This document shows, in pieces, positions 1 through 64,000 of a stretch of 64,000 nt of DNA; within the stretch, counting starts at the first letter, position 1, and each line of letters opens with the position of its first letter. The stretch is from Acidobacteriota bacterium (lineage in GTDB: Bacteria; Acidobacteriota; Blastocatellia; HR10): contig JAUQQC010000001.1 in the NCBI GenBank assembly GCA_030550025.1, forward strand, positions 1 to 64,000. Direction: 5' to 3'. The position numbers were made by a program, and so were the translations under genes. Under the pieces are notes generated by a model. It had not been told where the DNA came from, did no database searches, and worked only from the letters and a program-made list of their open reading frames with translations.

Positions 1-1
1 G

Positions 2-814
2 ATCAATCGCGCGATCCTGCAGGCTCATGCGGAAGGGATCGTCACAAGCGCCAGCCTCATGGCCGTTGGTGCCGCTTTCGAAGATGCCGTCTCGCAAGCA
101 CGATCTTTCCCCCACTTGGGGCTGGGCGTGCATGTGACATGGGTGGAAGAACGCCCGGTTTCCGCTCCGGATCATATCCCCACGTTGGTAGACGCCAGGG
201 GTCGGCTTCATCGCGTTCCCCAGTTTCTGCTACGCCTACAAATGGGCTTCATCCACCAGAGCGAGCTTGAGCGCGAAACCCGCGCTCAACTGGAGCGCGT
301 GATCGCCGCTGGCGTTCGACCGACATACGTGGATAGTCACAAGCATTTGCACGTGTATCCGCCGCTACTCGACCTTCTTCTTCGCCTCCTTCCAGAGTAT
401 GGGATCCGCGCCGTGCGCCTACCCAGAGAGCGTTTTCTTTGGCCGCCTCCGCCGAATGTCTGGCGGGGACTTCCCGTGCGACTATTCGCCGAGTGGGCGC
501 GCCGAAGCCTCCGCAGAGCGGGGGTGTTCTTCCCCGATCACTTCTTCGGGCTCTTTCACACGGGAGCGCTCAGGGAATCTGTCCTTCTGACGTTGCTCAA
601 TCGGCTCCCCGAAGGGGTGAGCGAGCTGCTTTGTCATCCCGGGATCGTGGATAAGCCGTTGGCCCTCGTGCGGACGCGCCTTCGCTCCTGCCGGGAAGAA
701 GAATGGCGTGCCCTCATGAGCCCCGCCGTGCGAGAGGAGATCGGCCGCAGGGGGATTCGCCTGGTGACCTATGAAGAAGCGATGTCCCAACGGGAATCCC
801 AGTCCCGAGTCTGA
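2..814 (+). CDS. ChbG/HpnK (YdjC-like) family carbohydrate deacetylase, 5' end outside window
   Basis: The reading frame is open from base 2, before the first in-window ATG at 59, and the upstream codons read INRAILQAHAEGIVTSASLM, the usual early part of this family, so the gene starts outside the window. Family members remove N-acetyl groups from amino sugars with a metal-dependent TIM-barrel-like fold. Seen: the metal-binding stretch VDSHKHLHVYP and the later LLCHPG motif. The last 44 bases overlap the start of a GT2 glycosyltransferase, so the two probably work together in making an amino-sugar-bearing lipid, as HpnK does in hopanoid head-group synthesis. The exact substrate cannot be told from sequence. 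Confidence 0.8.
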   Translation: MNRAILQAHAEGIVTSASLMAVGAAFEDAVSQARSFPHLGLGVHVTWVEERPVSAPDHIPTLVDARGRLHRVPQFLLRLQMGFIHQSELERETRAQLERVIAAGVRPTYVDSHKHLHVYPPLLDLLLRLLPEYGIRAVRLPRERFLWPPPPNVWRGLPVRLFAEWARRSLRRAGVFFPDHFFGLFHTGALRESVLLTLLNRLPEGVSELLCHPGIVDKPLALVRTRLRSCREEEWRALMSPAVREEIGRRGIRLVTYEEAMSQRESQSRV

Positions 815-1835
815 GGGGACCCCAATTCGCTACTCCATCGTCATCCCGATGCGGGATGAAGAGGGAAATGTGGAGCCGCTTTGGCGCGAGGTGACTGAAG
901 TCATGGGCGCTTTGGGGGAGCCCTATGAGCTGATCTTCATAGACGACGGAAGTGCGGATCGGACGTATGAGCGCCTCCTGAGCCTCTATGAGCGAGACCC
1001 GCACGTTCACGTACTTCGGTTCAGCAAGAACTTCGGACAGACGGCAGCGCTGATGGCCGGATTCGATTTCGCTCGGGGAGAGATTATCATCGCGATGGAT
1101 GGCGATTTGCAGTACGATGCGCGTGACATCCCACGCCTGGTGCGGAAGCTGGGGGAAGGGTATGATCTCGTCAGCGGATGGCGCGCGAAGCGGTCGGATG
1201 CGTGGCTGACGCGTCGCCTTCCCTCGCGCGTCGCCAATTGGCTGGTCGCTCGCCTCTCGGGCATCCCTTTGAGGGATTTCGGCTCGACGTTCAAGGCATA
1301 TCGGCGGGAGGTGGTCGCCGAGCTTCGGCTCTATGGAGAGCAGCATCGGTTTATTCCAGTGCTCGCCGCTCAGTGGTGGAATCGCCTCTCAGAAATCCCT
1401 GTGAATGTGCGCCCCCGTCAGTGGGGCCGCTCAAAGTATGGCCTCTCGCGCACATTGCGCGTGGCATTTGATCTGATGACGATCGCCTTTCTCCAACGCT
1501 ATCTCGCCCAACCTCTTCGTTTGTTCGGAGGGTGGGGAGTCATCGCCCTCCTCATCGGTCTCGGGCTTGATGGATACCTCCTGGAGGAGAAATTCCTTCG
1601 GCGCGTTTCGATTATGGGAGAGCACGGGCCGCTCCTCCTCTTGAGCACCTTGCTCATCATCACGGGGGTGCAATTCATCTCGCTTGGACTCCTAGGTGAG
1701 ATCATCTCCCGGACGTACTACGAATCCCGACGGAAGCAGATCTATTCGATTCGACAGATCCATAGTCGGAGGTCAGATCTCGCACTGCCCGTGGAGACTT
1801 CTCCTCAGATACGGGAGAGGCGCTTCCCCCCATAG
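771..1835 (+). CDS. GT2 family glycosyltransferase, polyprenyl-phosphate type (ArnC/DPM1-like)
   Basis: 354 aa. The N-terminal GT-A domain has YSIVIPMRDEEGN, the IDDGSADRT motif and MDGDLQYD, the nucleotide-sugar/metal-binding DxD-type region. Two hydrophobic C-terminal segments (about residues 240-265 and 285-315) and the closing GEIISRTYYESRR are typical of ArnC/GtrB-like enzymes that load a sugar onto a polyisoprenyl phosphate at the inner membrane. The ATG at 771 lies inside the upstream deacetylase gene (44 nt overlap). It is the only in-frame ATG ahead of the conserved domain, which suggests translational coupling. The acceptor and sugar are unknown. Confidence 0.85.
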   Translation: MKKRCPNGNPSPESEGTPIRYSIVIPMRDEEGNVEPLWREVTEVMGALGEPYELIFIDDGSADRTYERLLSLYERDPHVHVLRFSKNFGQTAALMAGFDFARGEIIIAMDGDLQYDARDIPRLVRKLGEGYDLVSGWRAKRSDAWLTRRLPSRVANWLVARLSGIPLRDFGSTFKAYRREVVAELRLYGEQHRFIPVLAAQWWNRLSEIPVNVRPRQWGRSKYGLSRTLRVAFDLMTIAFLQRYLAQPLRLFGGWGVIALLIGLGLDGYLLEEKFLRRVSIMGEHGPLLLLSTLLIITGVQFISLGLLGEIISRTYYESRRKQIYSIRQIHSRRSDLALPVETSPQIRERRFPP

Positions 1836-1888
1836 TCCTCAGAAGTCCCCGTTCGCTCGTTCTGACAACGGCGGCGGCATCGGGTTAG

Positions 1889-2956
1889 TTACTTCAAGCT
1901 CGCTTTGACCACTTCGGTGCGCGTCTTCCCGGCCATTGTCACGCTCTTCACGAAATAGAGGAAGCCGTCACGCCCCACGGCGCGAAGAAGACCCACGTTC
2001 TGCGCCGGAATCGAGCGGACTGGTCCATCCCAGGAAGCCACATAGATTGTATAACTGAACGGTCGGTATAGCGCCTTTGCTTGCTGCTGACCCTGACCTA
2101 CCGCCCGCTGCTGCCACTTGTCGCCCATCGCTGCCCGAGCAAAAACGAAGGTGTCCGAACCGAGTGAGGAAAAAAAGTCGAGTGTGACGGCCGCTGGCTC
2201 ACCTCCTCTCATCGCACGTTCACCCTGGCTTTCGGTCGAGACGATCATGAAACTCTTCGCCCCGAGTTTTTGCCCGTCGTGCGAGAACCGGTGAACAAGA
2301 ACGTCGGCACTCGCTGGATCGAGCAGGAAGATCCCCCTGCCCGTCACCACCAGCCGGCGATCATTCCGCGAAAGGGATCGCCCTGCCCCGTTCAACTCTG
2401 TCTCCCCAATCGGCGCGAGAACCTGACCGCTGCTGCTGAGCCGATAGATCGCCTCACGAACGCCAGAACTCCCCGGAGAATCGGCCGACTTGAGACCGAG
2501 CAGGAAAAATTCCCCCCTCTCACCCGGCTCGACCCTTTCAGCCGCTACGCCCCCCACTTCAATGGACCGACGCAGCTTCCCCTCAGGGTCGAAGACAAGA
2601 ACGCGCGTCATCACAGCCGAGGACTGTGGATCCATGGCTACACCCGCCACAATCAGCTCTCCACCTGCTGTAACACGGAAATCAGCAATCCTCTTTAGAC
2701 CGTGATCCTCGGCGCCGATTCGGAAGACGCGCCGACCATCCGGCTGAAGTTTCACGATCTCCTCGAAGGAACCGAAATAAAGGGCTCCCGTGCGATCCAC
2801 CTCCAGGCTATGGAGACGAAAGTTCTCATCCAACACCGTCCGCTCCAGCACGACGATTCGCTCCTGAGCCAGGAGCACCTGCCCTCCGAACCCGAAGCAA
2901 ACGAGGAGATACACGGCGGCTATCGCTGGAAGATTTCTTCGGCGGCCAGGATTCAT
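1889..2956 (-). CDS. Secreted protein of unknown function, probable beta-propeller
   Basis: 355 aa. It starts at an ATG preceded by AAAGGAGAGG. The N-terminus has arginines, a hydrophobic run (AAVYLLVCFGFG) and an Ala-Gln cleavage-like site, a signal peptide. The rest has repeated short strands of the kind GGELIVAGV, VLVFDPEGKLRRS and GEFFLLGL, which suggests a six- or seven-bladed NHL/YVTN-like propeller. I do not recognise a specific family. It begins 25 bases after the sigma-54 regulator ends and reads in the same direction, so it may be the third gene of that operon. Confidence 0.6.
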   Translation of the reverse strand: MNPGRRRNLPAIAAVYLLVCFGFGGQVLLAQERIVVLERTVLDENFRLHSLEVDRTGALYFGSFEEIVKLQPDGRRVFRIGAEDHGLKRIADFRVTAGGELIVAGVAMDPQSSAVMTRVLVFDPEGKLRRSIEVGGVAAERVEPGERGEFFLLGLKSADSPGSSGVREAIYRLSSSGQVLAPIGETELNGAGRSLSRNDRRLVVTGRGIFLLDPASADVLVHRFSHDGQKLGAKSFMIVSTESQGERAMRGGEPAAVTLDFFSSLGSDTFVFARAAMGDKWQQRAVGQGQQQAKALYRPFSYTIYVASWDGPVRSIPAQNVGLLRAVGRDGFLYFVKSVTMAGKTRTEVVKASLK

Positions 2957-2981
2957 CTTGACCTCTCCTTTCCGATGTTCA

Positions 2982-4376
2982 TCAGGAATCCGCGTTCGTT
3001 CGCTCCAACGAGATGCCGAAGCGTTCTACCATGCGATAGAGCGTGCGCCGATCAATGCCGAGGATCTCGGCAGCACGGCTTCGGTTACCGTTGACGACGT
3101 CGAGGACGTAGAGCAGGTAGCGACGCTCTAATTCATCGAGCGAAGGCAGATCCTGAAAGAGCGTGGCTTCTAAGGTCGTGGAAGTGCGCCCGCGTCGGAG
3201 AGAGGGCACAGCCGCACGAATCTTCTCCGGCAAATCTTCCGGAGTGATCAATCCTCCTCGCGCGTGGATGACGGCGTATTCGATGCTGTTCTCCAGCTCG
3301 CGCACGTTTCCGGGCCATGTGTAGGTCATCAAGAGCGCCAGAGCGGCCGGGGAGAAAGCGAGCGCACGTCCGGTCTGTTGTAGAGCGCGTCGGAGAAAGT
3401 GTGTAGCCAGCAGGGGGATGTCCTCGCGGCGTTCTCTCAAAGGGGGCACGCGTAGGGTGACGACGCTCAAGCGATAATAAAGATCTTCGCGGAAACGCCG
3501 GGTTTTCACCTCGGCTTCCAGGTCTCGATTCGTCGCCGCGATCACGCGCACGTCTACGCGACGGGTTCGCGCCTCTCCGACGCGCTTGATCTCGCCTTCC
3601 TGGAGGACGCGGAGCAATTTCACCTGGAGGGCGGGCGTCGTCTCGCTGATCTCATCCAGGAAGATCGTCCCTCCGTGCGCTTCCTCGAAGAGGCCCTTTT
3701 TATCGGCGACGGCGCCGGTGAAGCTGCCCCGGACGTGTCCGAAGAGTTCGGCCTCGAGCAACGTTTCCGTCAACGCGCCACAGTTGATGGCGACGAAGGG
3801 GCCATGAGCGCGCGGGCTGTGCGCATGGATGGCGCGGGCGATCAATTCCTTCCCCGTCCCCGACTCCCCCACGATGAGTACGGTTGTGGACATCGGAGCC
3901 ACGCGCGCGATCTCTTTGTACAACTCGATCATCTGGGGCGTACGACCGATGAGACCCGAGTTCTCGTAGGCTTTGAGCAAGTGTTCAAGGGAGGCATCGT
4001 CCGAGATCGGCTCGCGAGGGGATAGCGCGCGGCGCACGGTCTGCAGGACGTCTTCAACTTTGAAGGGCTTGGAGATGAAATCGAAGGCGCCCCTTCGGAG
4101 CGCCTCAACGGCTGCCTCCAATGTCCCGAATCCCGTGATCAGGATCACCTCCGTGCGCGGCGATCTCTCCTTGAAGGCCTTGAGGATGTCCAGTCCCGTT
4201 CGCGGTTCATTCAGGTTCAGATCGACGATGGCGCAGTCGAAGTCTTCGCGCTCCAGCAACTCCAAGGCGCGTTCGGCCGAGAGCGCCGCGTGCACCGACC
4301 AATCCGGGACCGAGAGGAGCTCGGTCAGGAACTCGCACGTCTCGGGATCATCATCCACGATGAGGATCCTCTTCAT
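2982..4376 (-). CDS. Sigma-54-dependent response regulator, NtrC family
   Basis: 464 aa in three domains. The receiver has the acidic pocket DDD at residues 8-10, phospho-acceptor Asp52 in AIVDLN, and the ISKPF lysine. The AAA+ domain has Walker A GESGTGKE and Walker B GTIFLDE. The Fis-type helix-turn-helix is at the C-terminus (GNRSRAAEILGIDRRTLYR). The loop that contacts sigma-54 reads GSFTGA instead of the usual GAFTGA. Its start overlaps the end of the sensor kinase gene by 26 bases, so the two are a cognate pair. It should activate sigma-54 promoters; none was identified in the window. Confidence 0.92.
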   Translation of the reverse strand: MKRILIVDDDPETCEFLTELLSVPDWSVHAALSAERALELLEREDFDCAIVDLNLNEPRTGLDILKAFKERSPRTEVILITGFGTLEAAVEALRRGAFDFISKPFKVEDVLQTVRRALSPREPISDDASLEHLLKAYENSGLIGRTPQMIELYKEIARVAPMSTTVLIVGESGTGKELIARAIHAHSPRAHGPFVAINCGALTETLLEAELFGHVRGSFTGAVADKKGLFEEAHGGTIFLDEISETTPALQVKLLRVLQEGEIKRVGEARTRRVDVRVIAATNRDLEAEVKTRRFREDLYYRLSVVTLRVPPLRERREDIPLLATHFLRRALQQTGRALAFSPAALALLMTYTWPGNVRELENSIEYAVIHARGGLITPEDLPEKIRAAVPSLRRGRTSTTLEATLFQDLPSLDELERRYLLYVLDVVNGNRSRAAEILGIDRRTLYRMVERFGISLERTNADS

Positions 4377-5967
4377 GTCCCTCCTCCGGCATCGAGGATC
4401 GCGCAGCCAGAGCGGGGAACGTCAATCGGACGATCGTGCCCCGGCCCGGCTCGCTCTGTACGGTGACCTCGCCCCCGTGTTCCTTGGTGATTTGCCTCAC
4501 GATCGAAAGGCCGAGTCCACTTCCGCGTCCATCCGCCTTCGTCGTGAAGAAAGGCTCGAAGATATGAGCCAAGACGTCGGGACTCATGCCGATGCCCGTA
4601 TCCGCGCATTCGATGACGACCCACTCTTTCCCTTCGGCGAATGCGCGAAGGGTCAGGCGTCCACCTTCGGGCATGGCGTCCAGGCTGTTGGCGATCACAT
4701 TGAGGAGCACTTGCTGGAACTGTTCGGGCGAGCCGAGGATCTCCGGCAGATCAGGGGCTAGTTCCAGACTCACTTCGATCTTATGTTCCTGAAGTGTCGG
4801 CAGGACGATCTCCACGACGTACTGCAGCAGGGGTTCGATGCGAAGCGGCAGATATTCCGGTCGGGGCCGTCGCGTGGCATCCAAGAGGCGACGCACGATG
4901 CGCTCGATGCGTTCGATCTGCCCGAGGATGATGGTGAGTCGGCGAATCCCTTCCTCGTCTTGCGTGCGAGCGCGCAGCAACTGAATATGCCCGGAGATGA
5001 GATTGAGCGGGGTTCCAATCTCATGGGCGAATTGCGCCGCCAAGTGACCGGCCGCCGCCAAACGCTCCATCTGCAAGAGCTGCCGCTGAATCGTGAAAAG
5101 CTGAAGATTCGCCTCCTGAAGCTGCCGGTTCCGCTCGCTCAGCTCCGCGGTCGCTTCGCGCACGAGCGCCTCCAAACGATCCTGTTCGGCTTCCAAGGCT
5201 TCGGTCATCTCTCGAATGCGAGAGAGGAGAGCGTTCAGTCCCCGACTCAAGGTCCCCATCTCATCGTGCGAGGTGACAGGCACGCGAACGTGCAGATCGC
5301 CCGCTTCAGCGTGGCGCATCGCGCCAAGGATCGTACGGATCGGGCGATAGATCAATCGGCGGAAGAGCAGATGCAGAGCGATGGTGATCCCGCCGACAGC
5401 AGCCAAAAGGGCGAGCCATGCGAGGCGATTCAGACGCTCGAACAACGTCTTGCCGTAGGCCATCTCGGCGCGAATGACGACGAAGCCGATGGGCGTCCCA
5501 TCACTTTCAATAGGAGCGCTGGCGGAGATGCGATAACTCCCGCCTTGCGCCGCCTCAAGACGCGAAGGGACCCGCCCCTGTTTGGCCTCACTCAAGAGAT
5601 CGAGCGGGACGGGCATCGGGGGGAGATTCTCCGAAGTGCTCATGGGGAGGGCGACGACCTCGCGCACGCCCGAACGCGTCAGGCTATAGATATGGATCTC
5701 GACGATCTCACCGTGAGCCCGCTGATAATAAAGGGCATCAGTGCGCAGTGCGGCCAGGTCCATCACCTGCTCGGAGGAGAGATGTTGTGCCAGTTGCGCC
5801 GCCAGGAGTTCCGCCCGCCGCCGATTCTCCTCCAGAAGCAGCGTTCGCATCGTCGAGAGGTACATCGAGAGAAGCGCGCCGAAGATCACCAGGACGAGCG
5901 CCGAGATCGAGAGGGCAACCTTCGCATGAAGGCTAATGTGGCGGCGCTTCCACCAAGACTCGCCCAT
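4351..5967 (-). CDS. Sensor histidine kinase with HAMP domain
   Basis: 538 aa. A first membrane helix lies at about residues 16-38, then an extracytoplasmic sensor region to about 180 and a second helix near 182-204. A HAMP linker follows (RPIRTILGAMRHAEAGDL), then a coiled coil (about 255-300), a HisKA domain with His315 in FAHEIGTPLN, and a GHKL ATPase domain with N-box NVIANSLDAM, DTGIGM and GRGSGLGLS. The order and the NtrB-like H-box fit a membrane sensor feeding the overlapping sigma-54 regulator. The signal sensed is unknown. It is divergent from rtcB, with 74 bases between the start codons. Confidence 0.92.
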   Translation of the reverse strand: MGESWWKRRHISLHAKVALSISALVLVIFGALLSMYLSTMRTLLLEENRRRAELLAAQLAQHLSSEQVMDLAALRTDALYYQRAHGEIVEIHIYSLTRSGVREVVALPMSTSENLPPMPVPLDLLSEAKQGRVPSRLEAAQGGSYRISASAPIESDGTPIGFVVIRAEMAYGKTLFERLNRLAWLALLAAVGGITIALHLLFRRLIYRPIRTILGAMRHAEAGDLHVRVPVTSHDEMGTLSRGLNALLSRIREMTEALEAEQDRLEALVREATAELSERNRQLQEANLQLFTIQRQLLQMERLAAAGHLAAQFAHEIGTPLNLISGHIQLLRARTQDEEGIRRLTIILGQIERIERIVRRLLDATRRPRPEYLPLRIEPLLQYVVEIVLPTLQEHKIEVSLELAPDLPEILGSPEQFQQVLLNVIANSLDAMPEGGRLTLRAFAEGKEWVVIECADTGIGMSPDVLAHIFEPFFTTKADGRGSGLGLSIVRQITKEHGGEVTVQSEPGRGTIVRLTFPALAARSSMPEEGHEEDPHRG

Positions 5968-5980
5968 ATCGGTCTCGATT

Positions 5981-6008
5981 TTAGCAAAGGCGCGCCGATC
6001 ATGTATAA
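5981..6008 (+). promoter_or_regulatory. Sigma-70 type promoter for rtcB
   Basis: TTAGCA (5981-5986), a 16-base spacer and a perfect TATAAT (6003-6008). The predicted transcript would begin near 6015, which supports ATG 6042 over the in-frame TTG at 6009 as the rtcB start. Confidence 0.65.
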
Positions 6009-6041
6009 TTGAAATTTCAGCAGGAGCAAGGGGGTGTCACC

Positions 6042-7484
6042 ATGTCGAAAGATTGGCATCGGATTCTCGTCAAACTCGATGCATATCGGTACATGATCCC
6101 GCGCACGTATAAGCCGGGCATGCAGACGGATGTGATCATCTACGTGGATGAGGCACTTCTGGAGACGGTGACGAAGGATCTCTCGCTTGAGCAGGCGGCG
6201 AATTTGGCGTTTCTGCCCGGCATCGTGGGGCGTCCGATCGTCCTGCCGGATGTGCATCAAGGGTATGGATTCCCCATTGGGGGCGTGGCCGCGACGGACG
6301 CCGAAGAAGGCGTCGTCTCGCCAGCCGGCATCGGCTTCGACATCAACTGCGGTGTGCGCTTGCTCCGATCGGACTTGACCCTGGAGCAGATTCGCCCGAA
6401 GCTGGAGAGCATCGTGAATGATCTGTTCCACGCCGTCCCCGCCGGGACCGGGCGCGAGGGGCAGATCAGCGTCAACCGCGCGGAGATGGATAACGTCTTG
6501 CGCTTGGGAGCGCAGTGGGCCGTCGAGCGAGGTTACGGACGACCGGAGGATCTCGACCACATCGAATCGCGGGGCTGCATCCCTGGAGCGAATCCCAAGG
6601 CCGTGAGCGAGTACGCGCGTCAGCGCGGGGCGGATCAGCTCGGCACGCTCGGATCGGGCAACCATTTCCTGGAGATTCAGTACGTCGAGGAGGTTTTCGA
6701 TCGCGCGGCAGCGCAAGCTTTTGGATTGCGTCCGGGGCAGGTCACTGTGCTCATTCACACGGGCTCGCGCGGATTCGGTCATCAGGTCTGCACCGATTAT
6801 CTGAAGGTCTTGCGCTCGGCCATGCAGAAGTACAACATTCACCTGCCCGATAAGGAGATGGCGGCCACGTACATCACGTCCCCGGAAGGGCAGGATTATC
6901 TGGGAGCGATGAATGCAGCGGCCAACTTCGCTTTCGCGAACCGGCAGATGATCACCCATTGGGTGCGCGAGGTCTTTCGGAAGCACTTCGGTGCCGACGG
7001 AGATCTTCAGATCGTTTATGACGTCGCGCATAATATCGCCAAGTTCGAGACGCACACGATCGAGGGCGAGCGACGGCGCGTTCTGGTACACCGCAAGGGG
7101 GCGACGCGCGCGTTGCCGGCCGGGCATCCTGAGTTGCATGAGACGTATCGCGCCATCGGCCAACCGGTGATCATTCCCGGCGATATGGGGCGTGCTTCCT
7201 ATGTGCTCATCGGCACGGCCGCTGAGGAGACTTTCGCCTCGAGTTGTCACGGTGCTGGGCGCGTCATGTCGCGCACGGCGGCCAAGAAGGGGCGCGACAT
7301 CAATCAAGTTCGGAAGCAACTGGCCGAGCGGGGCGTCTTGGTCAAGGCGGCCAGCAAAGATGGCGTGCTGGAGGAGATCCCAGAGGCCTATAAGGACGTG
7401 AACGATGTCGCGCGCGTCGTCGAAGCGGCTGGAATCGCGCGGCGGGTCGCGCGATTGCGTCCGATCGGCGTGGTGAAGGGCTGA
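6042..7484 (+). CDS. rtcB: RtcB RNA-splicing ligase
   Basis: 480 aa from ATG 6042, which follows AGGAG at 6022-6026 and lies downstream of a good promoter; the frame is open to a TTG at 6009. RtcB joins 2',3'-cyclic phosphate (or 3'-phosphate) RNA ends to 5'-OH ends using GTP and Mn2+. All hallmark motifs are present: GFDINCGVRLL with the metal-binding cysteine, GSGNHFLE, HTGSRGFGHQ, YDVAHN, and SCHGAGR carrying the histidine that is guanylylated. No archease gene, the usual activator, is seen in the window. It is probably involved in RNA repair rather than tRNA splicing; the stress that induces it is unknown. Confidence 0.96.
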   Translation: MSKDWHRILVKLDAYRYMIPRTYKPGMQTDVIIYVDEALLETVTKDLSLEQAANLAFLPGIVGRPIVLPDVHQGYGFPIGGVAATDAEEGVVSPAGIGFDINCGVRLLRSDLTLEQIRPKLESIVNDLFHAVPAGTGREGQISVNRAEMDNVLRLGAQWAVERGYGRPEDLDHIESRGCIPGANPKAVSEYARQRGADQLGTLGSGNHFLEIQYVEEVFDRAAAQAFGLRPGQVTVLIHTGSRGFGHQVCTDYLKVLRSAMQKYNIHLPDKEMAATYITSPEGQDYLGAMNAAANFAFANRQMITHWVREVFRKHFGADGDLQIVYDVAHNIAKFETHTIEGERRRVLVHRKGATRALPAGHPELHETYRAIGQPVIIPGDMGRASYVLIGTAAEETFASSCHGAGRVMSRTAAKKGRDINQVRKQLAERGVLVKAASKDGVLEEIPEAYKDVNDVARVVEAAGIARRVARLRPIGVVKG

Positions 7485-7563
7485 AGCGCTCGCCGCCTGA
7501 GAGAGCAAAAGCGGGTACTGCCCCGAACGCTCACGGCAAGGCGAGGTCGGCGCGGAAGAAACG

Positions 7564-8106
7564 ATGCTCAACGTCGGTGATCGAGCGCCGGATGTGGAGC
7601 TTCTTCGCACCGATGGTCAGTCGGTGCGCCTGTCTGATTTTTGGGCACGTGGGCCCGCTGTCCTCGTTTTCCTGCGCCATTACGGCTGACCATTCTGCCG
7701 CGAGCACGTCGCCGGGCTGCGACGCGACGCTGAACGATTTCAGGAGCGGGGAGCAGAGGTCGTGCTCATCGGCCAAGGTGGCGTCGAACAAACGCGCGCT
7801 TTTTGTCAGGACTACGCCGTGCCTTTCCCTTGTCTGGCCGATCCCGAGCGAAAGGCGTACGCGGCTTATGGCTTGGGCGCAGGCACTCCGGCCCAAATAT
7901 TCGGGTGGCGGGTCTGGTGGCGCGGATTTCACGCCATAAGGCGTGGGTATGCGGCTGGAAAGCCCATTGGGGATGTTCGACAGATGCCCGGCATCTTCAT
8001 CGTGGATCGTACGGGGATCATCCGCTTCATCTATCGGTATCGCGATATCGCAGATAATCCACCCAATGAGCTCTTGCTTGAACAGCTTGCGCGTGTGAAG
8101 GGATGA
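7564..8106 (+). CDS. Peroxiredoxin-like (AhpC/TSA) protein, probable selenoprotein with in-frame TGA
   Basis: One frame runs from ATG 7564 (GGAAG 5 bases upstream) to the stop at 8104-8106, interrupted only by TGA at 7687-7689. Before it reads VLVFLRHYG and after it PFCREH, so the TGA sits where relatives have the first Cys of a GCPFC redox motif. Read as selenocysteine (residue 42) the product is 180 aa, with a complete thioredoxin-fold peroxiredoxin-like domain ending in MPGIFIVDRTGIIRFIY. A stable hairpin follows the TGA at a suitable distance. The alternative is a nonsense mutation or sequencing error turning TGC or TGT into TGA. No selA, selB, selC or selD lies in the window, so the Sec reading is strong inference rather than proof. 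rtcB ends 79 bases upstream. Confidence 0.75.
7705..7726 (+). promoter_or_regulatory. Bacterial SECIS-like hairpin after the in-frame TGA
   Basis: Bases 7705-7712 pair with 7719-7726 (seven pairs, one A-C mismatch) around a six-base loop CGGGCT at 7713-7718. The loop begins 23 bases after the TGA, and its second base is G. Both fit the published bacterial SECIS rules as I recall them (G in the first two loop bases, loop 16-37 bases from UGA). Confidence 0.6.
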
Positions 8107-8134
8107 GCGAAGGGCCGGGAGAGGCCCTCCGCTC
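8105..8134 (+). terminator. Hairpin between convergent genes
   Basis: GAGCG-A-AGGGCC (8105-8116) pairs with GGCCCT-C-CGCTC (8123-8134), 11 pairs and one mismatch around a six-base loop. It lies between the converging selenoprotein gene and the FG-GAP gene and could serve both strands. There is no strong T-tract. Confidence 0.45.
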
Positions 8135-8141
8135 GCGTCCG

Positions 8142-10505
8142 CTATCGCTTCAAGGCAAACGTCCCATTCTCTCGACCCAAGAGCGTGGCTAAGCTCCCGG
8201 TGGGAAGGCCAGCAACGACCACGTCCAACAATCCGTCGTCGTTGAAGTCTCCAAGTCCCAGCGAAACCGGCTCCGCAATCGCTCGCAGACGTCGGACAAT
8301 CCGAGGCCGTCCCTGATCAAAGCCAATGAACGTGACCATACTGGCCGTGAGGTTCGGGACCACCACGCCAGCCGTTCCGCCGAAGAACTCGCCGCTGATG
8401 ATGGACGTCGGTCGCTCGACTGAGTCCACATCCACACGTGTGAAGTCGAGACTTCGGCTCTTACCTCGGGAAAGGAGGAGGGTGACCGAGTTCGAGAAGA
8501 GATTGGCGATGGCAATGTCCATTTGGCCGTCTCGATCGAAATCGCCCGTGGTGCTTGAGATCGGATATTCGCCGACCTCTCGACGTCCCACTTCGCTGAA
8601 ACGGCCGCGCCCGTCGCCGCGGAAGAAGACCACCTCGTTGGTCTCAATCGCCGTCACGATCAAATCGGCAACTCCGTCCTCGTCCCAATCGGCGACGGCA
8701 ACCGAGCTGGGTTTCCCCTCAAACAAGGGGATGGTTGCCAACGGACGGAACGTCCCGTCTCCTCGACCAAGGAGAATAGCTACATCAGCCGATCCCTGCT
8801 CGGCAATCGCCAAGTCGAGCACACCATCCCGATCGAAGTCTGCTAGCGTGACGGCCACCGGCTTCGTGCCGGGGAGTTGTAACTCGCGCCCCTTTCGGAA
8901 CGTCCCATCCCCGTTGCCGAGGAAGACGGTGATGCTGTCCGAGAGCGAGTTCACCACGACCGCGTCGGTCTTCCCATCCCCGTCGAAGTCGCCCGCTTTC
9001 ACGTCCATGGGGCTTTCCGCTGTCGCATAGGTCTTGAAGCGCCGGAACGTCCCATCGCCTTTGGAGAGATAGACGAGGAGCCGATTCGTCTCAGAATCCA
9101 CCAGGAGAACACCCTTGGGCACCTTCGGCAGAGCCGCCGAAGCCGTTGCCGTTCGAAAGCCACCTACGGCGAGGAAGGCCGTTCCCACCGTGCTCGGACG
9201 TCCACGACTTACGACCGTAGCGCTGGCTTGTTGTCCACCTCCACCGCCAGGCGGGCATGTTTTGTCCTTGGGGTCGCAAGGCGGGGAACCGGAGCCGCCA
9301 CCCAATTGGACAGCATTCATCAGAGGCCCATGTCCGGTCACGATGGCGACGATGGTGATCTGGACGCTAGAGTTCGCCCCCACGCTCCCTCGAATGATGA
9401 GCTGACCGTTTTCCGGGCTCACCCATTCCGTTGGAGTGGCAGAGATGAACTCCATCCCGGAAGGCAACTGTTCGGTGATCTGAAAGATTTCGGGCTTATT
9501 CCCACCGTTCGTCACCGTGATCGTGCACGTCACCGGCAGACCCACAGTGACCGTGCGCGGCTCGCACGTCTTAGTGATCGAAAGCGCACCACCTTTGCCA
9601 CCACCTTTGCATTCGTTCTCATACTCGCATCGGACTTCTTGGAGAACACACCCTTTGTACGGAGGAAGGAGACGCTCTGGAGTTACAATGTATCCGATAA
9701 AGCCCTTGTCGCACAGCTCTGGAGGGATTTCCACTTCGGCTGCCATCACATCGCACGCCCAACGCGCTCGGCACCGACTCCTGACGAACCTACAGTCACC
9801 CTTTAGAACTTGATCCTCGCGGGCAAGGCAGTACTCTCTTGATGAACCGGTGATCTGCCCTACGCCATTGCTTGTGGTGATTTCAAGTTTATCGGTTCTC
9901 CGTTCAATAGTGATCATGGGGATGAGAAACGTCCCATCGCCCCCTATCGCTCGCTTGACGATGGTGAGTGCGGGACCGCCTCCACCACCGCCGCCACCTC
10001 CACCGCCGCTGCCTGCCGGGGCGTTCGTGAATGTACACCAGACGATTTGTCCCGGCTGCAATTGTGGTCCACAAGAACTCTGATGCCCAACGCGCTGGCA
10101 AATGGTCCGAACCTCGCCACTAGCGTCTCGGCACTCCGGTCCACTGAGCAATTGCCACCCATCTGGAAGGATCTCCTGCAGATAGTACTGTCCAGGAGTG
10201 AGGAGCACGGACTTAGAAGCCCATGCGCATCCTGCCGCCTTGGGTGTCGAGAAATCCGAGGCTTGAAGGAGTACGCTGGCTACAAGGTTTAGTGCCTGAT
10301 CGTAGATATTGAATTGGAAATCGGTGGGAGATCCACCTTGAATACACTTCTGGATCCATAGCGTGGCGGGCTCTTGCCTGGCTGCGAGGGCAGGAGTATC
10401 CGTTGGTTGGGAAGACCCTAAGAGGAAGAGCCCGACGATCGCGGCAGTAGGGAGAAGCAATCGCCCTTTCCTCCAGCTTCTCAAAGACATCGTTTGTTTG
10501 TCCAT
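8142..10505 (-). CDS. Large secreted protein with DUF11-like and FG-GAP/VCBS repeat domains
   Basis: 787 aa from ATG 10505, preceded by AAGGAGG; the frame also opens at 10532, but a predicted transcription start near 10526 argues against that. A signal peptide is followed by a Cys-bearing N-terminal region and a poly-Gly linker (about eleven Gly). A DUF11-type Ig-like domain follows (TCTITVTNGG ... ITEQLPSGMEF). The C-terminal half has FG-GAP propeller blades with calcium-binding DxDxDGxxD loops: DFDGDGKTD, DFDRDGVLD, DWDEDGVAD, DFDRDGQMD and DFNDDGLLD. One blade lacks the loop. It is probably exported to the surface; ligand and role are unknown. Confidence 0.8.
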   Translation of the reverse strand: MDKQTMSLRSWRKGRLLLPTAAIVGLFLLGSSQPTDTPALAARQEPATLWIQKCIQGGSPTDFQFNIYDQALNLVASVLLQASDFSTPKAAGCAWASKSVLLTPGQYYLQEILPDGWQLLSGPECRDASGEVRTICQRVGHQSSCGPQLQPGQIVWCTFTNAPAGSGGGGGGGGGGGPALTIVKRAIGGDGTFLIPMITIERRTDKLEITTSNGVGQITGSSREYCLAREDQVLKGDCRFVRSRCRARWACDVMAAEVEIPPELCDKGFIGYIVTPERLLPPYKGCVLQEVRCEYENECKGGGKGGALSITKTCEPRTVTVGLPVTCTITVTNGGNKPEIFQITEQLPSGMEFISATPTEWVSPENGQLIIRGSVGANSSVQITIVAIVTGHGPLMNAVQLGGGSGSPPCDPKDKTCPPGGGGGQQASATVVSRGRPSTVGTAFLAVGGFRTATASAALPKVPKGVLLVDSETNRLLVYLSKGDGTFRRFKTYATAESPMDVKAGDFDGDGKTDAVVVNSLSDSITVFLGNGDGTFRKGRELQLPGTKPVAVTLADFDRDGVLDLAIAEQGSADVAILLGRGDGTFRPLATIPLFEGKPSSVAVADWDEDGVADLIVTAIETNEVVFFRGDGRGRFSEVGRREVGEYPISSTTGDFDRDGQMDIAIANLFSNSVTLLLSRGKSRSLDFTRVDVDSVERPTSIISGEFFGGTAGVVVPNLTASMVTFIGFDQGRPRIVRRLRAIAEPVSLGLGDFNDDGLLDVVVAGLPTGSLATLLGRENGTFALKR

Positions 10506-10532
10506 AGCCCCCCTCCTTATGAATTTGGCCAA

Positions 10533-10563
10533 ATTATGCAGTGCATGATGGGGGACCTGTCAA
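10533..10563 (-). promoter_or_regulatory. Promoter for the FG-GAP protein gene
   Basis: On the minus strand a perfect TTGACA (10563-10558) is followed after 19 bases by CATAAT (10538-10533). The predicted start of transcription is near 10526, upstream of the ATG at 10505. The spacer is longer than ideal. Confidence 0.45.
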
Positions 10564-10644
10564 TCGGTCAAAGGGAGTATTTTTGCCTCCGGCGAAGGGA
10601 GTAGCCTCTGACGCGGCGTACGATGCGAAACCAGCGCAAGGAGC

Positions 10645-10653
10645 TGGTATAAT
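10645..10653 (+). promoter_or_regulatory. Extended -10 promoter for the nucleotide-sugar dehydrogenase operon
   Basis: TGGTATAAT: a TG dinucleotide one base before a perfect TATAAT (10648-10653). No good -35 is visible, which extended -10 promoters tolerate. The ATG at 10690 follows, with GAGGG at 10677-10681 as ribosome binding site. Confidence 0.5.
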
Positions 10654-10689
10654 GAATGGCGTTCAACCAACTGATAGAGGGCGACGCTT

Positions 10690-12006
10690 ATGCTTGAGGG
10701 AGTGGGGGCGGAGTTAGAAGCGCGGATCCTGGAGCGTCGGGCGCGCGTGGTCGTTCTGGGCTTAGGGCATGTGGGGTTGCCACTGGCCGTGGAGTTCGCG
10801 CGGGCGGGATTTCCTGTGATCGGGATAGACATTGATGCGCGGCGAGTCGCGCACCTTGAGCGAGGGGAGAGCTACGTGACCGATGTTCCTTCGGCGGAGC
10901 TTGAGCCACTCGTTCGGAGTGGGAGGTTGCGTGCGAGCGTGGATGCGTGCGCCCTCGCGGAGGGGGATCTCGCCTTCATCTGCGTGCCGACGCCGATGAG
11001 CAAGTCCCGGGAGCCGGACCTCTCGTATATCTGGCGGGCGGTGGAGACGGTGTGCGAGCATCTGCATCCGGGAATGCTCGTGGTGCTGGAGAGCACAACC
11101 TATCCGGGGACGACCGAGGACGTGGTGTTACCTCGGCTGTGCGCGACGGGATTGACCTTGGATCGCGATTTCTATCTGGCCTTCTCGCCCGAGCGGATTG
11201 ATCCTGGCAATCGGCGCTATCGGCTTCGGGATATTCCGAAGCTCGTTGGCGGAGCGAGCGCGCAAAGCGCACATCTGGCGGCGCTCGCCTATCGGCAGAT
11301 CATCGCGCGGGTTCACGTCGTCTCCTCGGCGCGGGTGGCCGAGATGGCCAAGCTCTTGGAGAACACGTTTCGGGCAGTCAACATTGCGCTGGTCAACGAA
11401 TTCGCCCTCATCTGTCGGGCGCTCGGGGTGGACGTATGGGAGGTTATCGAAGCGGCCGCGACCAAGCCTTTTGGCTTCATGCCGTTTTCTCCGGGGCCGG
11501 GGATTGGCGGGGCCTGTATCCCGGTGAATCCCGGATACCTCGTGTGGAAATCTCGGCGGCATGGCTTCGAGCCTCGGCTCATCGGCATGGCGGAGGAGAT
11601 CAATCGGTTCATGCCATATTATGCTGTGGAGGTGATCGCGGAAGCGCTCAACGCTCTGGGGAAGCCGGTGAAAGGCGCCCGCCTCCTCCTTCTGGGCGTC
11701 GCGTACAAACGAGACGTGGGCGATGTGCGGGAGTCTCCAGCGGTGACGATCCTCGAGGAGTTGCTGCGGCGTGGAGCGGATGTGGCGTATTCGGATCCGT
11801 ACGTCGAGTGCGTGGAGATCGGGACGGGCGTCTTTCGGAGCGTCCCGTTGACGGCTGAGGCGCTGGCGGCTTCCGATGGCGTGGTGATTGTGACTGACCA
11901 CTCGGCCTTCGACTATCGGCTCATCGTCGAGCGAGCCCCTTTGGTCGTAGACCTTCGGAACGCGACGCGAGACCTCGGGCGGCAGCCCAACGTGGTGCGA
12001 TTATGA
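10690..12006 (+). CDS. Nucleotide-sugar (UDP-glucose/UDP-ManNAc type) dehydrogenase
   Basis: 438 aa. The N-terminal Rossmann domain has VVLGLGHVGLPLA; the central domain has FSPERIDPG and the helix LLENTFRAVNIALVNE; the catalytic Cys276 lies in GGACIPVNPGYL; the C-terminal domain has GVAYKRDVGDVRESP. Such enzymes oxidise a UDP-sugar twice with NAD+ to the uronic acid used in surface polysaccharides. The overall pattern is closer to the WecC/WbpA group (GGHCIPVDP) than to UDP-glucose dehydrogenase (GGSCFPKD), but the conserved His is Ala and the Asp is Asn here. It overlaps the next gene by four bases (ATGA). Confidence 0.9.
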   Translation: MLEGVGAELEARILERRARVVVLGLGHVGLPLAVEFARAGFPVIGIDIDARRVAHLERGESYVTDVPSAELEPLVRSGRLRASVDACALAEGDLAFICVPTPMSKSREPDLSYIWRAVETVCEHLHPGMLVVLESTTYPGTTEDVVLPRLCATGLTLDRDFYLAFSPERIDPGNRRYRLRDIPKLVGGASAQSAHLAALAYRQIIARVHVVSSARVAEMAKLLENTFRAVNIALVNEFALICRALGVDVWEVIEAAATKPFGFMPFSPGPGIGGACIPVNPGYLVWKSRRHGFEPRLIGMAEEINRFMPYYAVEVIAEALNALGKPVKGARLLLLGVAYKRDVGDVRESPAVTILEELLRRGADVAYSDPYVECVEIGTGVFRSVPLTAEALAASDGVVIVTDHSAFDYRLIVERAPLVVDLRNATRDLGRQPNVVRL

Positions 12007-13556
12007 AGAGGGCTGTCGGAGCGGGACTCTTGGTCGGCGCATTCCTTCTGGTATTGGGGGCGACGATCCAAATCTCCCAATGGGGGAGGCCCCTGCCGCC
12101 GCGCTTTTCTCTGCTAGCGGCGTATGATCGCGACCGGGATGGCGCCATAGACGAGTGGGCGTATCGCGCGAGAGAAGAAGGGCGGGTGATCTTCCGCGAT
12201 CGCGATGGGGATGGGCGTGCGGATCAACTCCTCTTTTTCCTGGGAGAGAAGCTGGAGTGGGAGGTCGTTCGTCCGGCGCCGGTCCTGTGGCGTCCGGAGC
12301 GCACCGTTTCAGCGCCGACGAGCGCGTCGGCACGACATCTCGTGCTCTGTTTGGATGGCGTGCCCTTCGAGATCATGGCGGCGCTCTGGCGAGAGGGGCA
12401 TTTCCGAGAGTTTCTTCCGCCAGAGCGTGTGATCAGTACCTTTCCCGCCGACTCCGATGTCGCGCTCTCGGTGCTGCTTCAGGCGCCGCCTTCGCCGGGA
12501 TATGAGAATCGGTATTTCGATCGGCAGGCGAATCGCCTGAGCGGAGGCGTTCGCGTCACCTTTCGGCAAGATCTCCCGTATCATCGTCGGCTCGACTATG
12601 CCTTTCCTGGCGTTCTGCGTGGTCCGGCATATCTCTTCCCCGAGAAGGCCTTCTTCGACGATCTGGCCCGCGTGCGCGCGCGATTCCGCGCGTCGTCCGA
12701 GCGCGTCTTCATTGCGCATCTCTCGACGACCGACGTGTTGTTTCACGTGTATCCGCCCGAGCGAGCGCGGCGGTATCTGCTCACTGTCGAGCAAGTCGTG
12801 CGCGAGCTTCTCTTGGAGAGCCGTGGCACGTTGACGATCACGCTCCTCTCGGATCATGGGAATACGCTCTCGGTCGTCCGGCGCATCGCGCTCGAAGATG
12901 CCTTGCGCGCGGCCGGCTATCGCGTAGAGGGGCGCTTGCGGGATGAGCGAAGCGTGGTGATCCCGGGATATGGATTGATTGGGGCGGTGGCGCTCTACGT
13001 CCGTCCGGAGAGCGTGGAGCAGGTGTGTCGCATCGCACAGGAGGTTCCGGGCGTGGACTTCTGCGTCTTTCGCGAGCAGCGGGGGGAAACGCCGGTGGTC
13101 GTCGTCGAAGGCCGACGTGGACGCGCACGCCTTCGGTTCGATCCGACGCGCGAGGCGTTTCGCTACGATGTCATTTGGGGGGATCCGCTGCAGCTTCTTC
13201 CGCTTTGGGAGGAGCTGCGACGGGAAGGGAAGGCGGAACCCGATGGCTTCATTCCCCAAGCGGTGTTGTTTGAAGCGACAGTCGGGCATATCTATCCGGA
13301 TGCTGTGCGTCGCCTCTACGAAGCGATGGGAGGACGTCAGGTGGAGAATCCGGCCGATCTGCTGCTGAGTTTACAGGACGGATACTATTTCGGCAGTCGG
13401 CGCTTCGATTGGTTCGTTCGATTGCGCAGCACGCACGGGGGGGCTACCGGACGGTCCTCGGTGGGGTTCGTCATGTCCACGGACGTTCGCTTTGCGCGCC
13501 CGCTCTCGGCGCGAGAGGTCCTTCCGGCGAGCGGGATCGTCGCCGCGACGCCATGA
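12003..13556 (+). CDS. Membrane-anchored alkaline-phosphatase-superfamily hydrolase with Ca-binding-like loops
   Basis: 517 aa. An N-terminal hydrophobic anchor (LLVGAFLLVLGATI) is followed by two EF-hand-like Asp-rich loops, YDRDRDGAIDEW and RDRDGDGRADQL. A hydrolase domain then has the superfamily's metal-site landmarks: LCLDGVPFE, a serine/threonine-bearing STFPADSD segment where the nucleophile usually lies, TTDVLFHVYP, LLSDHGNT and a late STHGG. The family includes phosphodiesterases and sulfatases; the substrate is unknown. Translation is coupled to the nucleotide-sugar dehydrogenase (ATGA overlap), so a role in modifying an exported polysaccharide or lipid is a reasonable inference. 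Confidence 0.65.
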   Translation: MKRAVGAGLLVGAFLLVLGATIQISQWGRPLPPRFSLLAAYDRDRDGAIDEWAYRAREEGRVIFRDRDGDGRADQLLFFLGEKLEWEVVRPAPVLWRPERTVSAPTSASARHLVLCLDGVPFEIMAALWREGHFREFLPPERVISTFPADSDVALSVLLQAPPSPGYENRYFDRQANRLSGGVRVTFRQDLPYHRRLDYAFPGVLRGPAYLFPEKAFFDDLARVRARFRASSERVFIAHLSTTDVLFHVYPPERARRYLLTVEQVVRELLLESRGTLTITLLSDHGNTLSVVRRIALEDALRAAGYRVEGRLRDERSVVIPGYGLIGAVALYVRPESVEQVCRIAQEVPGVDFCVFREQRGETPVVVVEGRRGRARLRFDPTREAFRYDVIWGDPLQLLPLWEELRREGKAEPDGFIPQAVLFEATVGHIYPDAVRRLYEAMGGRQVENPADLLLSLQDGYYFGSRRFDWFVRLRSTHGGATGRSSVGFVMSTDVRFARPLSAREVLPASGIVAATP

Positions 13557-13575
13557 TCGGTTCCGAGCGCGCCAG

Positions 13576-13584
13576 TGGTATAAT
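13576..13584 (+). promoter_or_regulatory. Extended -10 promoter, near-leaderless
   Basis: TGGTATAAT again, identical to the element at 10645. The ATG of the next gene (13594) is only ten bases after it, so the mRNA would have almost no 5' leader. Confidence 0.4.
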
Positions 13585-13593
13585 GAGCACGGG

Positions 13594-14370
13594 ATGCGGC
13601 GGACGTTTGATGTCGAACATTTTTCGATCATTGAGCAAGCGCGGCGCCGAGCCGAGCGACTCGTGTGGGGCTTTTATGTCCTCTCCGGACGCGAAGGCGA
13701 GCGCATTCGCTACGAGGTGAAAACGCTTCGCGATCTGCGTCCCGAAGAGGTACGCGATGACGCGCTGGCGCATTTGGTCTGTTACGAATGCGTGCGGCGC
13801 GTCGGCACCCATATCTTGCAGCAGTACGAGCTGTATCGCATCTGTCTGCAAGATCATCGGCTGTTGGAAGTCGCCCGTGCGCTTCCCCAACCGCTCGATC
13901 TGCGCGCCTTGCTCCTTTACGTCCTCACGCATGAGTTGGTTCACGTGGTGCGTTTCGTTCAGAAGTTGCAGCGGATGGACCTTCCGGTGAGCGAACGCGC
14001 GGCCGAGGAGGCCATCGTCGAGCGGACGGCGTGGAAGATCCTCGCGCGCGTGCGTGCCTATCCCATGGAGCGATTGCGCGCATTCCTCTCCCCACGTGGG
14101 TGGGGACGCCCCGAGGGCGCCGACGCGTTACTCCGGCCGCCGCTTCGGGGCGATCTCTCAGACGTTGCAAGCGGAAACGCGATCCCATCCTTCTGGCAGG
14201 CGCCCGACCTCAATCCGCCCGCTTCCGGAGGAAGGTCGGCACGTCCAAGTCCTGAGACGAGCGCGCCGGAAGTCCGGTCTCAGGAGGAGAGAACGCCGAT
14301 CCCGATGGTCGCGTCGGAATGCTCTTGGCTTCGGCGAGCTCGGCCTCGCGATCGAATCCCGTGGCGATGA
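13594..14370 (+). CDS. Protein of unknown function with HExxH motif
   Basis: 258 aa if it starts at ATG 13594 ([10 protein letters not shown]). An acidic/basic N-terminal half leads to [13 protein letters not shown], an HExxH zinc-metalloprotease-like motif, followed by a conserved-looking Glu-rich helix ([15 protein letters not shown]) that could supply a third ligand. No signal peptide is evident, so it is probably cytoplasmic. After about residue 170 the sequence becomes Pro/Arg/Ser-rich, and the last 161 bases lie antisense over the 3' end of ftsZ. That is unusual and suggests the original stop has been lost. I do not recognise the family. Confidence 0.55.
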
Positions 14371-15340
14371 CCGTGATCTTGATCTCATTGCGCATGGTTT
14401 CGTCAATCACGGCGCCGAAGAGGATGTTCGCCTCCTCATGAGCGGCCTCGCGGATCAGCGTGATGGATTGATTGACCTCATGCAGCGTGATGTCCGGACC
14501 GCCGGTCACGTTGATGAGCACGCCGCGGGCGCCCTGGATTGAGGCCTCCTCCAGGAGCGGGCTGGAGATCGCCCGCTTGGCCGCATCGAGCGCCTTGTTC
14601 TCTCCGGTCCCGTGCCCGGTGCCCATTAGGGCGCGCCCCATACCGCTCATGATCGTCTTCACGTCGGCGAAGTCGAGGTTGATGAGCCCGGGGGTGGTGA
14701 TCAGATCCGAGATGCCTTGCACAGCCTGGCGCAGCACGTCATCGGCGAGCTTGAAGGCTTCCAGGAGGGTGAAGTTGCGATCCACAATGCTCAGGAGTCG
14801 CTCATTGGGGATAGTGATGAGGGTGTCTACGCACTCGCGTAATTCTCGCAGACCTTGTTCGGCCACCTCCATCCGTCGGCGGCCCTCGAAGTGGAAAGGC
14901 TTGGTGACGACGGCCACCGTAAGTGCGCCCACCTCGACGGCCAGGCTCGCGATGATCGGGGCCGCACCGGTCCCCGTTCCCCCTCCTAGTCCGGCGGTGA
15001 CGAAGACCATGTCGGCGCCTTCGACGATCTCCAGAATCTTCTCCGTGTCCTCCAGGGCGGCCTGTCGCCCCACTTCGGGATTGGCTCCGGCACCCAACCC
15101 TTTGGTCAGCTTCGCGCCGAGCTGAATCTTAATCGGGGCTTTGGACATCTTCAGGGCTTGCAGATCGGTGTTCGCAGCGATGAACTGCACGCCCTCGATG
15201 CCCGCCTCGATCATGTGGTTGATGGCGTTCCCTCCGCTGCCTCCGACGCCGATGACTTTGATCACGGCCCCGTTGGCGGCCTCCTCGGCGAAATCGATCT
15301 TCAAGCTGCTCACGAAATCTCTGGTTTCCGCTTGCATCAT
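14210..15340 (-). CDS. ftsZ: Cell division protein FtsZ
   Basis: 376 aa. This tubulin-like GTPase forms the cytoplasmic division ring. Seen: the N-terminal [15 protein letters not shown], the tubulin signature [10 protein letters not shown], the T7 loop region [11 protein letters not shown], a short variable linker, and the C-terminal [13 protein letters not shown] peptide that binds FtsA. The start is ATGATG with AAGGAGGGGAG upstream. It is the last gene of the division cluster, 37 bases after ftsA. Its 3' end is overlapped by the convergent HExxH gene. Confidence 0.98.
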
Positions 15341-15377
15341 CTCCCCTCCTTATGCATGTTTTCTCGATCCGTTCGGT

Positions 15378-16619
15378 TCAGAAGAAATTCGCCAGCCAGC
15401 TCCGGACGCGCGCGGCCGTGCGCGAGATCGCTCCCGGCGCCGACATCGCGCGATAATACCGTCCCAGGCGTCCGCGGTGAGCGATCATCACCAAGCCGAT
15501 CGCCGTTGTGTAGAGCGGGCTGTTGGTCTCTTCCGAGAGCCCAGTCACCCCAAGGGGGTATCCCAGGCGCGTGGGGTGGTCGAAAATCTGCTCGGCTAAA
15601 TCGGTCAGACCTTGCAGGAGCGCTCCGCCGCCGGTCAGGATGATCCCACTGGAGAGCTCGCGCTCGAATCCGGCGCGCTTGATCTCCTCATTGACGTGGC
15701 CGAGGATCTCTTCGGCGCGCGGTTGTAGGATCTCGCACAAGAGCTGCCGCGAGAGCGCGCGCGGCGGGCGCCGACCGACGCTGGGAACTTCAATCGTCTC
15801 ATCGTTCTCGGCCGCGAGCGTCGGCAGGACGCACCCGTAGGTCCGCTTAATCCGCTCGGCCTCGGGGATCGGCGTGCGCAGGCCGAAAGCGATGTCGTTG
15901 GTGAAGTGTGATCCTCCGAAGGGAAAGATCGCCGTGTGCTGCACGGCGCCGCGTTGGTAGATGGCGAGACTCGTCGTCTCGCCCCCGATATTGATGACCG
16001 CCGATCCGTACTCGCGCTCGTCATCGGTGAGCGTGGCCTCGGCGGCCGCGACTGGCTCCAGCACGATATCGGCCACCAGCAGACCGGCGCGATTCACCGC
16101 GCTGATGATGTTCTGCCGGACTGTGATGGGGCCGGTGATGATGTGCACGGCCACTTCCAGGCGCGTGCCCAACATATCGAGGGGATCGCTGATGCCATCC
16201 TGGCCGTCAATGATATACTCCTGCGGTTGGACATCAATGATCTCATGTCCGCCCGGGAGCGTGACGACGCAGGCCGTCTCGATCACGCGCTTGATGTCGG
16301 CGCGCGTGATCCGCCGATCGGCATTCGTGATGGCGATGACCCCACGATTGTTGAGCCCGCGCAACAGCGTTCCCGACATGCTCACGTGAACCGATTCGGC
16401 AATGAGCCCGGACATTCGCTCGGCCTCCTCGACCGCGCGCCGAATCGGTTCGGCTGCGGCGTCGGGATTCACGATGACGCCTTTGCGAAGCCCGCGGGAC
16501 TCGGCCGTTCCGACCCCCATGATCTCCAGCCGGCCATCATCGTTGACCTCAGCGATGACAGCCGTTGTCCGCGTGGTGCCGATGTCGAGTCCAACGACGT
16601 GCGTCTCCTGTCTGGCCAT
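15378..16619 (-). CDS. ftsA: Cell division protein FtsA
   Basis: 413 aa. This actin-family ATPase ties FtsZ to the membrane. Seen: phosphate loop VGLDIGTTRTTAVIAE, the SHS2/1C region (SMSGTLLRGLNN), phosphate-2 motif AVINIGGETTSLAIY, adenosine motif IILTGGGALLQGL, and a C-terminal amphipathic end (ARVRSWLANFF) suited to membrane binding. It lies between ftsQ and ftsZ in the standard order, 3 bases after ftsQ. Confidence 0.97.
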   Translation of the reverse strand: MARQETHVVGLDIGTTRTTAVIAEVNDDGRLEIMGVGTAESRGLRKGVIVNPDAAAEPIRRAVEEAERMSGLIAESVHVSMSGTLLRGLNNRGVIAITNADRRITRADIKRVIETACVVTLPGGHEIIDVQPQEYIIDGQDGISDPLDMLGTRLEVAVHIITGPITVRQNIISAVNRAGLLVADIVLEPVAAAEATLTDDEREYGSAVINIGGETTSLAIYQRGAVQHTAIFPFGGSHFTNDIAFGLRTPIPEAERIKRTYGCVLPTLAAENDETIEVPSVGRRPPRALSRQLLCEILQPRAEEILGHVNEEIKRAGFERELSSGIILTGGGALLQGLTDLAEQIFDHPTRLGYPLGVTGLSEETNSPLYTTAIGLVMIAHRGRLGRYYRAMSAPGAISRTAARVRSWLANFF

Positions 16620-16622
16620 AGG

Positions 16623-17645
16623 TCACCTCGCTCGTGTTGGTTGAAGTTTCGTTCGCGTGCGCGCTCGAACTCGGGCGTCCACGATCTCGCGCGAGCGCGC
16701 GGGCGTTGTGGCGCGCGGCCGTTCGGGGAGTCGAACCACGACGCGCGAAGGTTGCGAGACGTCAATGTAACTGATCGTCACATCCTCCTGCAGCAATTCC
16801 GCCGTGGGCCTGACGCCCAGGCGCTGCAGCTCCGCCGCATCTTGCTTCTTCACGGCGCTCAGGATCTGCAGGCTCAACTCGAACCGCCGCCGAAAGTCTC
16901 GATCGCCCAGATGAATCCATGTCATCGGGCTCTCGGTGAGATTCACCGTCACGTTCTTCAGATCGCGGAGGTTCACCTGATCCACCCGATCCCAATAGCT
17001 CGGCTCGGGCGCGCTCAATTCCTGCTGAAGCTGCCGATAGAGCGCTACGCGCTGCCGATTCTCCGCCGCGGCCAGATCGGAGGCCTCCTCGCTCCATCCC
17101 ACCAGCAGCGGAAGCATCTGCGATCCAAGCAGGTGAAAATCGCCGATGATCGCTCCTTCCTCGTCCACGCAAACGGGGGTACCGCGGTTCCGCGCGACGA
17201 GCGCGACGGGCGTGCGCTCAAGGATGCGCACGCGCAACTCATCGGGCAGAACCCGCGCGATCTCCACGTCCTTGATGAGGGGGTGTTTCCGGAGTTCCGC
17301 CCGCAGGGTGCGGAGATCGGTCCGCAGGACCCCGTGACTCGTCGCCCGTCGGACGACGGCCTCGATCTCCTCGGCGGAGACGCGCGCGTTGCCCGTGATC
17401 CGTAACGTCTTCATCTCGAAAGCCGCCGTTTGCATCAGGGCGCGAGCGATAAGGCCCAGCGCGCTAAGCCCCAGAAGCGGAACGAGGATCCGAAGGACGA
17501 GCCCCAGGTGGTTCCGAAGTCGAAGGCGTTCCGACCTTCGATCCGATTCGCGGGCGACGGATTCCGCCATGCGCGCCGGACGCGCGCGGCGATCCCGCAC
17601 GCGACGCGTTCGCGGCGCAACGACCTGATCCACGTGCGTGAGCAT
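16623..17645 (-). CDS. ftsQ: Cell division protein FtsQ (DivIB family)
   Basis: 340 aa. A long basic cytoplasmic N-terminus (about 50 residues, Arg-rich) is followed by one membrane helix (ILVPLLGLSALGLIARALM), a POTRA domain (FEMKTLRITGNARVSAEEI) and the beta domain typical of FtsQ, with VEIARVLPDELRVRILERTPVA. It bridges FtsBL/FtsI and other divisome parts in the periplasm. AGAAAGGAGGG precedes the ATG. The gene begins two bases after the murC stop. Confidence 0.93.
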   Translation of the reverse strand: MLTHVDQVVAPRTRRVRDRRARPARMAESVARESDRRSERLRLRNHLGLVLRILVPLLGLSALGLIARALMQTAAFEMKTLRITGNARVSAEEIEAVVRRATSHGVLRTDLRTLRAELRKHPLIKDVEIARVLPDELRVRILERTPVALVARNRGTPVCVDEEGAIIGDFHLLGSQMLPLLVGWSEEASDLAAAENRQRVALYRQLQQELSAPEPSYWDRVDQVNLRDLKNVTVNLTESPMTWIHLGDRDFRRRFELSLQILSAVKKQDAAELQRLGVRPTAELLQEDVTISYIDVSQPSRVVVRLPERPRATTPARSREIVDARVRARTRTKLQPTRAR

Positions 17646-17646
17646 G

Positions 17647-19056
17647 TCACCCTCCTTTCTGCATGGTCTCCGACGCGCGTTCGGAGGTCCCCTGAAGGGC
17701 GGCCACGAGCCGATCGGCCGCCTGGGTGATGCTGCCGGCGCCGAGGGTCAGCAGAAGATCGCCCGGGCGGAGGACGGCGAGCGTCGCTTCGATCGCCGCG
17801 TCCAAATCGCCCACGTACTGCGCATTCCGATGGCCGAACTCCCGGAGTCGCTCGACGAGCCGTTCGGCCGTCACCCCCTCAATCGGTTCCTCGCTCGCCG
17901 CGTAAATGTCCGTGACCAACACGATGTCGGCATCGTAGAAGGCGCGCGCGAAGTCATCCAACAAGAGGTGCGTCCGCGTGTAGCGATGCGGTTGGAAGAG
18001 GACGACCACGCGCCGTCCGCACAACCGCGCCGTCGCCAGCGTCGCTTTGATCTCCGTCGGATGATGCCCGTAATCGTCCACGATGAGGATCCCCCCGGCC
18101 TCGCCTTTGACCTGGAATCGGCGATCCACCCCGTGGAAGTCTTCGAGCGCCGCGGCGATCGTCTCAAACGGAATCTCCAGATCAAGTCCCACCGCGCACG
18201 CGGCCAGCGCATTGTACACGTTGTGCTGTCCCGAAACGCTCAGTCGAATCCGCCCGAGCGTCTCTCCCCTCCACCGCGCGACGAACGCCGTGCGGAAGCA
18301 ATCGGGCGTCTCGATCTCGAGGGCCGAGACCTCCGATTGCGAGGAGAGGCCATAGGTGATCACTTTCCGCATCAAACGCGGTAGGATCGCTTGCACGTTC
18401 TCGTCATCCAGGCACACGATGACCGAGCCGTAGAACGGCACGCGATTGGCGAACTCGACGAACGCCTCGCGCAGCTCCGCCAGATCGGCGTAGTGATCCA
18501 GATGTTCGCGATCGATGTTAGTGATGACGGCGAATGTGGGCGAGAGCTTCAGGAATGAGCGATCGCTTTCGTCAGCCTCGACGACCATGAAGTCTCCGCT
18601 GCCGAGCTTCGCATGACTGTCAATGGCGCGGAGCCGTCCGCCGACGACGATCGTCGGATCCCATCCCGCATGCGCGAGCACGGTGGCGATCATCGAGGTC
18701 GTCGTCGTCTTCCCGTGCGATCCGGCCACGGCGATGCTGTACTTCAAGCGCATGAGTTCGGCGAGCATCTCCGCGCGGGGGATGACCGGAATTTGTCGCT
18801 CGCGGGCGGCCACGAGTTCCGGGTTCTCCGGGCGCACGGCCGCCGAGAAGACGACGACATCCGCCTCGCCGATATTCTCCGGGCGATGACCGATGGCGAT
18901 GCGCGCGCCGAGGCGTTGCAAGCGCTCCAGGATAGGAGAGGGACGGATATCCGAGCCCGAGACGCGATAGCCGAGGTTGAGCAGCAGTTCGGCGATGCCG
19001 CTCATGCCCGCGCCGCCGATGCCCACCAGATGGACGGTGCGAATGCGCTTCAACAT
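17647..19056 (-). CDS. murC: UDP-N-acetylmuramate-L-alanine ligase MurC
   Basis: 469 aa. It adds L-Ala to UDP-MurNAc in the cytoplasm with ATP. Seen: the Rossmann start [17 protein letters not shown]-loop [11 protein letters not shown], the central-domain DESDRSFL and HLDHYADL, and the C-terminal Mur ligase region [14 protein letters not shown]. Length is normal. There is no fused Ddl or MurB domain, and neither murB nor ddl follows as it does in E. coli. It overlaps murG by seven bases. Confidence 0.97.
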
Positions 19057-20243
19057 CCCTGCCCCTCCATGTGCGTCGGCTCTTCGAGCGCGCGCTCGCC
19101 GATCTCCCGACTACGGCACGGCGCGCCCTTGGGGCGCATGAGCTCGAAGGCGAGGGCGACGATCGCATGGGCCGCTTCCGGACGCGCGCGACGGCGAGCG
19201 CACTCGGCCATCTCGTCCAGTCGCGCCGGATCGTCCAAAAGCTCTCGAATCATCTCGGCCAATCGCTCCGGCGTCGCCTCGTCTTGAAGGAGACAGCGCG
19301 CCGCACCCGCGCGTTCCAAAGCTTGCGCGTTCTTCCGTTGATGATCATCGGCCGCCGTCGGCAGGGGGATCAGGAGGGCGGGCTTTCCGGCCGCCGCCAG
19401 CTCGGCGAGCGTCGTCGCCCCGGCGCGACAGATGACCAGATCCGCGCGCGCCATCTCCTCGGCCATGCGCTCGATGAAGGGGACGACGGTGACGCGATCC
19501 TGCAGACCAGCTCGCTCATACGCCGCGCGAACCCATGCGGCATCTCGTTCGCCCGTCTGGTGCGTCACCGTGACCACAAGCGCCGAGGCGCGTTCCCGAA
19601 GGCTCGCGAAGAGTCGCGGCAGTGCTTCCACCATGCGCTCGTTGAGCGCGCGCGACCCTTGGCTGCCACCGAAGATGAGCAAGTGGCGCTCGGGAGTGCG
19701 CGCCCGACGCTCCCGCGCCAGATCGGGCATCGCGAAGAATTCCGCTCGGACGGGATTCCCCGTCATGCGCGCCTTCGCTCCGAAGAAGGACGCGGCTTCG
19801 GGGAAGGCTACTGCCGCCGCGCGTACCAGTGGCGCCAACACGCGATTGGTGAATCCCGGATACGCATTCGGTTCGAGGATGAGCGTCGGAATGCCGGAGA
19901 GTGCGGCGATCAGGAGGACCGGGCCGGACGTATACCCCCCAACGCCGATGACGAGGTCCGGACGCCGCCGCCGCACAATCCGCCAGGACTGCCAGAGACT
20001 CTTCGGCACTCGCCACAGCAACGTCGCGAGCGCCTGTCGCCACCCCACCCGCTTCAATCCGGCGATCTCGATTCGCTCCAGCTCAAATCCCGCACGCGGG
20101 ATGAGCGTCGCCTCGAGTCCCCGCGTCGTCCCCACAAACGTCACCTCCGTCGCCGGATCGCGTCGCCGAAAGGCATCGGCGATGGCGAGCCCGGGGAAGA
20201 GATGCCCGCCCGTCCCACTCGCGGCGATGAGAATCCTACACAT
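19050..20243 (-). CDS. murG: Lipid II synthase MurG (GlcNAc transferase)
   Basis: 397 aa. This peripheral inner-membrane GT28 enzyme transfers GlcNAc from UDP-GlcNAc to lipid I. Seen: the G-loop [14 protein letters not shown], the membrane-facing [12 protein letters not shown], the second G-loop [13 protein letters not shown], and the donor-site [23 protein letters not shown]. It is some 30 residues longer than usual because of a C-terminal tail rich in Arg/Glu. The end overlaps murC by seven bases, and the start overlaps the ftsW stop by eight. Confidence 0.97.
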
Positions 20244-21432
20244 CGTCAGACCTCGCCTGTTGCGCGATGTTGAGCAACACGCCGATTTCCGCCATCGTGA
20301 TCACAAGCGACGAACCGCCGTAGCTGATGAGCGGCAGTGGCGTCCCCTTCACCGGGAAGAGCCCCACGGCCACGCTCATGTGAGACAAGGCCTGCATGAC
20401 GATCGTCACGACGATCCCGCTGCCGAGCAACATCCCGAACGTATCGGGGGCGTGCCATGCAATGCGCATCCCGCGCCAGAGAAAGATGCCGAAGGCCAGG
20501 ACTACAAGGCCCGTTCCTACTAACCCCAACTCCTCGCCAATGTGCGCGAAGATGAAGTCCGTGTGCGGCTCCGGCAAAAAGAAGAGCTTCTGCTTCCCCT
20601 GTGCGAAGCCCACGCCCGTGCCCCCCCCGCTGCCGAGCGCGATGAGCGATTGGATGGCTTGAAACCCGCTGCCGCGCGGGTCCTGCCAGGGATCGAAGTA
20701 GGCGAGGATGCGCTCCCATCGCCAGTTCACATGAGTGATGAGCCAGGCGAGCACGGGAAGCGCGCCTACGCCAAGCACCACTTGATGCCGGAAGGGCACT
20801 CCCACGATGAAGAACATCACCAAGAGGACGAGCCCGAGCGAGAGGGCCATACCCAAATCCGGCTCGAACAGGATGAGAACGACCATCGCTCCGGCGACCA
20901 GCGCGCACGGCAGGAACGTCAGTTCGAAACGTTTGATGCCGGCCGGGATCCGCCGATCCAAATGCGCGGCCAGAAAGACGATCAGCGCGAATCGCGCCAA
21001 CTCCGAAGGCTGGAACGAGAGCGCTCCCCAGCGAATCCACCGATGGGCTCCGTTGACCGCGGGGGAGAAGAAGACGGCCCCAAGAAGCAGGAGCGTCCCC
21101 ACGAGCAATAGGGCCACAATCCGCGGATGCTGATAGAAGTGGTAATCCACGCGCATCGCCACGAGCATGACCGCGAGCGCGAGCGTCGCCCAGATGGCTT
21201 GCCGGGCGAGGAAGTGATATTGCGTTCCATAGCGTTCGGCCGCGAGCACGGCCGAGGCGCTGTAGACCATCACGATGCCCAACAGCGCGAGCGCGATGGC
21301 GAGCGGGAAGAGCACCTTGTCGCCAATCCGCACCATCTCGCGACTGGGTGCGCGCTCGGCCTCTCCCCACCCGATCGCGAGCTCGCGGGACGCCCGCCGG
21401 GACGTCCGACGATACGGTTGCGCCCTCAGCAT
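20236..21432 (-). CDS. ftsW: SEDS peptidoglycan glycosyltransferase FtsW
   Basis: 398 aa from ATG 21432; the frame is open further upstream, but that part lies inside murD. About ten membrane helices follow a basic N-terminus. SEDS signatures seen: YSASAVLAAERYG, the loop WIRWGALSFQPSELARFALI, FEPDLGMAL, the acidic GEELGLVG, and SYGGSSLVITMAEIGVLLNI near the C-terminus. It polymerises lipid II at the division site with FtsI. It overlaps murD by seven bases. Confidence 0.95.
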   Translation of the reverse strand: MLRAQPYRRTSRRASRELAIGWGEAERAPSREMVRIGDKVLFPLAIALALLGIVMVYSASAVLAAERYGTQYHFLARQAIWATLALAVMLVAMRVDYHFYQHPRIVALLLVGTLLLLGAVFFSPAVNGAHRWIRWGALSFQPSELARFALIVFLAAHLDRRIPAGIKRFELTFLPCALVAGAMVVLILFEPDLGMALSLGLVLLVMFFIVGVPFRHQVVLGVGALPVLAWLITHVNWRWERILAYFDPWQDPRGSGFQAIQSLIALGSGGGTGVGFAQGKQKLFFLPEPHTDFIFAHIGEELGLVGTGLVVLAFGIFLWRGMRIAWHAPDTFGMLLGSGIVVTIVMQALSHMSVAVGLFPVKGTPLPLISYGGSSLVITMAEIGVLLNIAQQARSDDV

Positions 21433-22886
21433 TCGCTTCTCCTCCCGTCTGGAGGTGTCTCTTCGCACAACATGCGGCGCACCGCCTCCTTGAAGACGCG
21501 CCCTCGATGCTCGAAGTTCTCGAACATGTCGAAGCTCGCGCAGGCCGGGGAGAGGAGCACGACGCCCCCAGCCGGAGCGAGCTGTCGAGCCGTTCGCACG
21601 GCTTCCTCCACTGTCGCGCAATGCGTCACGGGGGCGATGCCTTCGAGCGCCGCGCGGATCTTCTCCCTCGCTTCCCCGAGCACGAGGACATGCACGACTT
21701 TCTCAGCCACCAGGGACCGCAAGCGCGTGAAATCATCGCCCTTGTCTCGTCCGCCGAGGATGAGAACGATTGGCCCCTCGAGCGCCTCAAGCGCCGTGAG
21801 CGTCGAAGCGACATTGGTCGCTTTGGAATCGTTGTAATAGTCCACGCCTTCGATCCGCGCGACCCATTCCAGGCGATGTTCGACGCCGGGGAACGCCCGT
21901 AGGGCTTCGCGCACGGGTAGGACTTCCGCCAGCGCGAGAAGCGTCGGCTCTTCCCCCGGGTGCGCGAGACTCGCTCCGGCGAGCGTCGCCGCGAGCGCCG
22001 CCAGCGCGTTCTCGACATTATGCGCGCCGCGAAGCGGAATGTCCGCGCCGCGCGCGACTTCTCGCTCTTGTCCTTCCCATCGGAGGATGAGGCGATCTCC
22101 TCGGAGGAAGACGCCGCGCTCCACGCCTTCCGCGACCATCCGATCCGCCTGGCGGCTGAACAACAGCACGCGCGCTCGCGTCCCTTCGGCCATCGCGCGC
22201 ACTGTCGGATCATCGGCATTCAGCACGGCCCAATCCTCCTCGGTTTGGTTCTGAAAGATTCGGCGCTTGGCGGCGATGTACGCCTCCAGCGATCCATGCC
22301 GGTCCAGATGATCCGGAGCGATGTTCGTCACGACGGCGACGCGAGGGCGAAGCGTCTCGGCCAGCTCCAATTGGAAACTGCTCAATTCGGCGACGACGAA
22401 GCAGCGGGCATCATGCACCTCCTCGATGACGCGCACGAGCGCTCGCCCGATGTTGCCCCCCACGTGCGCGCAATAGCCGCAGCGCGCGAGCAGATCTCCG
22501 ATCCACGCCGTCACGGTCGTCTTCCCGTTGGTCCCGGTGATGCCGATCAAAATCCCTCTCAGGAATCGAGCCGCCAGTTCCACCTCGCCGAAGATCGGCA
22601 CACCCGCCCGACGCGCTTCGTCCAACACGGCGAGCGTCGGCGGCACGCCCGGACTCAGAACGATCGCATCGGCCGCTCGCAGTAGCTCCGGCGGATGAGC
22701 GCCGAGCACCACGCGAACGCCCAAAGTGCGCAAGGCTTCCAGAGCCTCTCTCCTGCGTGCGAACTCTTCCTCCCGTTTCACGTCCATCGCGATGACGCGC
22801 GCGCCACGACGCGCGAGGAACTCACTCGCGGCCCGCCCGCTCTCACCTAACCCGATCACCACGATGGTTTGGCCCGCAACCTTCAT
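21426..22886 (-). CDS. murD: UDP-N-acetylmuramoyl-L-alanine-D-glutamate ligase MurD
   Basis: 486 aa from ATG 22886, which overlaps the mraY stop (ATGA). The frame is open far upstream, but that stretch is an antiphase reading of mraY. Seen: [25 protein letters not shown]-loop [44 protein letters not shown], and [11 protein letters not shown], all standard for MurD, which adds D-Glu. The last residues overlap the ftsW start. Confidence 0.96.
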
Positions 22887-24007
22887 CGCAGTTTCAACGT
22901 CGAAAGGCTCAGAAGCGCGAACAAGATCGCGATGATCAGAAATCGAAACACGATCTTCGGTTCCTTCCACCCGATCAACTCGAAATGATGATGCAGCGGC
23001 GCCATCTTCAGCAGCCGACGCCCGCGCCCCGAGAGCCGCCGCGTGAGCTTGAAGTAAAAGACCTGCGCCATCACCGAGAGCGCTTCCAGGACGAAGATCC
23101 CTCCGATCAGCAAGAGCAACAGCTCTTGCTTGACCATCACGGCGACCGTCCCGATCGATCCGCCGAGCGAGAGGCTGCCGACATCCCCCATGAAGACCTC
23201 GGCCGGTGGCGCATTGAACCAGAGGAATCCCAGACACGCTCCTGCGAGCGCGCCACAGAAGACCGTCAGCTCTCCCACCTCCGGCATGTGCTCGATGTTC
23301 AAATACCGAGCGAACTCGGCATGCCCGGTCACGTACGTGAAGCCCGTCAGCGCCGCCGTCGTGATGAAGGCGATGCTGATGGCCAACCCGTCTAATCCAT
23401 CGGTCAGATTCACGGCATTGGAGGAGCCGACGATCACCAGCAGCATGAACGTCAGATAGAGTGCCGCAGGCAGTTCGGGCCGAAAGCGTTTGAAGAAGGG
23501 GACGCTGAGGACCAACGAGTAATCGAGTCCGTAGATGAGCGTCAGACCGATTGCCGCGCCGATGGCGCTCTGTGCGAGGAGCTTTTGCCGACCCGTCAAC
23601 CCGAGCGAGCGCCGCCGGATGATCTTCAGGTAATCGTCCAGAAAGCCGATCGTGCCGAAGAGCAGGAGCGCTACGAGCGCCAACCACACATAGCCATTTC
23701 GCAGATTCCCCCACAGGAACGTCCCCACGAGCACCGAGATGATGATGAGCACTCCGCCCATGGTCGGCGTCCCCCGCTTGACCTGATGCAGCGCCGGCCC
23801 TTCTTCGCGAATCGGTTGCCCGATCTGATGCTCGCTCAACTTGCGGATGAACCACCCGCCGAGCAGCAGGCTGAGGAGGAGCGCCGTGATGGTGGCATAG
23901 GCCGTGCGAAAGGTGATGTACCGAAAGACGTTCAGCGGATCGAGCCATGGATGAAACTGCTCGTGATACCGCGTGTACAAGACCTCGTACAACAAGTAGC
24001 GGAGCAT
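22883..24007 (-). CDS. mraY: Phospho-MurNAc-pentapeptide transferase MraY
   Basis: 374 aa, about ten membrane helices. It attaches phospho-MurNAc-pentapeptide to undecaprenyl phosphate, giving lipid I. Seen: [33 protein letters not shown] and the [18 protein letters not shown] ending, which carry the catalytic aspartates and the histidine-rich loop. It begins 19 bases after murF and overlaps murD by four bases. Confidence 0.98.
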
Positions 24008-24026
24008 GCCGCCTCACCTCGTCGCC

Positions 24027-25430
24027 TCACGCTGTAAAGTCGAACGCGCGCCGCAGCACCTCAATGGCGCGCTCCATGCCCACGGCGCGCGACCCTTTGA
24101 CGAGGATCACATCGCCGGTTTGGGCGTGCATCGAGAGCCACTGCCCGGCCTCTTCCGGCGTCTCCAGGAAGAACGCCGCTTCCATTCCCGCCGCGCGCGC
24201 GCCTTCGACCAGTTCGCGCGCCAAGCCGCGCACGCCGATCAGGATGTCAATCCCGAGGCGCGCGATCTCCTGCCCACACTCTCGATGGAAGGCGGCGGCG
24301 CGCTCGCCCAGCTCCAGCATCTCTCCGGCGACGACCAGACGTCGTCGCGCCTCTGCGACCTCGCACAACGTTCGCACCATCTCCAGAAGCGAACGCGGAT
24401 TCGAATTGTACGAGTCGTCAATGACGACAAATCCCTGCGGGAAGCGCACGATCTCTCCACGTCGCGCATAGGGCGTGACCGTCGCCAGCGCCTCGGCAAT
24501 GACCGGCAGCGGCACGCCGCAGACTTCGGCCACCGCCGCCGCCGCCAAGATGTTCATGAGCTGATGTCGCCCAAGAAGTGGCGTTCGCACCCCCACCTCC
24601 CCCGAAGACGTCTGCAGCGTGAACTGCATGCCCTCCAGGCCGAGCGCGCGAATGTCCCGAGCGCGCACGTCCGCCTCGTGCTCGATCCCGAAGGTTCGCA
24701 CAGCGATCGGGCGTCGCTCGCGCATCCGCGCGACCAGGGGATTATCGGCATTCAAAACTGCAATCCCATCTTCGGGAAGAGCATCCACGAGCTCTGCTTT
24801 CGCCTCAGCAATGGCTTCCACCGAGGGGAAGAACTCCAGATGCACGGCGCTCACCGTCGTCACGACGCCGATCGTTGGGCGCGCGATCGTGCTGAGGTGC
24901 GCGATCTCCCCCGGGGCGCTCATGCCCATCTCCAGGACGGCGTAGTGGAACTGTTCGGGCGATGCGCTTTCGGCGATCAGACCTAGCAGCGAGAGCGGGA
25001 GGCCATAAGCGTTGTTGTAATTGCCGATGGTCTTGATCACTCGATATCCGCCGGCTTCCAACAACCGCGCCACCAGCTCCTTGGTCATCGTCTTCCCCGA
25101 GCTGCCCGTGATGCCGATGACCGGTCGCCCCCATCGCGCGCGCACGATGCGCGCCAGCTCCTGCAAGGCCCAGAGCGTATCCCGAACACGAATCAACCGC
25201 TGCGGCGGCACGTCGGCCGGAAGTTCCGAGACGACGGCCGCACACGCGCCCTTCTTGAGCGCCTCGCGCACGAAGGCATGACCATCGCGCACGCGCCCTT
25301 TGATGGCGAAGAACAACTCCCCGGAGCGAATCGTGCGCGAATCGATCGAGAAGCCGCGCGGCTCCTGCTCGGCGATCTCCGACGCTGGCGACATCGCTCC
25401 CCAAATCTCGGCCATCTCCTTGAGCATCAT
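24027..25430 (-). CDS. murF: UDP-MurNAc-tripeptide-D-alanyl-D-alanine ligase MurF
   Basis: 467 aa. It adds the D-Ala-D-Ala dipeptide to the UDP-MurNAc-tripeptide. Seen: the N-terminal SRTIRSGELFFAIKG, P-loop GITGSSGKTMTKELV, NYNNAYGLPLSLL, the EMGMSAPGEI motif and VIDDSYNSNPRS. The start ATG overlaps the murE stop (ATGATG over TGA). The dipeptide must be made by a Ddl coded outside this cluster. Confidence 0.96.
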   Translation of the reverse strand: MMLKEMAEIWGAMSPASEIAEQEPRGFSIDSRTIRSGELFFAIKGRVRDGHAFVREALKKGACAAVVSELPADVPPQRLIRVRDTLWALQELARIVRARWGRPVIGITGSSGKTMTKELVARLLEAGGYRVIKTIGNYNNAYGLPLSLLGLIAESASPEQFHYAVLEMGMSAPGEIAHLSTIARPTIGVVTTVSAVHLEFFPSVEAIAEAKAELVDALPEDGIAVLNADNPLVARMRERRPIAVRTFGIEHEADVRARDIRALGLEGMQFTLQTSSGEVGVRTPLLGRHQLMNILAAAAVAEVCGVPLPVIAEALATVTPYARRGEIVRFPQGFVVIDDSYNSNPRSLLEMVRTLCEVAEARRRLVVAGEMLELGERAAAFHRECGQEIARLGIDILIGVRGLARELVEGARAAGMEAAFFLETPEEAGQWLSMHAQTGDVILVKGSRAVGMERAIEVLRRAFDFTA

Positions 25431-26932
25431 CGGACCTCGTTCCTCCCGCTTCCGAAACGTTCCTTCAAGGCCGCGCGTGCGACTTCGCGATCGTCAAATG
25501 GGATGATGCGATCCTTGAGCACCTGATAGGTCTCGTGTCCTTTGCCCGCGATCAAGACGATGTCTCCGGGCTCAGCCAACGCGATCGCCATCCGAATGGC
25601 CTCGCCGCGATCCACGATCTTCAAGTACGGCGTGCTCGTGCGCATGAGCCCCACTTCGATCTCCGCGAGGATGGCCTCCGGGTCTTCCGAGCGCGGATTG
25701 TCCGACGTCACGATCACCAGATGCGAGAGCGCGCCGGCGGTCTCCCCCATCGGTGCGCGCTTGCGCCGATCGCGGTCGCCGCCGCACCCGAAGACGGTGA
25801 GAAGACGCCCTTCGCTTGAGAGCGCGCGCCGCAAATCGTGCGCCGTGTGCAACAGGTTCCTCAGCGCATCCTCCGTATGTGCGTAATCCACCAGGACCAG
25901 CATCGGATGCTCGGGCTCGGAGACGACCTCAAATCGCCCCGGCACCTGAGGACAAGCTTCGATCCCCTTCGCGACGATCTCCAGCGAGAAGCCAAGCGCT
26001 ATCCCAGTCGCTACGGCGGCCAGGATGTTCCGAACGTTCGGACGCCCCAGCAGTCGGGAGCGCAGCTCCACATCCCCCTGCGGCGTCCGCACCGTGAGGC
26101 GCGTCCCTTCGAGAGAGAACACGACGCTCCCGGCCGAGACCTCGCCGGATGTCTCGCCATAAGTGAGCACGCGTCCGCGCGAGACGGCTACCAGATCCGC
26201 CGCGCGCGGATCCTCAGCATTGAGGATGGCGATCTCCGGAGCTCTCCCCAGCGTGCCATCGAAGAGCTTGCGCTTGGCCGCGAAATACGCCTCCATCGTA
26301 CCGTGAAAGTCCAGATGCTCGGGAGTGAGGTTGGTGAAGACGGCGACCGTGAATTCGCACCCGTGCACGCGCTTGAGTTCGAGGGCGTGCGAGGAGACCT
26401 CCAGCACGGCATACCTACATCCGGCTTCGACGGCGCGCCTTAAGAAGCTTTGGATCTCGGGCGCTTCCGGCGTCGTACGCTCGGCCGGGATCTCCTCGCT
26501 CCCGATCTTATACGTAGTCGTCCCCAAGCGCGCCGATCCTTCGCCCGCTGCCTGAAGCACGGCATCAATTAAGTAGGTCGTCGTCGTCTTGCCGTTCGTT
26601 CCGGTCACTCCGATGAGCGTGAGGGCGCGCGAGGGGTGGTCGTAAAAAGCCGCGGCGAGTTCGGCCAAGGCGCGTCGCGCGTCCTCGACCTGCAGCCACG
26701 CGCGCGGGAAGTCCGGAGGGCAAGGATCCTCGGAGACGATGGCCACAGCTCCGCGCGCGAGGGCTTCGGGGATGAATGCATTCCCATCCTGCTGAAAGCC
26801 GCGAATCGCGACGAAGAGACTTCCCGGTACGACCCGTCGCGAATCATACGCGATGGCCCTCACCTGGTCTTCGAGCGGCCCGAAGGCCAAAGCCTTCGTC
26901 GCTTCGACTGCTTGTCGCACCGTCCAACTCAT
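25427..26932 (-). CDS. murE: UDP-MurNAc-tripeptide synthetase MurE, meso-DAP type
   Basis: 501 aa. Seen: DSRRVVPGSLFVAIRG, P-loop [39 protein letters not shown], and VTSDNPRSEDP. The DNPR motif binds the side chain of meso-diaminopimelate, so the third residue of the stem peptide is predicted to be meso-DAP, as in most Gram-negative bacteria. The gene starts ten bases after ftsI and overlaps murF by four. Confidence 0.96.
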   Translation of the reverse strand: MSWTVRQAVEATKALAFGPLEDQVRAIAYDSRRVVPGSLFVAIRGFQQDGNAFIPEALARGAVAIVSEDPCPPDFPRAWLQVEDARRALAELAAAFYDHPSRALTLIGVTGTNGKTTTTYLIDAVLQAAGEGSARLGTTTYKIGSEEIPAERTTPEAPEIQSFLRRAVEAGCRYAVLEVSSHALELKRVHGCEFTVAVFTNLTPEHLDFHGTMEAYFAAKRKLFDGTLGRAPEIAILNAEDPRAADLVAVSRGRVLTYGETSGEVSAGSVVFSLEGTRLTVRTPQGDVELRSRLLGRPNVRNILAAVATGIALGFSLEIVAKGIEACPQVPGRFEVVSEPEHPMLVLVDYAHTEDALRNLLHTAHDLRRALSSEGRLLTVFGCGGDRDRRKRAPMGETAGALSHLVIVTSDNPRSEDPEAILAEIEVGLMRTSTPYLKIVDRGEAIRMAIALAEPGDIVLIAGKGHETYQVLKDRIIPFDDREVARAALKERFGSGRNEVR

Positions 26933-26942
26933 CGTCTCGTGA

Positions 26943-29000
26943 TTACTGAAACTGCACGCGGCACGTCGTCCCGCGAACGACCAGCGTCCCGGCGGCCGGT
27001 TCTTGTCGCACAGCTCGCCCCGATCCGGATACGATCAAGCGTAGACCGATTCGCGCGCACTGTTCCGTCACGGCACGGATCCCCTGGCCGCGAAAATCCG
27101 GCACGCGCACAAGCGGGAGGGCTTCCTTCGTCCTCCCCGCCGAAGCAACCGCTCGCGCGAGGTCCCGCCCGGGGAGATCGCGCTGGGCGGGAGGCAGCGA
27201 AGAGAAGCGCAGCGCTTCGTCCTTCCCCTCTTCCGCAATCCCCAATCCTATCTCCCCCTCCGTTCCTTCCGAAGCGAAATTCGTGCGCATGGCCAGCAGA
27301 GGACGTCCTTCCTGCCGATCCGGTGGCACGTTGAGCGCATGAAGAGCCACTTCGGCGATCCGCTTGAAGACGGGAGCAGCCACTTCTCCTCCCGTGTACT
27401 TCGGGCGCGGGCGATCCAGCGCTACCAGAACGACGACACGCGGATCGGCGACCGGCGCGAAGCCGGCGAACGAGGCGACGTATCGCGTCCGCGAATATCG
27501 GCGCGTGCGCGGATCGAACTGCTGCGCCGTTCCGGTCTTGCCCGCGGCCGAATATCCCGATAACTGGGCGAGCTGTCCCGTCCCTCGCTCGACGACCCCT
27601 TCCAGCATCTGGGCGAGCGCGCGCGCCGATGCCGGGCTCAAGATGCGGCGCCGCTCGGGTTGGGCGCGCTTGACCACCGTCCCATCGCGGGAGCGTACGG
27701 CCCGCACCAGATGCGGCTGCACCCAAACCCCCTCATTTGCGATCGCCGCCATCGCGGCGGCCATCTGCAACGCAGTCACCCCGATCTCCTGCCCAATGGC
27801 GATGGCGCCAACCGAAACCGGCGTCCACCGCCGCATAGGCCGCACGATCCCACGCGCTTCTCCGGGAAGTTCCACTCCCGTGCGCCGACCGAAGCCAAAG
27901 CGCTCGATGTACTGCGCCAATCGTTCGGCTCCCACGCGCAGCGCGATCTGAATCGTCCCGACGTTGCTCGACTGTTCGAGCACCTCGCGCGCCGTCAGTC
28001 GGAAGAAGGGGCGATGGTCGCGAATCGTGTGCCCAGCCAAGACGATGCGTCCCCCCAGGCATTCGATCACCTCATTCGGACGAAGCAAGCCCTCCTCCAA
28101 AGCGGCGGCGAACGTCACGATCTTGAAGACCGATCCCGGTTCATAGAGATCGCGGATCGCCCGGTTGCGTCGCGCCTCTTCCGGCGCCTTCGCGAACGCA
28201 TTGGGATCGAACGTAGGGACGTTCGCCAGCGCCAGGATCTCGCCCGTCTTCGGATCCAGCACGATGGCGACGCCGCTGTGCGCCCGCGTCCGGCGAACGG
28301 CCTCCCGCAGCTCTCGCTCCACATGGAATTGAATCGTGGCGTCGAGCGTGAGGAGGAGATCGTGCCCGCGGGCGACCGGTCGCTGCGTCCGCTCATAAGT
28401 GCGCCCACGCGCATCACGATAGACGAAGACCGTGCTCTCCTCGCCGCGAATCTCGCGATCGTACGCGAACTCGATGCCCTCCAATCCGACCTCATCAATG
28501 CCCGCATAACCGAGCACGTGAGCCGCCAACTCCCCATTCGGATACGCGCGTTTGTTCTCGGTCACGAAGTGAATACCCGTGAGCCCGAGCGCTTTGACGG
28601 CCGTCGCCTCCTCGGGCGTGACCTTGCGCTTCACCCAGACGAATTCGCGCCGCTCCGAGAGCCGTTCTCGCAGCGCCACCGGATCCAAGCGCAGGATGCG
28701 CGCCAGTTCCCGCGCCGCGCGCTCCACATCCTCGATCTCCACCGGGACGGCGAAGATCGAGGGCGCTTCCACGCTCTTGGCCAGTTCGCGCTCCGCGCGA
28801 TCGTAGATCGTCCCCCGCACCGCAGTGACGCGAATCATCCGTCGCTGCTGCCGATCCGCCTGCGCGCGCCATTGTTCGTGCTGCGCCACCTGCACATGGA
28901 GGAGACGACCGCCCACCAGCAACCCCCACACGGACAAAAGCCCCGTCAGTTGAGCGAGGCGTCGTCGAATCGTCTTCTTGTAGAGCTCGCGCTTGATCAC
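26943..29000 (-). CDS. ftsI: Division transpeptidase FtsI (PBP3) with C-terminal PASTA domain
   Basis: 685 aa from a GTG start that overlaps the ftsL stop (GTGA). A short cytoplasmic tail and one membrane helix (LTGLLSVWGLLVGGRLLHV) lead to a dimerisation domain with RGTIYDR. The transpeptidase domain carries the three penicillin-binding motifs EPGSVFKIV (catalytic Ser), QSSNVGT (SxN) and GKTGTAQQ. A linker of about 90 residues precedes a single PASTA domain (VPDFRGQGIRAVTEQCARIGLRL). A PASTA domain on FtsI is common outside the Proteobacteria. It cross-links septal peptidoglycan with FtsW. Confidence 0.96.
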   Translation of the reverse strand: MIKRELYKKTIRRRLAQLTGLLSVWGLLVGGRLLHVQVAQHEQWRAQADRQQRRMIRVTAVRGTIYDRAERELAKSVEAPSIFAVPVEIEDVERAARELARILRLDPVALRERLSERREFVWVKRKVTPEEATAVKALGLTGIHFVTENKRAYPNGELAAHVLGYAGIDEVGLEGIEFAYDREIRGEESTVFVYRDARGRTYERTQRPVARGHDLLLTLDATIQFHVERELREAVRRTRAHSGVAIVLDPKTGEILALANVPTFDPNAFAKAPEEARRNRAIRDLYEPGSVFKIVTFAAALEEGLLRPNEVIECLGGRIVLAGHTIRDHRPFFRLTAREVLEQSSNVGTIQIALRVGAERLAQYIERFGFGRRTGVELPGEARGIVRPMRRWTPVSVGAIAIGQEIGVTALQMAAAMAAIANEGVWVQPHLVRAVRSRDGTVVKRAQPERRRILSPASARALAQMLEGVVERGTGQLAQLSGYSAAGKTGTAQQFDPRTRRYSRTRYVASFAGFAPVADPRVVVLVALDRPRPKYTGGEVAAPVFKRIAEVALHALNVPPDRQEGRPLLAMRTNFASEGTEGEIGLGIAEEGKDEALRFSSLPPAQRDLPGRDLARAVASAGRTKEALPLVRVPDFRGQGIRAVTEQCARIGLRLIVSGSGRAVRQEPAAGTLVVRGTTCRVQFQ

Positions 29001-29701
29001 GGCTCGCCTTGCTTAGATGGCCTCCTTCGTTTCGACGTCGGGTTCTCCGCCGTCACATCGCTCGGTCGCTCCACCGACGCGGCCCCTTCGTCCGGCCTCG
29101 CGCCTTTCGACGGAGCTTCGCTCTCATTCTCCGAGGTCTCCGAAGCCACCGGGGCGCGCGGCCCTGCGGACGGCGGCGACTCTTCACCGGCGATCTCACC
29201 AACTGATCTCACCGGCTTCGCGCGAAGGCTCCGGCGAACAGTCCGCGCGCTCTCGGCCCGTGAGCTGGATCGTGGCGTCGAGACGCCGAGGGAAACTCTC
29301 GGCTCTCCAGAGACGCGTTCGGGATCCCCTGAAAGCGGCGCGCGAAGGTCGCTCGTACGCGGTGGAGCGCCTTCCCGCCCCACGACGATCACTTGCGAGG
29401 GATCGGGACGAATGAGCCCCAATCGCCGCGCCAACGGCTCGATCACCTGCGGCGACCGATAGTAAGCGCGCTCCGATTCGAGCTGTCGCTTCAAAGCCTC
29501 CAGTCGCTCGCGCTCGCGTACCAGTTGATTCAAGCGATAACCATATCGCAGCGCTTCGACATGCTGCCACGTCGCCAGGATCAGCGAGAACGCGACAACA
29601 CCCACCACACCAAGCGCGAGGATCACTCGAGAGATGGCCTTCGGCTCCCCCCGTTGGGGAATCGGTCCGTTCTGCACGCGCAAGGGCACGTGTCGGGTCA
29701 T
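28997..29701 (-). CDS. ftsL: Cell division protein FtsL, with long C-terminal tail
   Basis: 234 aa from ATG 29701, chosen because GGAGGGAGAG precedes it and because longer readings run into rsmH. A short cytoplasmic part leads to one membrane helix (VILALGVVGVVAFSLILATW) and a coiled coil with leucine spacing (LVRERERLEALKRQLESERAYY), then the usual PQVIEPLARRLGLIRP end of FtsL. Instead of stopping there, about 110 more residues follow, rich in Ser, Arg, Pro and Glu and probably disordered in the periplasm. FtsL is normally near 100 aa. The call rests on position between rsmH and ftsI plus the helix/coiled-coil pattern. Confidence 0.88.
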   Translation of the reverse strand: MTRHVPLRVQNGPIPQRGEPKAISRVILALGVVGVVAFSLILATWQHVEALRYGYRLNQLVRERERLEALKRQLESERAYYRSPQVIEPLARRLGLIRPDPSQVIVVGREGAPPRTSDLRAPLSGDPERVSGEPRVSLGVSTPRSSSRAESARTVRRSLRAKPVRSVGEIAGEESPPSAGPRAPVASETSENESEAPSKGARPDEGAASVERPSDVTAENPTSKRRRPSKQGEP

Positions 29702-29745
29702 CTCTCCCTCCTTCGCTTCGACGTCTTCACCCAGGCGAATCGCGC

Positions 29746-30789
29746 TCAAGGGCTCGCCGCACGAGCGAGCACCTGATCTTCGGAGACTTCTCTCGACATC
29801 GGACATCGAACGCCCGCGCGAAGCTTCGCACTACGCGCTCGCGGATTCTCCCGCACCTCCGCTTCGCTCGGTCGAATCGCCCGGCGCGTGAGCAGGACGA
29901 TGCGGCGCGCCGCCCCACATTGCGGGCAGGGTTCGGCTTCCCGCCGCACGGTCCATCGTGTACAGTCGCAGCGCCCGGTATGGAAGCGCAACCGGTGCTT
30001 GATCACTCGGTCCTCCAGCGAATGAAACGAGATGAGGACCAATCGTCCGCCAGGCGCGAGCCGCTCGATCGCCGCATCCAGGAAGTCCTCCAGCCCCGAC
30101 AGTTCCTCATTAACGGCAATCCGTAAGGCTTGAAACGTGCGCGTCGCCGGGTGGATGCGCGTCGTTCGCCGCCCGCCCACCGCACGCACGACGATCTCCG
30201 CTAACTCCATCGTCGTCCGAATCGGCCGCTGCGCGCGCGCGCGAACGATCGCTCGCGCGATCCGCCGCGCCGCGGGCTCCTCACCATATCGGAAGATGAG
30301 ATCCGCCAGATCGCGTTCGCTCAGCGTGTTCACCAGATCGGCCGCCGTCACCGTCCGCCGCCGATCCATGCGCATGTCGAGCGGCCCCTCGAACTGGAAA
30401 CTGAATCCGCGCTCGGCTCGCTCCAGTTGCAGCGACGAAACGCCCAGGTCCACGAGGATGCCCTCGACCGTCGAAAGACCCTGCCGCGCCAGGATCTCCG
30501 CCAAGTGCTTGAAGTCATCGTGAACGGGGACGAAGCGATCGCCATACGGTCGCAGCCGCTCTCGCGCCAGCGCCAGCGCCTCTTCGTCCCAATCAATCCC
30601 AATCACGCGCACATGCCCCGAAGCGCGGAGCAACGCTTCCGCATGCCCTCCGGTCCCTACCGTGCAGTCCACGATCGTCCCGTCCAAACACGGACGTAGC
30701 AGCTCGACGACCTCGCGCACGAGTACCGGACGATGCCACGCGCGCGCCGCGTCGGGATTAGATCCCCAACTTGGCAATGGCTGCCGCAT
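29746..30789 (-). CDS. rsmH: 16S rRNA (cytosine-N4)-methyltransferase RsmH
   Basis: 347 aa from ATG 30789; the frame is also open at TTG 30810, and either start lies inside the 3' end of mraZ. It methylates C1402 of 16S rRNA with S-adenosylmethionine. Seen: [13 protein letters not shown], the SAM motif [59 protein letters not shown], and the late [12 protein letters not shown]. Normal family length is about 310; the additions are at both ends. Confidence 0.95.
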
Positions 30790-31192
30790 CTTCCTTGGTG
30801 AAGATTCCAAGCTGCGCCTCGAATTTCTCCAGGTTCCACACCTGGAGGTAGGTGATGTAGCCCAAGACCGCGACCTCGCCGTTCAATTCGGCTTTCGCCC
30901 GAAGCGGTGGATGGATCAGAATCCGCCCTTGTCCATCCATCGTCGCCTGCCGCCCGTAAAAGTTCGTCACCCGAAGGAATTTCTCCTTCACCGGATCCAT
31001 CTCCGGCAGTTGGGCGAGCCGTTGCTCGATCTTCTCCCATTCCGGCAAGGGATAGAGCCGGACATGATCGCCATCTAAGCTCGTGACGAAGAACTCCGAG
31101 CCATACTTTTGCAGGATGATGTCGCGGAAGGCGGCCGGGATCTTGATTCGTCCCTTCTCATCAATTCGCGTCGTGTAGTTCCCGCGTAACAT
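30758..31192 (-). CDS. mraZ: Transcriptional regulator MraZ
   Basis: 144 aa, two tandem SpoVT/AbrB-like domains: [24 protein letters not shown], then [21 protein letters not shown], each with the DxxGRIxIP core. MraZ forms a ring-shaped oligomer that binds short repeats upstream of the division cluster and usually represses it. GGAG eight bases before the ATG is the ribosome binding site. It is the first gene of the cluster and has candidate operator repeats about 75-100 bases upstream. Confidence 0.96.
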
Positions 31193-31265
31193 CCCTAATC
31201 TCCAGCTACTTCCCGCGATCTCTTAAAGTTGAGCTTTAGCTTTCCATCCCGGCCTCCGGCTCGCG

Positions 31266-31292
31266 AACCACTTTAGTCCACTTTAGTCCACC
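31266..31292 (-). promoter_or_regulatory. Candidate MraZ operator: three GTGG direct repeats
   Basis: On the minus strand GTGG occurs at 31291-31288, 31281-31278 and 31271-31268, exactly ten bases apart, within repeated units GTGGACTAAA. Known MraZ sites consist of short TGG-type direct repeats at ten-base spacing, so this fits autoregulation of the cluster. It may overlap or lie just upstream of the promoter, whose -35/-10 I cannot place with confidence. Confidence 0.7.
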
Positions 31293-31589
31293 TCGCGTAT
31301 GCTACGGAAAATGGGCCGCAGTGTCAAGGAGAAAGTGCGGGCGGGGTCGGCCATGGGTAGGTCTATGCGGCAGCCTCAATCCCAAGAGCTATTCCCGACC
31401 AGGGAGCCGAACGCCCAGGCACTGATTCGGCAGGCACCTTTTGAGACACCGAAGCCGTTCGCTCCATTGAAGGTGAGCTTCATTCGGGTGAGTCAAGGCC
31501 GACTTTTTGCGAGGCCAACTAAGCAGCGTAGGCGAGGGCCATCCAGACTCGCTGGCCGTAAAAGCGATTGGGGCTTGACAGACAGTATA
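31293..31589. other. Intergenic stretch upstream of the cysteine-rich precursor
   Basis: About 300 bases between the mraZ operator and the plus-strand precursor gene. The plus frame of the precursor is open through it, but the translation is Arg/Gln/Pro-rich with no domain and no good ribosome binding site, so I do not treat it as coding. A TATAAT at 31586-31591 lies at its end without a well-placed -35. No RNA gene or repeat was recognised. Confidence 0.5.
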
Positions 31590-32396
31590 ATGCCGGACCG
31601 TCAGGAAAGATCTTTGGGGAGGGATGACCATGAGGGAGCGGTCAAGCGCCGAGTTCGGCCTATCTTGATCCTTGTCATCGCCCTGATGGTCCCTTGGCCA
31701 GGTCCCCCGCCTTCCAGAGCGAGATGGACCTTGTTTGCTCAGACGGACGTTGGAAACTTTGGAAAGAGGGTTGAAAGCTTAAGTGGCGAGTTGCTCTCAA
31801 AAGGAGCCCTGCAAGGCGTGGAAATATGCAGCGAACATGTCAAATTACTCACTCTGGCGAGTCAGGAAAGAGATCGCTTCCTGGAGATGGCTTTCAGCAA
31901 TCCTGACTTCGTTAAGATGATGGGCGTCCTGCAAAGAGGTGGTTTTATTGCTTTCACCAATGCGACCAATGCCGTACAGGTATGGCTATTAGGCGAATAT
32001 ATGCGAACTGTGCTCTACGTCCCTCATCAGGCTAAAGATGGAACTCTTGCCCATGCTGTCTTTGGAATCGAAAAGGACGGGATGCACTGGACTGGAGGGG
32101 TGCTGTCTCAGAAAGGGGACATAAAGCTATTGACAGTTAGAGGGGGAATCGTACAACCACTTCGGGATAACCTATCTGAGGCGTTACTGGAACAGTGCGA
32201 CTGTAGACGTTCGTGTAATGTCATTTGCGGTATACTTTGTGGTGGGTTATGTGGGCTGGGATGCGGATTGGCTTGTCTCCTCATTTGTGGAGTAGTCAAT
32301 GTTTGCTGCGGAATAATTTGCGGGACCATTTGCGGAGCAGCTTGCGGTGGTGGATGTGCTCTTGGCTGCGATTATATTTGTAGTCGGGTTTGCTAA
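31590..32396 (+). CDS. Secreted precursor with C-terminal 18-cysteine domain (candidate bacteriocin/Cys-rich peptide)
   Basis: 268 aa from ATG 31590; TTG 31614, preceded by AGGAAAG, is an equally plausible start. A KRRVRP basic stretch and a hydrophobic run (ILILVIALMVPW) form a signal peptide. Next comes a domain of about 150 residues without recognised family, with one cysteine (VEICSEH) and strand-like segments (GMHWTGGVLSQKGDIKLL). The last 66 residues (203-268; bases 32196-32393) hold 18 cysteines: after CDC come two blocks of eight cysteines spaced CxxxC, filled with Gly and hydrophobic residues. The layout recalls halocin C8-like Cys-rich bacteriocin precursors, but the tail has its own regular period. 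Codon use is clearly more AT-rich than that of the neighbours, suggesting transfer. The small membrane gene that follows may act with it. Confidence 0.6.
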   Translation: MPDRQERSLGRDDHEGAVKRRVRPILILVIALMVPWPGPPPSRARWTLFAQTDVGNFGKRVESLSGELLSKGALQGVEICSEHVKLLTLASQERDRFLEMAFSNPDFVKMMGVLQRGGFIAFTNATNAVQVWLLGEYMRTVLYVPHQAKDGTLAHAVFGIEKDGMHWTGGVLSQKGDIKLLTVRGGIVQPLRDNLSEALLEQCDCRRSCNVICGILCGGLCGLGCGLACLLICGVVNVCCGIICGTICGAACGGGCALGCDYICSRVC

Positions 32397-32404
32397 GGGG
32401 AACT

Positions 32405-32605
32405 ATGGGATCTAGGGATTGGCGTTCCATTGGGTTAGTAACTTTCGTGGGGGCTACGGCGTTCCTTTTAGGAAGTCTTGTGGTCTCTTACTTCTTAACG
32501 GGTAGTTTTCGTGTAGCAGGAGCGATCGCAGTGAGCGGAGCCGTATCCTTTGGCCTTGTATATCTGGTCGTGCACTTTCGGTCGCGACGGCATCAGGGCA
32601 AGTAA
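32405..32605 (+). CDS. Small two-helix membrane protein, DUF2061-like
   Basis: 66 aa from ATG 32405, eight bases after the precursor stop, with AAGGGG upstream. Two membrane helices (IGLVTFVGATAFLLGSLVV and VAGAIAVSGAVSFGLVYLVV) flank a TGSFRVAGA turn and end in a basic tail (HFRSRRHQGK). The pattern of RS near the start, TGS in the loop and a second helix resembles DUF2061 small membrane proteins, whose role is unknown. Directly following a Cys-rich peptide precursor and sharing its low GC, it could be an immunity or export partner. That is inference from position only. Confidence 0.6.
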   Translation: MGSRDWRSIGLVTFVGATAFLLGSLVVSYFLTGSFRVAGAIAVSGAVSFGLVYLVVHFRSRRHQGK

Positions 32606-32952
32606 CCTGCCAATCTCTTCTGATTGACTCGCGGTAACTCGAAGTGTGGCTTCCAGCGATAGTGGGTGGCTATCTCACCTATGGTGCGTCGGGCCCAACT
32701 GGCGGCGATCTGATCAGCCTCGCCGAGCCGGCTTTATAACATCTGGTGAAGCTTGTTCAAAACCTCAACCTACTACCTACCCTCAAGTTCATTGAGCAGG
32801 TCCTCCCAATGAGGAGGGGGCCCGTTTCTTGCGTGCCATCAACACTACACCTGTTGGGGGACCGCTTGCCTTTAGCCTATGGGCATCTCTTTAGATATGA
32901 TTTGTGCTGTGGCGTTCATCGGATGTTAGCTCTCTCCCTTGGAGGAGAACCG
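32606..32952. other. Intergenic stretch without a recognised gene
   Basis: About 350 bases. It holds a short hairpin, CCTCC(CAATGA)GGAGG, near 32803-32818, and a TATGAT at 32896-32901 that could be the -10 of the next gene, though no well-spaced -35 is seen. The frame of the following gene is open through part of it (from 32746), but the translation has no signal peptide or domain before the ATG at 32953. Nothing else was identified. Confidence 0.4.
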
Positions 32953-33783
32953 ATGAGACGTGAAGCCTTTGCGCTTTTGGTCATCAGCTTCCTGTGGGCT
33001 TCAGGGAGCGTTCTTCTGGCGTCGCCGAGGCAGGACGCGAGGGAGGAGGTTCTTCGCTTCTCCGGGTTTTATCCGTTACTGAACAAGCGGGTGAGATTTG
33101 AAGCTCGCGCTCGTCCGAGCGAAATCGTCGCGCGCGTCGAGGGACTCAGGCTCGATGATCTATTCGTCGTGCGCAGCCAAGGTGATGAGTTGAGCATTTC
33201 CGCTGGCTACGTCTCGGGACATTTGGCAGCTCTCTTTCAGAATAAGCTCGACATTAAACCGCTTCCGCCCTCCTGCGTGTACGTGGAGGGGACGACCGTG
33301 AATGTGCGACGTCCTGAGGAGATCGAGGGGATCGCTTTCTTCGACCTAACGGTTCCAAAAGGCGTTCGCGTTCACCTCGTGTGGAATGAACAAAGCCTGC
33401 TTCGCGCGCGGTTGAGCGAGCCCATCGCCCTTCGTGGGGGGGCCATCGAGTTGGGACCGCGAAACCCCGCTGAGACGATGCTCCGAACGCTCTTCGGTAG
33501 AAACGTCCCGGACGTGCTTCGACCATCCTCCCCAGATCACCCCTACGTTGTGTCTTTTCGACGGCTGACGATTCGCAAGAGGGTGCCGGTGAAGATTCCG
33601 AGTGGAGAAAGGCTCGTCGTCTCTCTTTTGATCAATGCCGATGGAATGGTCGCGCGCGTTGTTCCGTTAGAGCCAGAAGTCCCCACTCCCGAAGTAGAGC
33701 AGGCTTTGCGCCAGTGGGAGTTCGAGCCCTTCGTCTACGATGGGCACGCGGTTCGGGTGAAGACGCTCGCCGTCATCCGGTGA
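32953..33783 (+). CDS. Secreted protein with TonB-C-like C-terminal domain
   Basis: 276 aa from ATG 32953 (GGAGGAG upstream). It has a signal peptide (ALLVISFLWASGSVLLAS). The middle part is of unknown fold, with VRFEARARPSEIVARVEG and an IEGIAFFDLTVPKGVRVHLVW segment reminiscent of auto-adhesin/DUF4097-like beta structure. The last 70 residues, with VSLLINADGMVARVVPLEP and ALRQWEFEPFVYDGHAV, match the TonB C-terminal pattern (dG.v....v, al..w.F.P....G..v). It is probably periplasmic. There is no membrane anchor beyond the signal peptide, so it is unlikely to be an energy transducer itself. Confidence 0.6.
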   Translation: MRREAFALLVISFLWASGSVLLASPRQDAREEVLRFSGFYPLLNKRVRFEARARPSEIVARVEGLRLDDLFVVRSQGDELSISAGYVSGHLAALFQNKLDIKPLPPSCVYVEGTTVNVRRPEEIEGIAFFDLTVPKGVRVHLVWNEQSLLRARLSEPIALRGGAIELGPRNPAETMLRTLFGRNVPDVLRPSSPDHPYVVSFRRLTIRKRVPVKIPSGERLVVSLLINADGMVARVVPLEPEVPTPEVEQALRQWEFEPFVYDGHAVRVKTLAVIR

Positions 33784-33887
33784 AGCGCTGCGTTCGTCCT
33801 GTTTTTCCGAGAGCGGGCTGAGCGCGAGATGACCCTAGAGCTTGTGGATCCTCGCGCGACTCTTCGTGGCGAGCGAAAAAGGATCGC

Positions 33888-35642
33888 TCACGGGGAGATC
33901 ACAATTGGTTCCTCGATCAAGCGAGGCGTGAGCTCTCGATCAATGGGCACATATCGGCTTCCCCCTGCGTGGGAGTTACATGCCCACTTTCGCGGGACCT
34001 TCTCGATCCCAATCGGGTAAATCGTGAGCTGCCCTTTGCTGTCCAGGTGGAAGCGGAGGAAATTCTTGTAGTCTTCGATCCGGAGTGCGGAGAACGCTTC
34101 ATTGGCATGCTGCCCGAAGATGTTGAGCGAAAGCAGCAAGTACATTCCCATCACGAATGATCCCACCAACCATCCTCCCGCGAACGTCAATGCGGAGGTC
34201 GTTAAGGAGGTAGCAGAGCGAGGTGGGAACCCCCAGAGCCGAACGCTCATGCGATTCGCTATCCATGCCAGGAGCAAAGCCGCCAGCAGATGCGCCAACG
34301 CGTGAACGATCCCGGCGATCCGGCATCTCCAGAGCATGCGGCACACCTTCCTCCATATTTCGCGGATCCTCCCTCTGATGCCCACGTGGATGATGCGGCT
34401 TTCCGTCACCTCGTCCGAGCGGGTGAAGAGAGCGAATAGGCCAAGGATGAGAAGCAGCCATGCGATGGCCGAAGGTTTGCTGAGCAGTTCGCGGAGCGAG
34501 CCGATTACGACCGGCCAGGCGTTCCTCGCCGTCACTTCGAACTCGAAAAGCCGGTGCGGCATGATCCAATTCAAGAGCGTGTAGGTGATCCCCGGCAGAA
34601 GCCCGAACTTACAGTTCAGGAACGGAAAACCGAGGTTCCTCCAGCTGAGGCGGCGCGATGCCTTTCGGTCGGGGAATTCGGCGACGGGGCGGAAACATGC
34701 CTGCCCATAGCGGATCCGATCCACGTTGGGACCGTGAGTTGGATGAAGGAAAGCGCCGCCTCCTCCGGCGATGATGAGATGGGTTTTCGAGCCATCTTCG
34801 GCTTCGTGCTCATGTCGCCGATAGTGGTGGATGTCTCCCGATAATCGAAGGACGATGTGCGCCCCTCTTGGCTTAAGGATCTTCCGCTCAAAATACTCTA
34901 GGTTCGCCGCGGCTTTGATACCGTAGATCCAATCGGGCTTGGGCGTGCAGAGGATGGCGCGATCTCCCGGCTTCATTTGTAAGGCGACAGTTTGAAAGTA
35001 CTCGAGTTGCAGAGCGTCAATGTCGGCTTCGAGCTGAATATCAACGCCGAGAAGCCACCAGCCGTGTGGGAGTTTGAGGGCGAAATAACTGCGCGTCTGC
35101 GGGAGTTGCCATCCGCCAATCCAGCGGGGCGGGGTCTTCTGGCAGAACAAGCGCGTGAAGCTGACCAGTCCGTCGTACCAATCGTGGTTGCCCGGGATGG
35201 CGAAGAGGTGTGGGTGCGGAGGACTTGACCACGGAAACGCTGCTTCATACGGAGCGATGAGTCGTCGTTCGTACTCCTCTCGGCTCGCCGTGGGGTAGAC
35301 CTCATCGCCGCCCATGACGCAGATGTCGCCGCGCCGCGTTTCGATCTCCTCGCCGTGTGGGCGTTTCACGCGCAGCTTCTCCTGCGCCAGGAGATAGGCC
35401 ACCGCGTACGTCGAGTTCCATCCATCGCCCAGATCGGCGACGAAATCTATCCATAGCTCCTGTCGGTCGCTGTAATCGAACACCCCCTGTTTCTGGGAAA
35501 GGGCTGCCAGCATGATCCGGGCATCAGCTCGAGAACCCAATGCCTGCGCGGTGATGACCTGAATCCCCGTCTTGAGGAGCTGGAGCGGATCATACCATCT
35601 CACCATCTCAGGTTTTGGTGATGTCTCCTGAGAGCCCGACAT
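33888..35642 (-). CDS. Membrane-associated calcineurin-like metallophosphoesterase
   Basis: 584 aa. The N-terminal phosphoesterase domain has the two-metal motifs in order: VADLGDGW, MGGDEVYP, IPGNHDWYDG and SGDIHHYRRHE, followed by IIAGGGGAFLHPTH. The C-terminal third has several membrane helices (AIAWLLLILGLFALFT, VHALAHLLAALLLAW, FAGGWLVGSFVMGMYLLLSL) and a soluble end. AGGAGG lies eight bases before the ATG. The substrate is unknown; related proteins with this layout are annotated only as metallophosphoesterases. It follows the sensor kinase gene after 278 bases and has its own promoter. Confidence 0.8.
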   Translation of the reverse strand: MSGSQETSPKPEMVRWYDPLQLLKTGIQVITAQALGSRADARIMLAALSQKQGVFDYSDRQELWIDFVADLGDGWNSTYAVAYLLAQEKLRVKRPHGEEIETRRGDICVMGGDEVYPTASREEYERRLIAPYEAAFPWSSPPHPHLFAIPGNHDWYDGLVSFTRLFCQKTPPRWIGGWQLPQTRSYFALKLPHGWWLLGVDIQLEADIDALQLEYFQTVALQMKPGDRAILCTPKPDWIYGIKAAANLEYFERKILKPRGAHIVLRLSGDIHHYRRHEHEAEDGSKTHLIIAGGGGAFLHPTHGPNVDRIRYGQACFRPVAEFPDRKASRRLSWRNLGFPFLNCKFGLLPGITYTLLNWIMPHRLFEFEVTARNAWPVVIGSLRELLSKPSAIAWLLLILGLFALFTRSDEVTESRIIHVGIRGRIREIWRKVCRMLWRCRIAGIVHALAHLLAALLLAWIANRMSVRLWGFPPRSATSLTTSALTFAGGWLVGSFVMGMYLLLSLNIFGQHANEAFSALRIEDYKNFLRFHLDSKGQLTIYPIGIEKVPRKWACNSHAGGSRYVPIDRELTPRLIEEPIVISP

Positions 35643-35683
35643 CAGCGATCCTCCTCTCGATGCTTCTACGTGATCCCCATTCT

Positions 35684-35711
35684 ATCATAGCGGTGGAGTG
35701 GGTTCTCCCAA
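35684..35711 (-). promoter_or_regulatory. Promoter for the metallophosphoesterase gene
   Basis: Minus strand: TTGGGA (35711-35706), 16 bases, TATGAT (35689-35684). The gene's ATG is at 35642. Confidence 0.4.
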
Positions 35712-35920
35712 GTCTGGGACAGGTGGGCTTGCGGGCGACAGAATCTGGCGGTCGCTTCGGGAGCCGACGCAAAGAGCGGTTCCGCCTCAAATGTTGCATG
35801 CGTGAGAAAAATGCCCATGCCCGCGTGGCGGGGATCCCTCGCCTCCCCTTTAGCATGACGCGGGTATGCTTCAGGAAGCTCGTGTGGTTCGCACACGGAG
35901 CCTCCTGCGGTGTGCGAGTC

Positions 35921-37333
35921 TCATTCTTGAGCGGTCCCCGCAAGGGGCAGCTCGACGATGAAGCGGCTGCCGCGGCCGAGTTCGCTCTCAACCCAGATGC
36001 GGCCTCCGTGCGCCTCGACGATCCATCGGCTGATGGCGAGGCCAAGGCCGGCTCCGGTCGTCTCTCCCGAAGGGCGGCGATAGAAGCGCTCGAAGATATA
36101 TGGGAGGTCTTCTTGGGAGATCCCGCACCCGGTATCTTCGACTTCCACGCGAGCGCGCGTCTTTGTGCGCTCCATTCGGAGCGCGATGCGTCCACCCGGG
36201 GGCGTGAACTTGAGCGCGTTATCGAGGAGGTTGAGGAACAGCTGTCGAAGGCGCTGCGGATCGCCGCGAACAAGGAGCGGCTCCCCGGACTCTTGGAGCG
36301 TGAGATTGAGGCGGCGCGTTTCGGCGATGGGACGCACCTGCTCGATGACGTCACGGCAGATCGCATCGAGCGGCAGCGGAGCGAAATTCAAGACGAGGCG
36401 TCCGCTCTCGGAGCGAGAGAGAAGCAATAGATCATCGGTTAGCTTACTTAATCGGAGGACCTCTTCCAGGCAGCGGCGGAGGACGTGGCGATACTCCTCG
36501 GCGGAACGCTCGCGGCGGAGGGCGATCTCCAAATCCGAGCGAAGGATAGCCAGCGGCGTGCGCAGTTCATGCGAGGCGTCATCGGTGAAGCGTCGCTCGC
36601 GCTCGAAGGCCTCATCCAGGCGGGCGATCATCTGATTGAACGTGTCGGCCAGGCGGGCGAGTTCATCCCGCGAGGGAGGGACTTCGACGCGTTCCTTAAG
36701 GTTACGCGCGGTGATCGCGCGCGCCGCGCGCGTGAGGCGATCGACGGGACGGAGTGCTCGCGTCGCCAGGAGCAGGCCTCCGAGGCTCGCCACGACCAGA
36801 GCGAGCGCCGTCGTGACGAGCAGCGTCCTCAAGAGCTTCCGCTCCGCGCGCCGAATGTCCTCGGTGACGTAACCGGCGCGGAGGAAGTATTCCACCTCTC
36901 CGCGCGCGTTCAGAACGCGCCAGGTGACGACGCGTATGGCGCGGCCATCGCGAGTGCGCGCGTCTTCGCCGATGGGGATGCGGCTCTTTCGGGCGCGCTC
37001 GAGAGTCTCCGGGTGAAGGGGCACGCGATCGGTTTCCGAAGTGGCGGCGACATCAGCCACTTTTCCCTCCGGAGTGATCAGCTCGATGAACGCGGGCGCG
37101 ATGGCGAGCCGTTCCGTTCGGGATCCCGGGAATTCTCGCCCCTCTTCAAGGGCGCGCAGCTGCGCCTCAATGAGTTGCACCTGTTCGCCGAGCGACGCGT
37201 CCACGGCGCGACGCAGGCTGTGGGACAGGTACAGGTGCGCGATCACGGCGGAGGCGGTGAGGACGATGGCCATCAGGCTCACGTACCAGAGGGTCAGCTT
37301 CGTTCGGAGTGAGAGCGTGCGCCAGGTTCTCAT
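35921..37333 (-). CDS. Sensor histidine kinase, orphan (no adjacent regulator)
   Basis: 470 aa from ATG 37333; the frame is open upstream into the preceding gene. Two membrane helices (TLWYVSLMAIVLTASAVIAHLYL; TLLVTTALALVVASLGGLLLA) flank a periplasmic sensor of about 120 residues. Then come HAMP (RALRPVDRLTRAARAI), HisKA with DASHELRTPLAILRSD, and a GHKL ATPase with NLLDNALKFTPPGG, DTGCGI and GAGLGLAISR. This is the EnvZ/CusS-like type that normally pairs with an OmpR-like regulator, but no response regulator lies next to it. Confidence 0.9.
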   Translation of the reverse strand: MRTWRTLSLRTKLTLWYVSLMAIVLTASAVIAHLYLSHSLRRAVDASLGEQVQLIEAQLRALEEGREFPGSRTERLAIAPAFIELITPEGKVADVAATSETDRVPLHPETLERARKSRIPIGEDARTRDGRAIRVVTWRVLNARGEVEYFLRAGYVTEDIRRAERKLLRTLLVTTALALVVASLGGLLLATRALRPVDRLTRAARAITARNLKERVEVPPSRDELARLADTFNQMIARLDEAFERERRFTDDASHELRTPLAILRSDLEIALRRERSAEEYRHVLRRCLEEVLRLSKLTDDLLLLSRSESGRLVLNFAPLPLDAICRDVIEQVRPIAETRRLNLTLQESGEPLLVRGDPQRLRQLFLNLLDNALKFTPPGGRIALRMERTKTRARVEVEDTGCGISQEDLPYIFERFYRRPSGETTGAGLGLAISRWIVEAHGGRIWVESELGRGSRFIVELPLAGTAQE

Positions 37334-37358
37334 AGTTCGGGAGGCAAGTGGGAGCGGC

Positions 37359-38090
37359 TCACTTCCGAAGGGAAGGGAGACCGATGTGAATATGCGCACC
37401 GGTGGAGGAGCCAGGGATTTCGTCGCTGAAGGCGATGTAGGGGATTCCACGCTGCGCCAGATATTCGATCACCCAGCGTCCTTGTTCGCTCTCCGGATGT
37501 AGGGCGATGTCCACGCGCCCGCGGTGGTCCAAGCCCAAGCGGTGATGCGTCGGCGTTTGCCCGAACGCGCTGATGGGCAAGGGAAGGCCGAAGCGTCGCT
37601 CGTAGGCGCGCATGAGGGCGGCAAGATCGCTCATTGTGAAGCGACCTTGTCCGTAAGAGCGTGCGACGCGCACGAGGGCGCGCGCGACTCGGTGCTGTTG
37701 GCGCTCGCGTTCGGCGGCTCGCTCGGCATATTCTCTCACGCGCGCGAGGGCTTCTCGAGCCAAGCGTTCGACCTCTTGAGCAGCCGCCAGCCGCGCGCGT
37801 GCCGTTTGGGCTTCCAATTCGGCCCATTCGACATCACGGCGGGCGACAAGCCCGCGAGCGTAAAGCGCGCGCAGGCGTTCGACCTTCTCCTCCGCCTTTT
37901 GCGCCTCTTCCTCGGCCGCGCGAAGCGCGGTGCTCGCGTGCGCCCAATTCGCTTCCGCGCGCTGAAGCTCGGGCACGAGGGGAGCCGATGAGGACGGCGA
38001 CTGCGCATGCAGAGGTGAAAGCAGAAGGAGAACCCCAAGGAACGCGCGCGCGCTCCTTGAGCCCGTCTCTCTTGAGCGCCATTTCGTCAT
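37359..38090 (-). CDS. Secreted coiled-coil protein with possible peptidase-like C-terminal domain
   Basis: 243 aa. A signal peptide (AFLGVLLLLSPLHAQ) is followed by a long Ala/Glu/Arg-rich coiled coil (about residues 40-140) like those of periplasmic murein hydrolase activators. A compact C-terminal domain has THHRLGLDHRGRVDIALHP and TGAHIHIGLPS. The repeated His/Asp pattern (HxxxxxxD and a late HxH) is reminiscent of zinc peptidases of the M15/M23 kind, but I cannot assign a family. It ends 25 bases before the sensor kinase, so the two may be co-transcribed. Confidence 0.5.
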   Translation of the reverse strand: MTKWRSRETGSRSARAFLGVLLLLSPLHAQSPSSSAPLVPELQRAEANWAHASTALRAAEEEAQKAEEKVERLRALYARGLVARRDVEWAELEAQTARARLAAAQEVERLAREALARVREYAERAAERERQQHRVARALVRVARSYGQGRFTMSDLAALMRAYERRFGLPLPISAFGQTPTHHRLGLDHRGRVDIALHPESEQGRWVIEYLAQRGIPYIAFSDEIPGSSTGAHIHIGLPSLRK

Positions 38091-38142
38091 CTTGCGTCAG
38101 CGAGTCATTGTACGGGGTCGCGGGAGCCTTCGGCAATCCGGA

Positions 38143-39096
38143 TCACGCCACCACGCGATCCGGCCGCACAGTGTTCTTCAATTGCGTCCAGAAGCTCAAC
38201 CGATATTGCAGGAGGACCTTATGCACCTGGCGAGGTGTGACATCGCCGATGGTCTCGCTGATCAAGAGATGAAGGCCTTTCTCCGGAGGCGCCTCGCGTT
38301 TCAAGTACTCTTGGTAGATGGAGAGGATGGCCGCGCGCTGGGCCTCGCTCACGTCCGGTTCGGTGTCCAGCGCTTTGCGCCACTCGTGGAGCTTTTCGAG
38401 CCACCACCAGATGCGGCCGGGATCAAGCCTCAACTCAGCGGCCGCACGCTCGACGATCGCGCGCGCGTCGTCTTGTCCGGCGAGGATCTCGCGCCAGTAA
38501 ATCTTCTCGATCTCGAAGTTCGTTCGGCGCAAGCGCTCTCGATGAAGATAGTTCTTCACAGCCTCGGAGACGAGCGCATAGGGCAATCGCAGCTCTCGCG
38601 CGATCACCTTGCGGCGTCCTTCGGGCGGGCGCTCGCCGGATGCGAGCATCGCGCGATAGCGTTCTTCGACTTGTCGGCGCTGCTCCGGGGTGAGCCTCTT
38701 CGGAGCGGGTGGCACGGCTTTCCGGCGAGCCCGTCTTTTTCGCCGGACGGCGCGGCGTGGGAGTTTCTGTTCGCTCCTTTGGAACGGTTGACGCTTCGTC
38801 GTTCGTTGCGCGGCGGGGAAGAGTGGGCGATCCGGAAGCACCCCCCATTGGTCTGGACCCGAAATCGTCGGGCGGCGTAGCGAACGCGGACTCGCCGAAG
38901 GAGAACGGGAGGCCGCCGAAGCGCGCCTCTCGCGAAGTCCGGGTACGACCTTCTTCTGTTCGCGGGGGAATCTCTCTGAAGGGGGGACTTCTGTCGCGTC
39001 GAAGGGATATCGGGCGCGATCCTCGGAGCGTCCATCGGACGTGGTGCCTTTTTTGATCAACCGGGCACGGGGCGATCGCTCTGGCGGTTTGCTCAT
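38143..39096 (-). CDS. Basic protein with repeated helix-turn-helix-like segments, unknown function
   Basis: 317 aa from ATG 39096 (GGAGG upstream); the frame is open to 39207. The first about 130 residues are Arg/Pro/Ser-rich and probably disordered. The rest contains segments that look homologous: LTPEQRRQVEERYRAML...RRKVIARELRLPYALVSEAVKNYL, and DVSEAQRAAILSIYQEYL...LHLLISETIGDVTPRQVHKVLLQYR, with a more divergent copy between them (IEKIYWREIL...AAELRLDPGRIWWWLEKL). Each ends in a helix-turn-helix-like pattern. A nucleic-acid-binding role is likely, but the family is not recognised. Confidence 0.55.
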   Translation of the reverse strand: MSKPPERSPRARLIKKGTTSDGRSEDRARYPFDATEVPPSERFPREQKKVVPGLRERRASAASRSPSASPRSLRRPTISGPDQWGVLPDRPLFPAAQRTTKRQPFQRSEQKLPRRAVRRKRRARRKAVPPAPKRLTPEQRRQVEERYRAMLASGERPPEGRRKVIARELRLPYALVSEAVKNYLHRERLRRTNFEIEKIYWREILAGQDDARAIVERAAAELRLDPGRIWWWLEKLHEWRKALDTEPDVSEAQRAAILSIYQEYLKREAPPEKGLHLLISETIGDVTPRQVHKVLLQYRLSFWTQLKNTVRPDRVVA

Positions 39097-39136
39097 ACTG
39101 TGCCTCCACGCGCGCTCTCTTCGGATGACCCGCCTT

Positions 39137-39166
39137 ATGATAGCACTTCCCCGTGATGAAGACCAA
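39137..39166 (-). promoter_or_regulatory. Promoter for the HTH-repeat protein gene
   Basis: Minus strand: TTGGTC (39166-39161), 18 bases, TATCAT (39142-39137). The ATG is at 39096. Confidence 0.35.
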
Positions 39167-39266
39167 GCCGAAATTCCGCGCCGGGAACGATCGGCGTTTG
39201 GTCCCACTCTTGCCAGTGCTTTCCGAGATCGGCCACAATGTACGAGCGATCGTTAAGGGGGCCAGC

Positions 39267-39923
39267 ATGAGCGTTCACGAAGATCGTGGCGTGATCCTGG
39301 AAACACAGCCGGTCGGCCCGTTCTGGATGAATACCTATGTCGTCGGATGCGCGCGAACGCGAGAGGCGATCATCATTGACCCCGGGGATGAGCCCGAGGT
39401 CATCCTTGGTTTCCTCGCGCGGCATCAGCTCGTGCCGAAGTACATCCTTTGCACGCACGGGCATGTGGATCATGTCGGGGCGGTCGCGGAGGTGAGAGCC
39501 GCCACGGGGGCACCCGTCTGCCTGCATCCAGAGGACTTCTTCCTCTACGAGCGCATGGTCGAATGGGGGGCGCTCTTTGGCCTGCGCGTCCGACCGGGGC
39601 CGACTCCCGATCATTGGCTCTCGGATGGGGAGGAGTTGTGCTTTGGGGAGCATCGGATTCGGGCCATTCATACCCCAGGGCACACGCCGGGGGGGATGTC
39701 GTTCCTTCTGGACGATATGCTCTTTGCGGGCGATACGCTGTTTGCGGGATCGGTGGGCCGAACGGATCTGCCCGGCGGCTCTTGGCCGACGCTCATGCGC
39801 TCCATTCGGGAGAAGCTCTTGCCGCTTGGGGATCACATTCGCGTCTATAGCGGTCATGGACCGATGACGACGCTGGGGCGAGAGCGTCGCACGAATCCGT
39901 TTTTGCAGGGGGGAGGGCTATGA
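39267..39923 (+). CDS. Metallo-beta-lactamase-fold hydrolase (glyoxalase II-like)
   Basis: 218 aa from ATG 39267, preceded by AAGGGGG. The zinc-binding motifs are complete: THGHVDHVG, HTPGHTPGG, AGDTLFAGSVGRTDL and the final SGHGPMT. The pattern is that of small thioesterase-like hydrolases of the glyoxalase II group (YcbL-like). It overlaps the acyl-CoA dehydrogenase gene by four bases, so the pair could act on acyl thioesters. The substrate is not determined. Confidence 0.85.
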   Translation: MSVHEDRGVILETQPVGPFWMNTYVVGCARTREAIIIDPGDEPEVILGFLARHQLVPKYILCTHGHVDHVGAVAEVRAATGAPVCLHPEDFFLYERMVEWGALFGLRVRPGPTPDHWLSDGEELCFGEHRIRAIHTPGHTPGGMSFLLDDMLFAGDTLFAGSVGRTDLPGGSWPTLMRSIREKLLPLGDHIRVYSGHGPMTTLGRERRTNPFLQGGGL

Positions 39924-41134
39924 TTGATTTCCGATTGACGGAAGAGCATCTGGCGGTGGAGAAGATGGTGCGCGAGTTCGCCGCGCGTGAGATTGCGCCG
40001 CGCATCAAGGAGCTGGACGAGAAGGGGGAGACCGATCCGGCGATCCTGCGGAAGATGGGGGAATTGGGCCTCTTGGGCATCTGTATTCCGGAGGAGTACG
40101 GCGGAGCGGGTTTCGATTACATCGCGCTGGGCCTCGCGTGCGAGGAATTGGAGTACGTGGATACGGCGTTTCGCGTCCCGATGTCCGTCCATGTGGCGTT
40201 GAATTCCCTGACGTTGCTCGCGTGGGGAACGGAGGACCAGAAGCAGCGGTATCTCGTCCCTCAAGCGAAGGGGGAGAAGTTGGCGACCTATGCGCTGACC
40301 GAGCCTAATGCCGGCTCCGATGTCGTCGGGATGCAAGCGACGGCCATTCGGGATGGCGACTTCTACATCCTCAACGGGGAGAAGGTGTGGATCAGCCTGG
40401 CGGATATTGCTGACCACTTTCTGGTCTTCGCCTGGACGGATGTGGAGAAGAAGAAGGTTCGGGACCATTCCGGCATCTCCGCGTTCATCTTGGAACGGGG
40501 GATGCCTGGTCTGACGACGGGCACGATTCACGGCAAGCTCGGCATTCGCGCGGGCAATACCGGGTGGATCTCCATGCAGGACGTGCGCGTGCCCAAGGAG
40601 AATCGGCTCGGATACGAGGGCGAGGGCTTTAAGATCGCGATGTTCGCGTTGGATCAGGGGCGGTACACGGTGGCCGCGGGGGCGACCGGGCTCATCCGCG
40701 CCTGTCGCGATGCATCGGTGCGATATGCGTTGGAGCGGCGGACCTTCGGCCGGCTCATCGGCGAACATCAGTTGGTCAAGGAGATGCTCGCCGAGATGGA
40801 GGCCGATTATCAAATCTGCCGGCTGCTGTGGCTGCGCGCCGGGTGGATGAAGAACGTGGGGCTGCGCAACACGCGGGAGACATCGCTGGCCAAATGGATC
40901 GCGACCGTCGCCAGCGAACGAGCGGCCTCCAATGCCGTACAGATTTACGGAGCCTACGGCTACTCGAACGAGTATCCGGTCGAGCGGTTCTATCGCAATT
41001 GCAAGGGCGCGGTCATCTACGAGGGGACGCGCGAAATCCACAAGCTCATTCAAGCGGACTACCTCTTGGGGTTCCGCACGGATAAGCCCTTGCGGTGCAC
41101 GCTCCCACCGTGGGAACCGAAGGCAGCGAAGTGA
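39920..41134 (+). CDS. Acyl-CoA dehydrogenase
   Basis: 404 aa. This FAD flavoprotein makes the alpha-beta double bond in acyl-CoAs. Seen: the helical N-terminal domain (FRLTEEHLAVEKMVREFA), YALTEPNAGSDVVGM and GEKVWISLADIADHFLVFA of the beta domain, RRTFGRLIGEHQLVKEMLAEM, QIYGAYGYSNEYPVERFYRN, and IYEGTREIHKLI with the expected catalytic Glu in YEGT. Chain-length preference cannot be told. It is coupled to the upstream metallo-beta-lactamase-fold gene through ATGA. Confidence 0.93.
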   Translation: MIDFRLTEEHLAVEKMVREFAAREIAPRIKELDEKGETDPAILRKMGELGLLGICIPEEYGGAGFDYIALGLACEELEYVDTAFRVPMSVHVALNSLTLLAWGTEDQKQRYLVPQAKGEKLATYALTEPNAGSDVVGMQATAIRDGDFYILNGEKVWISLADIADHFLVFAWTDVEKKKVRDHSGISAFILERGMPGLTTGTIHGKLGIRAGNTGWISMQDVRVPKENRLGYEGEGFKIAMFALDQGRYTVAAGATGLIRACRDASVRYALERRTFGRLIGEHQLVKEMLAEMEADYQICRLLWLRAGWMKNVGLRNTRETSLAKWIATVASERAASNAVQIYGAYGYSNEYPVERFYRNCKGAVIYEGTREIHKLIQADYLLGFRTDKPLRCTLPPWEPKAAK

Positions 41135-41172
41135 TGTGGTGACGGGCGGCCGTGGCGTTGAGCCAAGGAGAA

Positions 41173-42579
41173 ATGGCGTTTGATCGCGCAGCGCTCTTGG
41201 CGAAAGTCCGAACGACGATCGTCCGGTATGGGATGCTGGAGGATGGGGATTTAGTCGTCGTCGCCGTCTCCGGCGGACCGGACTCGGTCGCTCTGCTTCA
41301 TCTTTTGGAAGAACTGCGCGGTTCGTTCTATCCCCACGTGCGCTTACATGTCGCGCACCTCAATCACCAGTTGCGAGGGGAGGAGGCAGAGGCGGACGAA
41401 GCCTTCGTGCGAGAACTCGCCGAACGACTCGGCATTCCGTTCACGAGCGAGCGTCGGGACGTGCGGGCGCTGGCGCGAACGCAGGGGCGGAATCTGGAAG
41501 AAGTGGCGCGTGAAGTGCGATACGCTTTCCTTCGCCGCGTGGCGGCGGAGGTGGGCGCGCGTCGCATCGCCACCGGTCATACGCTCACGGATCAAGCCGA
41601 GACGTTCCTCCTGCGGTTGCTGCGCGGCGCTGGAGGAGAGGGCTTGAGCGGCATCCACCCCGTTGTGGACGATCTCATCGTTCGTCCCCTCTTGGCCGTG
41701 CGGCGCGAGGAGACGCGCGCCTATTGCGAGGCGCTGGGGATTCCGTATCGCATGGATCGGTCGAATCTAGAACTGGAGCGATGGCGCAATCGCGTGCGAT
41801 GGGAGGTTCTGCCCCGGCTCGTGGCGTTGAATCCGCAGGCGTTGGAGGCCATTGGGCGCGCGGCCGAGCGGCTGCGCGTGGACGAGGCCTATTTCGATGA
41901 AGTCCTCGGCAACGTGTTCCCCGATGCGCTCATCTCACGTGAGCGTGACATGCTTCGGCTCTCGGTGGAGAAACTGCGGGCCCTCCATCCGGCGCTTCGC
42001 TCGCGGGCGCTGCGCGAAGCCATCCGGCAACTCTGCGGGCACACGCGGCGCGTGACGAGTCAGCACGTGGAGGCCTTGGAACGGCTGTTGGAGCCGGGCA
42101 AGAGCGGACGTCGTGTCCTCTTGCCCGCCGCGGTGGTCGTGTGGCGCGAGTTCGATGCCCTCACGTTCCGGCATCAGCCGCGCCGGCCGCAACCTTATTG
42201 GAGGGAGCTGTGCCCGGGCGAACCGATTGAGGTCGGAGGCTTCGGGATTTGGTTGGAGCGCGGGGTGGTGGAAGCGCCGACATCGGCGGGGCAGATCGTG
42301 GTGCTCGATGACGAGCGTGTGCCGGAGCGTCTGGCGGTGCGCTCGCGCCGGCCGGGGGACCGATATGTCCCTGTTGGCCGACGGCGACCGCTCAAGCTCA
42401 AGACGCTCATGTGGGCGCAGCGCATTCCGATCTCGGAGCGCGATCGCTGGCCGCTCGTCGTCACGGCTGAAGAGGATCGTATCGTGTGCGCGCCGGGGCT
42501 TCCCGTGGCGGCGGAATTCGCCGTCCGGGCGGAGACGCGACGCCTGGCCGTGATTCGCTTCGAGCGTGGCCGAACGTGA
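41173..42579 (+). CDS. tilS: tRNA(Ile)-lysidine synthase TilS
   Basis: 468 aa from ATG 41173, which has AAGGAG just upstream, though closer than ideal; a GTG at 41152 in the same frame is an alternative. TilS converts C34 of tRNA-Ile(CAU) to lysidine so that it reads AUA. Seen: the PP-loop AVSGGPDSVALLHLL, HLNHQLRGEEAEADE, ATGHTLTDQAETFLLRLLRG, the RPLL...R region and the C-terminal VRSRRPGDRY...KLKTLM domain. It sits directly before ftsH, a common arrangement. Confidence 0.95.
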   Translation: MAFDRAALLAKVRTTIVRYGMLEDGDLVVVAVSGGPDSVALLHLLEELRGSFYPHVRLHVAHLNHQLRGEEAEADEAFVRELAERLGIPFTSERRDVRALARTQGRNLEEVAREVRYAFLRRVAAEVGARRIATGHTLTDQAETFLLRLLRGAGGEGLSGIHPVVDDLIVRPLLAVRREETRAYCEALGIPYRMDRSNLELERWRNRVRWEVLPRLVALNPQALEAIGRAAERLRVDEAYFDEVLGNVFPDALISRERDMLRLSVEKLRALHPALRSRALREAIRQLCGHTRRVTSQHVEALERLLEPGKSGRRVLLPAAVVVWREFDALTFRHQPRRPQPYWRELCPGEPIEVGGFGIWLERGVVEAPTSAGQIVVLDDERVPERLAVRSRRPGDRYVPVGRRRPLKLKTLMWAQRIPISERDRWPLVVTAEEDRIVCAPGLPVAAEFAVRAETRRLAVIRFERGRT

Positions 42580-42587
42580 GCTCGCTG

Positions 42588-42643
42588 TGATACACTTAAG
42601 GCTCGGACATCTGACCGCCTGGCCCGCGCGCCTGCGGGCGGTC
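42588..42643 (+). promoter_or_regulatory. ftsH leader: extended -10 and GC-rich hairpin
   Basis: TGATACACT (42588-42596) looks like an extended -10. Downstream, GACCGCC (42613-42619) can pair with GGCGGTC (42637-42643), and an inner GCCCGC/GCGGGC pairing competes with it. The hairpin ends just before the ftsH ribosome binding site (GGAGG near 42650). Confidence 0.35.
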
Positions 42644-42662
42644 GGGAGAGGAGGGACAGGGA

Positions 42663-44603
42663 TTGGATTCGAGAGCGCGACAGTTGATCTTCTGGATCAT
42701 GATGGTGGGCGGCGCCCTGCTGCTCTATAACTTCTTCCAGACGTCCACCGCGCGAACGGTGACGGAGTTGCCCTTCTCGGATTTGGTCTTGGCGATTCGG
42801 CAGCGACAGGTCGTCGAAGCCGTCCTGGAAGACGATCGCGTGACGGGAACACTGCGCGATGGACGGCGATTCCGAACGGCGTTGGCGAATCCCGAGGTCG
42901 CCGCGCGCGTGGCCGAGATGCTCACCGATGTCGGACCGGAAGCGGAGGTGCGTCCCCGCGTCATCTTTCGCGGAGGGGGGAACACGTACTGGATGATGTT
43001 CCTGACGTGGGTTCTCCCCATCCTCCTCTTCGGAGCCTTCTGGGTCTTCATGCTGCGACAGATGCAGGCCAGTGGCAACAAGGCGCTCAGCTTTGGGAAA
43101 AGCCGCGCTCGCATGTTCTCCGGGCAGCAGAAGCGCGTGACGTTCAAGGACGTGGCTGGCGTGGATGAGGCGAAGGAGGAGCTGAAGGAGATCATTGATT
43201 TCCTCAAAGATCCGCAGAAGTTCCAGAAGCTCGGTGGGCGCATCCCCAAAGGAGTTCTCTTGATGGGGCCACCCGGAACGGGGAAGACGCTGCTGGCGCG
43301 CGCGGTCGCGGGCGAAGCGGGCGTGCCGTTCTTCTCGATCTCGGGATCGGAATTCGTCGAGATGTTCGTCGGCGTGGGAGCGAGTCGCGTGCGCGATCTC
43401 TTCGAGCAGGCGAAAAAACATGCCCCCTGCGTCGTCTTCATCGATGAGATTGATGCCGTCGGCCGACATCGGGGAGCGGGGTTGGGGGGCGGCCACGATG
43501 AGCGCGAGCAGACGCTCAATCAATTGCTCGTCGAGATGGATGGCTTCGAATCGAATGAAGGGATCATCCTCATGGCGGCGACCAATCGCCCCGATGTGCT
43601 CGATCCGGCGCTGTTGCGGCCCGGACGCTTCGATCGGCGCATCGTGGTGAATCGGCCCGATGTGCGCGGGCGCGAAGAGATCTTGCGCGTGCATACGCGG
43701 AAGGTGCAACTGGGGGAGGACGTGGACCTCTCGGTGATCGCGCGGGGCACGCCGGGCTTCACCGGCGCCGATTTGGCGAATCTCGTCAACGAGGCCGCTC
43801 TGATCGCCGCGCGGCACAACCGTAAGGCCGTCACCATGCAAGACTTCGAGGCGGCGAAGGACAAAGTCCTCATGGGTACCGAACGCCGCTCGATCGTCAT
43901 CTCCGAGGTGGAGAAGCGCAACACGGCCTATCACGAAGCCGGACACACGATCGTCGCCCTCAAGGTCCCGCATGCCGATCCCATTCACAAGGTGACGATC
44001 ATCCCGCGCGGCATGGCGCTTGGGGTGACGCAGCAGCTGCCTGAATCGGACCGCTACATGCACACGCGCGAATATCTGGAGAGTCAAATTGCCATCATGA
44101 TGGGTGGACGCGTGGCCGAGGAGATCTTTCTGGGGAGCATGACCACCGGCGCGAGCAACGATTTGGAACGCGCCACCGAGATCGCGCGCAAGATGGTGTG
44201 CGAATTTGGCATGTCGCGCTTGGGGCCGCTCACGTTCGGGCGCAGCGACGAGGCCATCTTCTTGGGGAAGGAGCTGGTCCGCCACCAAAATTACAGTGAG
44301 GATACGGCCATCAAGATCGACCAGGAGGTCAACCGCATCGTCATGGAGCAGTACGAGCGCGCGCGGCAGATCATCCTGGAGAATCGGGAGGCTGTCGAAC
44401 GGCTCGTTCAAGCGCTCCTGGAGAAGGAGACGCTCGATGCCCAGGAGATTCGCCAGATCGTCGAAGGATGCGCTGAGACGGCGACGGCGTCTTCGCCACT
44501 TCCCGCGAGCGGATCGGAGACGGAACACGAGAAGGGGCGCGAGCCGCGCGTGCTGAAGCCTCTTCTGCCCCCCGTTCCCGGTGATACGCCGGCGACGGCT
44601 TGA
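42663..44603 (+). CDS. ftsH: ATP-dependent zinc metalloprotease FtsH
   Basis: 646 aa from a TTG start at 42663, eight bases after GGAGG. Two membrane helices ([40 protein letters not shown]) flank a periplasmic domain. The AAA+ domain has [18 protein letters not shown] and the arginine-finger region [20 protein letters not shown]. The protease domain has the zinc motif [11 protein letters not shown]. It degrades misfolded membrane proteins and regulators as a hexamer. The C-terminal about 40 residues are a variable Ser/Pro tail. Confidence 0.98.
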
Positions 44604-44626
44604 GTCCCCGTGCGTCCCGGCTCTCT

Positions 44627-46195
44627 TCATTCGTTTGCCGAAGCGAACTGGTTGAGCAGGATCGTCTCCACGTGCGTCGCCCATTCCTCGGCCTCTTCCA
44701 ACAGCGCGAGCAGGCGACTGTGATATTCGTTGTTGAAGGCCTGATCGGTGATGGCGTTGAGATTGGTCAGGACATTGTAGTATGCGCCCTTGATGGCCGC
44801 GAGAGCCAATTGCGCCCCGACAGCGACATCGGAAAGGGCATTGGGCGAGCCGATCTCGGCCAGCTCTACGAGCGCGCGCAGTACGGCGTGAGCGGCCTCG
44901 GCCGTGCGCGCGGGGACGATGACGGCAGCTTTGAGCGCCTCTTGAATCTCTTGTTCGCGAAGGCGTTGTTGGTCTTCGGTCTCCTTCGGGAGACGGTAGG
45001 CGGCCATGACACGACGGAAGCTCTCGGCATCGGCTTCGATCGCAGCCGAGAGCGCGCGGCGCAGGTCCTCAAGCTGCGCGAGCACAGTGCGCAGGCGCTC
45101 GTGCACGGTCTCGAATCGCTTCTTCTGCAACGTCAGGCGACTCATCATCTCGCCCAAGGCGGCCGCTAGAGCGCCGGAGAGGGCGGCGACGCTTCCCCCA
45201 CCAGGGGCGGGCGTCGCCGCGGCGACTGCGTCCAAAAACGGTTGCACGCCGGATGCCGGAGCGGCTGGCGTTTCTCCCGCTTCGCGCCGGGCCAACGCAG
45301 CAGCGAGGCGGTTCTCCAAGATTTGCTCCCGGCTGAAATTCTCCAGTTGCAGATACCACTCGGCGCACGCATCGAGGGCAGCTTGAGGAACGAGCCCCAC
45401 GATCTCGCTGCCTCGCACGCTGACGCCATAGCGCTCGGCTTCTCGCTTGACCATCTCGAACGCGCGAAAGATTGGCGTCTGCTCGTAGTCGACCAGATTC
45501 ATCGAGACCTGGACGATCCCGCGATCCCTCAGCTCGAATCCAAGGGCCTTAACGTACCGCAATCCGCCGTCGCGTCCGCGAACGGCGCGCGCGATCTTGC
45601 GCGCGATCTCGATATCGTTGGTGTTGAGGTTGACGTTGTAAGCGATGAGCGGAGGACGCGCGCCGACGACGGTCGCGCCGGCCGTCGGATGCACGCGCGG
45701 CGGGCCGAAATCCGGCGCGCGATCGGGATCGCGAGCGATCGCCTCGCGCAAGCCTTCGAACTCGCCCTTGCGGATGTTCGCCAGATCAACGCGATCCGGG
45801 CGCGTGGCCGCGCGCTCGTAGAGATAGACGGGGATATTCAGCTCTTCCGCGATTCGGCGTCCCGTCTCTCGCGCCAGGGCGACGCAGTCATCCATCGTGA
45901 CATTACGAATGGGGACAAAGGGGATGACGTCGGTCGCACCGATACGTGGGTGCTCCCCTCGATGTTCATTGAGATCGATGAGTTCGGCCGCGCGGCGCGT
46001 GGCGCGCACGGCAGCTTCGACGGCCGCCTCGGGCTCGGCGACGAAGGTGATCACCGAACGATTGTGATCCCGATCCATCTCACGATCGAGCACGATGACG
46101 CCGGGAACGGACTCGATGGCGCGCACGATCTCTTCGACGACTTCCGGGCGCCGCCCCTCGCTGAAGTTCGGGATGCATTCGACGATCTTCTCCAT
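44627..46195 (-). CDS. ftcD: Bifunctional glutamate formimidoyltransferase / formimidoyl-THF cyclodeaminase
   Basis: 522 aa from ATG 46195 (GAAGAGG upstream). The N-terminal about 300 residues (MEKIVECIPNFSEGR; MDRDHNRSVITF; HPRIGATDVIPFVPI) are the formimidoyltransferase that passes the formimino group from histidine breakdown to tetrahydrofolate. The C-terminal about 190 residues (PAPGGGSVAALSGALAAALGEM and the LSDVAVGAQLALAAIKGAYYNV helix) are the cyclodeaminase that releases ammonia to give methenyl-THF. The fused form is common in Acidobacteria and animals. Other hut genes are not in the window. Confidence 0.95.
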   Translation of the reverse strand: MEKIVECIPNFSEGRRPEVVEEIVRAIESVPGVIVLDREMDRDHNRSVITFVAEPEAAVEAAVRATRRAAELIDLNEHRGEHPRIGATDVIPFVPIRNVTMDDCVALARETGRRIAEELNIPVYLYERAATRPDRVDLANIRKGEFEGLREAIARDPDRAPDFGPPRVHPTAGATVVGARPPLIAYNVNLNTNDIEIARKIARAVRGRDGGLRYVKALGFELRDRGIVQVSMNLVDYEQTPIFRAFEMVKREAERYGVSVRGSEIVGLVPQAALDACAEWYLQLENFSREQILENRLAAALARREAGETPAAPASGVQPFLDAVAAATPAPGGGSVAALSGALAAALGEMMSRLTLQKKRFETVHERLRTVLAQLEDLRRALSAAIEADAESFRRVMAAYRLPKETEDQQRLREQEIQEALKAAVIVPARTAEAAHAVLRALVELAEIGSPNALSDVAVGAQLALAAIKGAYYNVLTNLNAITDQAFNNEYHSRLLALLEEAEEWATHVETILLNQFASANE

Positions 46196-46346
46196 CGATT
46201 GCCTCTTCCGCTGGCGTGGACTGCCCCATGCCTTCGCTCTTATAGCACACGCACGAGAGGGCGGACAAGCCGAGGTGCTCCTTCCTCGCGCGAGCGTTCT
46301 GAGGGCGCTTCGCATGAGCGCGCAAGCATCGAGCGCGAGATTTCTC

Positions 46347-46375
46347 TTGACAAAATCGGCCCTTCTGGAGATACT
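46347..46375 (+). promoter_or_regulatory. Promoter of the TauE/SafE leader
   Basis: Perfect TTGACA (46347-46352), a 17-base spacer and GATACT (46370-46375). The transcript would start near 46383. Confidence 0.6.
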
Positions 46376-46516
46376 ATCGCGCTTGGAATGTGCGGGTCGC
46401 TCAGCGGAGGGATCAGGGAGCGGGCAAGAGAACGACTTGTGCGCGCTGCCTTCTCCGCGAGCGAAGAAGGAGGATGGGGGCTCGTTAGGAGTCGTCGAGA
46501 GGACGAAGTGGGGGGG

Positions 46517-46551
46517 AAGAGCCCGCGGCTACCCGAGAGTCGCGGGCTCTT
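46517..46551 (+). terminator. Intrinsic-terminator-like hairpin in the TauE/SafE leader
   Basis: AAGAGCCCGCG pairs perfectly with CGCGGGCTCTT. Three further pairs including one G-T bring the stem to 14, with a seven-base loop. It is followed by GTACTTTTC, a modest T-rich stretch, and lies about 80 bases before the downstream start codon. Confidence 0.6.
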
Positions 46552-46630
46552 GTACTTTTCGCAGGATAGATCAGGCGCCAGCGGCTACAGCGACGCGTGG
46601 GCCTGAGCCAATACGTGGGGAGCGTTGGTC

Positions 46631-47377
46631 ATGTTGATCGAGTCGAACGTCGTGCCCTTCATCCTCATCGGATTTCTCGCACAGGTTGTGGACGGGGCCT
46701 TGGGCATGGGCTACGGGGTCTTCTCGACGAGCTTCCTCTTGAGCTTGGGGGTTCCCCCAGCCATTGCCAGTGCCAGCGTGCACACGGCCGAAGTGTTCGT
46801 TACCGGTGTCTCCGGGCTCGCCCATCTCGGCAATGGGAATGTCGAGCGTCGGCTCGTGCTGCGGTTGATTATCCCTGGCGTCCTTGGTGGGATTTTGGGG
46901 GCCTACGTTCTCACTCAAATGCCTGGAGAGAAGGTCCGACCGGTGGTCGCCCTCTATTTGCTTGCGATGGGGGTGCTGATCCTACGTCGGGCACTGGGTC
47001 GACCTGCAGCGGTGGCCGGGCGACCGCGCCTTATCCCTTTGGGATTCGCGGGGGGCTTTTTGGATTCGGTTGGAGGAGGAGGGTGGGGGCCAATCGTCAC
47101 GTCCACTTTGGTCGCGCAGGGACAGACGCCGCATCTAGCCATCGGCTCGGTCAGTCTGACGGAGTTCTTTGTCACCTTGGCTCAGGCGGCGACCTTCCTG
47201 GTCGCGCTCCGATGGGTGCATTGGCCAGTGGCGCTTGGCCTTTTGATCGGTGGGGTGCTGGCGGCGCCGCTAGCGGCTTATATGTGTCGTCGGCTACCGG
47301 CGCGCGTCCTGATGGGGCTTGTCGGCGCCGTGATCCTGCTCCTGAGCCTTCGTATGATCTATCGCGCCGTGTCCTGA
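46631..47377 (+). CDS. TauE/SafE (TSUP) family sulfite/organosulfonate-type transporter
   Basis: 248 aa from ATG 46631 (GGGGAG upstream). About eight membrane helices. The paired TSUP repeats are visible: FLAQVVDGALGMGYGVFSTSFLL in the first half, and GFAGGFLDSVGGGGWGPIVTSTLV in the second, both with the Gly-rich GxGG-type motif. The family exports or imports sulfur oxyanions or organic anions; the substrate is unknown. Its long structured leader suggests control by transcription attenuation. Confidence 0.85.
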   Translation: MLIESNVVPFILIGFLAQVVDGALGMGYGVFSTSFLLSLGVPPAIASASVHTAEVFVTGVSGLAHLGNGNVERRLVLRLIIPGVLGGILGAYVLTQMPGEKVRPVVALYLLAMGVLILRRALGRPAAVAGRPRLIPLGFAGGFLDSVGGGGWGPIVTSTLVAQGQTPHLAIGSVSLTEFFVTLAQAATFLVALRWVHWPVALGLLIGGVLAAPLAAYMCRRLPARVLMGLVGAVILLLSLRMIYRAVS

Positions 47378-47398
47378 GCGGCGGCCGAGCGATCCATA

Positions 47399-47425
47399 GG
47401 GAACTTTTTCCCCACGCCCTTCGTT
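47399..47425 (+). promoter_or_regulatory. ECF-type promoter upstream of the ECF sigma gene
   Basis: GGGAAC (47399-47404), a 17-base spacer and CGTT (47422-47425), the pattern of ECF promoters with a GGAAC -35 and CGT-type -10. It lies just before an ECF sigma factor gene, suggesting autoregulation. A housekeeping-like GATAAT also occurs at 47450-47455. Confidence 0.55.
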
Positions 47426-47469
47426 TTGCCGGATGAGCCGTGGCGGAGAGATAATTGAGGGAGAGCGAT

Positions 47470-48054
47470 GTGGGGGCAAGGGCGGCTTTGGTGAGCAGCG
47501 ACGCGCAACTGGTTCGTCGGTGCTTGGCCGGAGAAGAAGCGGCGTGGGAGGAGATCGTGAGGCAATATTCCCGCCGCATCTACAACTTAGCCTACCGCTT
47601 CACGGGCAATCGCGCAGCGGCCGAAGATTTAACGCAAGAGGTCTTCCTCCGCCTCTATCGCACGCTTGAGCAGTACGATCCGCGTGAAGGGGACCTGGCC
47701 AACTGGCTCATGCGGGTCGCGCGCAATTTGATCATTGACGACTATCGTCGGCGCGCGCGCACGCCGACGGAAGCGGGGGAGGACTTGGTGGATCATGAGT
47801 ACCATCTGCGCGCTGATGAGCGAGGTGATCCACACGTCCTGGTCGAACGGCGCGAGTTGAGCGAGTTGATCCATGCGGCTTTGGCGAAACTCTCGCCCGA
47901 GCTGCGCACGTGCGTCATCCTTCGCGACTTGGAGGGATTGTCGTACCAAGAGATCGCCGAGTTGCTGTGCATCCCGGAGGGGACCGTGAAATCGCGGATC
48001 AATCGCGGGCGGTTGGAGCTGGCTCGCGTCTTGCGTCGCATGCGGGTGATATGA
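47470..48054 (+). CDS. ECF subfamily RNA polymerase sigma factor
   Basis: 194 aa if started at GTG 47470 (GGGAG upstream); GTG 47491 is also possible. Region 2 is seen as YSRRIYNLAYRFTGNRAAAEDLTQEVFLRLYR, with the -10-recognising helix; region 4 as VILRDLEGLSYQEIAELLCIPEGTVKSRINRGR, the -35-binding helix-turn-helix. The stop overlaps the anti-sigma start (ATGA), the usual arrangement for a sigma held inactive by a membrane zinc-finger partner. Confidence 0.92.
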   Translation: MGARAALVSSDAQLVRRCLAGEEAAWEEIVRQYSRRIYNLAYRFTGNRAAAEDLTQEVFLRLYRTLEQYDPREGDLANWLMRVARNLIIDDYRRRARTPTEAGEDLVDHEYHLRADERGDPHVLVERRELSELIHAALAKLSPELRTCVILRDLEGLSYQEIAELLCIPEGTVKSRINRGRLELARVLRRMRVI

Positions 48055-48842
48055 TGGACTGTCGGCAGTTTGAACACCTCATCAGCGAATATCTGGACGG
48101 GACGCTCTCCGAAGAGCAAGCGGAGACGTTCGTCGCGCATCTCTTCTCGTGCGCCGCGTGTCGCGCGTTGCTAGATGACGTCCAAGCGGCGCTCGAGTTG
48201 TGTCGGGGCATGGAAGAGGTCGAGCCGTCGCCGGATCTTAACGAACGTCTTCGCTACGTCCTGCGGGGCGCGGCCATGAGTTGCGATGCTTTCGGCGAGT
48301 TGATCCCGAACTATTTCGATGGGGTGCTCACGGCCGAGGAATATCATCTCTTCGAGGCGCATGCGCGCGTTTGTTCGAACTGCCGTCAGGCCTTGGAGGA
48401 TGTGACGGCGGTCCTGCGGCTTTTGAGCGAGGTCGGCCCCGTCGCGCTTCCCGAGGGATTGAACGAACGCCTTCTCACGGCCGTGCGCTCGGCGGATCGC
48501 GACCTGCGTCGGAGCTGGCTCTGGCAGCTGCGCCGGCGGCTGCGCGCATGGCGCTTGGGATGGAGCGGGCCGCCGCGCTCGCTGCCGCTGCCACAATGGG
48601 CGATGGCTGTGGTCCTCTGCGCGGCGACGTTCGGATTGGTGTTCCTGAACCTCTCGGGGGAAGGCGGCGAGGTTTCGATCCGTCCCTCGATTGCACGTCT
48701 TTTCGATCGCGCTGCGGAAGTGCGAGCGGAGGGAGAACGAATGGTCGAGCACTTGGAGCAATGGCGCGCGCAGGTGAGCGCGTTCCTTCGATCGTTCCGG
48801 CCGGACCGTGAGCGGTCGGAGGAAAAGAGGCCATCCCCGTAA
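48051..48842 (+). CDS. Membrane anti-sigma factor with two tandem zf-HC2 domains
   Basis: 263 aa. The first zinc finger is at residues 3-45 (CRQFEHLISEYLDG ... AHLFSCAACRALL). A second, clearly homologous copy is at about 80-125 (CDAFGELIPNYFDG ... AHARVCSNCRQAL), each with the HxxxCxxC ligands. A membrane helix (WAMAVVLCAATFGLVFL) lies near residue 190, followed by an extracytoplasmic tail with a coiled segment. Most anti-sigma factors of this type have one zf-HC2 domain. Translation is coupled to the sigma gene. Confidence 0.88.
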   Translation: MMDCRQFEHLISEYLDGTLSEEQAETFVAHLFSCAACRALLDDVQAALELCRGMEEVEPSPDLNERLRYVLRGAAMSCDAFGELIPNYFDGVLTAEEYHLFEAHARVCSNCRQALEDVTAVLRLLSEVGPVALPEGLNERLLTAVRSADRDLRRSWLWQLRRRLRAWRLGWSGPPRSLPLPQWAMAVVLCAATFGLVFLNLSGEGGEVSIRPSIARLFDRAAEVRAEGERMVEHLEQWRAQVSAFLRSFRPDRERSEEKRPSP

Positions 48843-48869
48843 GGCGAGATCGTAAGGAGAAGGGACGCG

Positions 48870-49640
48870 ATGCCGTCACAGTTCATCTTCTGCGCCTATC
48901 ATCCGACGCATCGAGCGTTGGTGCGGTGCTCAGCCTGTCATCGGCCGCTCTGTCCGGCGTGCGACCATCGCATCAAGGGATTCCCCTATTGTCAGGAGTG
49001 CATCGTGCGGGGCGTCGAGCTTCTGCGACGCTCGAGGTCGTGGACTTCCTCAGAAGCGCCGCGTCGTCCCCCGTCGCCGCGTCTGGCCGCTCTGTGCGCC
49101 CTGGTGCCGGGATTAGGAGCCGTATACAATCGGCAAAACGTCAAGGCCTTCGTACATTTCCTCTTGATCGTCGGCTTCTTCGAGCTGGCCGACCTGACGA
49201 ACCTCGCCCTCTTCGGGTTAGGGGGAGCGGTGTTCTATTTCTTCTCGATCCTGGACGCCTATCGCACGGCGGAAGCAGTCGCTCGAGGGATGGATCCGAT
49301 CGAAGAGGATGAGCGCCTGCGGCAGATGTTGCGCGAGCGCCTGGCGTGGGTGGCAATGGGGCTCATCCTCATCGGAGGGCTCGTTCTGGTCTCGGACCTT
49401 GTGGAGGCGCTGCGCGTCTCGGTCGTGGGGCGTCGCCTGTGGCCGCTCACGCTGATCGCATTGGGGGCCTACCTGCTCTATCGGTCCGCGCGCGCACGAT
49501 CCGCATTGCGGCCCCGATCGTTCGATCTGCATCGTCCCCCTCCGCCGCTGTTTTGGAAGACGGGGCCATTGACCGGATCCTTGGTCCAGACGGAATCGGG
49601 CGATGAACCCAAACCACCGGCCACAGGGCCGAGACGGTGA
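48870..49640 (+). CDS. B-box-like zinc-finger membrane protein
   Basis: 256 aa. The N-terminus has a compact Cys/His cluster (CAYHPTHRALVRCSACHRPLC, then CDHRIKGFPYCQEC), a B-box-type zinc finger often found at the head of bacterial membrane proteins. Four or so hydrophobic helices follow (ALCALVPGLGAVYNRQ, FVHFLLIVGFFELADL, VAMGLILIGGLVLVSDL, LTLIALGAYLLYRSA). The end is Pro-rich. It starts 27 bases after the anti-sigma gene, so it is probably in the same operon. Function unknown. Confidence 0.7.
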   Translation: MPSQFIFCAYHPTHRALVRCSACHRPLCPACDHRIKGFPYCQECIVRGVELLRRSRSWTSSEAPRRPPSPRLAALCALVPGLGAVYNRQNVKAFVHFLLIVGFFELADLTNLALFGLGGAVFYFFSILDAYRTAEAVARGMDPIEEDERLRQMLRERLAWVAMGLILIGGLVLVSDLVEALRVSVVGRRLWPLTLIALGAYLLYRSARARSALRPRSFDLHRPPPPLFWKTGPLTGSLVQTESGDEPKPPATGPRR

Positions 49641-49662
49641 AAGCCATTGGGAGGGAGGGACT

Positions 49663-49866
49663 ATGAGGAGCGTGATTCGATTCATTGGGGGCGTCATCGC
49701 CGTCTTCATCGCGTTCTGGCTCGCTATGCAGCTGCTCGGATTCCTCTTCGCGTTGATCGGGATCGTCCTCAGTGTTGTGAAGCTGGCGATCATTGTTGGG
49801 CTTATCGCCATCTTGGGCTATGGGCTCTATCGGTTCCTCGTTCCGGCCGAACGCCATGTGGAGTGA
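49663..49866 (+). CDS. Small hydrophobic membrane protein
   Basis: 67 aa from ATG 49663 with GGGAGGGA upstream. Nearly the whole protein is two membrane helices (FIGGVIAVFIAFWLAMQLLG; LSVVKLAIIVGLIAILGYGLY) with a short polar tail. No family is recognised. It lies 22 bases after the zinc-finger membrane protein and is likely co-transcribed with it and the sigma module. Confidence 0.65.
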   Translation: MRSVIRFIGGVIAVFIAFWLAMQLLGFLFALIGIVLSVVKLAIIVGLIAILGYGLYRFLVPAERHVE

Positions 49867-49993
49867 CGGGTGAGCGCGCCTCTCCCTTGGGAGACCTCCG
49901 AACGTGCCGTGATGGACGTTCTCCGCCTCGGCAGATCGCAAGCGATGAGGTAGAATTATTCCCGGTGTGAGACCTTCGCCAGGAGGGGGAGCG

Positions 49994-50272
49994 ATGGCGG
50001 AGAAGATGATGGAGCAATCGCCGCAAACCCAGGGGAGTGTGACCGCCGTAGGCAAGCGTCTTGGAACGCTCACGCGCATGGCCGAAGACCTCTGGACCGG
50101 GAACATGCGCCTGGTCAGGCGGGGCTTGCAGCGCGGCTTGTGGAAGGTCGAGGATTGGGCTGATGAGGCTGCGCTCTACATCCGACGACATCCGTATCGC
50201 GTGCTCGGATTGGCGTTGGGGTCGGGATTGGCCGTCGGCGTGTTCCTGGGCGCCCGCCTTGGCCGCAAGTAA
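49994..50272 (+). CDS. DUF883-like (ElaB/YqjD-type) membrane-anchored protein
   Basis: 92 aa from ATG 49994, preceded by AGGAGGGGGAG. An amphipathic helical N-terminal part is followed by YIRRHPYRVLGLALGSGLAVGVFLGARLGRK, the single C-terminal anchor and Arg/Lys end typical of ElaB/YqjD-like proteins, which attach to the inner membrane and, in E. coli, bind stalled ribosomes. Assignment rests on this C-terminal pattern. Confidence 0.6.
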   Translation: MAEKMMEQSPQTQGSVTAVGKRLGTLTRMAEDLWTGNMRLVRRGLQRGLWKVEDWADEAALYIRRHPYRVLGLALGSGLAVGVFLGARLGRK

Positions 50273-50422
50273 GGAGAACAGACGCATGCGCGGAGCGCGT
50301 GCCGAATGACGGGGGTGAATCCAGATGATGGCGCTCGGCGCGCGAACAAGGGGAGGAGTTTTTCTTTTTGTCGGTCCGGGGCGTTCATCGGACAGTCGGT
50401 GTCCCTTTTCAGGAGGGCGAGT

Positions 50423-51464
50423 ATGCGACCAGGTTGGAGAATGAATGTCGCCGCATCTTGGGTGGTGCTCTTTGGAGTGGTACAGCCGGTTTGGTCGCAA
50501 GAGACGACGGTCACGCTCGAATCTTCGCTCGTTCTGGTGGATGCCATCGTCCTCAACAAGAAGACGAACACGATCGTCGGCGACCTCACGCGCGAGGATT
50601 TCCTGCTCTGGGAAGAGGGGAAGAAGCAAGAGATCACGCACTTCAGTCGAGAAGAGCTACCACTTTCGGTCGTCCTTCTTGTAGATGTCAGTGGCAGTGT
50701 GCAGCCCATCATTGACGAGGTTCAGCGCGCGGCGCTCGACGCGCTCTCCAAGCTGAAGCCATCGCGTGGCGTTGATGATCTTCGCCAGCCGGCCGAAGCT
50801 TCTGGTCGAACTGACGTCGGATCGCGCGAGGATCGTCGAGACGTTGGAGAACATCTGGAGCGAGACGGCCGATGTGGGGCTGGCCACGTTCATCAATCTT
50901 GGGATTTACGAAGCGGCGCGGTATTTGCGCCGGAAGACCGACCCGACCGAACGTCGCGCCATCGTGATGGTCACCGATGATCTCGATACGAGTTGGTTCC
51001 GCAGCGGTCCACCGCGCGATATCGTCTTGCGGGAGCTTTACGAAGGAGGGACGACGCTTTGCGGAATCATCGTGGGGTATGCGCGAGCGGCGCTGAAAGC
51101 AGCGGATTACGGCACAGCGGCGGCGATCACCATTCTAAGCCCTGGCGCCGGAGCTATCTTGATCGCCTTGAGGCTCCTTCGACGCGCTTCGGGGATCACT
51201 GGCAGCGTCAAGTTCTATGCTGAGAAGACCGGGGGAATTGCCGTCAAAGCGAATCCTGAAGAGGCGGGGACGGTTTTCATTGGCGTCCTGGAACTTTTAC
51301 GCACGCGGTATACGCTTGGTTATGTCCCGTCGAATCCGACTCCGGATGAGCGCTTCCGGGAGATCAAGCTCTTGGTGAGCGAGCGGGTGAAGAAGACGAA
51401 GGGCGATCTCCTCATCCTCGCGCGTCGCGGGTACTATGCGGGTCGTCCTCCGGCTCGGCGTTAG
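50423..51464 (+). pseudogene. VWFA-related (acidobacterial type) secreted protein, split by a frameshift
   Basis: Starts at ATG 50423 (AGGAGGG upstream) with a signal peptide (VVLFGVVQPVWSQ) and the family's VLVDAIVLNKKTNTIVGDLTREDF, then the MIDAS motif LLVDVSGSV. Near 50757-50766 the coding frame shifts by one: the first frame ends meaninglessly, while ALMIFASRPKLLVELTSDR and the rest of the VWA domain (VMVTDDLDTS; YTLGYVPSNPTPDERFREI; ARRGYYAG) continue in the next frame to 51464. The corrected product would be about 347 aa, a normal length. A real mutation and a sequencing error are equally possible. The family is characteristic of Acidobacteria. Confidence 0.85.
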
Positions 51465-51521
51465 GACCTTTCTGGCGATCGCTCCTACAGTTCGTCAGCA
51501 GGCTTCGGCGGACCGCTGGCC

Positions 51522-52883
51522 TCAGGTTTCGACGACTTCCACGATGGGCGTGACCTCGGATTTCGGAAGCAGAGCCGGCCAGTAAGCGACGATCTCTTCC
51601 ACGCGGGGGCGACCACCAGCAAATCCCGTGGCCGTCGGCGGACCGTTGAGGATCAATGGAGCGATCTCGCGTGTGAAGCGTTCGACGGCCTGCTCATCGT
51701 GGCTGCGAACGGCGATGCGAAGCTGCACTTCGGCGAGATCGGGAGAAGGATCCGGAGCCAGCGGGCCGTGGCAGGCGTTGACGCCGAGGAATTCGGTGAG
51801 GATCTCCTCAAAGTGCAAGCCGAGTCGCTCAAGCCGTTTTCGTAGGATCTCGTCAGCTCGCCGCGCTTTCTCATAAGCATCGGGCCAGCTGTAGACGAGT
51901 GTGCCGACGGCTTTGTATCCGGCAAAATAGCTGATCGAGACCTTGTAGAATTCGGTCGGAGGAGCGCCCTTAACCCCCCACACCCTCACTCGATCGGGCC
52001 CGATGTCCTCCAGGCGAATCGTCGTGAAGTCGGCGATGCATTCAGGGGTGATGTACCGACGAGGGTCGCCGATCTCGTACACGAGCTGCTCTTTGATGAT
52101 GGCCGAGGTGACGCGACCTCCCGTTCCCTCATGCTTCGTGATGACGAACGTACCATCCTCATAGGCTTCGACGATTGGGTAGCCGATGCGATCAGGATCC
52201 GGAAGCGTCTTCCACGCGACTTGAGAGTTCCCGCCCGTGCATTGTGCGCCGCATTCGACGATGTGACCGGCCACGACGCCAGCAGCGAGCTTATCGTACT
52301 CGTCCTCGCGCCAGCCGAATTCGTAAATCATCGGGGCGAGTGTAATCCCGGTATCCGTCGTGCGTCCGGTGATGACGACCTGCGCGCCTTGTCGAAGGGC
52401 GTCCACGATGGGGAAGGCGCCGAAATAGACGTTGGCGCTCTGCACGTGCGGACGGATGTCGCTCAAGGGGCGATCGGTATCGAGGTTTCGCAGTTCATGC
52501 CCTCGGGCCATCAAGTCATCGAGCCGGTCAAGGATATCGTCGCCGGCGACGATCCCGATGCGCACGCCCAAGAGGCCGAGCTTTCGGGCGACGGCAACGA
52601 CAGCATCGCGGCACGCCCAAGGATTCACCCCTCCGGCATTCGCGATCACCCTGATGTTCCGCTCCACGCAGATCGGCAAGATGCGCTCCATGAGGGGGAC
52701 GAAATCGCGGGCGTAGCCGAGGCGCGGATCGCGCGCCTTCTGTTTTTGAAGGATGGACATGGTCACCTCGGCGAGATAATCGAGCGAGAGATAATCCACC
52801 GGGCCGAGCGTGACCTGTTCGACCGGAGCCTCCAGGCTATCGCCCCAAAAGCCTTGACCGTTGGCGATGCGAATGGCCCTCAT
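51522..52883 (-). CDS. AtuA family (DUF1446) acyclic terpene utilization-like protein
   Basis: 453 aa, GGAGGG upstream. Seen: [20 protein letters not shown] at the start, [51 protein letters not shown], and [11 protein letters not shown], which are hallmarks of the AtuA/DUF1446 family. AtuA is linked to citronellol/geraniol breakdown in Pseudomonas, but most members have no proven reaction. Here no other atu genes are nearby, so the substrate should not be assumed. Confidence 0.85.
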
Positions 52884-53023
52884 CGTCTTCCCTCCGGCCC
52901 ATGATCATTCCCGGTGCAGATGGTACGCGGCGACGATTTTCGACGTCAACGTCGGCTCGGCTCTTTCCATGGCGCATGCCCGAGCGCTATGCTCTTGCGT
53001 ATTTCGCGAAAGGAGGGAAGGCG

Positions 53024-53383
53024 ATGACGCTGAAGGAGTGGCAAGAATATCGCCAACGGATGAACGAGAAGATCCTGGGGAGCGGTCATTTGGGGATCAA
53101 GCGCTTTTTCGCTCTTGATCATCAGGCCTATGAGGGCGGGGCGCTCTCGCCGAAGGTGAAGGAGCTGTTGGGATTGGTCGCCTCGCTGGTGCTGCGCTGC
53201 GATGATTGCATCACCTATCACATCATTCGCTGTCACGAGGAGGGGGTCACGCGCGAGGAGTTCTTGGAGGCGTTCAATGTCGCGTTGGTCGTCGGCGGTT
53301 CGATCACGATCCCGCACTTGCGGCGCGCGTTCGAGCGATTGGAGGAGGTAGAGGCAGCGGGGCGCGGCGAGGTCGCGTCCTGA
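53024..53383 (+). CDS. Carboxymuconolactone decarboxylase family (AhpD-like) protein
   Basis: 119 aa from ATG 53024, with AAAGGAGGG upstream; longer in-frame readings lack a binding site. The helical CMD fold has the redox/catalytic CDDCITYHIIRC, with a CxxC followed by His, as in AhpD-type alkylhydroperoxidases. GVTREEFLEAFNVALVVGGSITI completes the family pattern. It could be a thiol peroxidase or disulfide reductase partner; the pathway is unknown. It is divergent from the AtuA-like gene. Confidence 0.85.
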   Translation: MTLKEWQEYRQRMNEKILGSGHLGIKRFFALDHQAYEGGALSPKVKELLGLVASLVLRCDDCITYHIIRCHEEGVTREEFLEAFNVALVVGGSITIPHLRRAFERLEEVEAAGRGEVAS

Positions 53384-53436
53384 CGCCGATGAGCTCGGTT
53401 GCTTGGGGCATCCGCGTGTGCTAAGGTTTGCATCGT

Positions 53437-55140
53437 ATGCGCACGCCGAGATCCGTGCTTATCCTCGGGGGAGCCGGGCTCATCGGGTTTGAGATCGCCC
53501 GAGCGGTCGCGCGCGAGGTCGAACCCCATCTGCTCGTCATCGGGGGACTCTTCGAGCACGAGGTCGAAGAGGCGCTGGCCGCGCTCCGCGCGGAGTTCCC
53601 GCATCTGAAGCTGGAAGGCGTATGGGGAGATGTCTTCCTGCGCAAGGAGGATCGCGGGCTGACGCGGCGGCAACTCATCGGAGATCCCGCTCGGCGGGAG
53701 GCGCTCTTTCAAGACCTCTTCGGCGATCTCGATCGCGCTTATGAGAAGTCGTGGCTGGTCGCCATCATCCGTCGGTTCGAGCCGGAGATCATCGTAGATT
53801 CGATCAACACGGCCACGGCCATCGGCTATCAGGATGTCTACACGAACTCGATCGAAGCGCGCGAGGTCCTGGGCCGGCTCGCGCGCGCCATCGAGACGGG
53901 GGATCTGGCAGCGCTCGCCGCGATGCGAGAGGAAGCCCTGCAAAAGATTGAGGCGTTGATCGTCTCCCAAGGCATTCCGGAGTTGGTGCGGCATACGCTC
54001 TTGCTCTATCGCGCGATGGTGGAGGTGGGGACGCGGCTCTATCTGAAGATCGGGACGACGGGGACTGGGGGGATGGGATTGAACATCCCCTATACGCATA
54101 GCGAGGATCGGCCGAGCGCGCTGCTCATCTCGAAATCGGCCATCGCCTTCGCGCATACGGGCTTGCTCTTTCTGATGGCGCGCACAGCAGGTGGGCCGAT
54201 CGTCAAGGAGATCAAACCAGCGGCGCTGGTGAGTTATCGGCGGATCGCCTTTCAGACGGTGCGACGGGGGGGCGAACCCGTCTACGTCTATGCGAGCAAG
54301 GTGGTGCCTCTGGGCGAAGTCTTGGAATTGGCGCTCCCGCCAGAGGAGTTCGAGCGGCTGGGGGAGTTGAAGGTCGTGGGCGTGGATACGGGGGAGAATG
54401 GATTCTTCGCGCGCGGGGAGTTCGAGACGATCACTAACCTTCACCAAATGGAGGCGGTGACGCCGGAGGAGATCGCGCAAGCGGCCGTGTTGGAGATCAA
54501 GGGGAGCAATACGGGGGTGGATGTGATCGCCGCCATTGATGGGGCCGTCATGCCGCCCAGCTATCGCGCCGGATATTTGCGCGGTTTGGTGATCGAGCGC
54601 TTGAAGCAGTTGGAGCGAGAGACCGGCACCTACAGTATCGCCATCGGGCAGCTGGGCCCGCCGGAGCTGACCAAGCTCTTGTACGAAGCGCATCTTTTGA
54701 AGATGCGCTATAAGACGCTCACCGCTGTGATCGAGGCCGATCCCCAGGAGATGGCCGAGAGTCTCTATCGCCTCATTTGCCACAGCAAAATCCGTGACGT
54801 GATCACTTCCATTGGCGTGCCGATCCTCACGCCCGACGGGCGGCGGCTCTTTCGCGGGCCGCTCATTCGCATCCCAGAGATCAAGGGGGGAACGCGCGTG
54901 CGGATCACGCGAGCGGATGTGGATCGGTGGGCGCGAAAGGGGTGGGTGGATTTGCGGCCGGAGAACATGCACGTGTGGCAGCGGCGGTTTCGCATCATGG
55001 CGCAGAACATTGGCGCGATGGTGGACCATGGGTCGGCGGCCATCACTCGGGCCTCATACACGTCGGAGAAGATCAACATCGGCGAGGTCGTCGGTTGGAT
55101 CTTCAACAATGAAGAGCGAGCCTATCGCATCAAGTCGTGA
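53437..55140 (+). CDS. Large NAD(P)-binding Rossmann-fold protein of unknown function
   Basis: 567 aa from ATG 53437; the frame opens nine bases earlier at a TTG. The N-terminus VLILGGAGLIGFEIARAVA is a classic GxxGxxG dinucleotide-binding motif, and SINTATAIGYQDVYTNS resembles the SDR/epimerase-like segment that holds the sugar or lactone. The remaining 400 residues are not recognised; KIGTTGTGGMGLNIPYTHSED and IDGAVMPPSYRAGYLRG stand out as conserved-looking. No membrane helices. It overlaps coaE at its stop, so the two are translationally coupled. Confidence 0.65.
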   Translation: MRTPRSVLILGGAGLIGFEIARAVAREVEPHLLVIGGLFEHEVEEALAALRAEFPHLKLEGVWGDVFLRKEDRGLTRRQLIGDPARREALFQDLFGDLDRAYEKSWLVAIIRRFEPEIIVDSINTATAIGYQDVYTNSIEAREVLGRLARAIETGDLAALAAMREEALQKIEALIVSQGIPELVRHTLLLYRAMVEVGTRLYLKIGTTGTGGMGLNIPYTHSEDRPSALLISKSAIAFAHTGLLFLMARTAGGPIVKEIKPAALVSYRRIAFQTVRRGGEPVYVYASKVVPLGEVLELALPPEEFERLGELKVVGVDTGENGFFARGEFETITNLHQMEAVTPEEIAQAAVLEIKGSNTGVDVIAAIDGAVMPPSYRAGYLRGLVIERLKQLERETGTYSIAIGQLGPPELTKLLYEAHLLKMRYKTLTAVIEADPQEMAESLYRLICHSKIRDVITSIGVPILTPDGRRLFRGPLIRIPEIKGGTRVRITRADVDRWARKGWVDLRPENMHVWQRRFRIMAQNIGAMVDHGSAAITRASYTSEKINIGEVVGWIFNNEERAYRIKS

Positions 55141-55754
55141 TGATGAAGGTCGCCCTCACCGGCAGCATCGCCGTCGGCAAGAGCACGGTCCTGAATCTGT
55201 TCCGCGAGCTGGGGTGTCATACGATGGAGGCTGATGAGATCGCCCACGAGCTGATGCGGCCCTGTCGGCCGGCGTATCACGACGTCGTTCAGGCTTTTGG
55301 GCAAGAGATTCTCGCCGACGACGGGACGATCCATCGGGGCCGACTGGGGGCGCTCGTCTTTCATGACCCGGCGCGGCGGGAGCAGTTGAATCGCCTCGTG
55401 CATCCTCATGTGCTTGAAGAGATCGAACGGCGGATGGCGGAGTTGGAGCAGAAGGATCCATCGGGAATTCTCATCGTGGCGGCCGCGCTCGTCATCGAAG
55501 CGGGAGCGCACCAGCGATTCGATCGGGTGATCGTCGTCTATTGCAGTGAGCAGGAGCAGATCGCGCGCTTGATGCGACGTGATGGGATCACTCGCGAGGA
55601 GGCACTGGCGCGCATCCGCGCGCAACTCCCCTCCAGCGAGAAGCGACGATATGCCGATTTCGAGATCGACACGTCGGGCCCTCTGGAGCAGACGCGCGCA
55701 CAGGTTGAGGCGATACACCGACGCTTGCGCGCCGAATCCGCAACGCCTTCGTGA
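55140..55754 (+). CDS. coaE: Dephospho-CoA kinase
   Basis: 204 aa from ATG 55140 (ATGATG; a GTG at 55137 is also in frame). It phosphorylates the ribose 3'-OH of dephospho-CoA, the last step of coenzyme A synthesis. Seen: P-loop ALTGSIAVGKSTV, ADEIAHELM, LVFHDPARREQLNRLVHPHV, the PLVIE-like AAALVIEAGAHQRFDRVIVV, and MRRDGITREEALARI. Length is normal. The P-loop reads GSIAVGKS rather than the more common GGIGSGKS. Confidence 0.94.
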   Translation: MMKVALTGSIAVGKSTVLNLFRELGCHTMEADEIAHELMRPCRPAYHDVVQAFGQEILADDGTIHRGRLGALVFHDPARREQLNRLVHPHVLEEIERRMAELEQKDPSGILIVAAALVIEAGAHQRFDRVIVVYCSEQEQIARLMRRDGITREEALARIRAQLPSSEKRRYADFEIDTSGPLEQTRAQVEAIHRRLRAESATPS

Positions 55755-55778
55755 GCTGAGGCGGCTGGCCGTTCTGAT

Positions 55779-56954
55779 ATGCCTATGCGAATCGGGATTG
55801 ACGCACACGCCATCGGGAGCCAAACGGCGGGGAACGAGACCTATATCAAGAACCTCATCGAGGCGCTCGCCGCCATTGACGCGGAGAACGAATACGTCTT
55901 GTTTTTCACGCGTCCGGAGGTGGCCAAGTCGTGGCGCGGGCGGTTTCGGAATTTCCACGTCTGTCTGGTGCGTCCGCATGCGCGGTATGTGCGCATCTTG
56001 TTCAGTCTGCCGTGGACCGTCTGGAGGACTGGCGTTGACCTCTTGCACGTCCAATATGTGGCGCCTCCGATTTGTCCGCGGCCCATCGTCGCGACGATTC
56101 ACGATCTCTCGTTCGAGCATCTGCCGCAGATGTATACGCCGCGCGAACGATGGCTCTTCAAGCTCGCCATCGGGTATACGGCGCGCCGCGCCGCGCGAAT
56201 CCTGACGGTCTCCGAATATTCGGCGCGGGATATTTTGGCGACGTATCGGGTTCCGCCGGAGCGCGTCGTGGTGACGCCCGAGGGGGTGAGCGCGCTCTTC
56301 GTGCCGGTTCGAGATCCGGCGTGCCTCCAGGCCGTGCGTCATCGCTATGGCATCGCGCGCGAGTACATCCTGAGCGTCGGCAGTCTGCAGCCGCGGAAGA
56401 ACCTCGTCCGGCTAATCCGCGCTTACATCAACCTGCGCCGTCGGGATGATGACCTGGATCATCAGCTCGTGATCGTAGGGAAGAAGGGATGGTTGTATCA
56501 GGACATCTTCCGCGCGGCCCGACAATCCCCGTTCGCCCAGGACATCATCTTCACCGGCTACGTCCCCGAGGAAGATTTGCCGGCGCTCTACAGTGGGGCG
56601 ACGGTCTTCGTATATCCCTCCCTCTTCGAGGGATTCGGCCTCCCGGTGTTGGAGGCGATGGCCTGTGGGGTCCCGGTCATCACGAGCTACAGCTCCTCGT
56701 TGCCGGAGGTCGTGGGCGAAGCGGCCATCCTCGTGAATCCCTATGACGAACGGGCGATCGAAGCGGCGCTGCAACGGGCCGTGTGGGATGCAGAGCTGCG
56801 GCGCGAGCTATCCGAGCGAGGACTTCGGCGCGCGCAGCAGTTCTCTTGGAAGCGCACGGCCGAGTTGACCTTGCGCGCTTACGAAGAGGTCGTGCGCTCG
56901 TTAGCGAAGTCGGAGCGCACGGCATCGCCTCGAGCGATGAGCGTCTCCCGATAA
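55779..56954 (+). CDS. GT4 family glycosyltransferase
   Basis: 391 aa. GT-B fold enzyme. The N-terminal half starts RIGIDAHAIGSQTAGNETYIKNLIEAL and has VATIHDLSFEHLP. The C-terminal half has SVGSLQPRKNLVRLIRAY, FTGYVPEEDLPALYSGATVFVYPSLFEGFGLPVLEAMACGVPV with the conserved E(x7)E, and LVNPYDERAI. It probably adds a sugar (mannose-like by similarity of pattern) to a surface polysaccharide. It starts 24 bases after coaE and precedes another glycosyltransferase. Confidence 0.92.
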   Translation: MPMRIGIDAHAIGSQTAGNETYIKNLIEALAAIDAENEYVLFFTRPEVAKSWRGRFRNFHVCLVRPHARYVRILFSLPWTVWRTGVDLLHVQYVAPPICPRPIVATIHDLSFEHLPQMYTPRERWLFKLAIGYTARRAARILTVSEYSARDILATYRVPPERVVVTPEGVSALFVPVRDPACLQAVRHRYGIAREYILSVGSLQPRKNLVRLIRAYINLRRRDDDLDHQLVIVGKKGWLYQDIFRAARQSPFAQDIIFTGYVPEEDLPALYSGATVFVYPSLFEGFGLPVLEAMACGVPVITSYSSSLPEVVGEAAILVNPYDERAIEAALQRAVWDAELRRELSERGLRRAQQFSWKRTAELTLRAYEEVVRSLAKSERTASPRAMSVSR

Positions 56955-56982
56955 GGGGCGCACCGGATGGGGGGAACACGCG

Positions 56983-58134
56983 ATGAAGATCGCCATCATG
57001 GGCATTCGCGGCATCCCGGCCAACTACGGTGGCTTCGAGACCTTCGCCGAGCAGTTGGCGACGCGGCTTGTGGCGCGAGGGCATGAGGTGACCGTGTACG
57101 GGCGGAGCCATTACGTCACGCTCCCGGAGCGCGAGTATCGGGGTGTGCAGCTCGTCGTCCTCCCGACGATCCGGCATAAGTATCTCGACACAGTCGTGCA
57201 TACGTTCCTCTGCGTGCTCCATGGATGGCGGCGCCCCTATGAGGTGATCCTCTTCTGCAATGCGGCGAACGCGCTGGCGGCGGGCTTGGCACGCCTCTTG
57301 GGCAAGAAGGTGGCGATCAATGTGAATGGGCTCGAATGGAAGCGGAAGAAATGGAATTGGCTGGGCCGGACGTATTACCGCCTCTCGGAATGGCTCGTGA
57401 CGAAATTGCCGCACGCTGTCGTCACGGATGCGGAGGTGATTCGCGCCTACTACCGGCAGCGCTATGGATTGGAGACGCGAATGATCGCCTATGGTGCGGA
57501 TGTGGAGCGGCGCGCGGATCCCGAAGGGATTCGCGCCTTCGGAGTCGAGCCGGAGCGATACATCCTTTATGTGAGTCGCTTGGAGCCAGAGAACAATGCT
57601 CATCTGGTGATCGAGGCCTTCGAGAAGGTGGAGACGGAGATGAAGCTGCTGATCGTGGGAGATGCTCCGTATGCGCGCGCCTATGTGCAGCGGTTGAAGC
57701 GCACGCGCGATCCGCGGATCCTCTTCGCGGGCTTCGTCTACGGGGAGAATTATCGCCGCCTTCAGCAAAACGCCTATTGCTACGTTCACGCCACGGAAGT
57801 AGGGGGGACGCATCCGGCGCTCGTCGAGGCGATGGGATTTGGGAATTGCGTGCTCGTTCTCGATACGCCGGAGAATCGCGAGGTCGCCGGGGACGTGGGC
57901 CTCTACTATCGCACGGCTGGGGAGTTACGCGAGTTGTTGCAAGAGGTCCTCGCGCATCCGGAGCGCGTGGCGCGCTTGCGCCAGCGCGCGATGGAGCGAG
58001 CGCGCGCGCATTACGACTGGGAGCGAATCACCGATCAGTACGAGGCGCTCTTTTTCGAGCTGCTCGGGCGGCCGTGGTTGGGTCGTGCGCGGAGCGAACC
58101 GTCTGTGGTGAAGGCGAAGGAGGCGTGTTCGTGA
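56983..58134 (+). CDS. DUF1972/GT4 glycosyltransferase (rhamnosyltransferase-like)
   Basis: 383 aa. The start MKIAIMGIRGIPANYGGFETFAEQL is the signature of DUF1972-headed glycosyltransferases found in exopolysaccharide clusters. The second half has YILYVSRLEPENNAHLVIEAFEK, YAYVHATEVGGTHPALVEAMGFGNCVLV and a C-terminal helix. Substrate not determinable. Its stop overlaps a GTG with a strong binding site (AAGGAGG) that opens a damaged BamA-like reading frame. Confidence 0.88.
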   Translation: MKIAIMGIRGIPANYGGFETFAEQLATRLVARGHEVTVYGRSHYVTLPEREYRGVQLVVLPTIRHKYLDTVVHTFLCVLHGWRRPYEVILFCNAANALAAGLARLLGKKVAINVNGLEWKRKKWNWLGRTYYRLSEWLVTKLPHAVVTDAEVIRAYYRQRYGLETRMIAYGADVERRADPEGIRAFGVEPERYILYVSRLEPENNAHLVIEAFEKVETEMKLLIVGDAPYARAYVQRLKRTRDPRILFAGFVYGENYRRLQQNAYCYVHATEVGGTHPALVEAMGFGNCVLVLDTPENREVAGDVGLYYRTAGELRELLQEVLAHPERVARLRQRAMERARAHYDWERITDQYEALFFELLGRPWLGRARSEPSVVKAKEACS

Positions 58135-58356
58135 AAGTGCGCGGGCGTCTTGGCGGCATCCTCTTCGGACTCGTCCTTCTGCCGATCGGAATTCGCGCGG
58201 AAGAGGCGGTGCATGGGGAGCCTCCGATCGTTTGGTCTCTGGTCGTACATGGCAATCGGCGCGTTCCCGATAGCGCCATTCGGTTCCATTTGTTCGTCTG
58301 TGAGAGCGCGCGTGGTGCTTGCGCGCGATATTCGGCGGAGGCTTCGGACGCGGGAT
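58131..58356 (+). pseudogene. Decayed, truncated BamA/Omp85-like gene start (signal peptide plus POTRA fragment)
   Basis: GTG 58131 overlaps the upstream stop (GTGA) and follows AAGGAGG by seven bases, an intact start signal. The frame encodes a signal peptide (LGGILFGLVLLPIGIRAE) and IVWSLVVHGNRRVPDSAIRFHLFV, the opening of a POTRA domain. The expected continuation, VVLARDIRRRLRT, appears in the next frame from 58312 on. The similarity then ends at about 58356, exactly where the convergent gene's stop lies. Left unshifted, the frame would run to 58466 as unrelated sequence. So a frameshift plus loss of the downstream gene has left only a stub. Confidence 0.6.
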
Positions 58357-59127
58357 TCAGGAGCCGATCGTCTCTTCCTGCGGCACGCGTTCTAGGGCGA
58401 CGGGGTCGAGCGTTGCCAAGCGTTCGCGAGCTGTGCGTCCGGCGTCTTGCGTGCGATATTCGGTAGCGATCTTCACGTAGAGGTCAATGGCATCCGATCT
58501 CTTCCCTTGAAGTTCCAGGGCGCGCGCGAGTCCGAGTTTCAGCGGAGCTTGGGGCAGCTCGTCCGGATCTTCAAGGAGCCGGCGATAGTGCCTCTCGGCA
58601 CCTGTCGGATCGTTCGTCGCCAGAAGATGCTCGGCCAATGCGAGCCGGGCGAGTCGCGCCGTCCGCCCCTTTCCTTCGGCCAATCGTTCGAGATCCCGTT
58701 TGCCTTCAGGCTGCCGCAGATGCAGTTTGCACAGCGCCGCGTAGTATTCAGCTAACTCGCGAGAGCTCGGATGCTTTTGGGCGAGGCGAGTGAACGCTTG
58801 GAGAGCCTCACGGTATTTCTGTTCCTCGCTCGCATACGTTCGGCGGGTCGAGTCGGATGGGGTTGAGGTCACTTCGGCCGTGAAGATCTCGTATGCTTCG
58901 GCCAACGTCTTTTCCGCACTCTCGCGGCGGTATGCGGTGAAGAGCATGGTGCCCAGGACCAGCACCAAAAGAGCGCCTATGCCCACGGCAGTGCGAAGGA
59001 TCTGGCGCCGATGGTGTTTCGCCCAAGTGGCGAATTGCTCATATCGGTCGCGGAAGGCATCGTGCTTGAGGTCGCGCGCGGTGATTTTGACCTTCTTCTT
59101 TTTGACCTTGATCGCTGCCTTCGCCAA
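58357..59127 (-). CDS. Membrane-anchored TPR-like protein (YfgM-like)
   Basis: 256 aa if it starts at TTG 59127, which has GGGAGG upstream and fits the predicted promoter; the frame is open to 59211. A lysine-rich N-terminus (KVKKKKVK) and a helical stretch lead to one membrane helix (ILRTAVGIGALLVLVLGTMLFTAY). A helical-repeat domain follows (EALQAFTRLAQKHPSSRELAEYYAALCKL; GAERHYRRLLEDPDELPQAPLKLGLARAL) with TPR spacing. The layout is like YfgM/YtgP-type ancillary proteins of the inner membrane translocon, but the role is not proven. Confidence 0.7.
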   Translation of the reverse strand: MAKAAIKVKKKKVKITARDLKHDAFRDRYEQFATWAKHHRRQILRTAVGIGALLVLVLGTMLFTAYRRESAEKTLAEAYEIFTAEVTSTPSDSTRRTYASEEQKYREALQAFTRLAQKHPSSRELAEYYAALCKLHLRQPEGKRDLERLAEGKGRTARLARLALAEHLLATNDPTGAERHYRRLLEDPDELPQAPLKLGLARALELQGKRSDAIDLYVKIATEYRTQDAGRTARERLATLDPVALERVPQEETIGS

Positions 59128-59153
59128 CTCCGAGACCTCCCTCAAATCGCGCT

Positions 59154-59181
59154 TTGTCCCTTTCGCCCCAGGTGCTATAAT
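59154..59181 (+). promoter_or_regulatory. Promoter for the tonB gene
   Basis: TTGTCC (59154-59159), a 16-base spacer and a perfect TATAAT (59176-59181). The TonB gene begins at 59274. Confidence 0.55.
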
Positions 59182-59211
59182 GTAGTAGCAGCTTAGGTCG
59201 GGCTCTGTCAA
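59182..59211 (-). promoter_or_regulatory. Divergent promoter for the TPR-like gene
   Basis: Minus strand: a perfect TTGACA (59211-59206), 18 bases, then TACTAC (59187-59182). The -10 is weak. It supports a start at TTG 59127 rather than at 59211. It abuts the plus-strand TATAAT, so the two polymerases may compete. Confidence 0.35.
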
Positions 59212-59273
59212 GGAAAGGGGCCGATCGAGGGTGCGGTGTTTGACAGTGTGATCGCCCCGAAGGGGAGGGAAGG

Positions 59274-60092
59274 ATGTCGCAGGGATCGAATCCAGTCATG
59301 GCGTCGGGGCCGGTCGCCGGAGTCTTAGATCGGTTCGTCGTCGAAGACGCGCGTGAGCGGCGCCGCCTGCTGTGGGCTACGGGTGTGGCGATCCTCTTTC
59401 ATGTGTGCCTCTTCTTGCTGCACTTGGAGAACATCTTCCCGAGCCGTCCGCTTCCGGAGCCGGAGCCGCCGGAGCAACTTGTGGCCATTCAGTTTGAGTT
59501 CCCGGAGATGGAAGTTGCCGGAGGAGGGGGGAATCGGGAATATTCCCGACCTCCGGAGCCGGTGCCGCAAAAGCTTCCGCTGCGCTCTGAGCCAGTGCCG
59601 GTGCCCATCCCTGTTCCCTTTAAAGCGCCGCCGCCGCCAGAGCAAGCGCAATTGCCTTCGCTCGATACCCGATTGCAGATCACCTCACCCTTCAGCTTCG
59701 GGCCTGTGGAGGCGCCTCCGGGAACCGGAGGGACGGGTGGCGGTAATGGAGCGGGAGAAGGACGAGGCCTGGGGGATGCCTCAGGGGAGAGCGTGGGCGA
59801 GGGGATTGCGGGACGAGGAGGCTATGGTCGGCCGATCATCACCTACAAGCCGCGTCCCGAATGGACGGAAGAAGCCCGACGCAATCGCATTCAGGGTGTC
59901 GTTGTCCTCAGCGCGACGTTCGGGGCTGATGGGGTCGTCCGTAATATCCGGGTGATCCGGGGACTCGGATATGGACTCGACGAGAAGGCTATTGAGGCGG
60001 CCAAGCAGATCAAGTTCATCCCGGCGCGAGGACCTGATGGACGTCCGGCAAGCGTGCGCGCGACGATCAACGTGGAATTCAACCTGCTCTGA
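59274..60092 (+). CDS. TonB-type energy transducer
   Basis: 272 aa. A cytoplasmic start, one membrane helix with a His (WATGVAILFHVCLFLLHLE), a long Pro/Glu-rich periplasmic spacer, a Gly-rich stretch (GTGGTGGGNGAGEGRG), and a TonB C-terminal domain: KPRPEWTEEARRNRIQGVVVLSATFGADGVVRNIRV, ending AAKQIKFIPARGPDGRPA. It should couple the proton gradient through ExbBD to outer-membrane receptors. exbB and exbD are not in the window. Confidence 0.9.
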   Translation: MSQGSNPVMASGPVAGVLDRFVVEDARERRRLLWATGVAILFHVCLFLLHLENIFPSRPLPEPEPPEQLVAIQFEFPEMEVAGGGGNREYSRPPEPVPQKLPLRSEPVPVPIPVPFKAPPPPEQAQLPSLDTRLQITSPFSFGPVEAPPGTGGTGGGNGAGEGRGLGDASGESVGEGIAGRGGYGRPIITYKPRPEWTEEARRNRIQGVVVLSATFGADGVVRNIRVIRGLGYGLDEKAIEAAKQIKFIPARGPDGRPASVRATINVEFNLL

Positions 60093-60200
60093 GCCTTCGT
60101 TTCGAGGTCCCGGCGTAGGTGGGGGCGAATTGCACTAGGCGGAGGCACCCTGAGAAATGCCCGTCGGTGTGTTCCCCTGCTCCGTGCGGTGGATTTTGTT

Positions 60201-60228
60201 GGGAACCTATGGCCCGTGGTGGTGTCTA
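60201..60228 (+). promoter_or_regulatory. ECF-type promoter upstream of the second ECF sigma gene
   Basis: GGGAACC (60201-60207) and TGTCTA (60223-60228), separated by 15 bases, match the GGAAC...GTCTA pattern of ECF promoters. It lies immediately before an ECF sigma gene, so autoregulation is likely. It also rules out the in-frame GTG at 60189 as the start. Confidence 0.55.
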
Positions 60229-60248
60229 AGAAAAGGGAAACTGAAGAT

Positions 60249-60908
60249 ATGGCGAGCGGGGAAGTCATGGGGGGATGCGCGCTGATGCTCGAGTGCGCCG
60301 GGATGCGGCGACTTGAGGGGGTTGATGATTCCTTCCTCGAACGGTTGCGCGCTGGCGAACGGGAGGCGTTCGAGCAGCTCATCGCGCGATTCCAAGCGGA
60401 GGTGTATGGATTGCTATATCGGCTCTTGGGGGATCGGGAGGAAGCGCGCGATGCGACGCAAGAGACGTTCTTGAAGGTCTATCGTCACATCGGGCGATTT
60501 CGCGGCGAGTGCGAGTTGAAGACGTGGATTTACCGCATCGCGCTCAATCAAGCGGCCAACTCTCAGCGGTGGTGGCGGCGCAATGGTGATCGCCTGGTCT
60601 CGATGGAGGCTTTGAGAGAGGGCACGGAGCTTCCACTCGGCGAGACGTTGGCAGACCCTCGGGCCGATCCGGAGCAGCAGGCGATCGCGCGAGAAGAGGA
60701 GCGGTTGCTTACGGAAGCGCTGCAGCGGATCAAGCCCGTCTTTCGGACGGCGCTGCTTCTGCGCGATATGGAGGGGCTCAGCTATGAGGAGATCGCGGCG
60801 ATGCTTTGCGTCTCCGTCGGCACGGTGAAGTCGCGGATCGCTCGTGGGCGCGAAGCGCTGCGGCAGGAACTGCAGCGCCTTCGCCAGCGGCCCGATCGGG
60901 AACTTTGA
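60249..60908 (+). CDS. ECF subfamily RNA polymerase sigma factor (second module)
   Basis: 219 aa if started at ATG 60249; later ATGs (60267, 60303) are also possible and the exact start is uncertain. Region 2: FQAEVYGLLYRLLGDREEARDATQETFLKVYR; region 4: LLLRDMEGLSYEEIAAMLCVSVGTVKSRIARGREAL. The spacing and the RNA-polymerase-binding helix are typical of RpoE-like ECF factors. It is followed after 144 bases by a zinc-finger anti-sigma gene. Confidence 0.92.
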   Translation: MASGEVMGGCALMLECAGMRRLEGVDDSFLERLRAGEREAFEQLIARFQAEVYGLLYRLLGDREEARDATQETFLKVYRHIGRFRGECELKTWIYRIALNQAANSQRWWRRNGDRLVSMEALREGTELPLGETLADPRADPEQQAIAREEERLLTEALQRIKPVFRTALLLRDMEGLSYEEIAAMLCVSVGTVKSRIARGREALRQELQRLRQRPDREL

Positions 60909-61052
60909 CAGCGGGCGGATTGACCAGCTCCGGTTCGAGACAGATTCGCCGATGGGTCGAGGCGAGCTGTTTGACAATCAGGCCAGCACCCAATGCATCG
61001 AACCGGAGCTGGTGAGTCGCGTTCCAGACACGGAGCGGCACGGAGTGGATGC

Positions 61053-61814
61053 ATGGATCTCGATCCTCGTGTGAGCGAACCAATCGTCGGGAGCTGTTCT
61101 CGCGTCCGGCGGGACTTCTCCCCGTATTTGGACGGTGAGCTTTCGCCGGAGCGGGAGCGTGCTCTGCAACGACATATAGCCGCGTGTTCGGCCTGTGCAT
61201 CCCATTTGGAGGAGCTGAGGGCATTGACGCACAGGCTGCGGCGATTGCCACGTCCGGCTGTTCCCTATGGTCTCGCGAGCCAGATCCTCGACGCCCTTGA
61301 GGGAGAATGTCGGAGGGCCTCCACCTGGTTCGATTTCCTTCGAGGGATGGGACGTCTGGCCTTCGCTCGTCCGAAGGCCGCTGCCGCGGTGATCAGCTTG
61401 CTGCTCACGACATCTTTGTTGGGGGCCTTGCTCTCGGTCTTACGTCCTGTCCCGGAGGTTCCTTTAGCCTACTATTCTGCCCCCATTGCGCTCGATGCCC
61501 AACAATATGGCTTGCTCAACGGAGAGACGGAGCAGCCGGCAGGATCCTACACGTTCCCCCGTCTGCGTGCTTCGGGACATCTGGAGCGATTGTTTCACGC
61601 GGCCTCGAGCGATCAGCTTGTGGTCGTGACGTTCGTCCATCCTGATGGACGCGCCTCATTGGTGGACATCGTCGCGCCTTCCCGACCGATGGACTTGATG
61701 GAAATGAGGTCCTCGTTCTCCGATGTGCGCTTCGAGCCGGCGAAGCGGGCTGGACAGCAACCGGTGAGCACGCAACTGGTGATGTTCCTGCATCGGCTCG
61801 ATGTCACCTACTAG
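61053..61814 (+). CDS. Anti-sigma factor, zf-HC2 membrane protein
   Basis: 253 aa from ATG 61053 (GGAG upstream). The N-terminal zinc finger (RRDFSPYLDGELSPERERALQRHIAACSACASHLEEL) has the HxxxCxxC ligands. A membrane helix (AAAVISLLLTTSLLGALLSVL) is near residue 115. The C-terminal 120 residues are extracytoplasmic and would be the sensing part, with LVVVTFVHPDGRASLVDIV. It pairs with the preceding ECF sigma factor. Confidence 0.85.
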   Translation: MDLDPRVSEPIVGSCSRVRRDFSPYLDGELSPERERALQRHIAACSACASHLEELRALTHRLRRLPRPAVPYGLASQILDALEGECRRASTWFDFLRGMGRLAFARPKAAAAVISLLLTTSLLGALLSVLRPVPEVPLAYYSAPIALDAQQYGLLNGETEQPAGSYTFPRLRASGHLERLFHAASSDQLVVVTFVHPDGRASLVDIVAPSRPMDLMEMRSSFSDVRFEPAKRAGQQPVSTQLVMFLHRLDVTY

Positions 61815-61867
61815 CCGTGCCGCTGGCCCTCGGACGCGGAGTGAGTTCCCCCTTTAGAATTTTCGTA

Positions 61868-61896
61868 TTGACCGGGCGCGGTCGGCTCGATAGATT
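61868..61896 (+). promoter_or_regulatory. Promoter for the repeat protein gene
   Basis: TTGACC (61868-61873), 17 bases, TAGATT (61891-61896). Transcription from about 61903 supports ATG 61946 as the start of the next gene. Confidence 0.55.
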
Positions 61897-61945
61897 AGGT
61901 CTCGACCTCATGCGAGACATCATGCGGGAGAGGAGGCTGAAGCTC

Positions 61946-64000
<2,055 letters not shown>

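Follow-up and report, generated by a model that had tools for sequence, protein, structure and literature searches.

A candidate halocin C8-type precursor with a saturated cysteine lattice in an Acidobacteriota genome

The gene pair and its upstream region

The window analysed here, a 64-kb stretch of DNA, carries two small forward-strand genes whose site adjoins mraZ and, with it, a division and cell-wall cluster (mraZ, mraW, ftsL, ftsI). One encodes a precursor protein (P0001) and the other a small membrane protein (P0002), with the following features (window coordinates, strand, description):

31575..31591, +, TTGACA-(GACAG)-TATAAT box pair whose 5-nt spacer carries a GACA tetranucleotide repeat
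31590..32396, +, precursor gene, 268 aa (P0001), an open reading frame with signal peptide, middle domain and cysteine-ladder tail; start codon uncertain
31647..31730, +, signal-peptide region, residues ~20-47, RRVRPILILVIALMVPWPGPPPSRA, assigned from the sequence
31824..31973, +, putative middle-domain helix-loop-helix, residues ~79-128, from low-confidence AF2 helices and hhalign against halocin C8-like precursors
31968..32162, +, putative beta-rich part of the middle domain, residues ~127-190, from AF2 secondary structure alone (pLDDT <50)
32196..32393, +, cysteine-ladder tail, residues 203-268, the presumed mature peptide, with 18 cysteines; from conservation and the AF2 hairpin
32202..32288, +, cysteine block 1, residues 205-233, eight cysteines every 4 residues, helix 1; from DNA pattern, AF2 and register
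32307..32393, +, cysteine block 2, residues 240-268, eight cysteines every 4 residues, helix 2; from DNA pattern, AF2 and register
32405..32605, +, P0002, a 66-aa membrane protein with two helices and a proposed role as accessory or immunity partner; an open reading frame 64% identical to the neighbour of the homologue L002

GC content is 0.51-0.525 in the two genes versus 0.625 across the window, and the flanks form a shoulder of intermediate GC (mraZ 0.56, next genes 0.59). The AT-rich islet of the first-pass annotation thus stands as a region below the window mean, but it is AT-rich only in relative terms. The only good ribosome-binding site there, a Shine-Dalgarno sequence with ATGs at 31624 and 31630, lies out of the precursor frame, and the mini-ORF starting at these ATGs stops at a TGA overlapping a TTG (31665) that is in the precursor frame. 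Translation of the precursor may therefore begin at the ATG at 31590, which has no Shine-Dalgarno sequence, or by reinitiation at TTG 31665. Because the ribosome-binding site and its ATGs are off-frame, the N-terminus of the window protein is uncertain and its expression is possibly poor; the homologue L002 in genome G001 has a clean Shine-Dalgarno sequence and ATG. The signal peptide was assigned by eye.

Upstream, we infer a promoter from the box pair at 31575-31591. With its GACA repeats, this TTGACA/TATAAT pair occurs once in the window, and the element is common to four other loci of the same genus, with spacers of 21, 20, 13 and 5 nt. A standard promoter scan left the pair unreported because its spacer is not 16-18 nt. 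Between the -35-like and -10-like boxes the GACA copy number varies across the five loci (spacers 5, 21, 20, 5 and 13 nt), and the element is possibly a phase-variable promoter. Like its start codon, the 5-nt spacing of the window copy looks unfavourable to expression.

P0001 had no match in NCBIfam, Pfam, PHROG or PADLOC, and the Rfam search gave none. A PDB sequence search returned low-scoring matches to designed proteins only, none of them within the cysteine tail. Genes for export, proteolysis or maturation are absent next to the precursor gene, where the first-pass annotation likewise noted neither a radical SAM enzyme nor a dedicated exporter. P0002 had been described as a two-helix DUF2061-like protein; it does contain two hydrophobic stretches, but its match to DUF2061 (E 0.0014, 19.4 bits) falls below the Pfam gathering score of 23.1 bits, as does that of its counterpart beside L002 (14.3 bits).

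Cysteine lattice and predicted fold of the tail

In the aligned part of the precursor, cysteines occupy positions 80, 203, 205, 209, 213, 217, 221, 225, 229 and 233, and then 239, 240, 244, 248, 252, 256, 260, 264 and 268. The first-pass annotation had counted 18 cysteines in the last 66 residues, with two blocks of eight spaced four apart, and this is exact for residues 205-233 and 240-268; Cys 203 and Cys 239 add one cysteine ahead of each block. At the DNA level, the pattern 8xTGY+9N occurs exactly twice in the window (32202-32288 and 32307-32393), compared to a mean of 0 in 100 dinucleotide shuffles. When the residues of the tail were shuffled, a run of at least eight cysteines at +4 arose in 6 of 20,000 shuffles, one run each, against two in the real tail. 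The two eight-cysteine runs are real and beyond chance. The tail is also hydrophobic, with GRAVY values of 2.16 in block 1 and 1.46 in block 2, and carries few charges.

Scanning the sampled genomes for 8 or 5+5 CxxxC DNA patterns revealed, among the matches listed, no hydrophobic array besides this family. Most other matches were either DNA repeats or CxxxC arrays of a hydrophilic Gly/Ser/Thr type, of which several lay in phage-derived contigs. A match in G387 from the phylum sample was rejected as a relative, since it is a tandem repeat of (CGLI)n that lies antisense to a different open reading frame. The hydrophilic set includes proteins rich in Gly/Ser/Thr whose long CxxxC arrays occasionally change phase through a CxxC step (L079, L062, L184, L199, L243, L304, L332, L334, L340, L404 and L405), several again in phage-derived contigs. 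In other genomes of the phylum, we noted frames mostly of ~500 aa with about seven terminal CHSA repeats, conserved across several genomes (L409, L410, L412-L416 and L432; the L409 frame is shortened by a contig end), and two short open reading frames with at least seven CxxxC cysteines (L407 on G363:C15 and L411 on G271:C1), the former with a RiPP-like leader of the double-glycine type (..MSKIIGGSQPPCGAVCMVTCSQPCRSSCADTCSQTC).

AF2 prediction for residues 193-268 from two sequences gave helices at fragment positions 2-41 and 46-75; the five models vary, with mean pLDDT from 85.7 for the best down to 46.5. In the full-length model (pLDDT 40, too weak for a fold search) the tail was the best part, and the middle domain appeared as a helix-loop-helix (helices 79-102 and 105-116, low confidence) followed by strands. 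If the hairpin turns at residues 234-239, eight of eight cysteine pairs fall into antiparallel register at i+j=473, an arrangement that none of 5,000 random placements of 18 cysteines reproduced. Foldseek with the tail model returned a single match, a viral p7 hairpin at E 9.9, which is not meaningful, and no bacterial copper storage protein (Csp).

The model and the register support a helical hairpin with facing cysteines, as previously suggested; that stacked disulfides zip it is an inference drawn from the export of the precursor. On a straight alpha helix, cysteines placed exactly four apart would gradually rotate away from one face over 29 residues, so that stacking eight disulfides would require both helices to be strongly supercoiled in the right-handed sense. 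In alpha-hairpinins and twin-CX3C helical hairpins, as in the proposed tail, two helices are disulfide-joined between facing CX3C motifs; these, however, are eukaryotic and hydrophilic with two rungs, and we claim no sequence relation to them.

The homologue and the history of the locus

With P0001 and the two-row alignment A1 as queries, we searched 58 relatives, 162 class-level genomes and a phylum sample of 396 genomes. The sole intact homologue found, L002 (G001:C7), comes from the same genus and is 65% identical; no further relative turned up among the 396 phylum genomes or in plasmid, phage and IMG/VR searches, and on these searches the precursor family appears confined to one genus so far. 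L002 is flanked by a cytochrome P460-type gene on one side and the remnant of a transposase on the other, a site unrelated to that in the window. A counterpart of P0002 follows 3' of it in the same relative position, 64% identical, so the pairing of precursor and P0002 is repeated at an unrelated locus. The homologues with the same cysteine period and the conserved neighbour that the first-pass annotation proposed to look for are thus both represented by L002, but the search also brought up decayed copies and remained within one genus.

All 18 tail cysteines are kept in L002, nine of them by a changed, synonymous cysteine codon. Between the window copy and L002, NG86 dN/dS is 0.061 for the tail and 0.415 for the middle domain; YN00 gives a higher tail value of 0.39, with much lower dS. 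For P0002 and the neighbour of L002, dN/dS (NG86) is 0.67. Judged by the NG86 values, purifying selection acts far more strongly on the tail than on the middle domain or P0002. We propose P0002 as a dedicated partner, with immunity or release the likeliest role.

At the mraZ site, two other sequences of the genus (G001:C2 and G004) retain a degraded fragment of the tail (CALVCATICGAACGGLCAF-like) together with a broken P0002, and a short secreted cysteine peptide and an acidobact_VWFA gene (TIGR03436) are inserted ahead of these remnants; the TIGR03436 gene points to Acidobacteriota. The inserted peptide shares its promoter and signal peptide with the precursor gene but has a different mature part of 75-80 residues, as if one mature part had been exchanged for another while the leader stayed constant. 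The two copies, both beside mraZ, encode 110 and 106 aa (L005, 1528-1860, in G001:C2, and L004, 1543-1863, in G004); in each, two of the CX3C motifs face each other in antiparallel register, with i+j=43 in the motif stretch, which is not rarer than chance. The promoter and signal-peptide stretch of the precursor recurs before different short mature parts in G001:C2, G004 and G003, and G003 and G002 show deletions at the mraZ site. Remnants and deletions at this site indicate that the gene pair was there before the species diverged and has since been repeatedly lost or replaced, with a copy having moved to another place in G001. Repeated loss and replacement is usual for bacteriocin loci.

This history bears on two other explanations. 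The window copy could be decaying or switched off, given its shifted start, shrunken promoter spacer and unusual GC: ribosome-binding site and ATG are out of frame, the spacer measures 5 nt versus 20-21 nt in two relatives, and sister genomes hold decayed copies. The frame, however, is intact over 268 codons, and the tail dN/dS against the intact G001 copy is low (0.06). We regard decay as unlikely, and it would bear on expression rather than on the nature of the product. Alternatively, P0001 might be a structural cell-envelope protein that its cysteine tail anchors or crosslinks, with no killing activity, as its location next to the division and cell-wall cluster and its very hydrophobic tail would allow. 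But in four of five same-genus genomes the gene has been lost or replaced at the mraZ site while its neighbours were kept, and a copy sits at the unrelated G001 locus; a core envelope function is therefore not indicated, making this explanation quite improbable.

Comparison with halocin C8 and proposed mechanism

ProC8 (283 aa) leaves the cell by the Tat route and is processed into halocin C8, of 76 aa, and its immunity peptide, HalI (PMC11509114); HalC8 corresponds to the C-terminal fragment set free by a protease that is not known (PMC12893001). For comparison, we fetched TIGR04449 proteins from haloarchaea (20 loci) and Bacilli; the NCBIfam halocin models recognise them (one haloarchaeal and one Bacilli protein checked). 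The fetched families have an export signal, a middle part opening with a helix-loop-helix and a C-terminal hydrophobic cysteine domain of 55-70 residues, mostly ending at or next to a cysteine. P0001 has the same layout: a signal (by eye), a middle region of ~150 aa with a putative helix-loop-helix, and a C-terminal hydrophobic cysteine-rich peptide of ~66-70 aa whose final residue is a cysteine. The N-terminal helix-loop-helix of HalI is reportedly essential for immunity, as stated in the title of a 2008 paper by Mei et al. cited in PMC11509114.

Profile comparison found similarity above controls on two stretches. Against the haloarchaeal alignment, hhalign matched A1 residues 88-128 to LLTGTEKRTLARELAKTPAFRELAQRARADGAQI with P 0.0011 and a probability of only 20% from the two-sequence profile; no result as good came from 200 column shuffles or from the two-sequence profiles of 31 unrelated window proteins. 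With the Bacilli (staphylococcal) family, the alignment took in the whole tail over 59 columns (P 0.00036, probability only 37%, again from a two-sequence profile), and none of 100 shuffles was as good, even with the cysteine columns fixed. The tail matched the haloarchaeal family no better than cysteine-fixed shuffles (13 of 100). The first six HalC8 cysteine offsets (0, 3, 11, 15, 23 and 37) all fall on cysteines of the L002 tail, although the lattice makes such coincidence easy. Of the canonical ten-cysteine spacing (C-x2-C-x7-C-x3-C-x7-C-x13-C-x7-C-x8-C-x8-C-x5-C), the first six cysteines are present in L002 and the later ones mostly absent; the P0001 tail is one residue shorter than L002 at its start in this comparison.

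The antiparallel register recurs in some family members. Among TIGR04449 proteins, L393 has four of four pairs antiparallel with all spacings multiples of four, and L394 and L396 have four pairs in this register. Bacilli members (NF040679, halocin_of_epi) have three of three, with cysteines at 0, 8, 16 | 38, 46, 54 and all i+j=54. Each of these registers is rarer than 0.4% in random placements; canonical HalC8 lacks an exact i+j register. Cysteine spacings with constant i+j, mostly multiples of four, were seen in the halocin C8-like L393, L394, L396, L397, L398 and L402, and constant i+j is a possible fold rule for part of the family.

Several differences set P0001 apart. It has 18 cysteines on a saturated four-residue lattice against ten in halocin C8, with different spacing in the second half; its signal is short and Sec-like (by eye) rather than Tat; and it has a separate two-helix membrane partner. 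(As a raw count, small membrane open reading frames lie within 100 nt downstream in 6 of the 20 haloarchaeal loci, L377, L378, L379, L384, L390 and L391.) The Bacilli precursors likewise combine secretion, a middle part of helix and beta-looking segments and a C-terminal cysteine hairpin, but with six cysteines at eight-residue steps, giving three rungs instead of eight at four-residue steps. TIGR04449 and NF040679 do not match P0001 at E up to 10, and a whole-genome search gave the same result. Across the phylum, all TIGR04449 matches were below the cut-off and no such precursor was seen at the loci whose frames were read (minus-strand ones in their given orientation), and 40 diverse genomes had none. 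The halocin C8 likeness proposed by the first-pass annotation therefore holds for layout, above-control similarity and register, but not for the family models.

Two further readings concern the chemistry of the tail. A thiol-rich Cu(I) sink is conceivable, since helical cysteines at i/i+4 can bind Cu(I), and Csp proteins are described as cysteine-lined helical bundles (PMC5171941, PMC5519932). Csp1 and Csp3 share helices with many cysteines at i/i+4, but they are four-helix bundles (in Csp3, the monomers) that form tetramers, whereas the tail would be a two-helix hydrophobic hairpin with GRAVY up to 2.2. P0001 has no Pfam match, Foldseek of the tail model gave no Csp or other convincing match, and no metal-handling gene was present among the neighbours searched; the multi-metal site raised earlier thus finds no support, and we consider a copper sink very unlikely. 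Least credible is an enzymatically crosslinked RiPP (sactipeptide, lanthipeptide or similar) in place of disulfides, an earlier suggestion for which the dense, regular tail cysteines and the double-glycine-leader frame with a CxxxC core in the phylum sample (L407) would speak, but which is left unsupported by the signal-peptide export, the long middle domain, the lack of a maturase among the neighbours examined and a tail nearly devoid of Ser/Thr for lanthionine bridges.

Overall, we favour, with moderate confidence, a halocin C8-type pro-bacteriocin that is exported and then freed as a membrane-active hairpin. The precursor probably works like a halocin C8-type precursor, a view we hold at the same moderate strength; we do not file it as a member of the family because the defining model does not recognise it and the spacing and homology tests do not decide. 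On our best reading, it is an extreme, cysteine-saturated halocin C8-type variant whose novelty lies in its eight rungs.

Cleavage of the tail, its disulfides, its antimicrobial action and immunity are all proposed here by analogy. Export would strip the signal peptide, and the middle domain, beginning with its helix-loop-helix, would chaperone the tail, keep it inactive and probably protect the producer. A protease cut near residue 200 would then free the last ~66 residues, which would fold into two hydrophobic helices, both rich in glycine, that pair as an antiparallel hairpin. On oxidation, facing cysteines (i and 473-i) could form up to eight stacked disulfides, yielding a membrane-active peptide of high stability. 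P0002 would shield the producer or aid release.

More tentatively, the pair may represent a new peptide family in which a fully occupied four-residue cysteine lattice forms an eight-rung disulfide ladder closing a membrane-length hairpin, accompanied by its own two-helix membrane partner. The ladder would mark the saturated extreme of a design rule under which facing cysteines keep i+j constant and spacings are multiples of four; some halocin C8-like peptides of archaea and staphylococci follow this rule more sparsely.

Few antimicrobial peptides of archaea are as well described as halocin C8, yet in a part of its literature we found no account of its fold or disulfide pattern. The eight-pair register, echoed with three or four pairs in family members, offers a concrete, testable model of the halocin C8 fold. 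The cysteine register links archaeal halocins and their staphylococcal relatives to a phylum of the gram-negative type, and two hydrophobic helices joined by a disulfide ladder of eight rungs would, if true, make an unusually stable natural scaffold.
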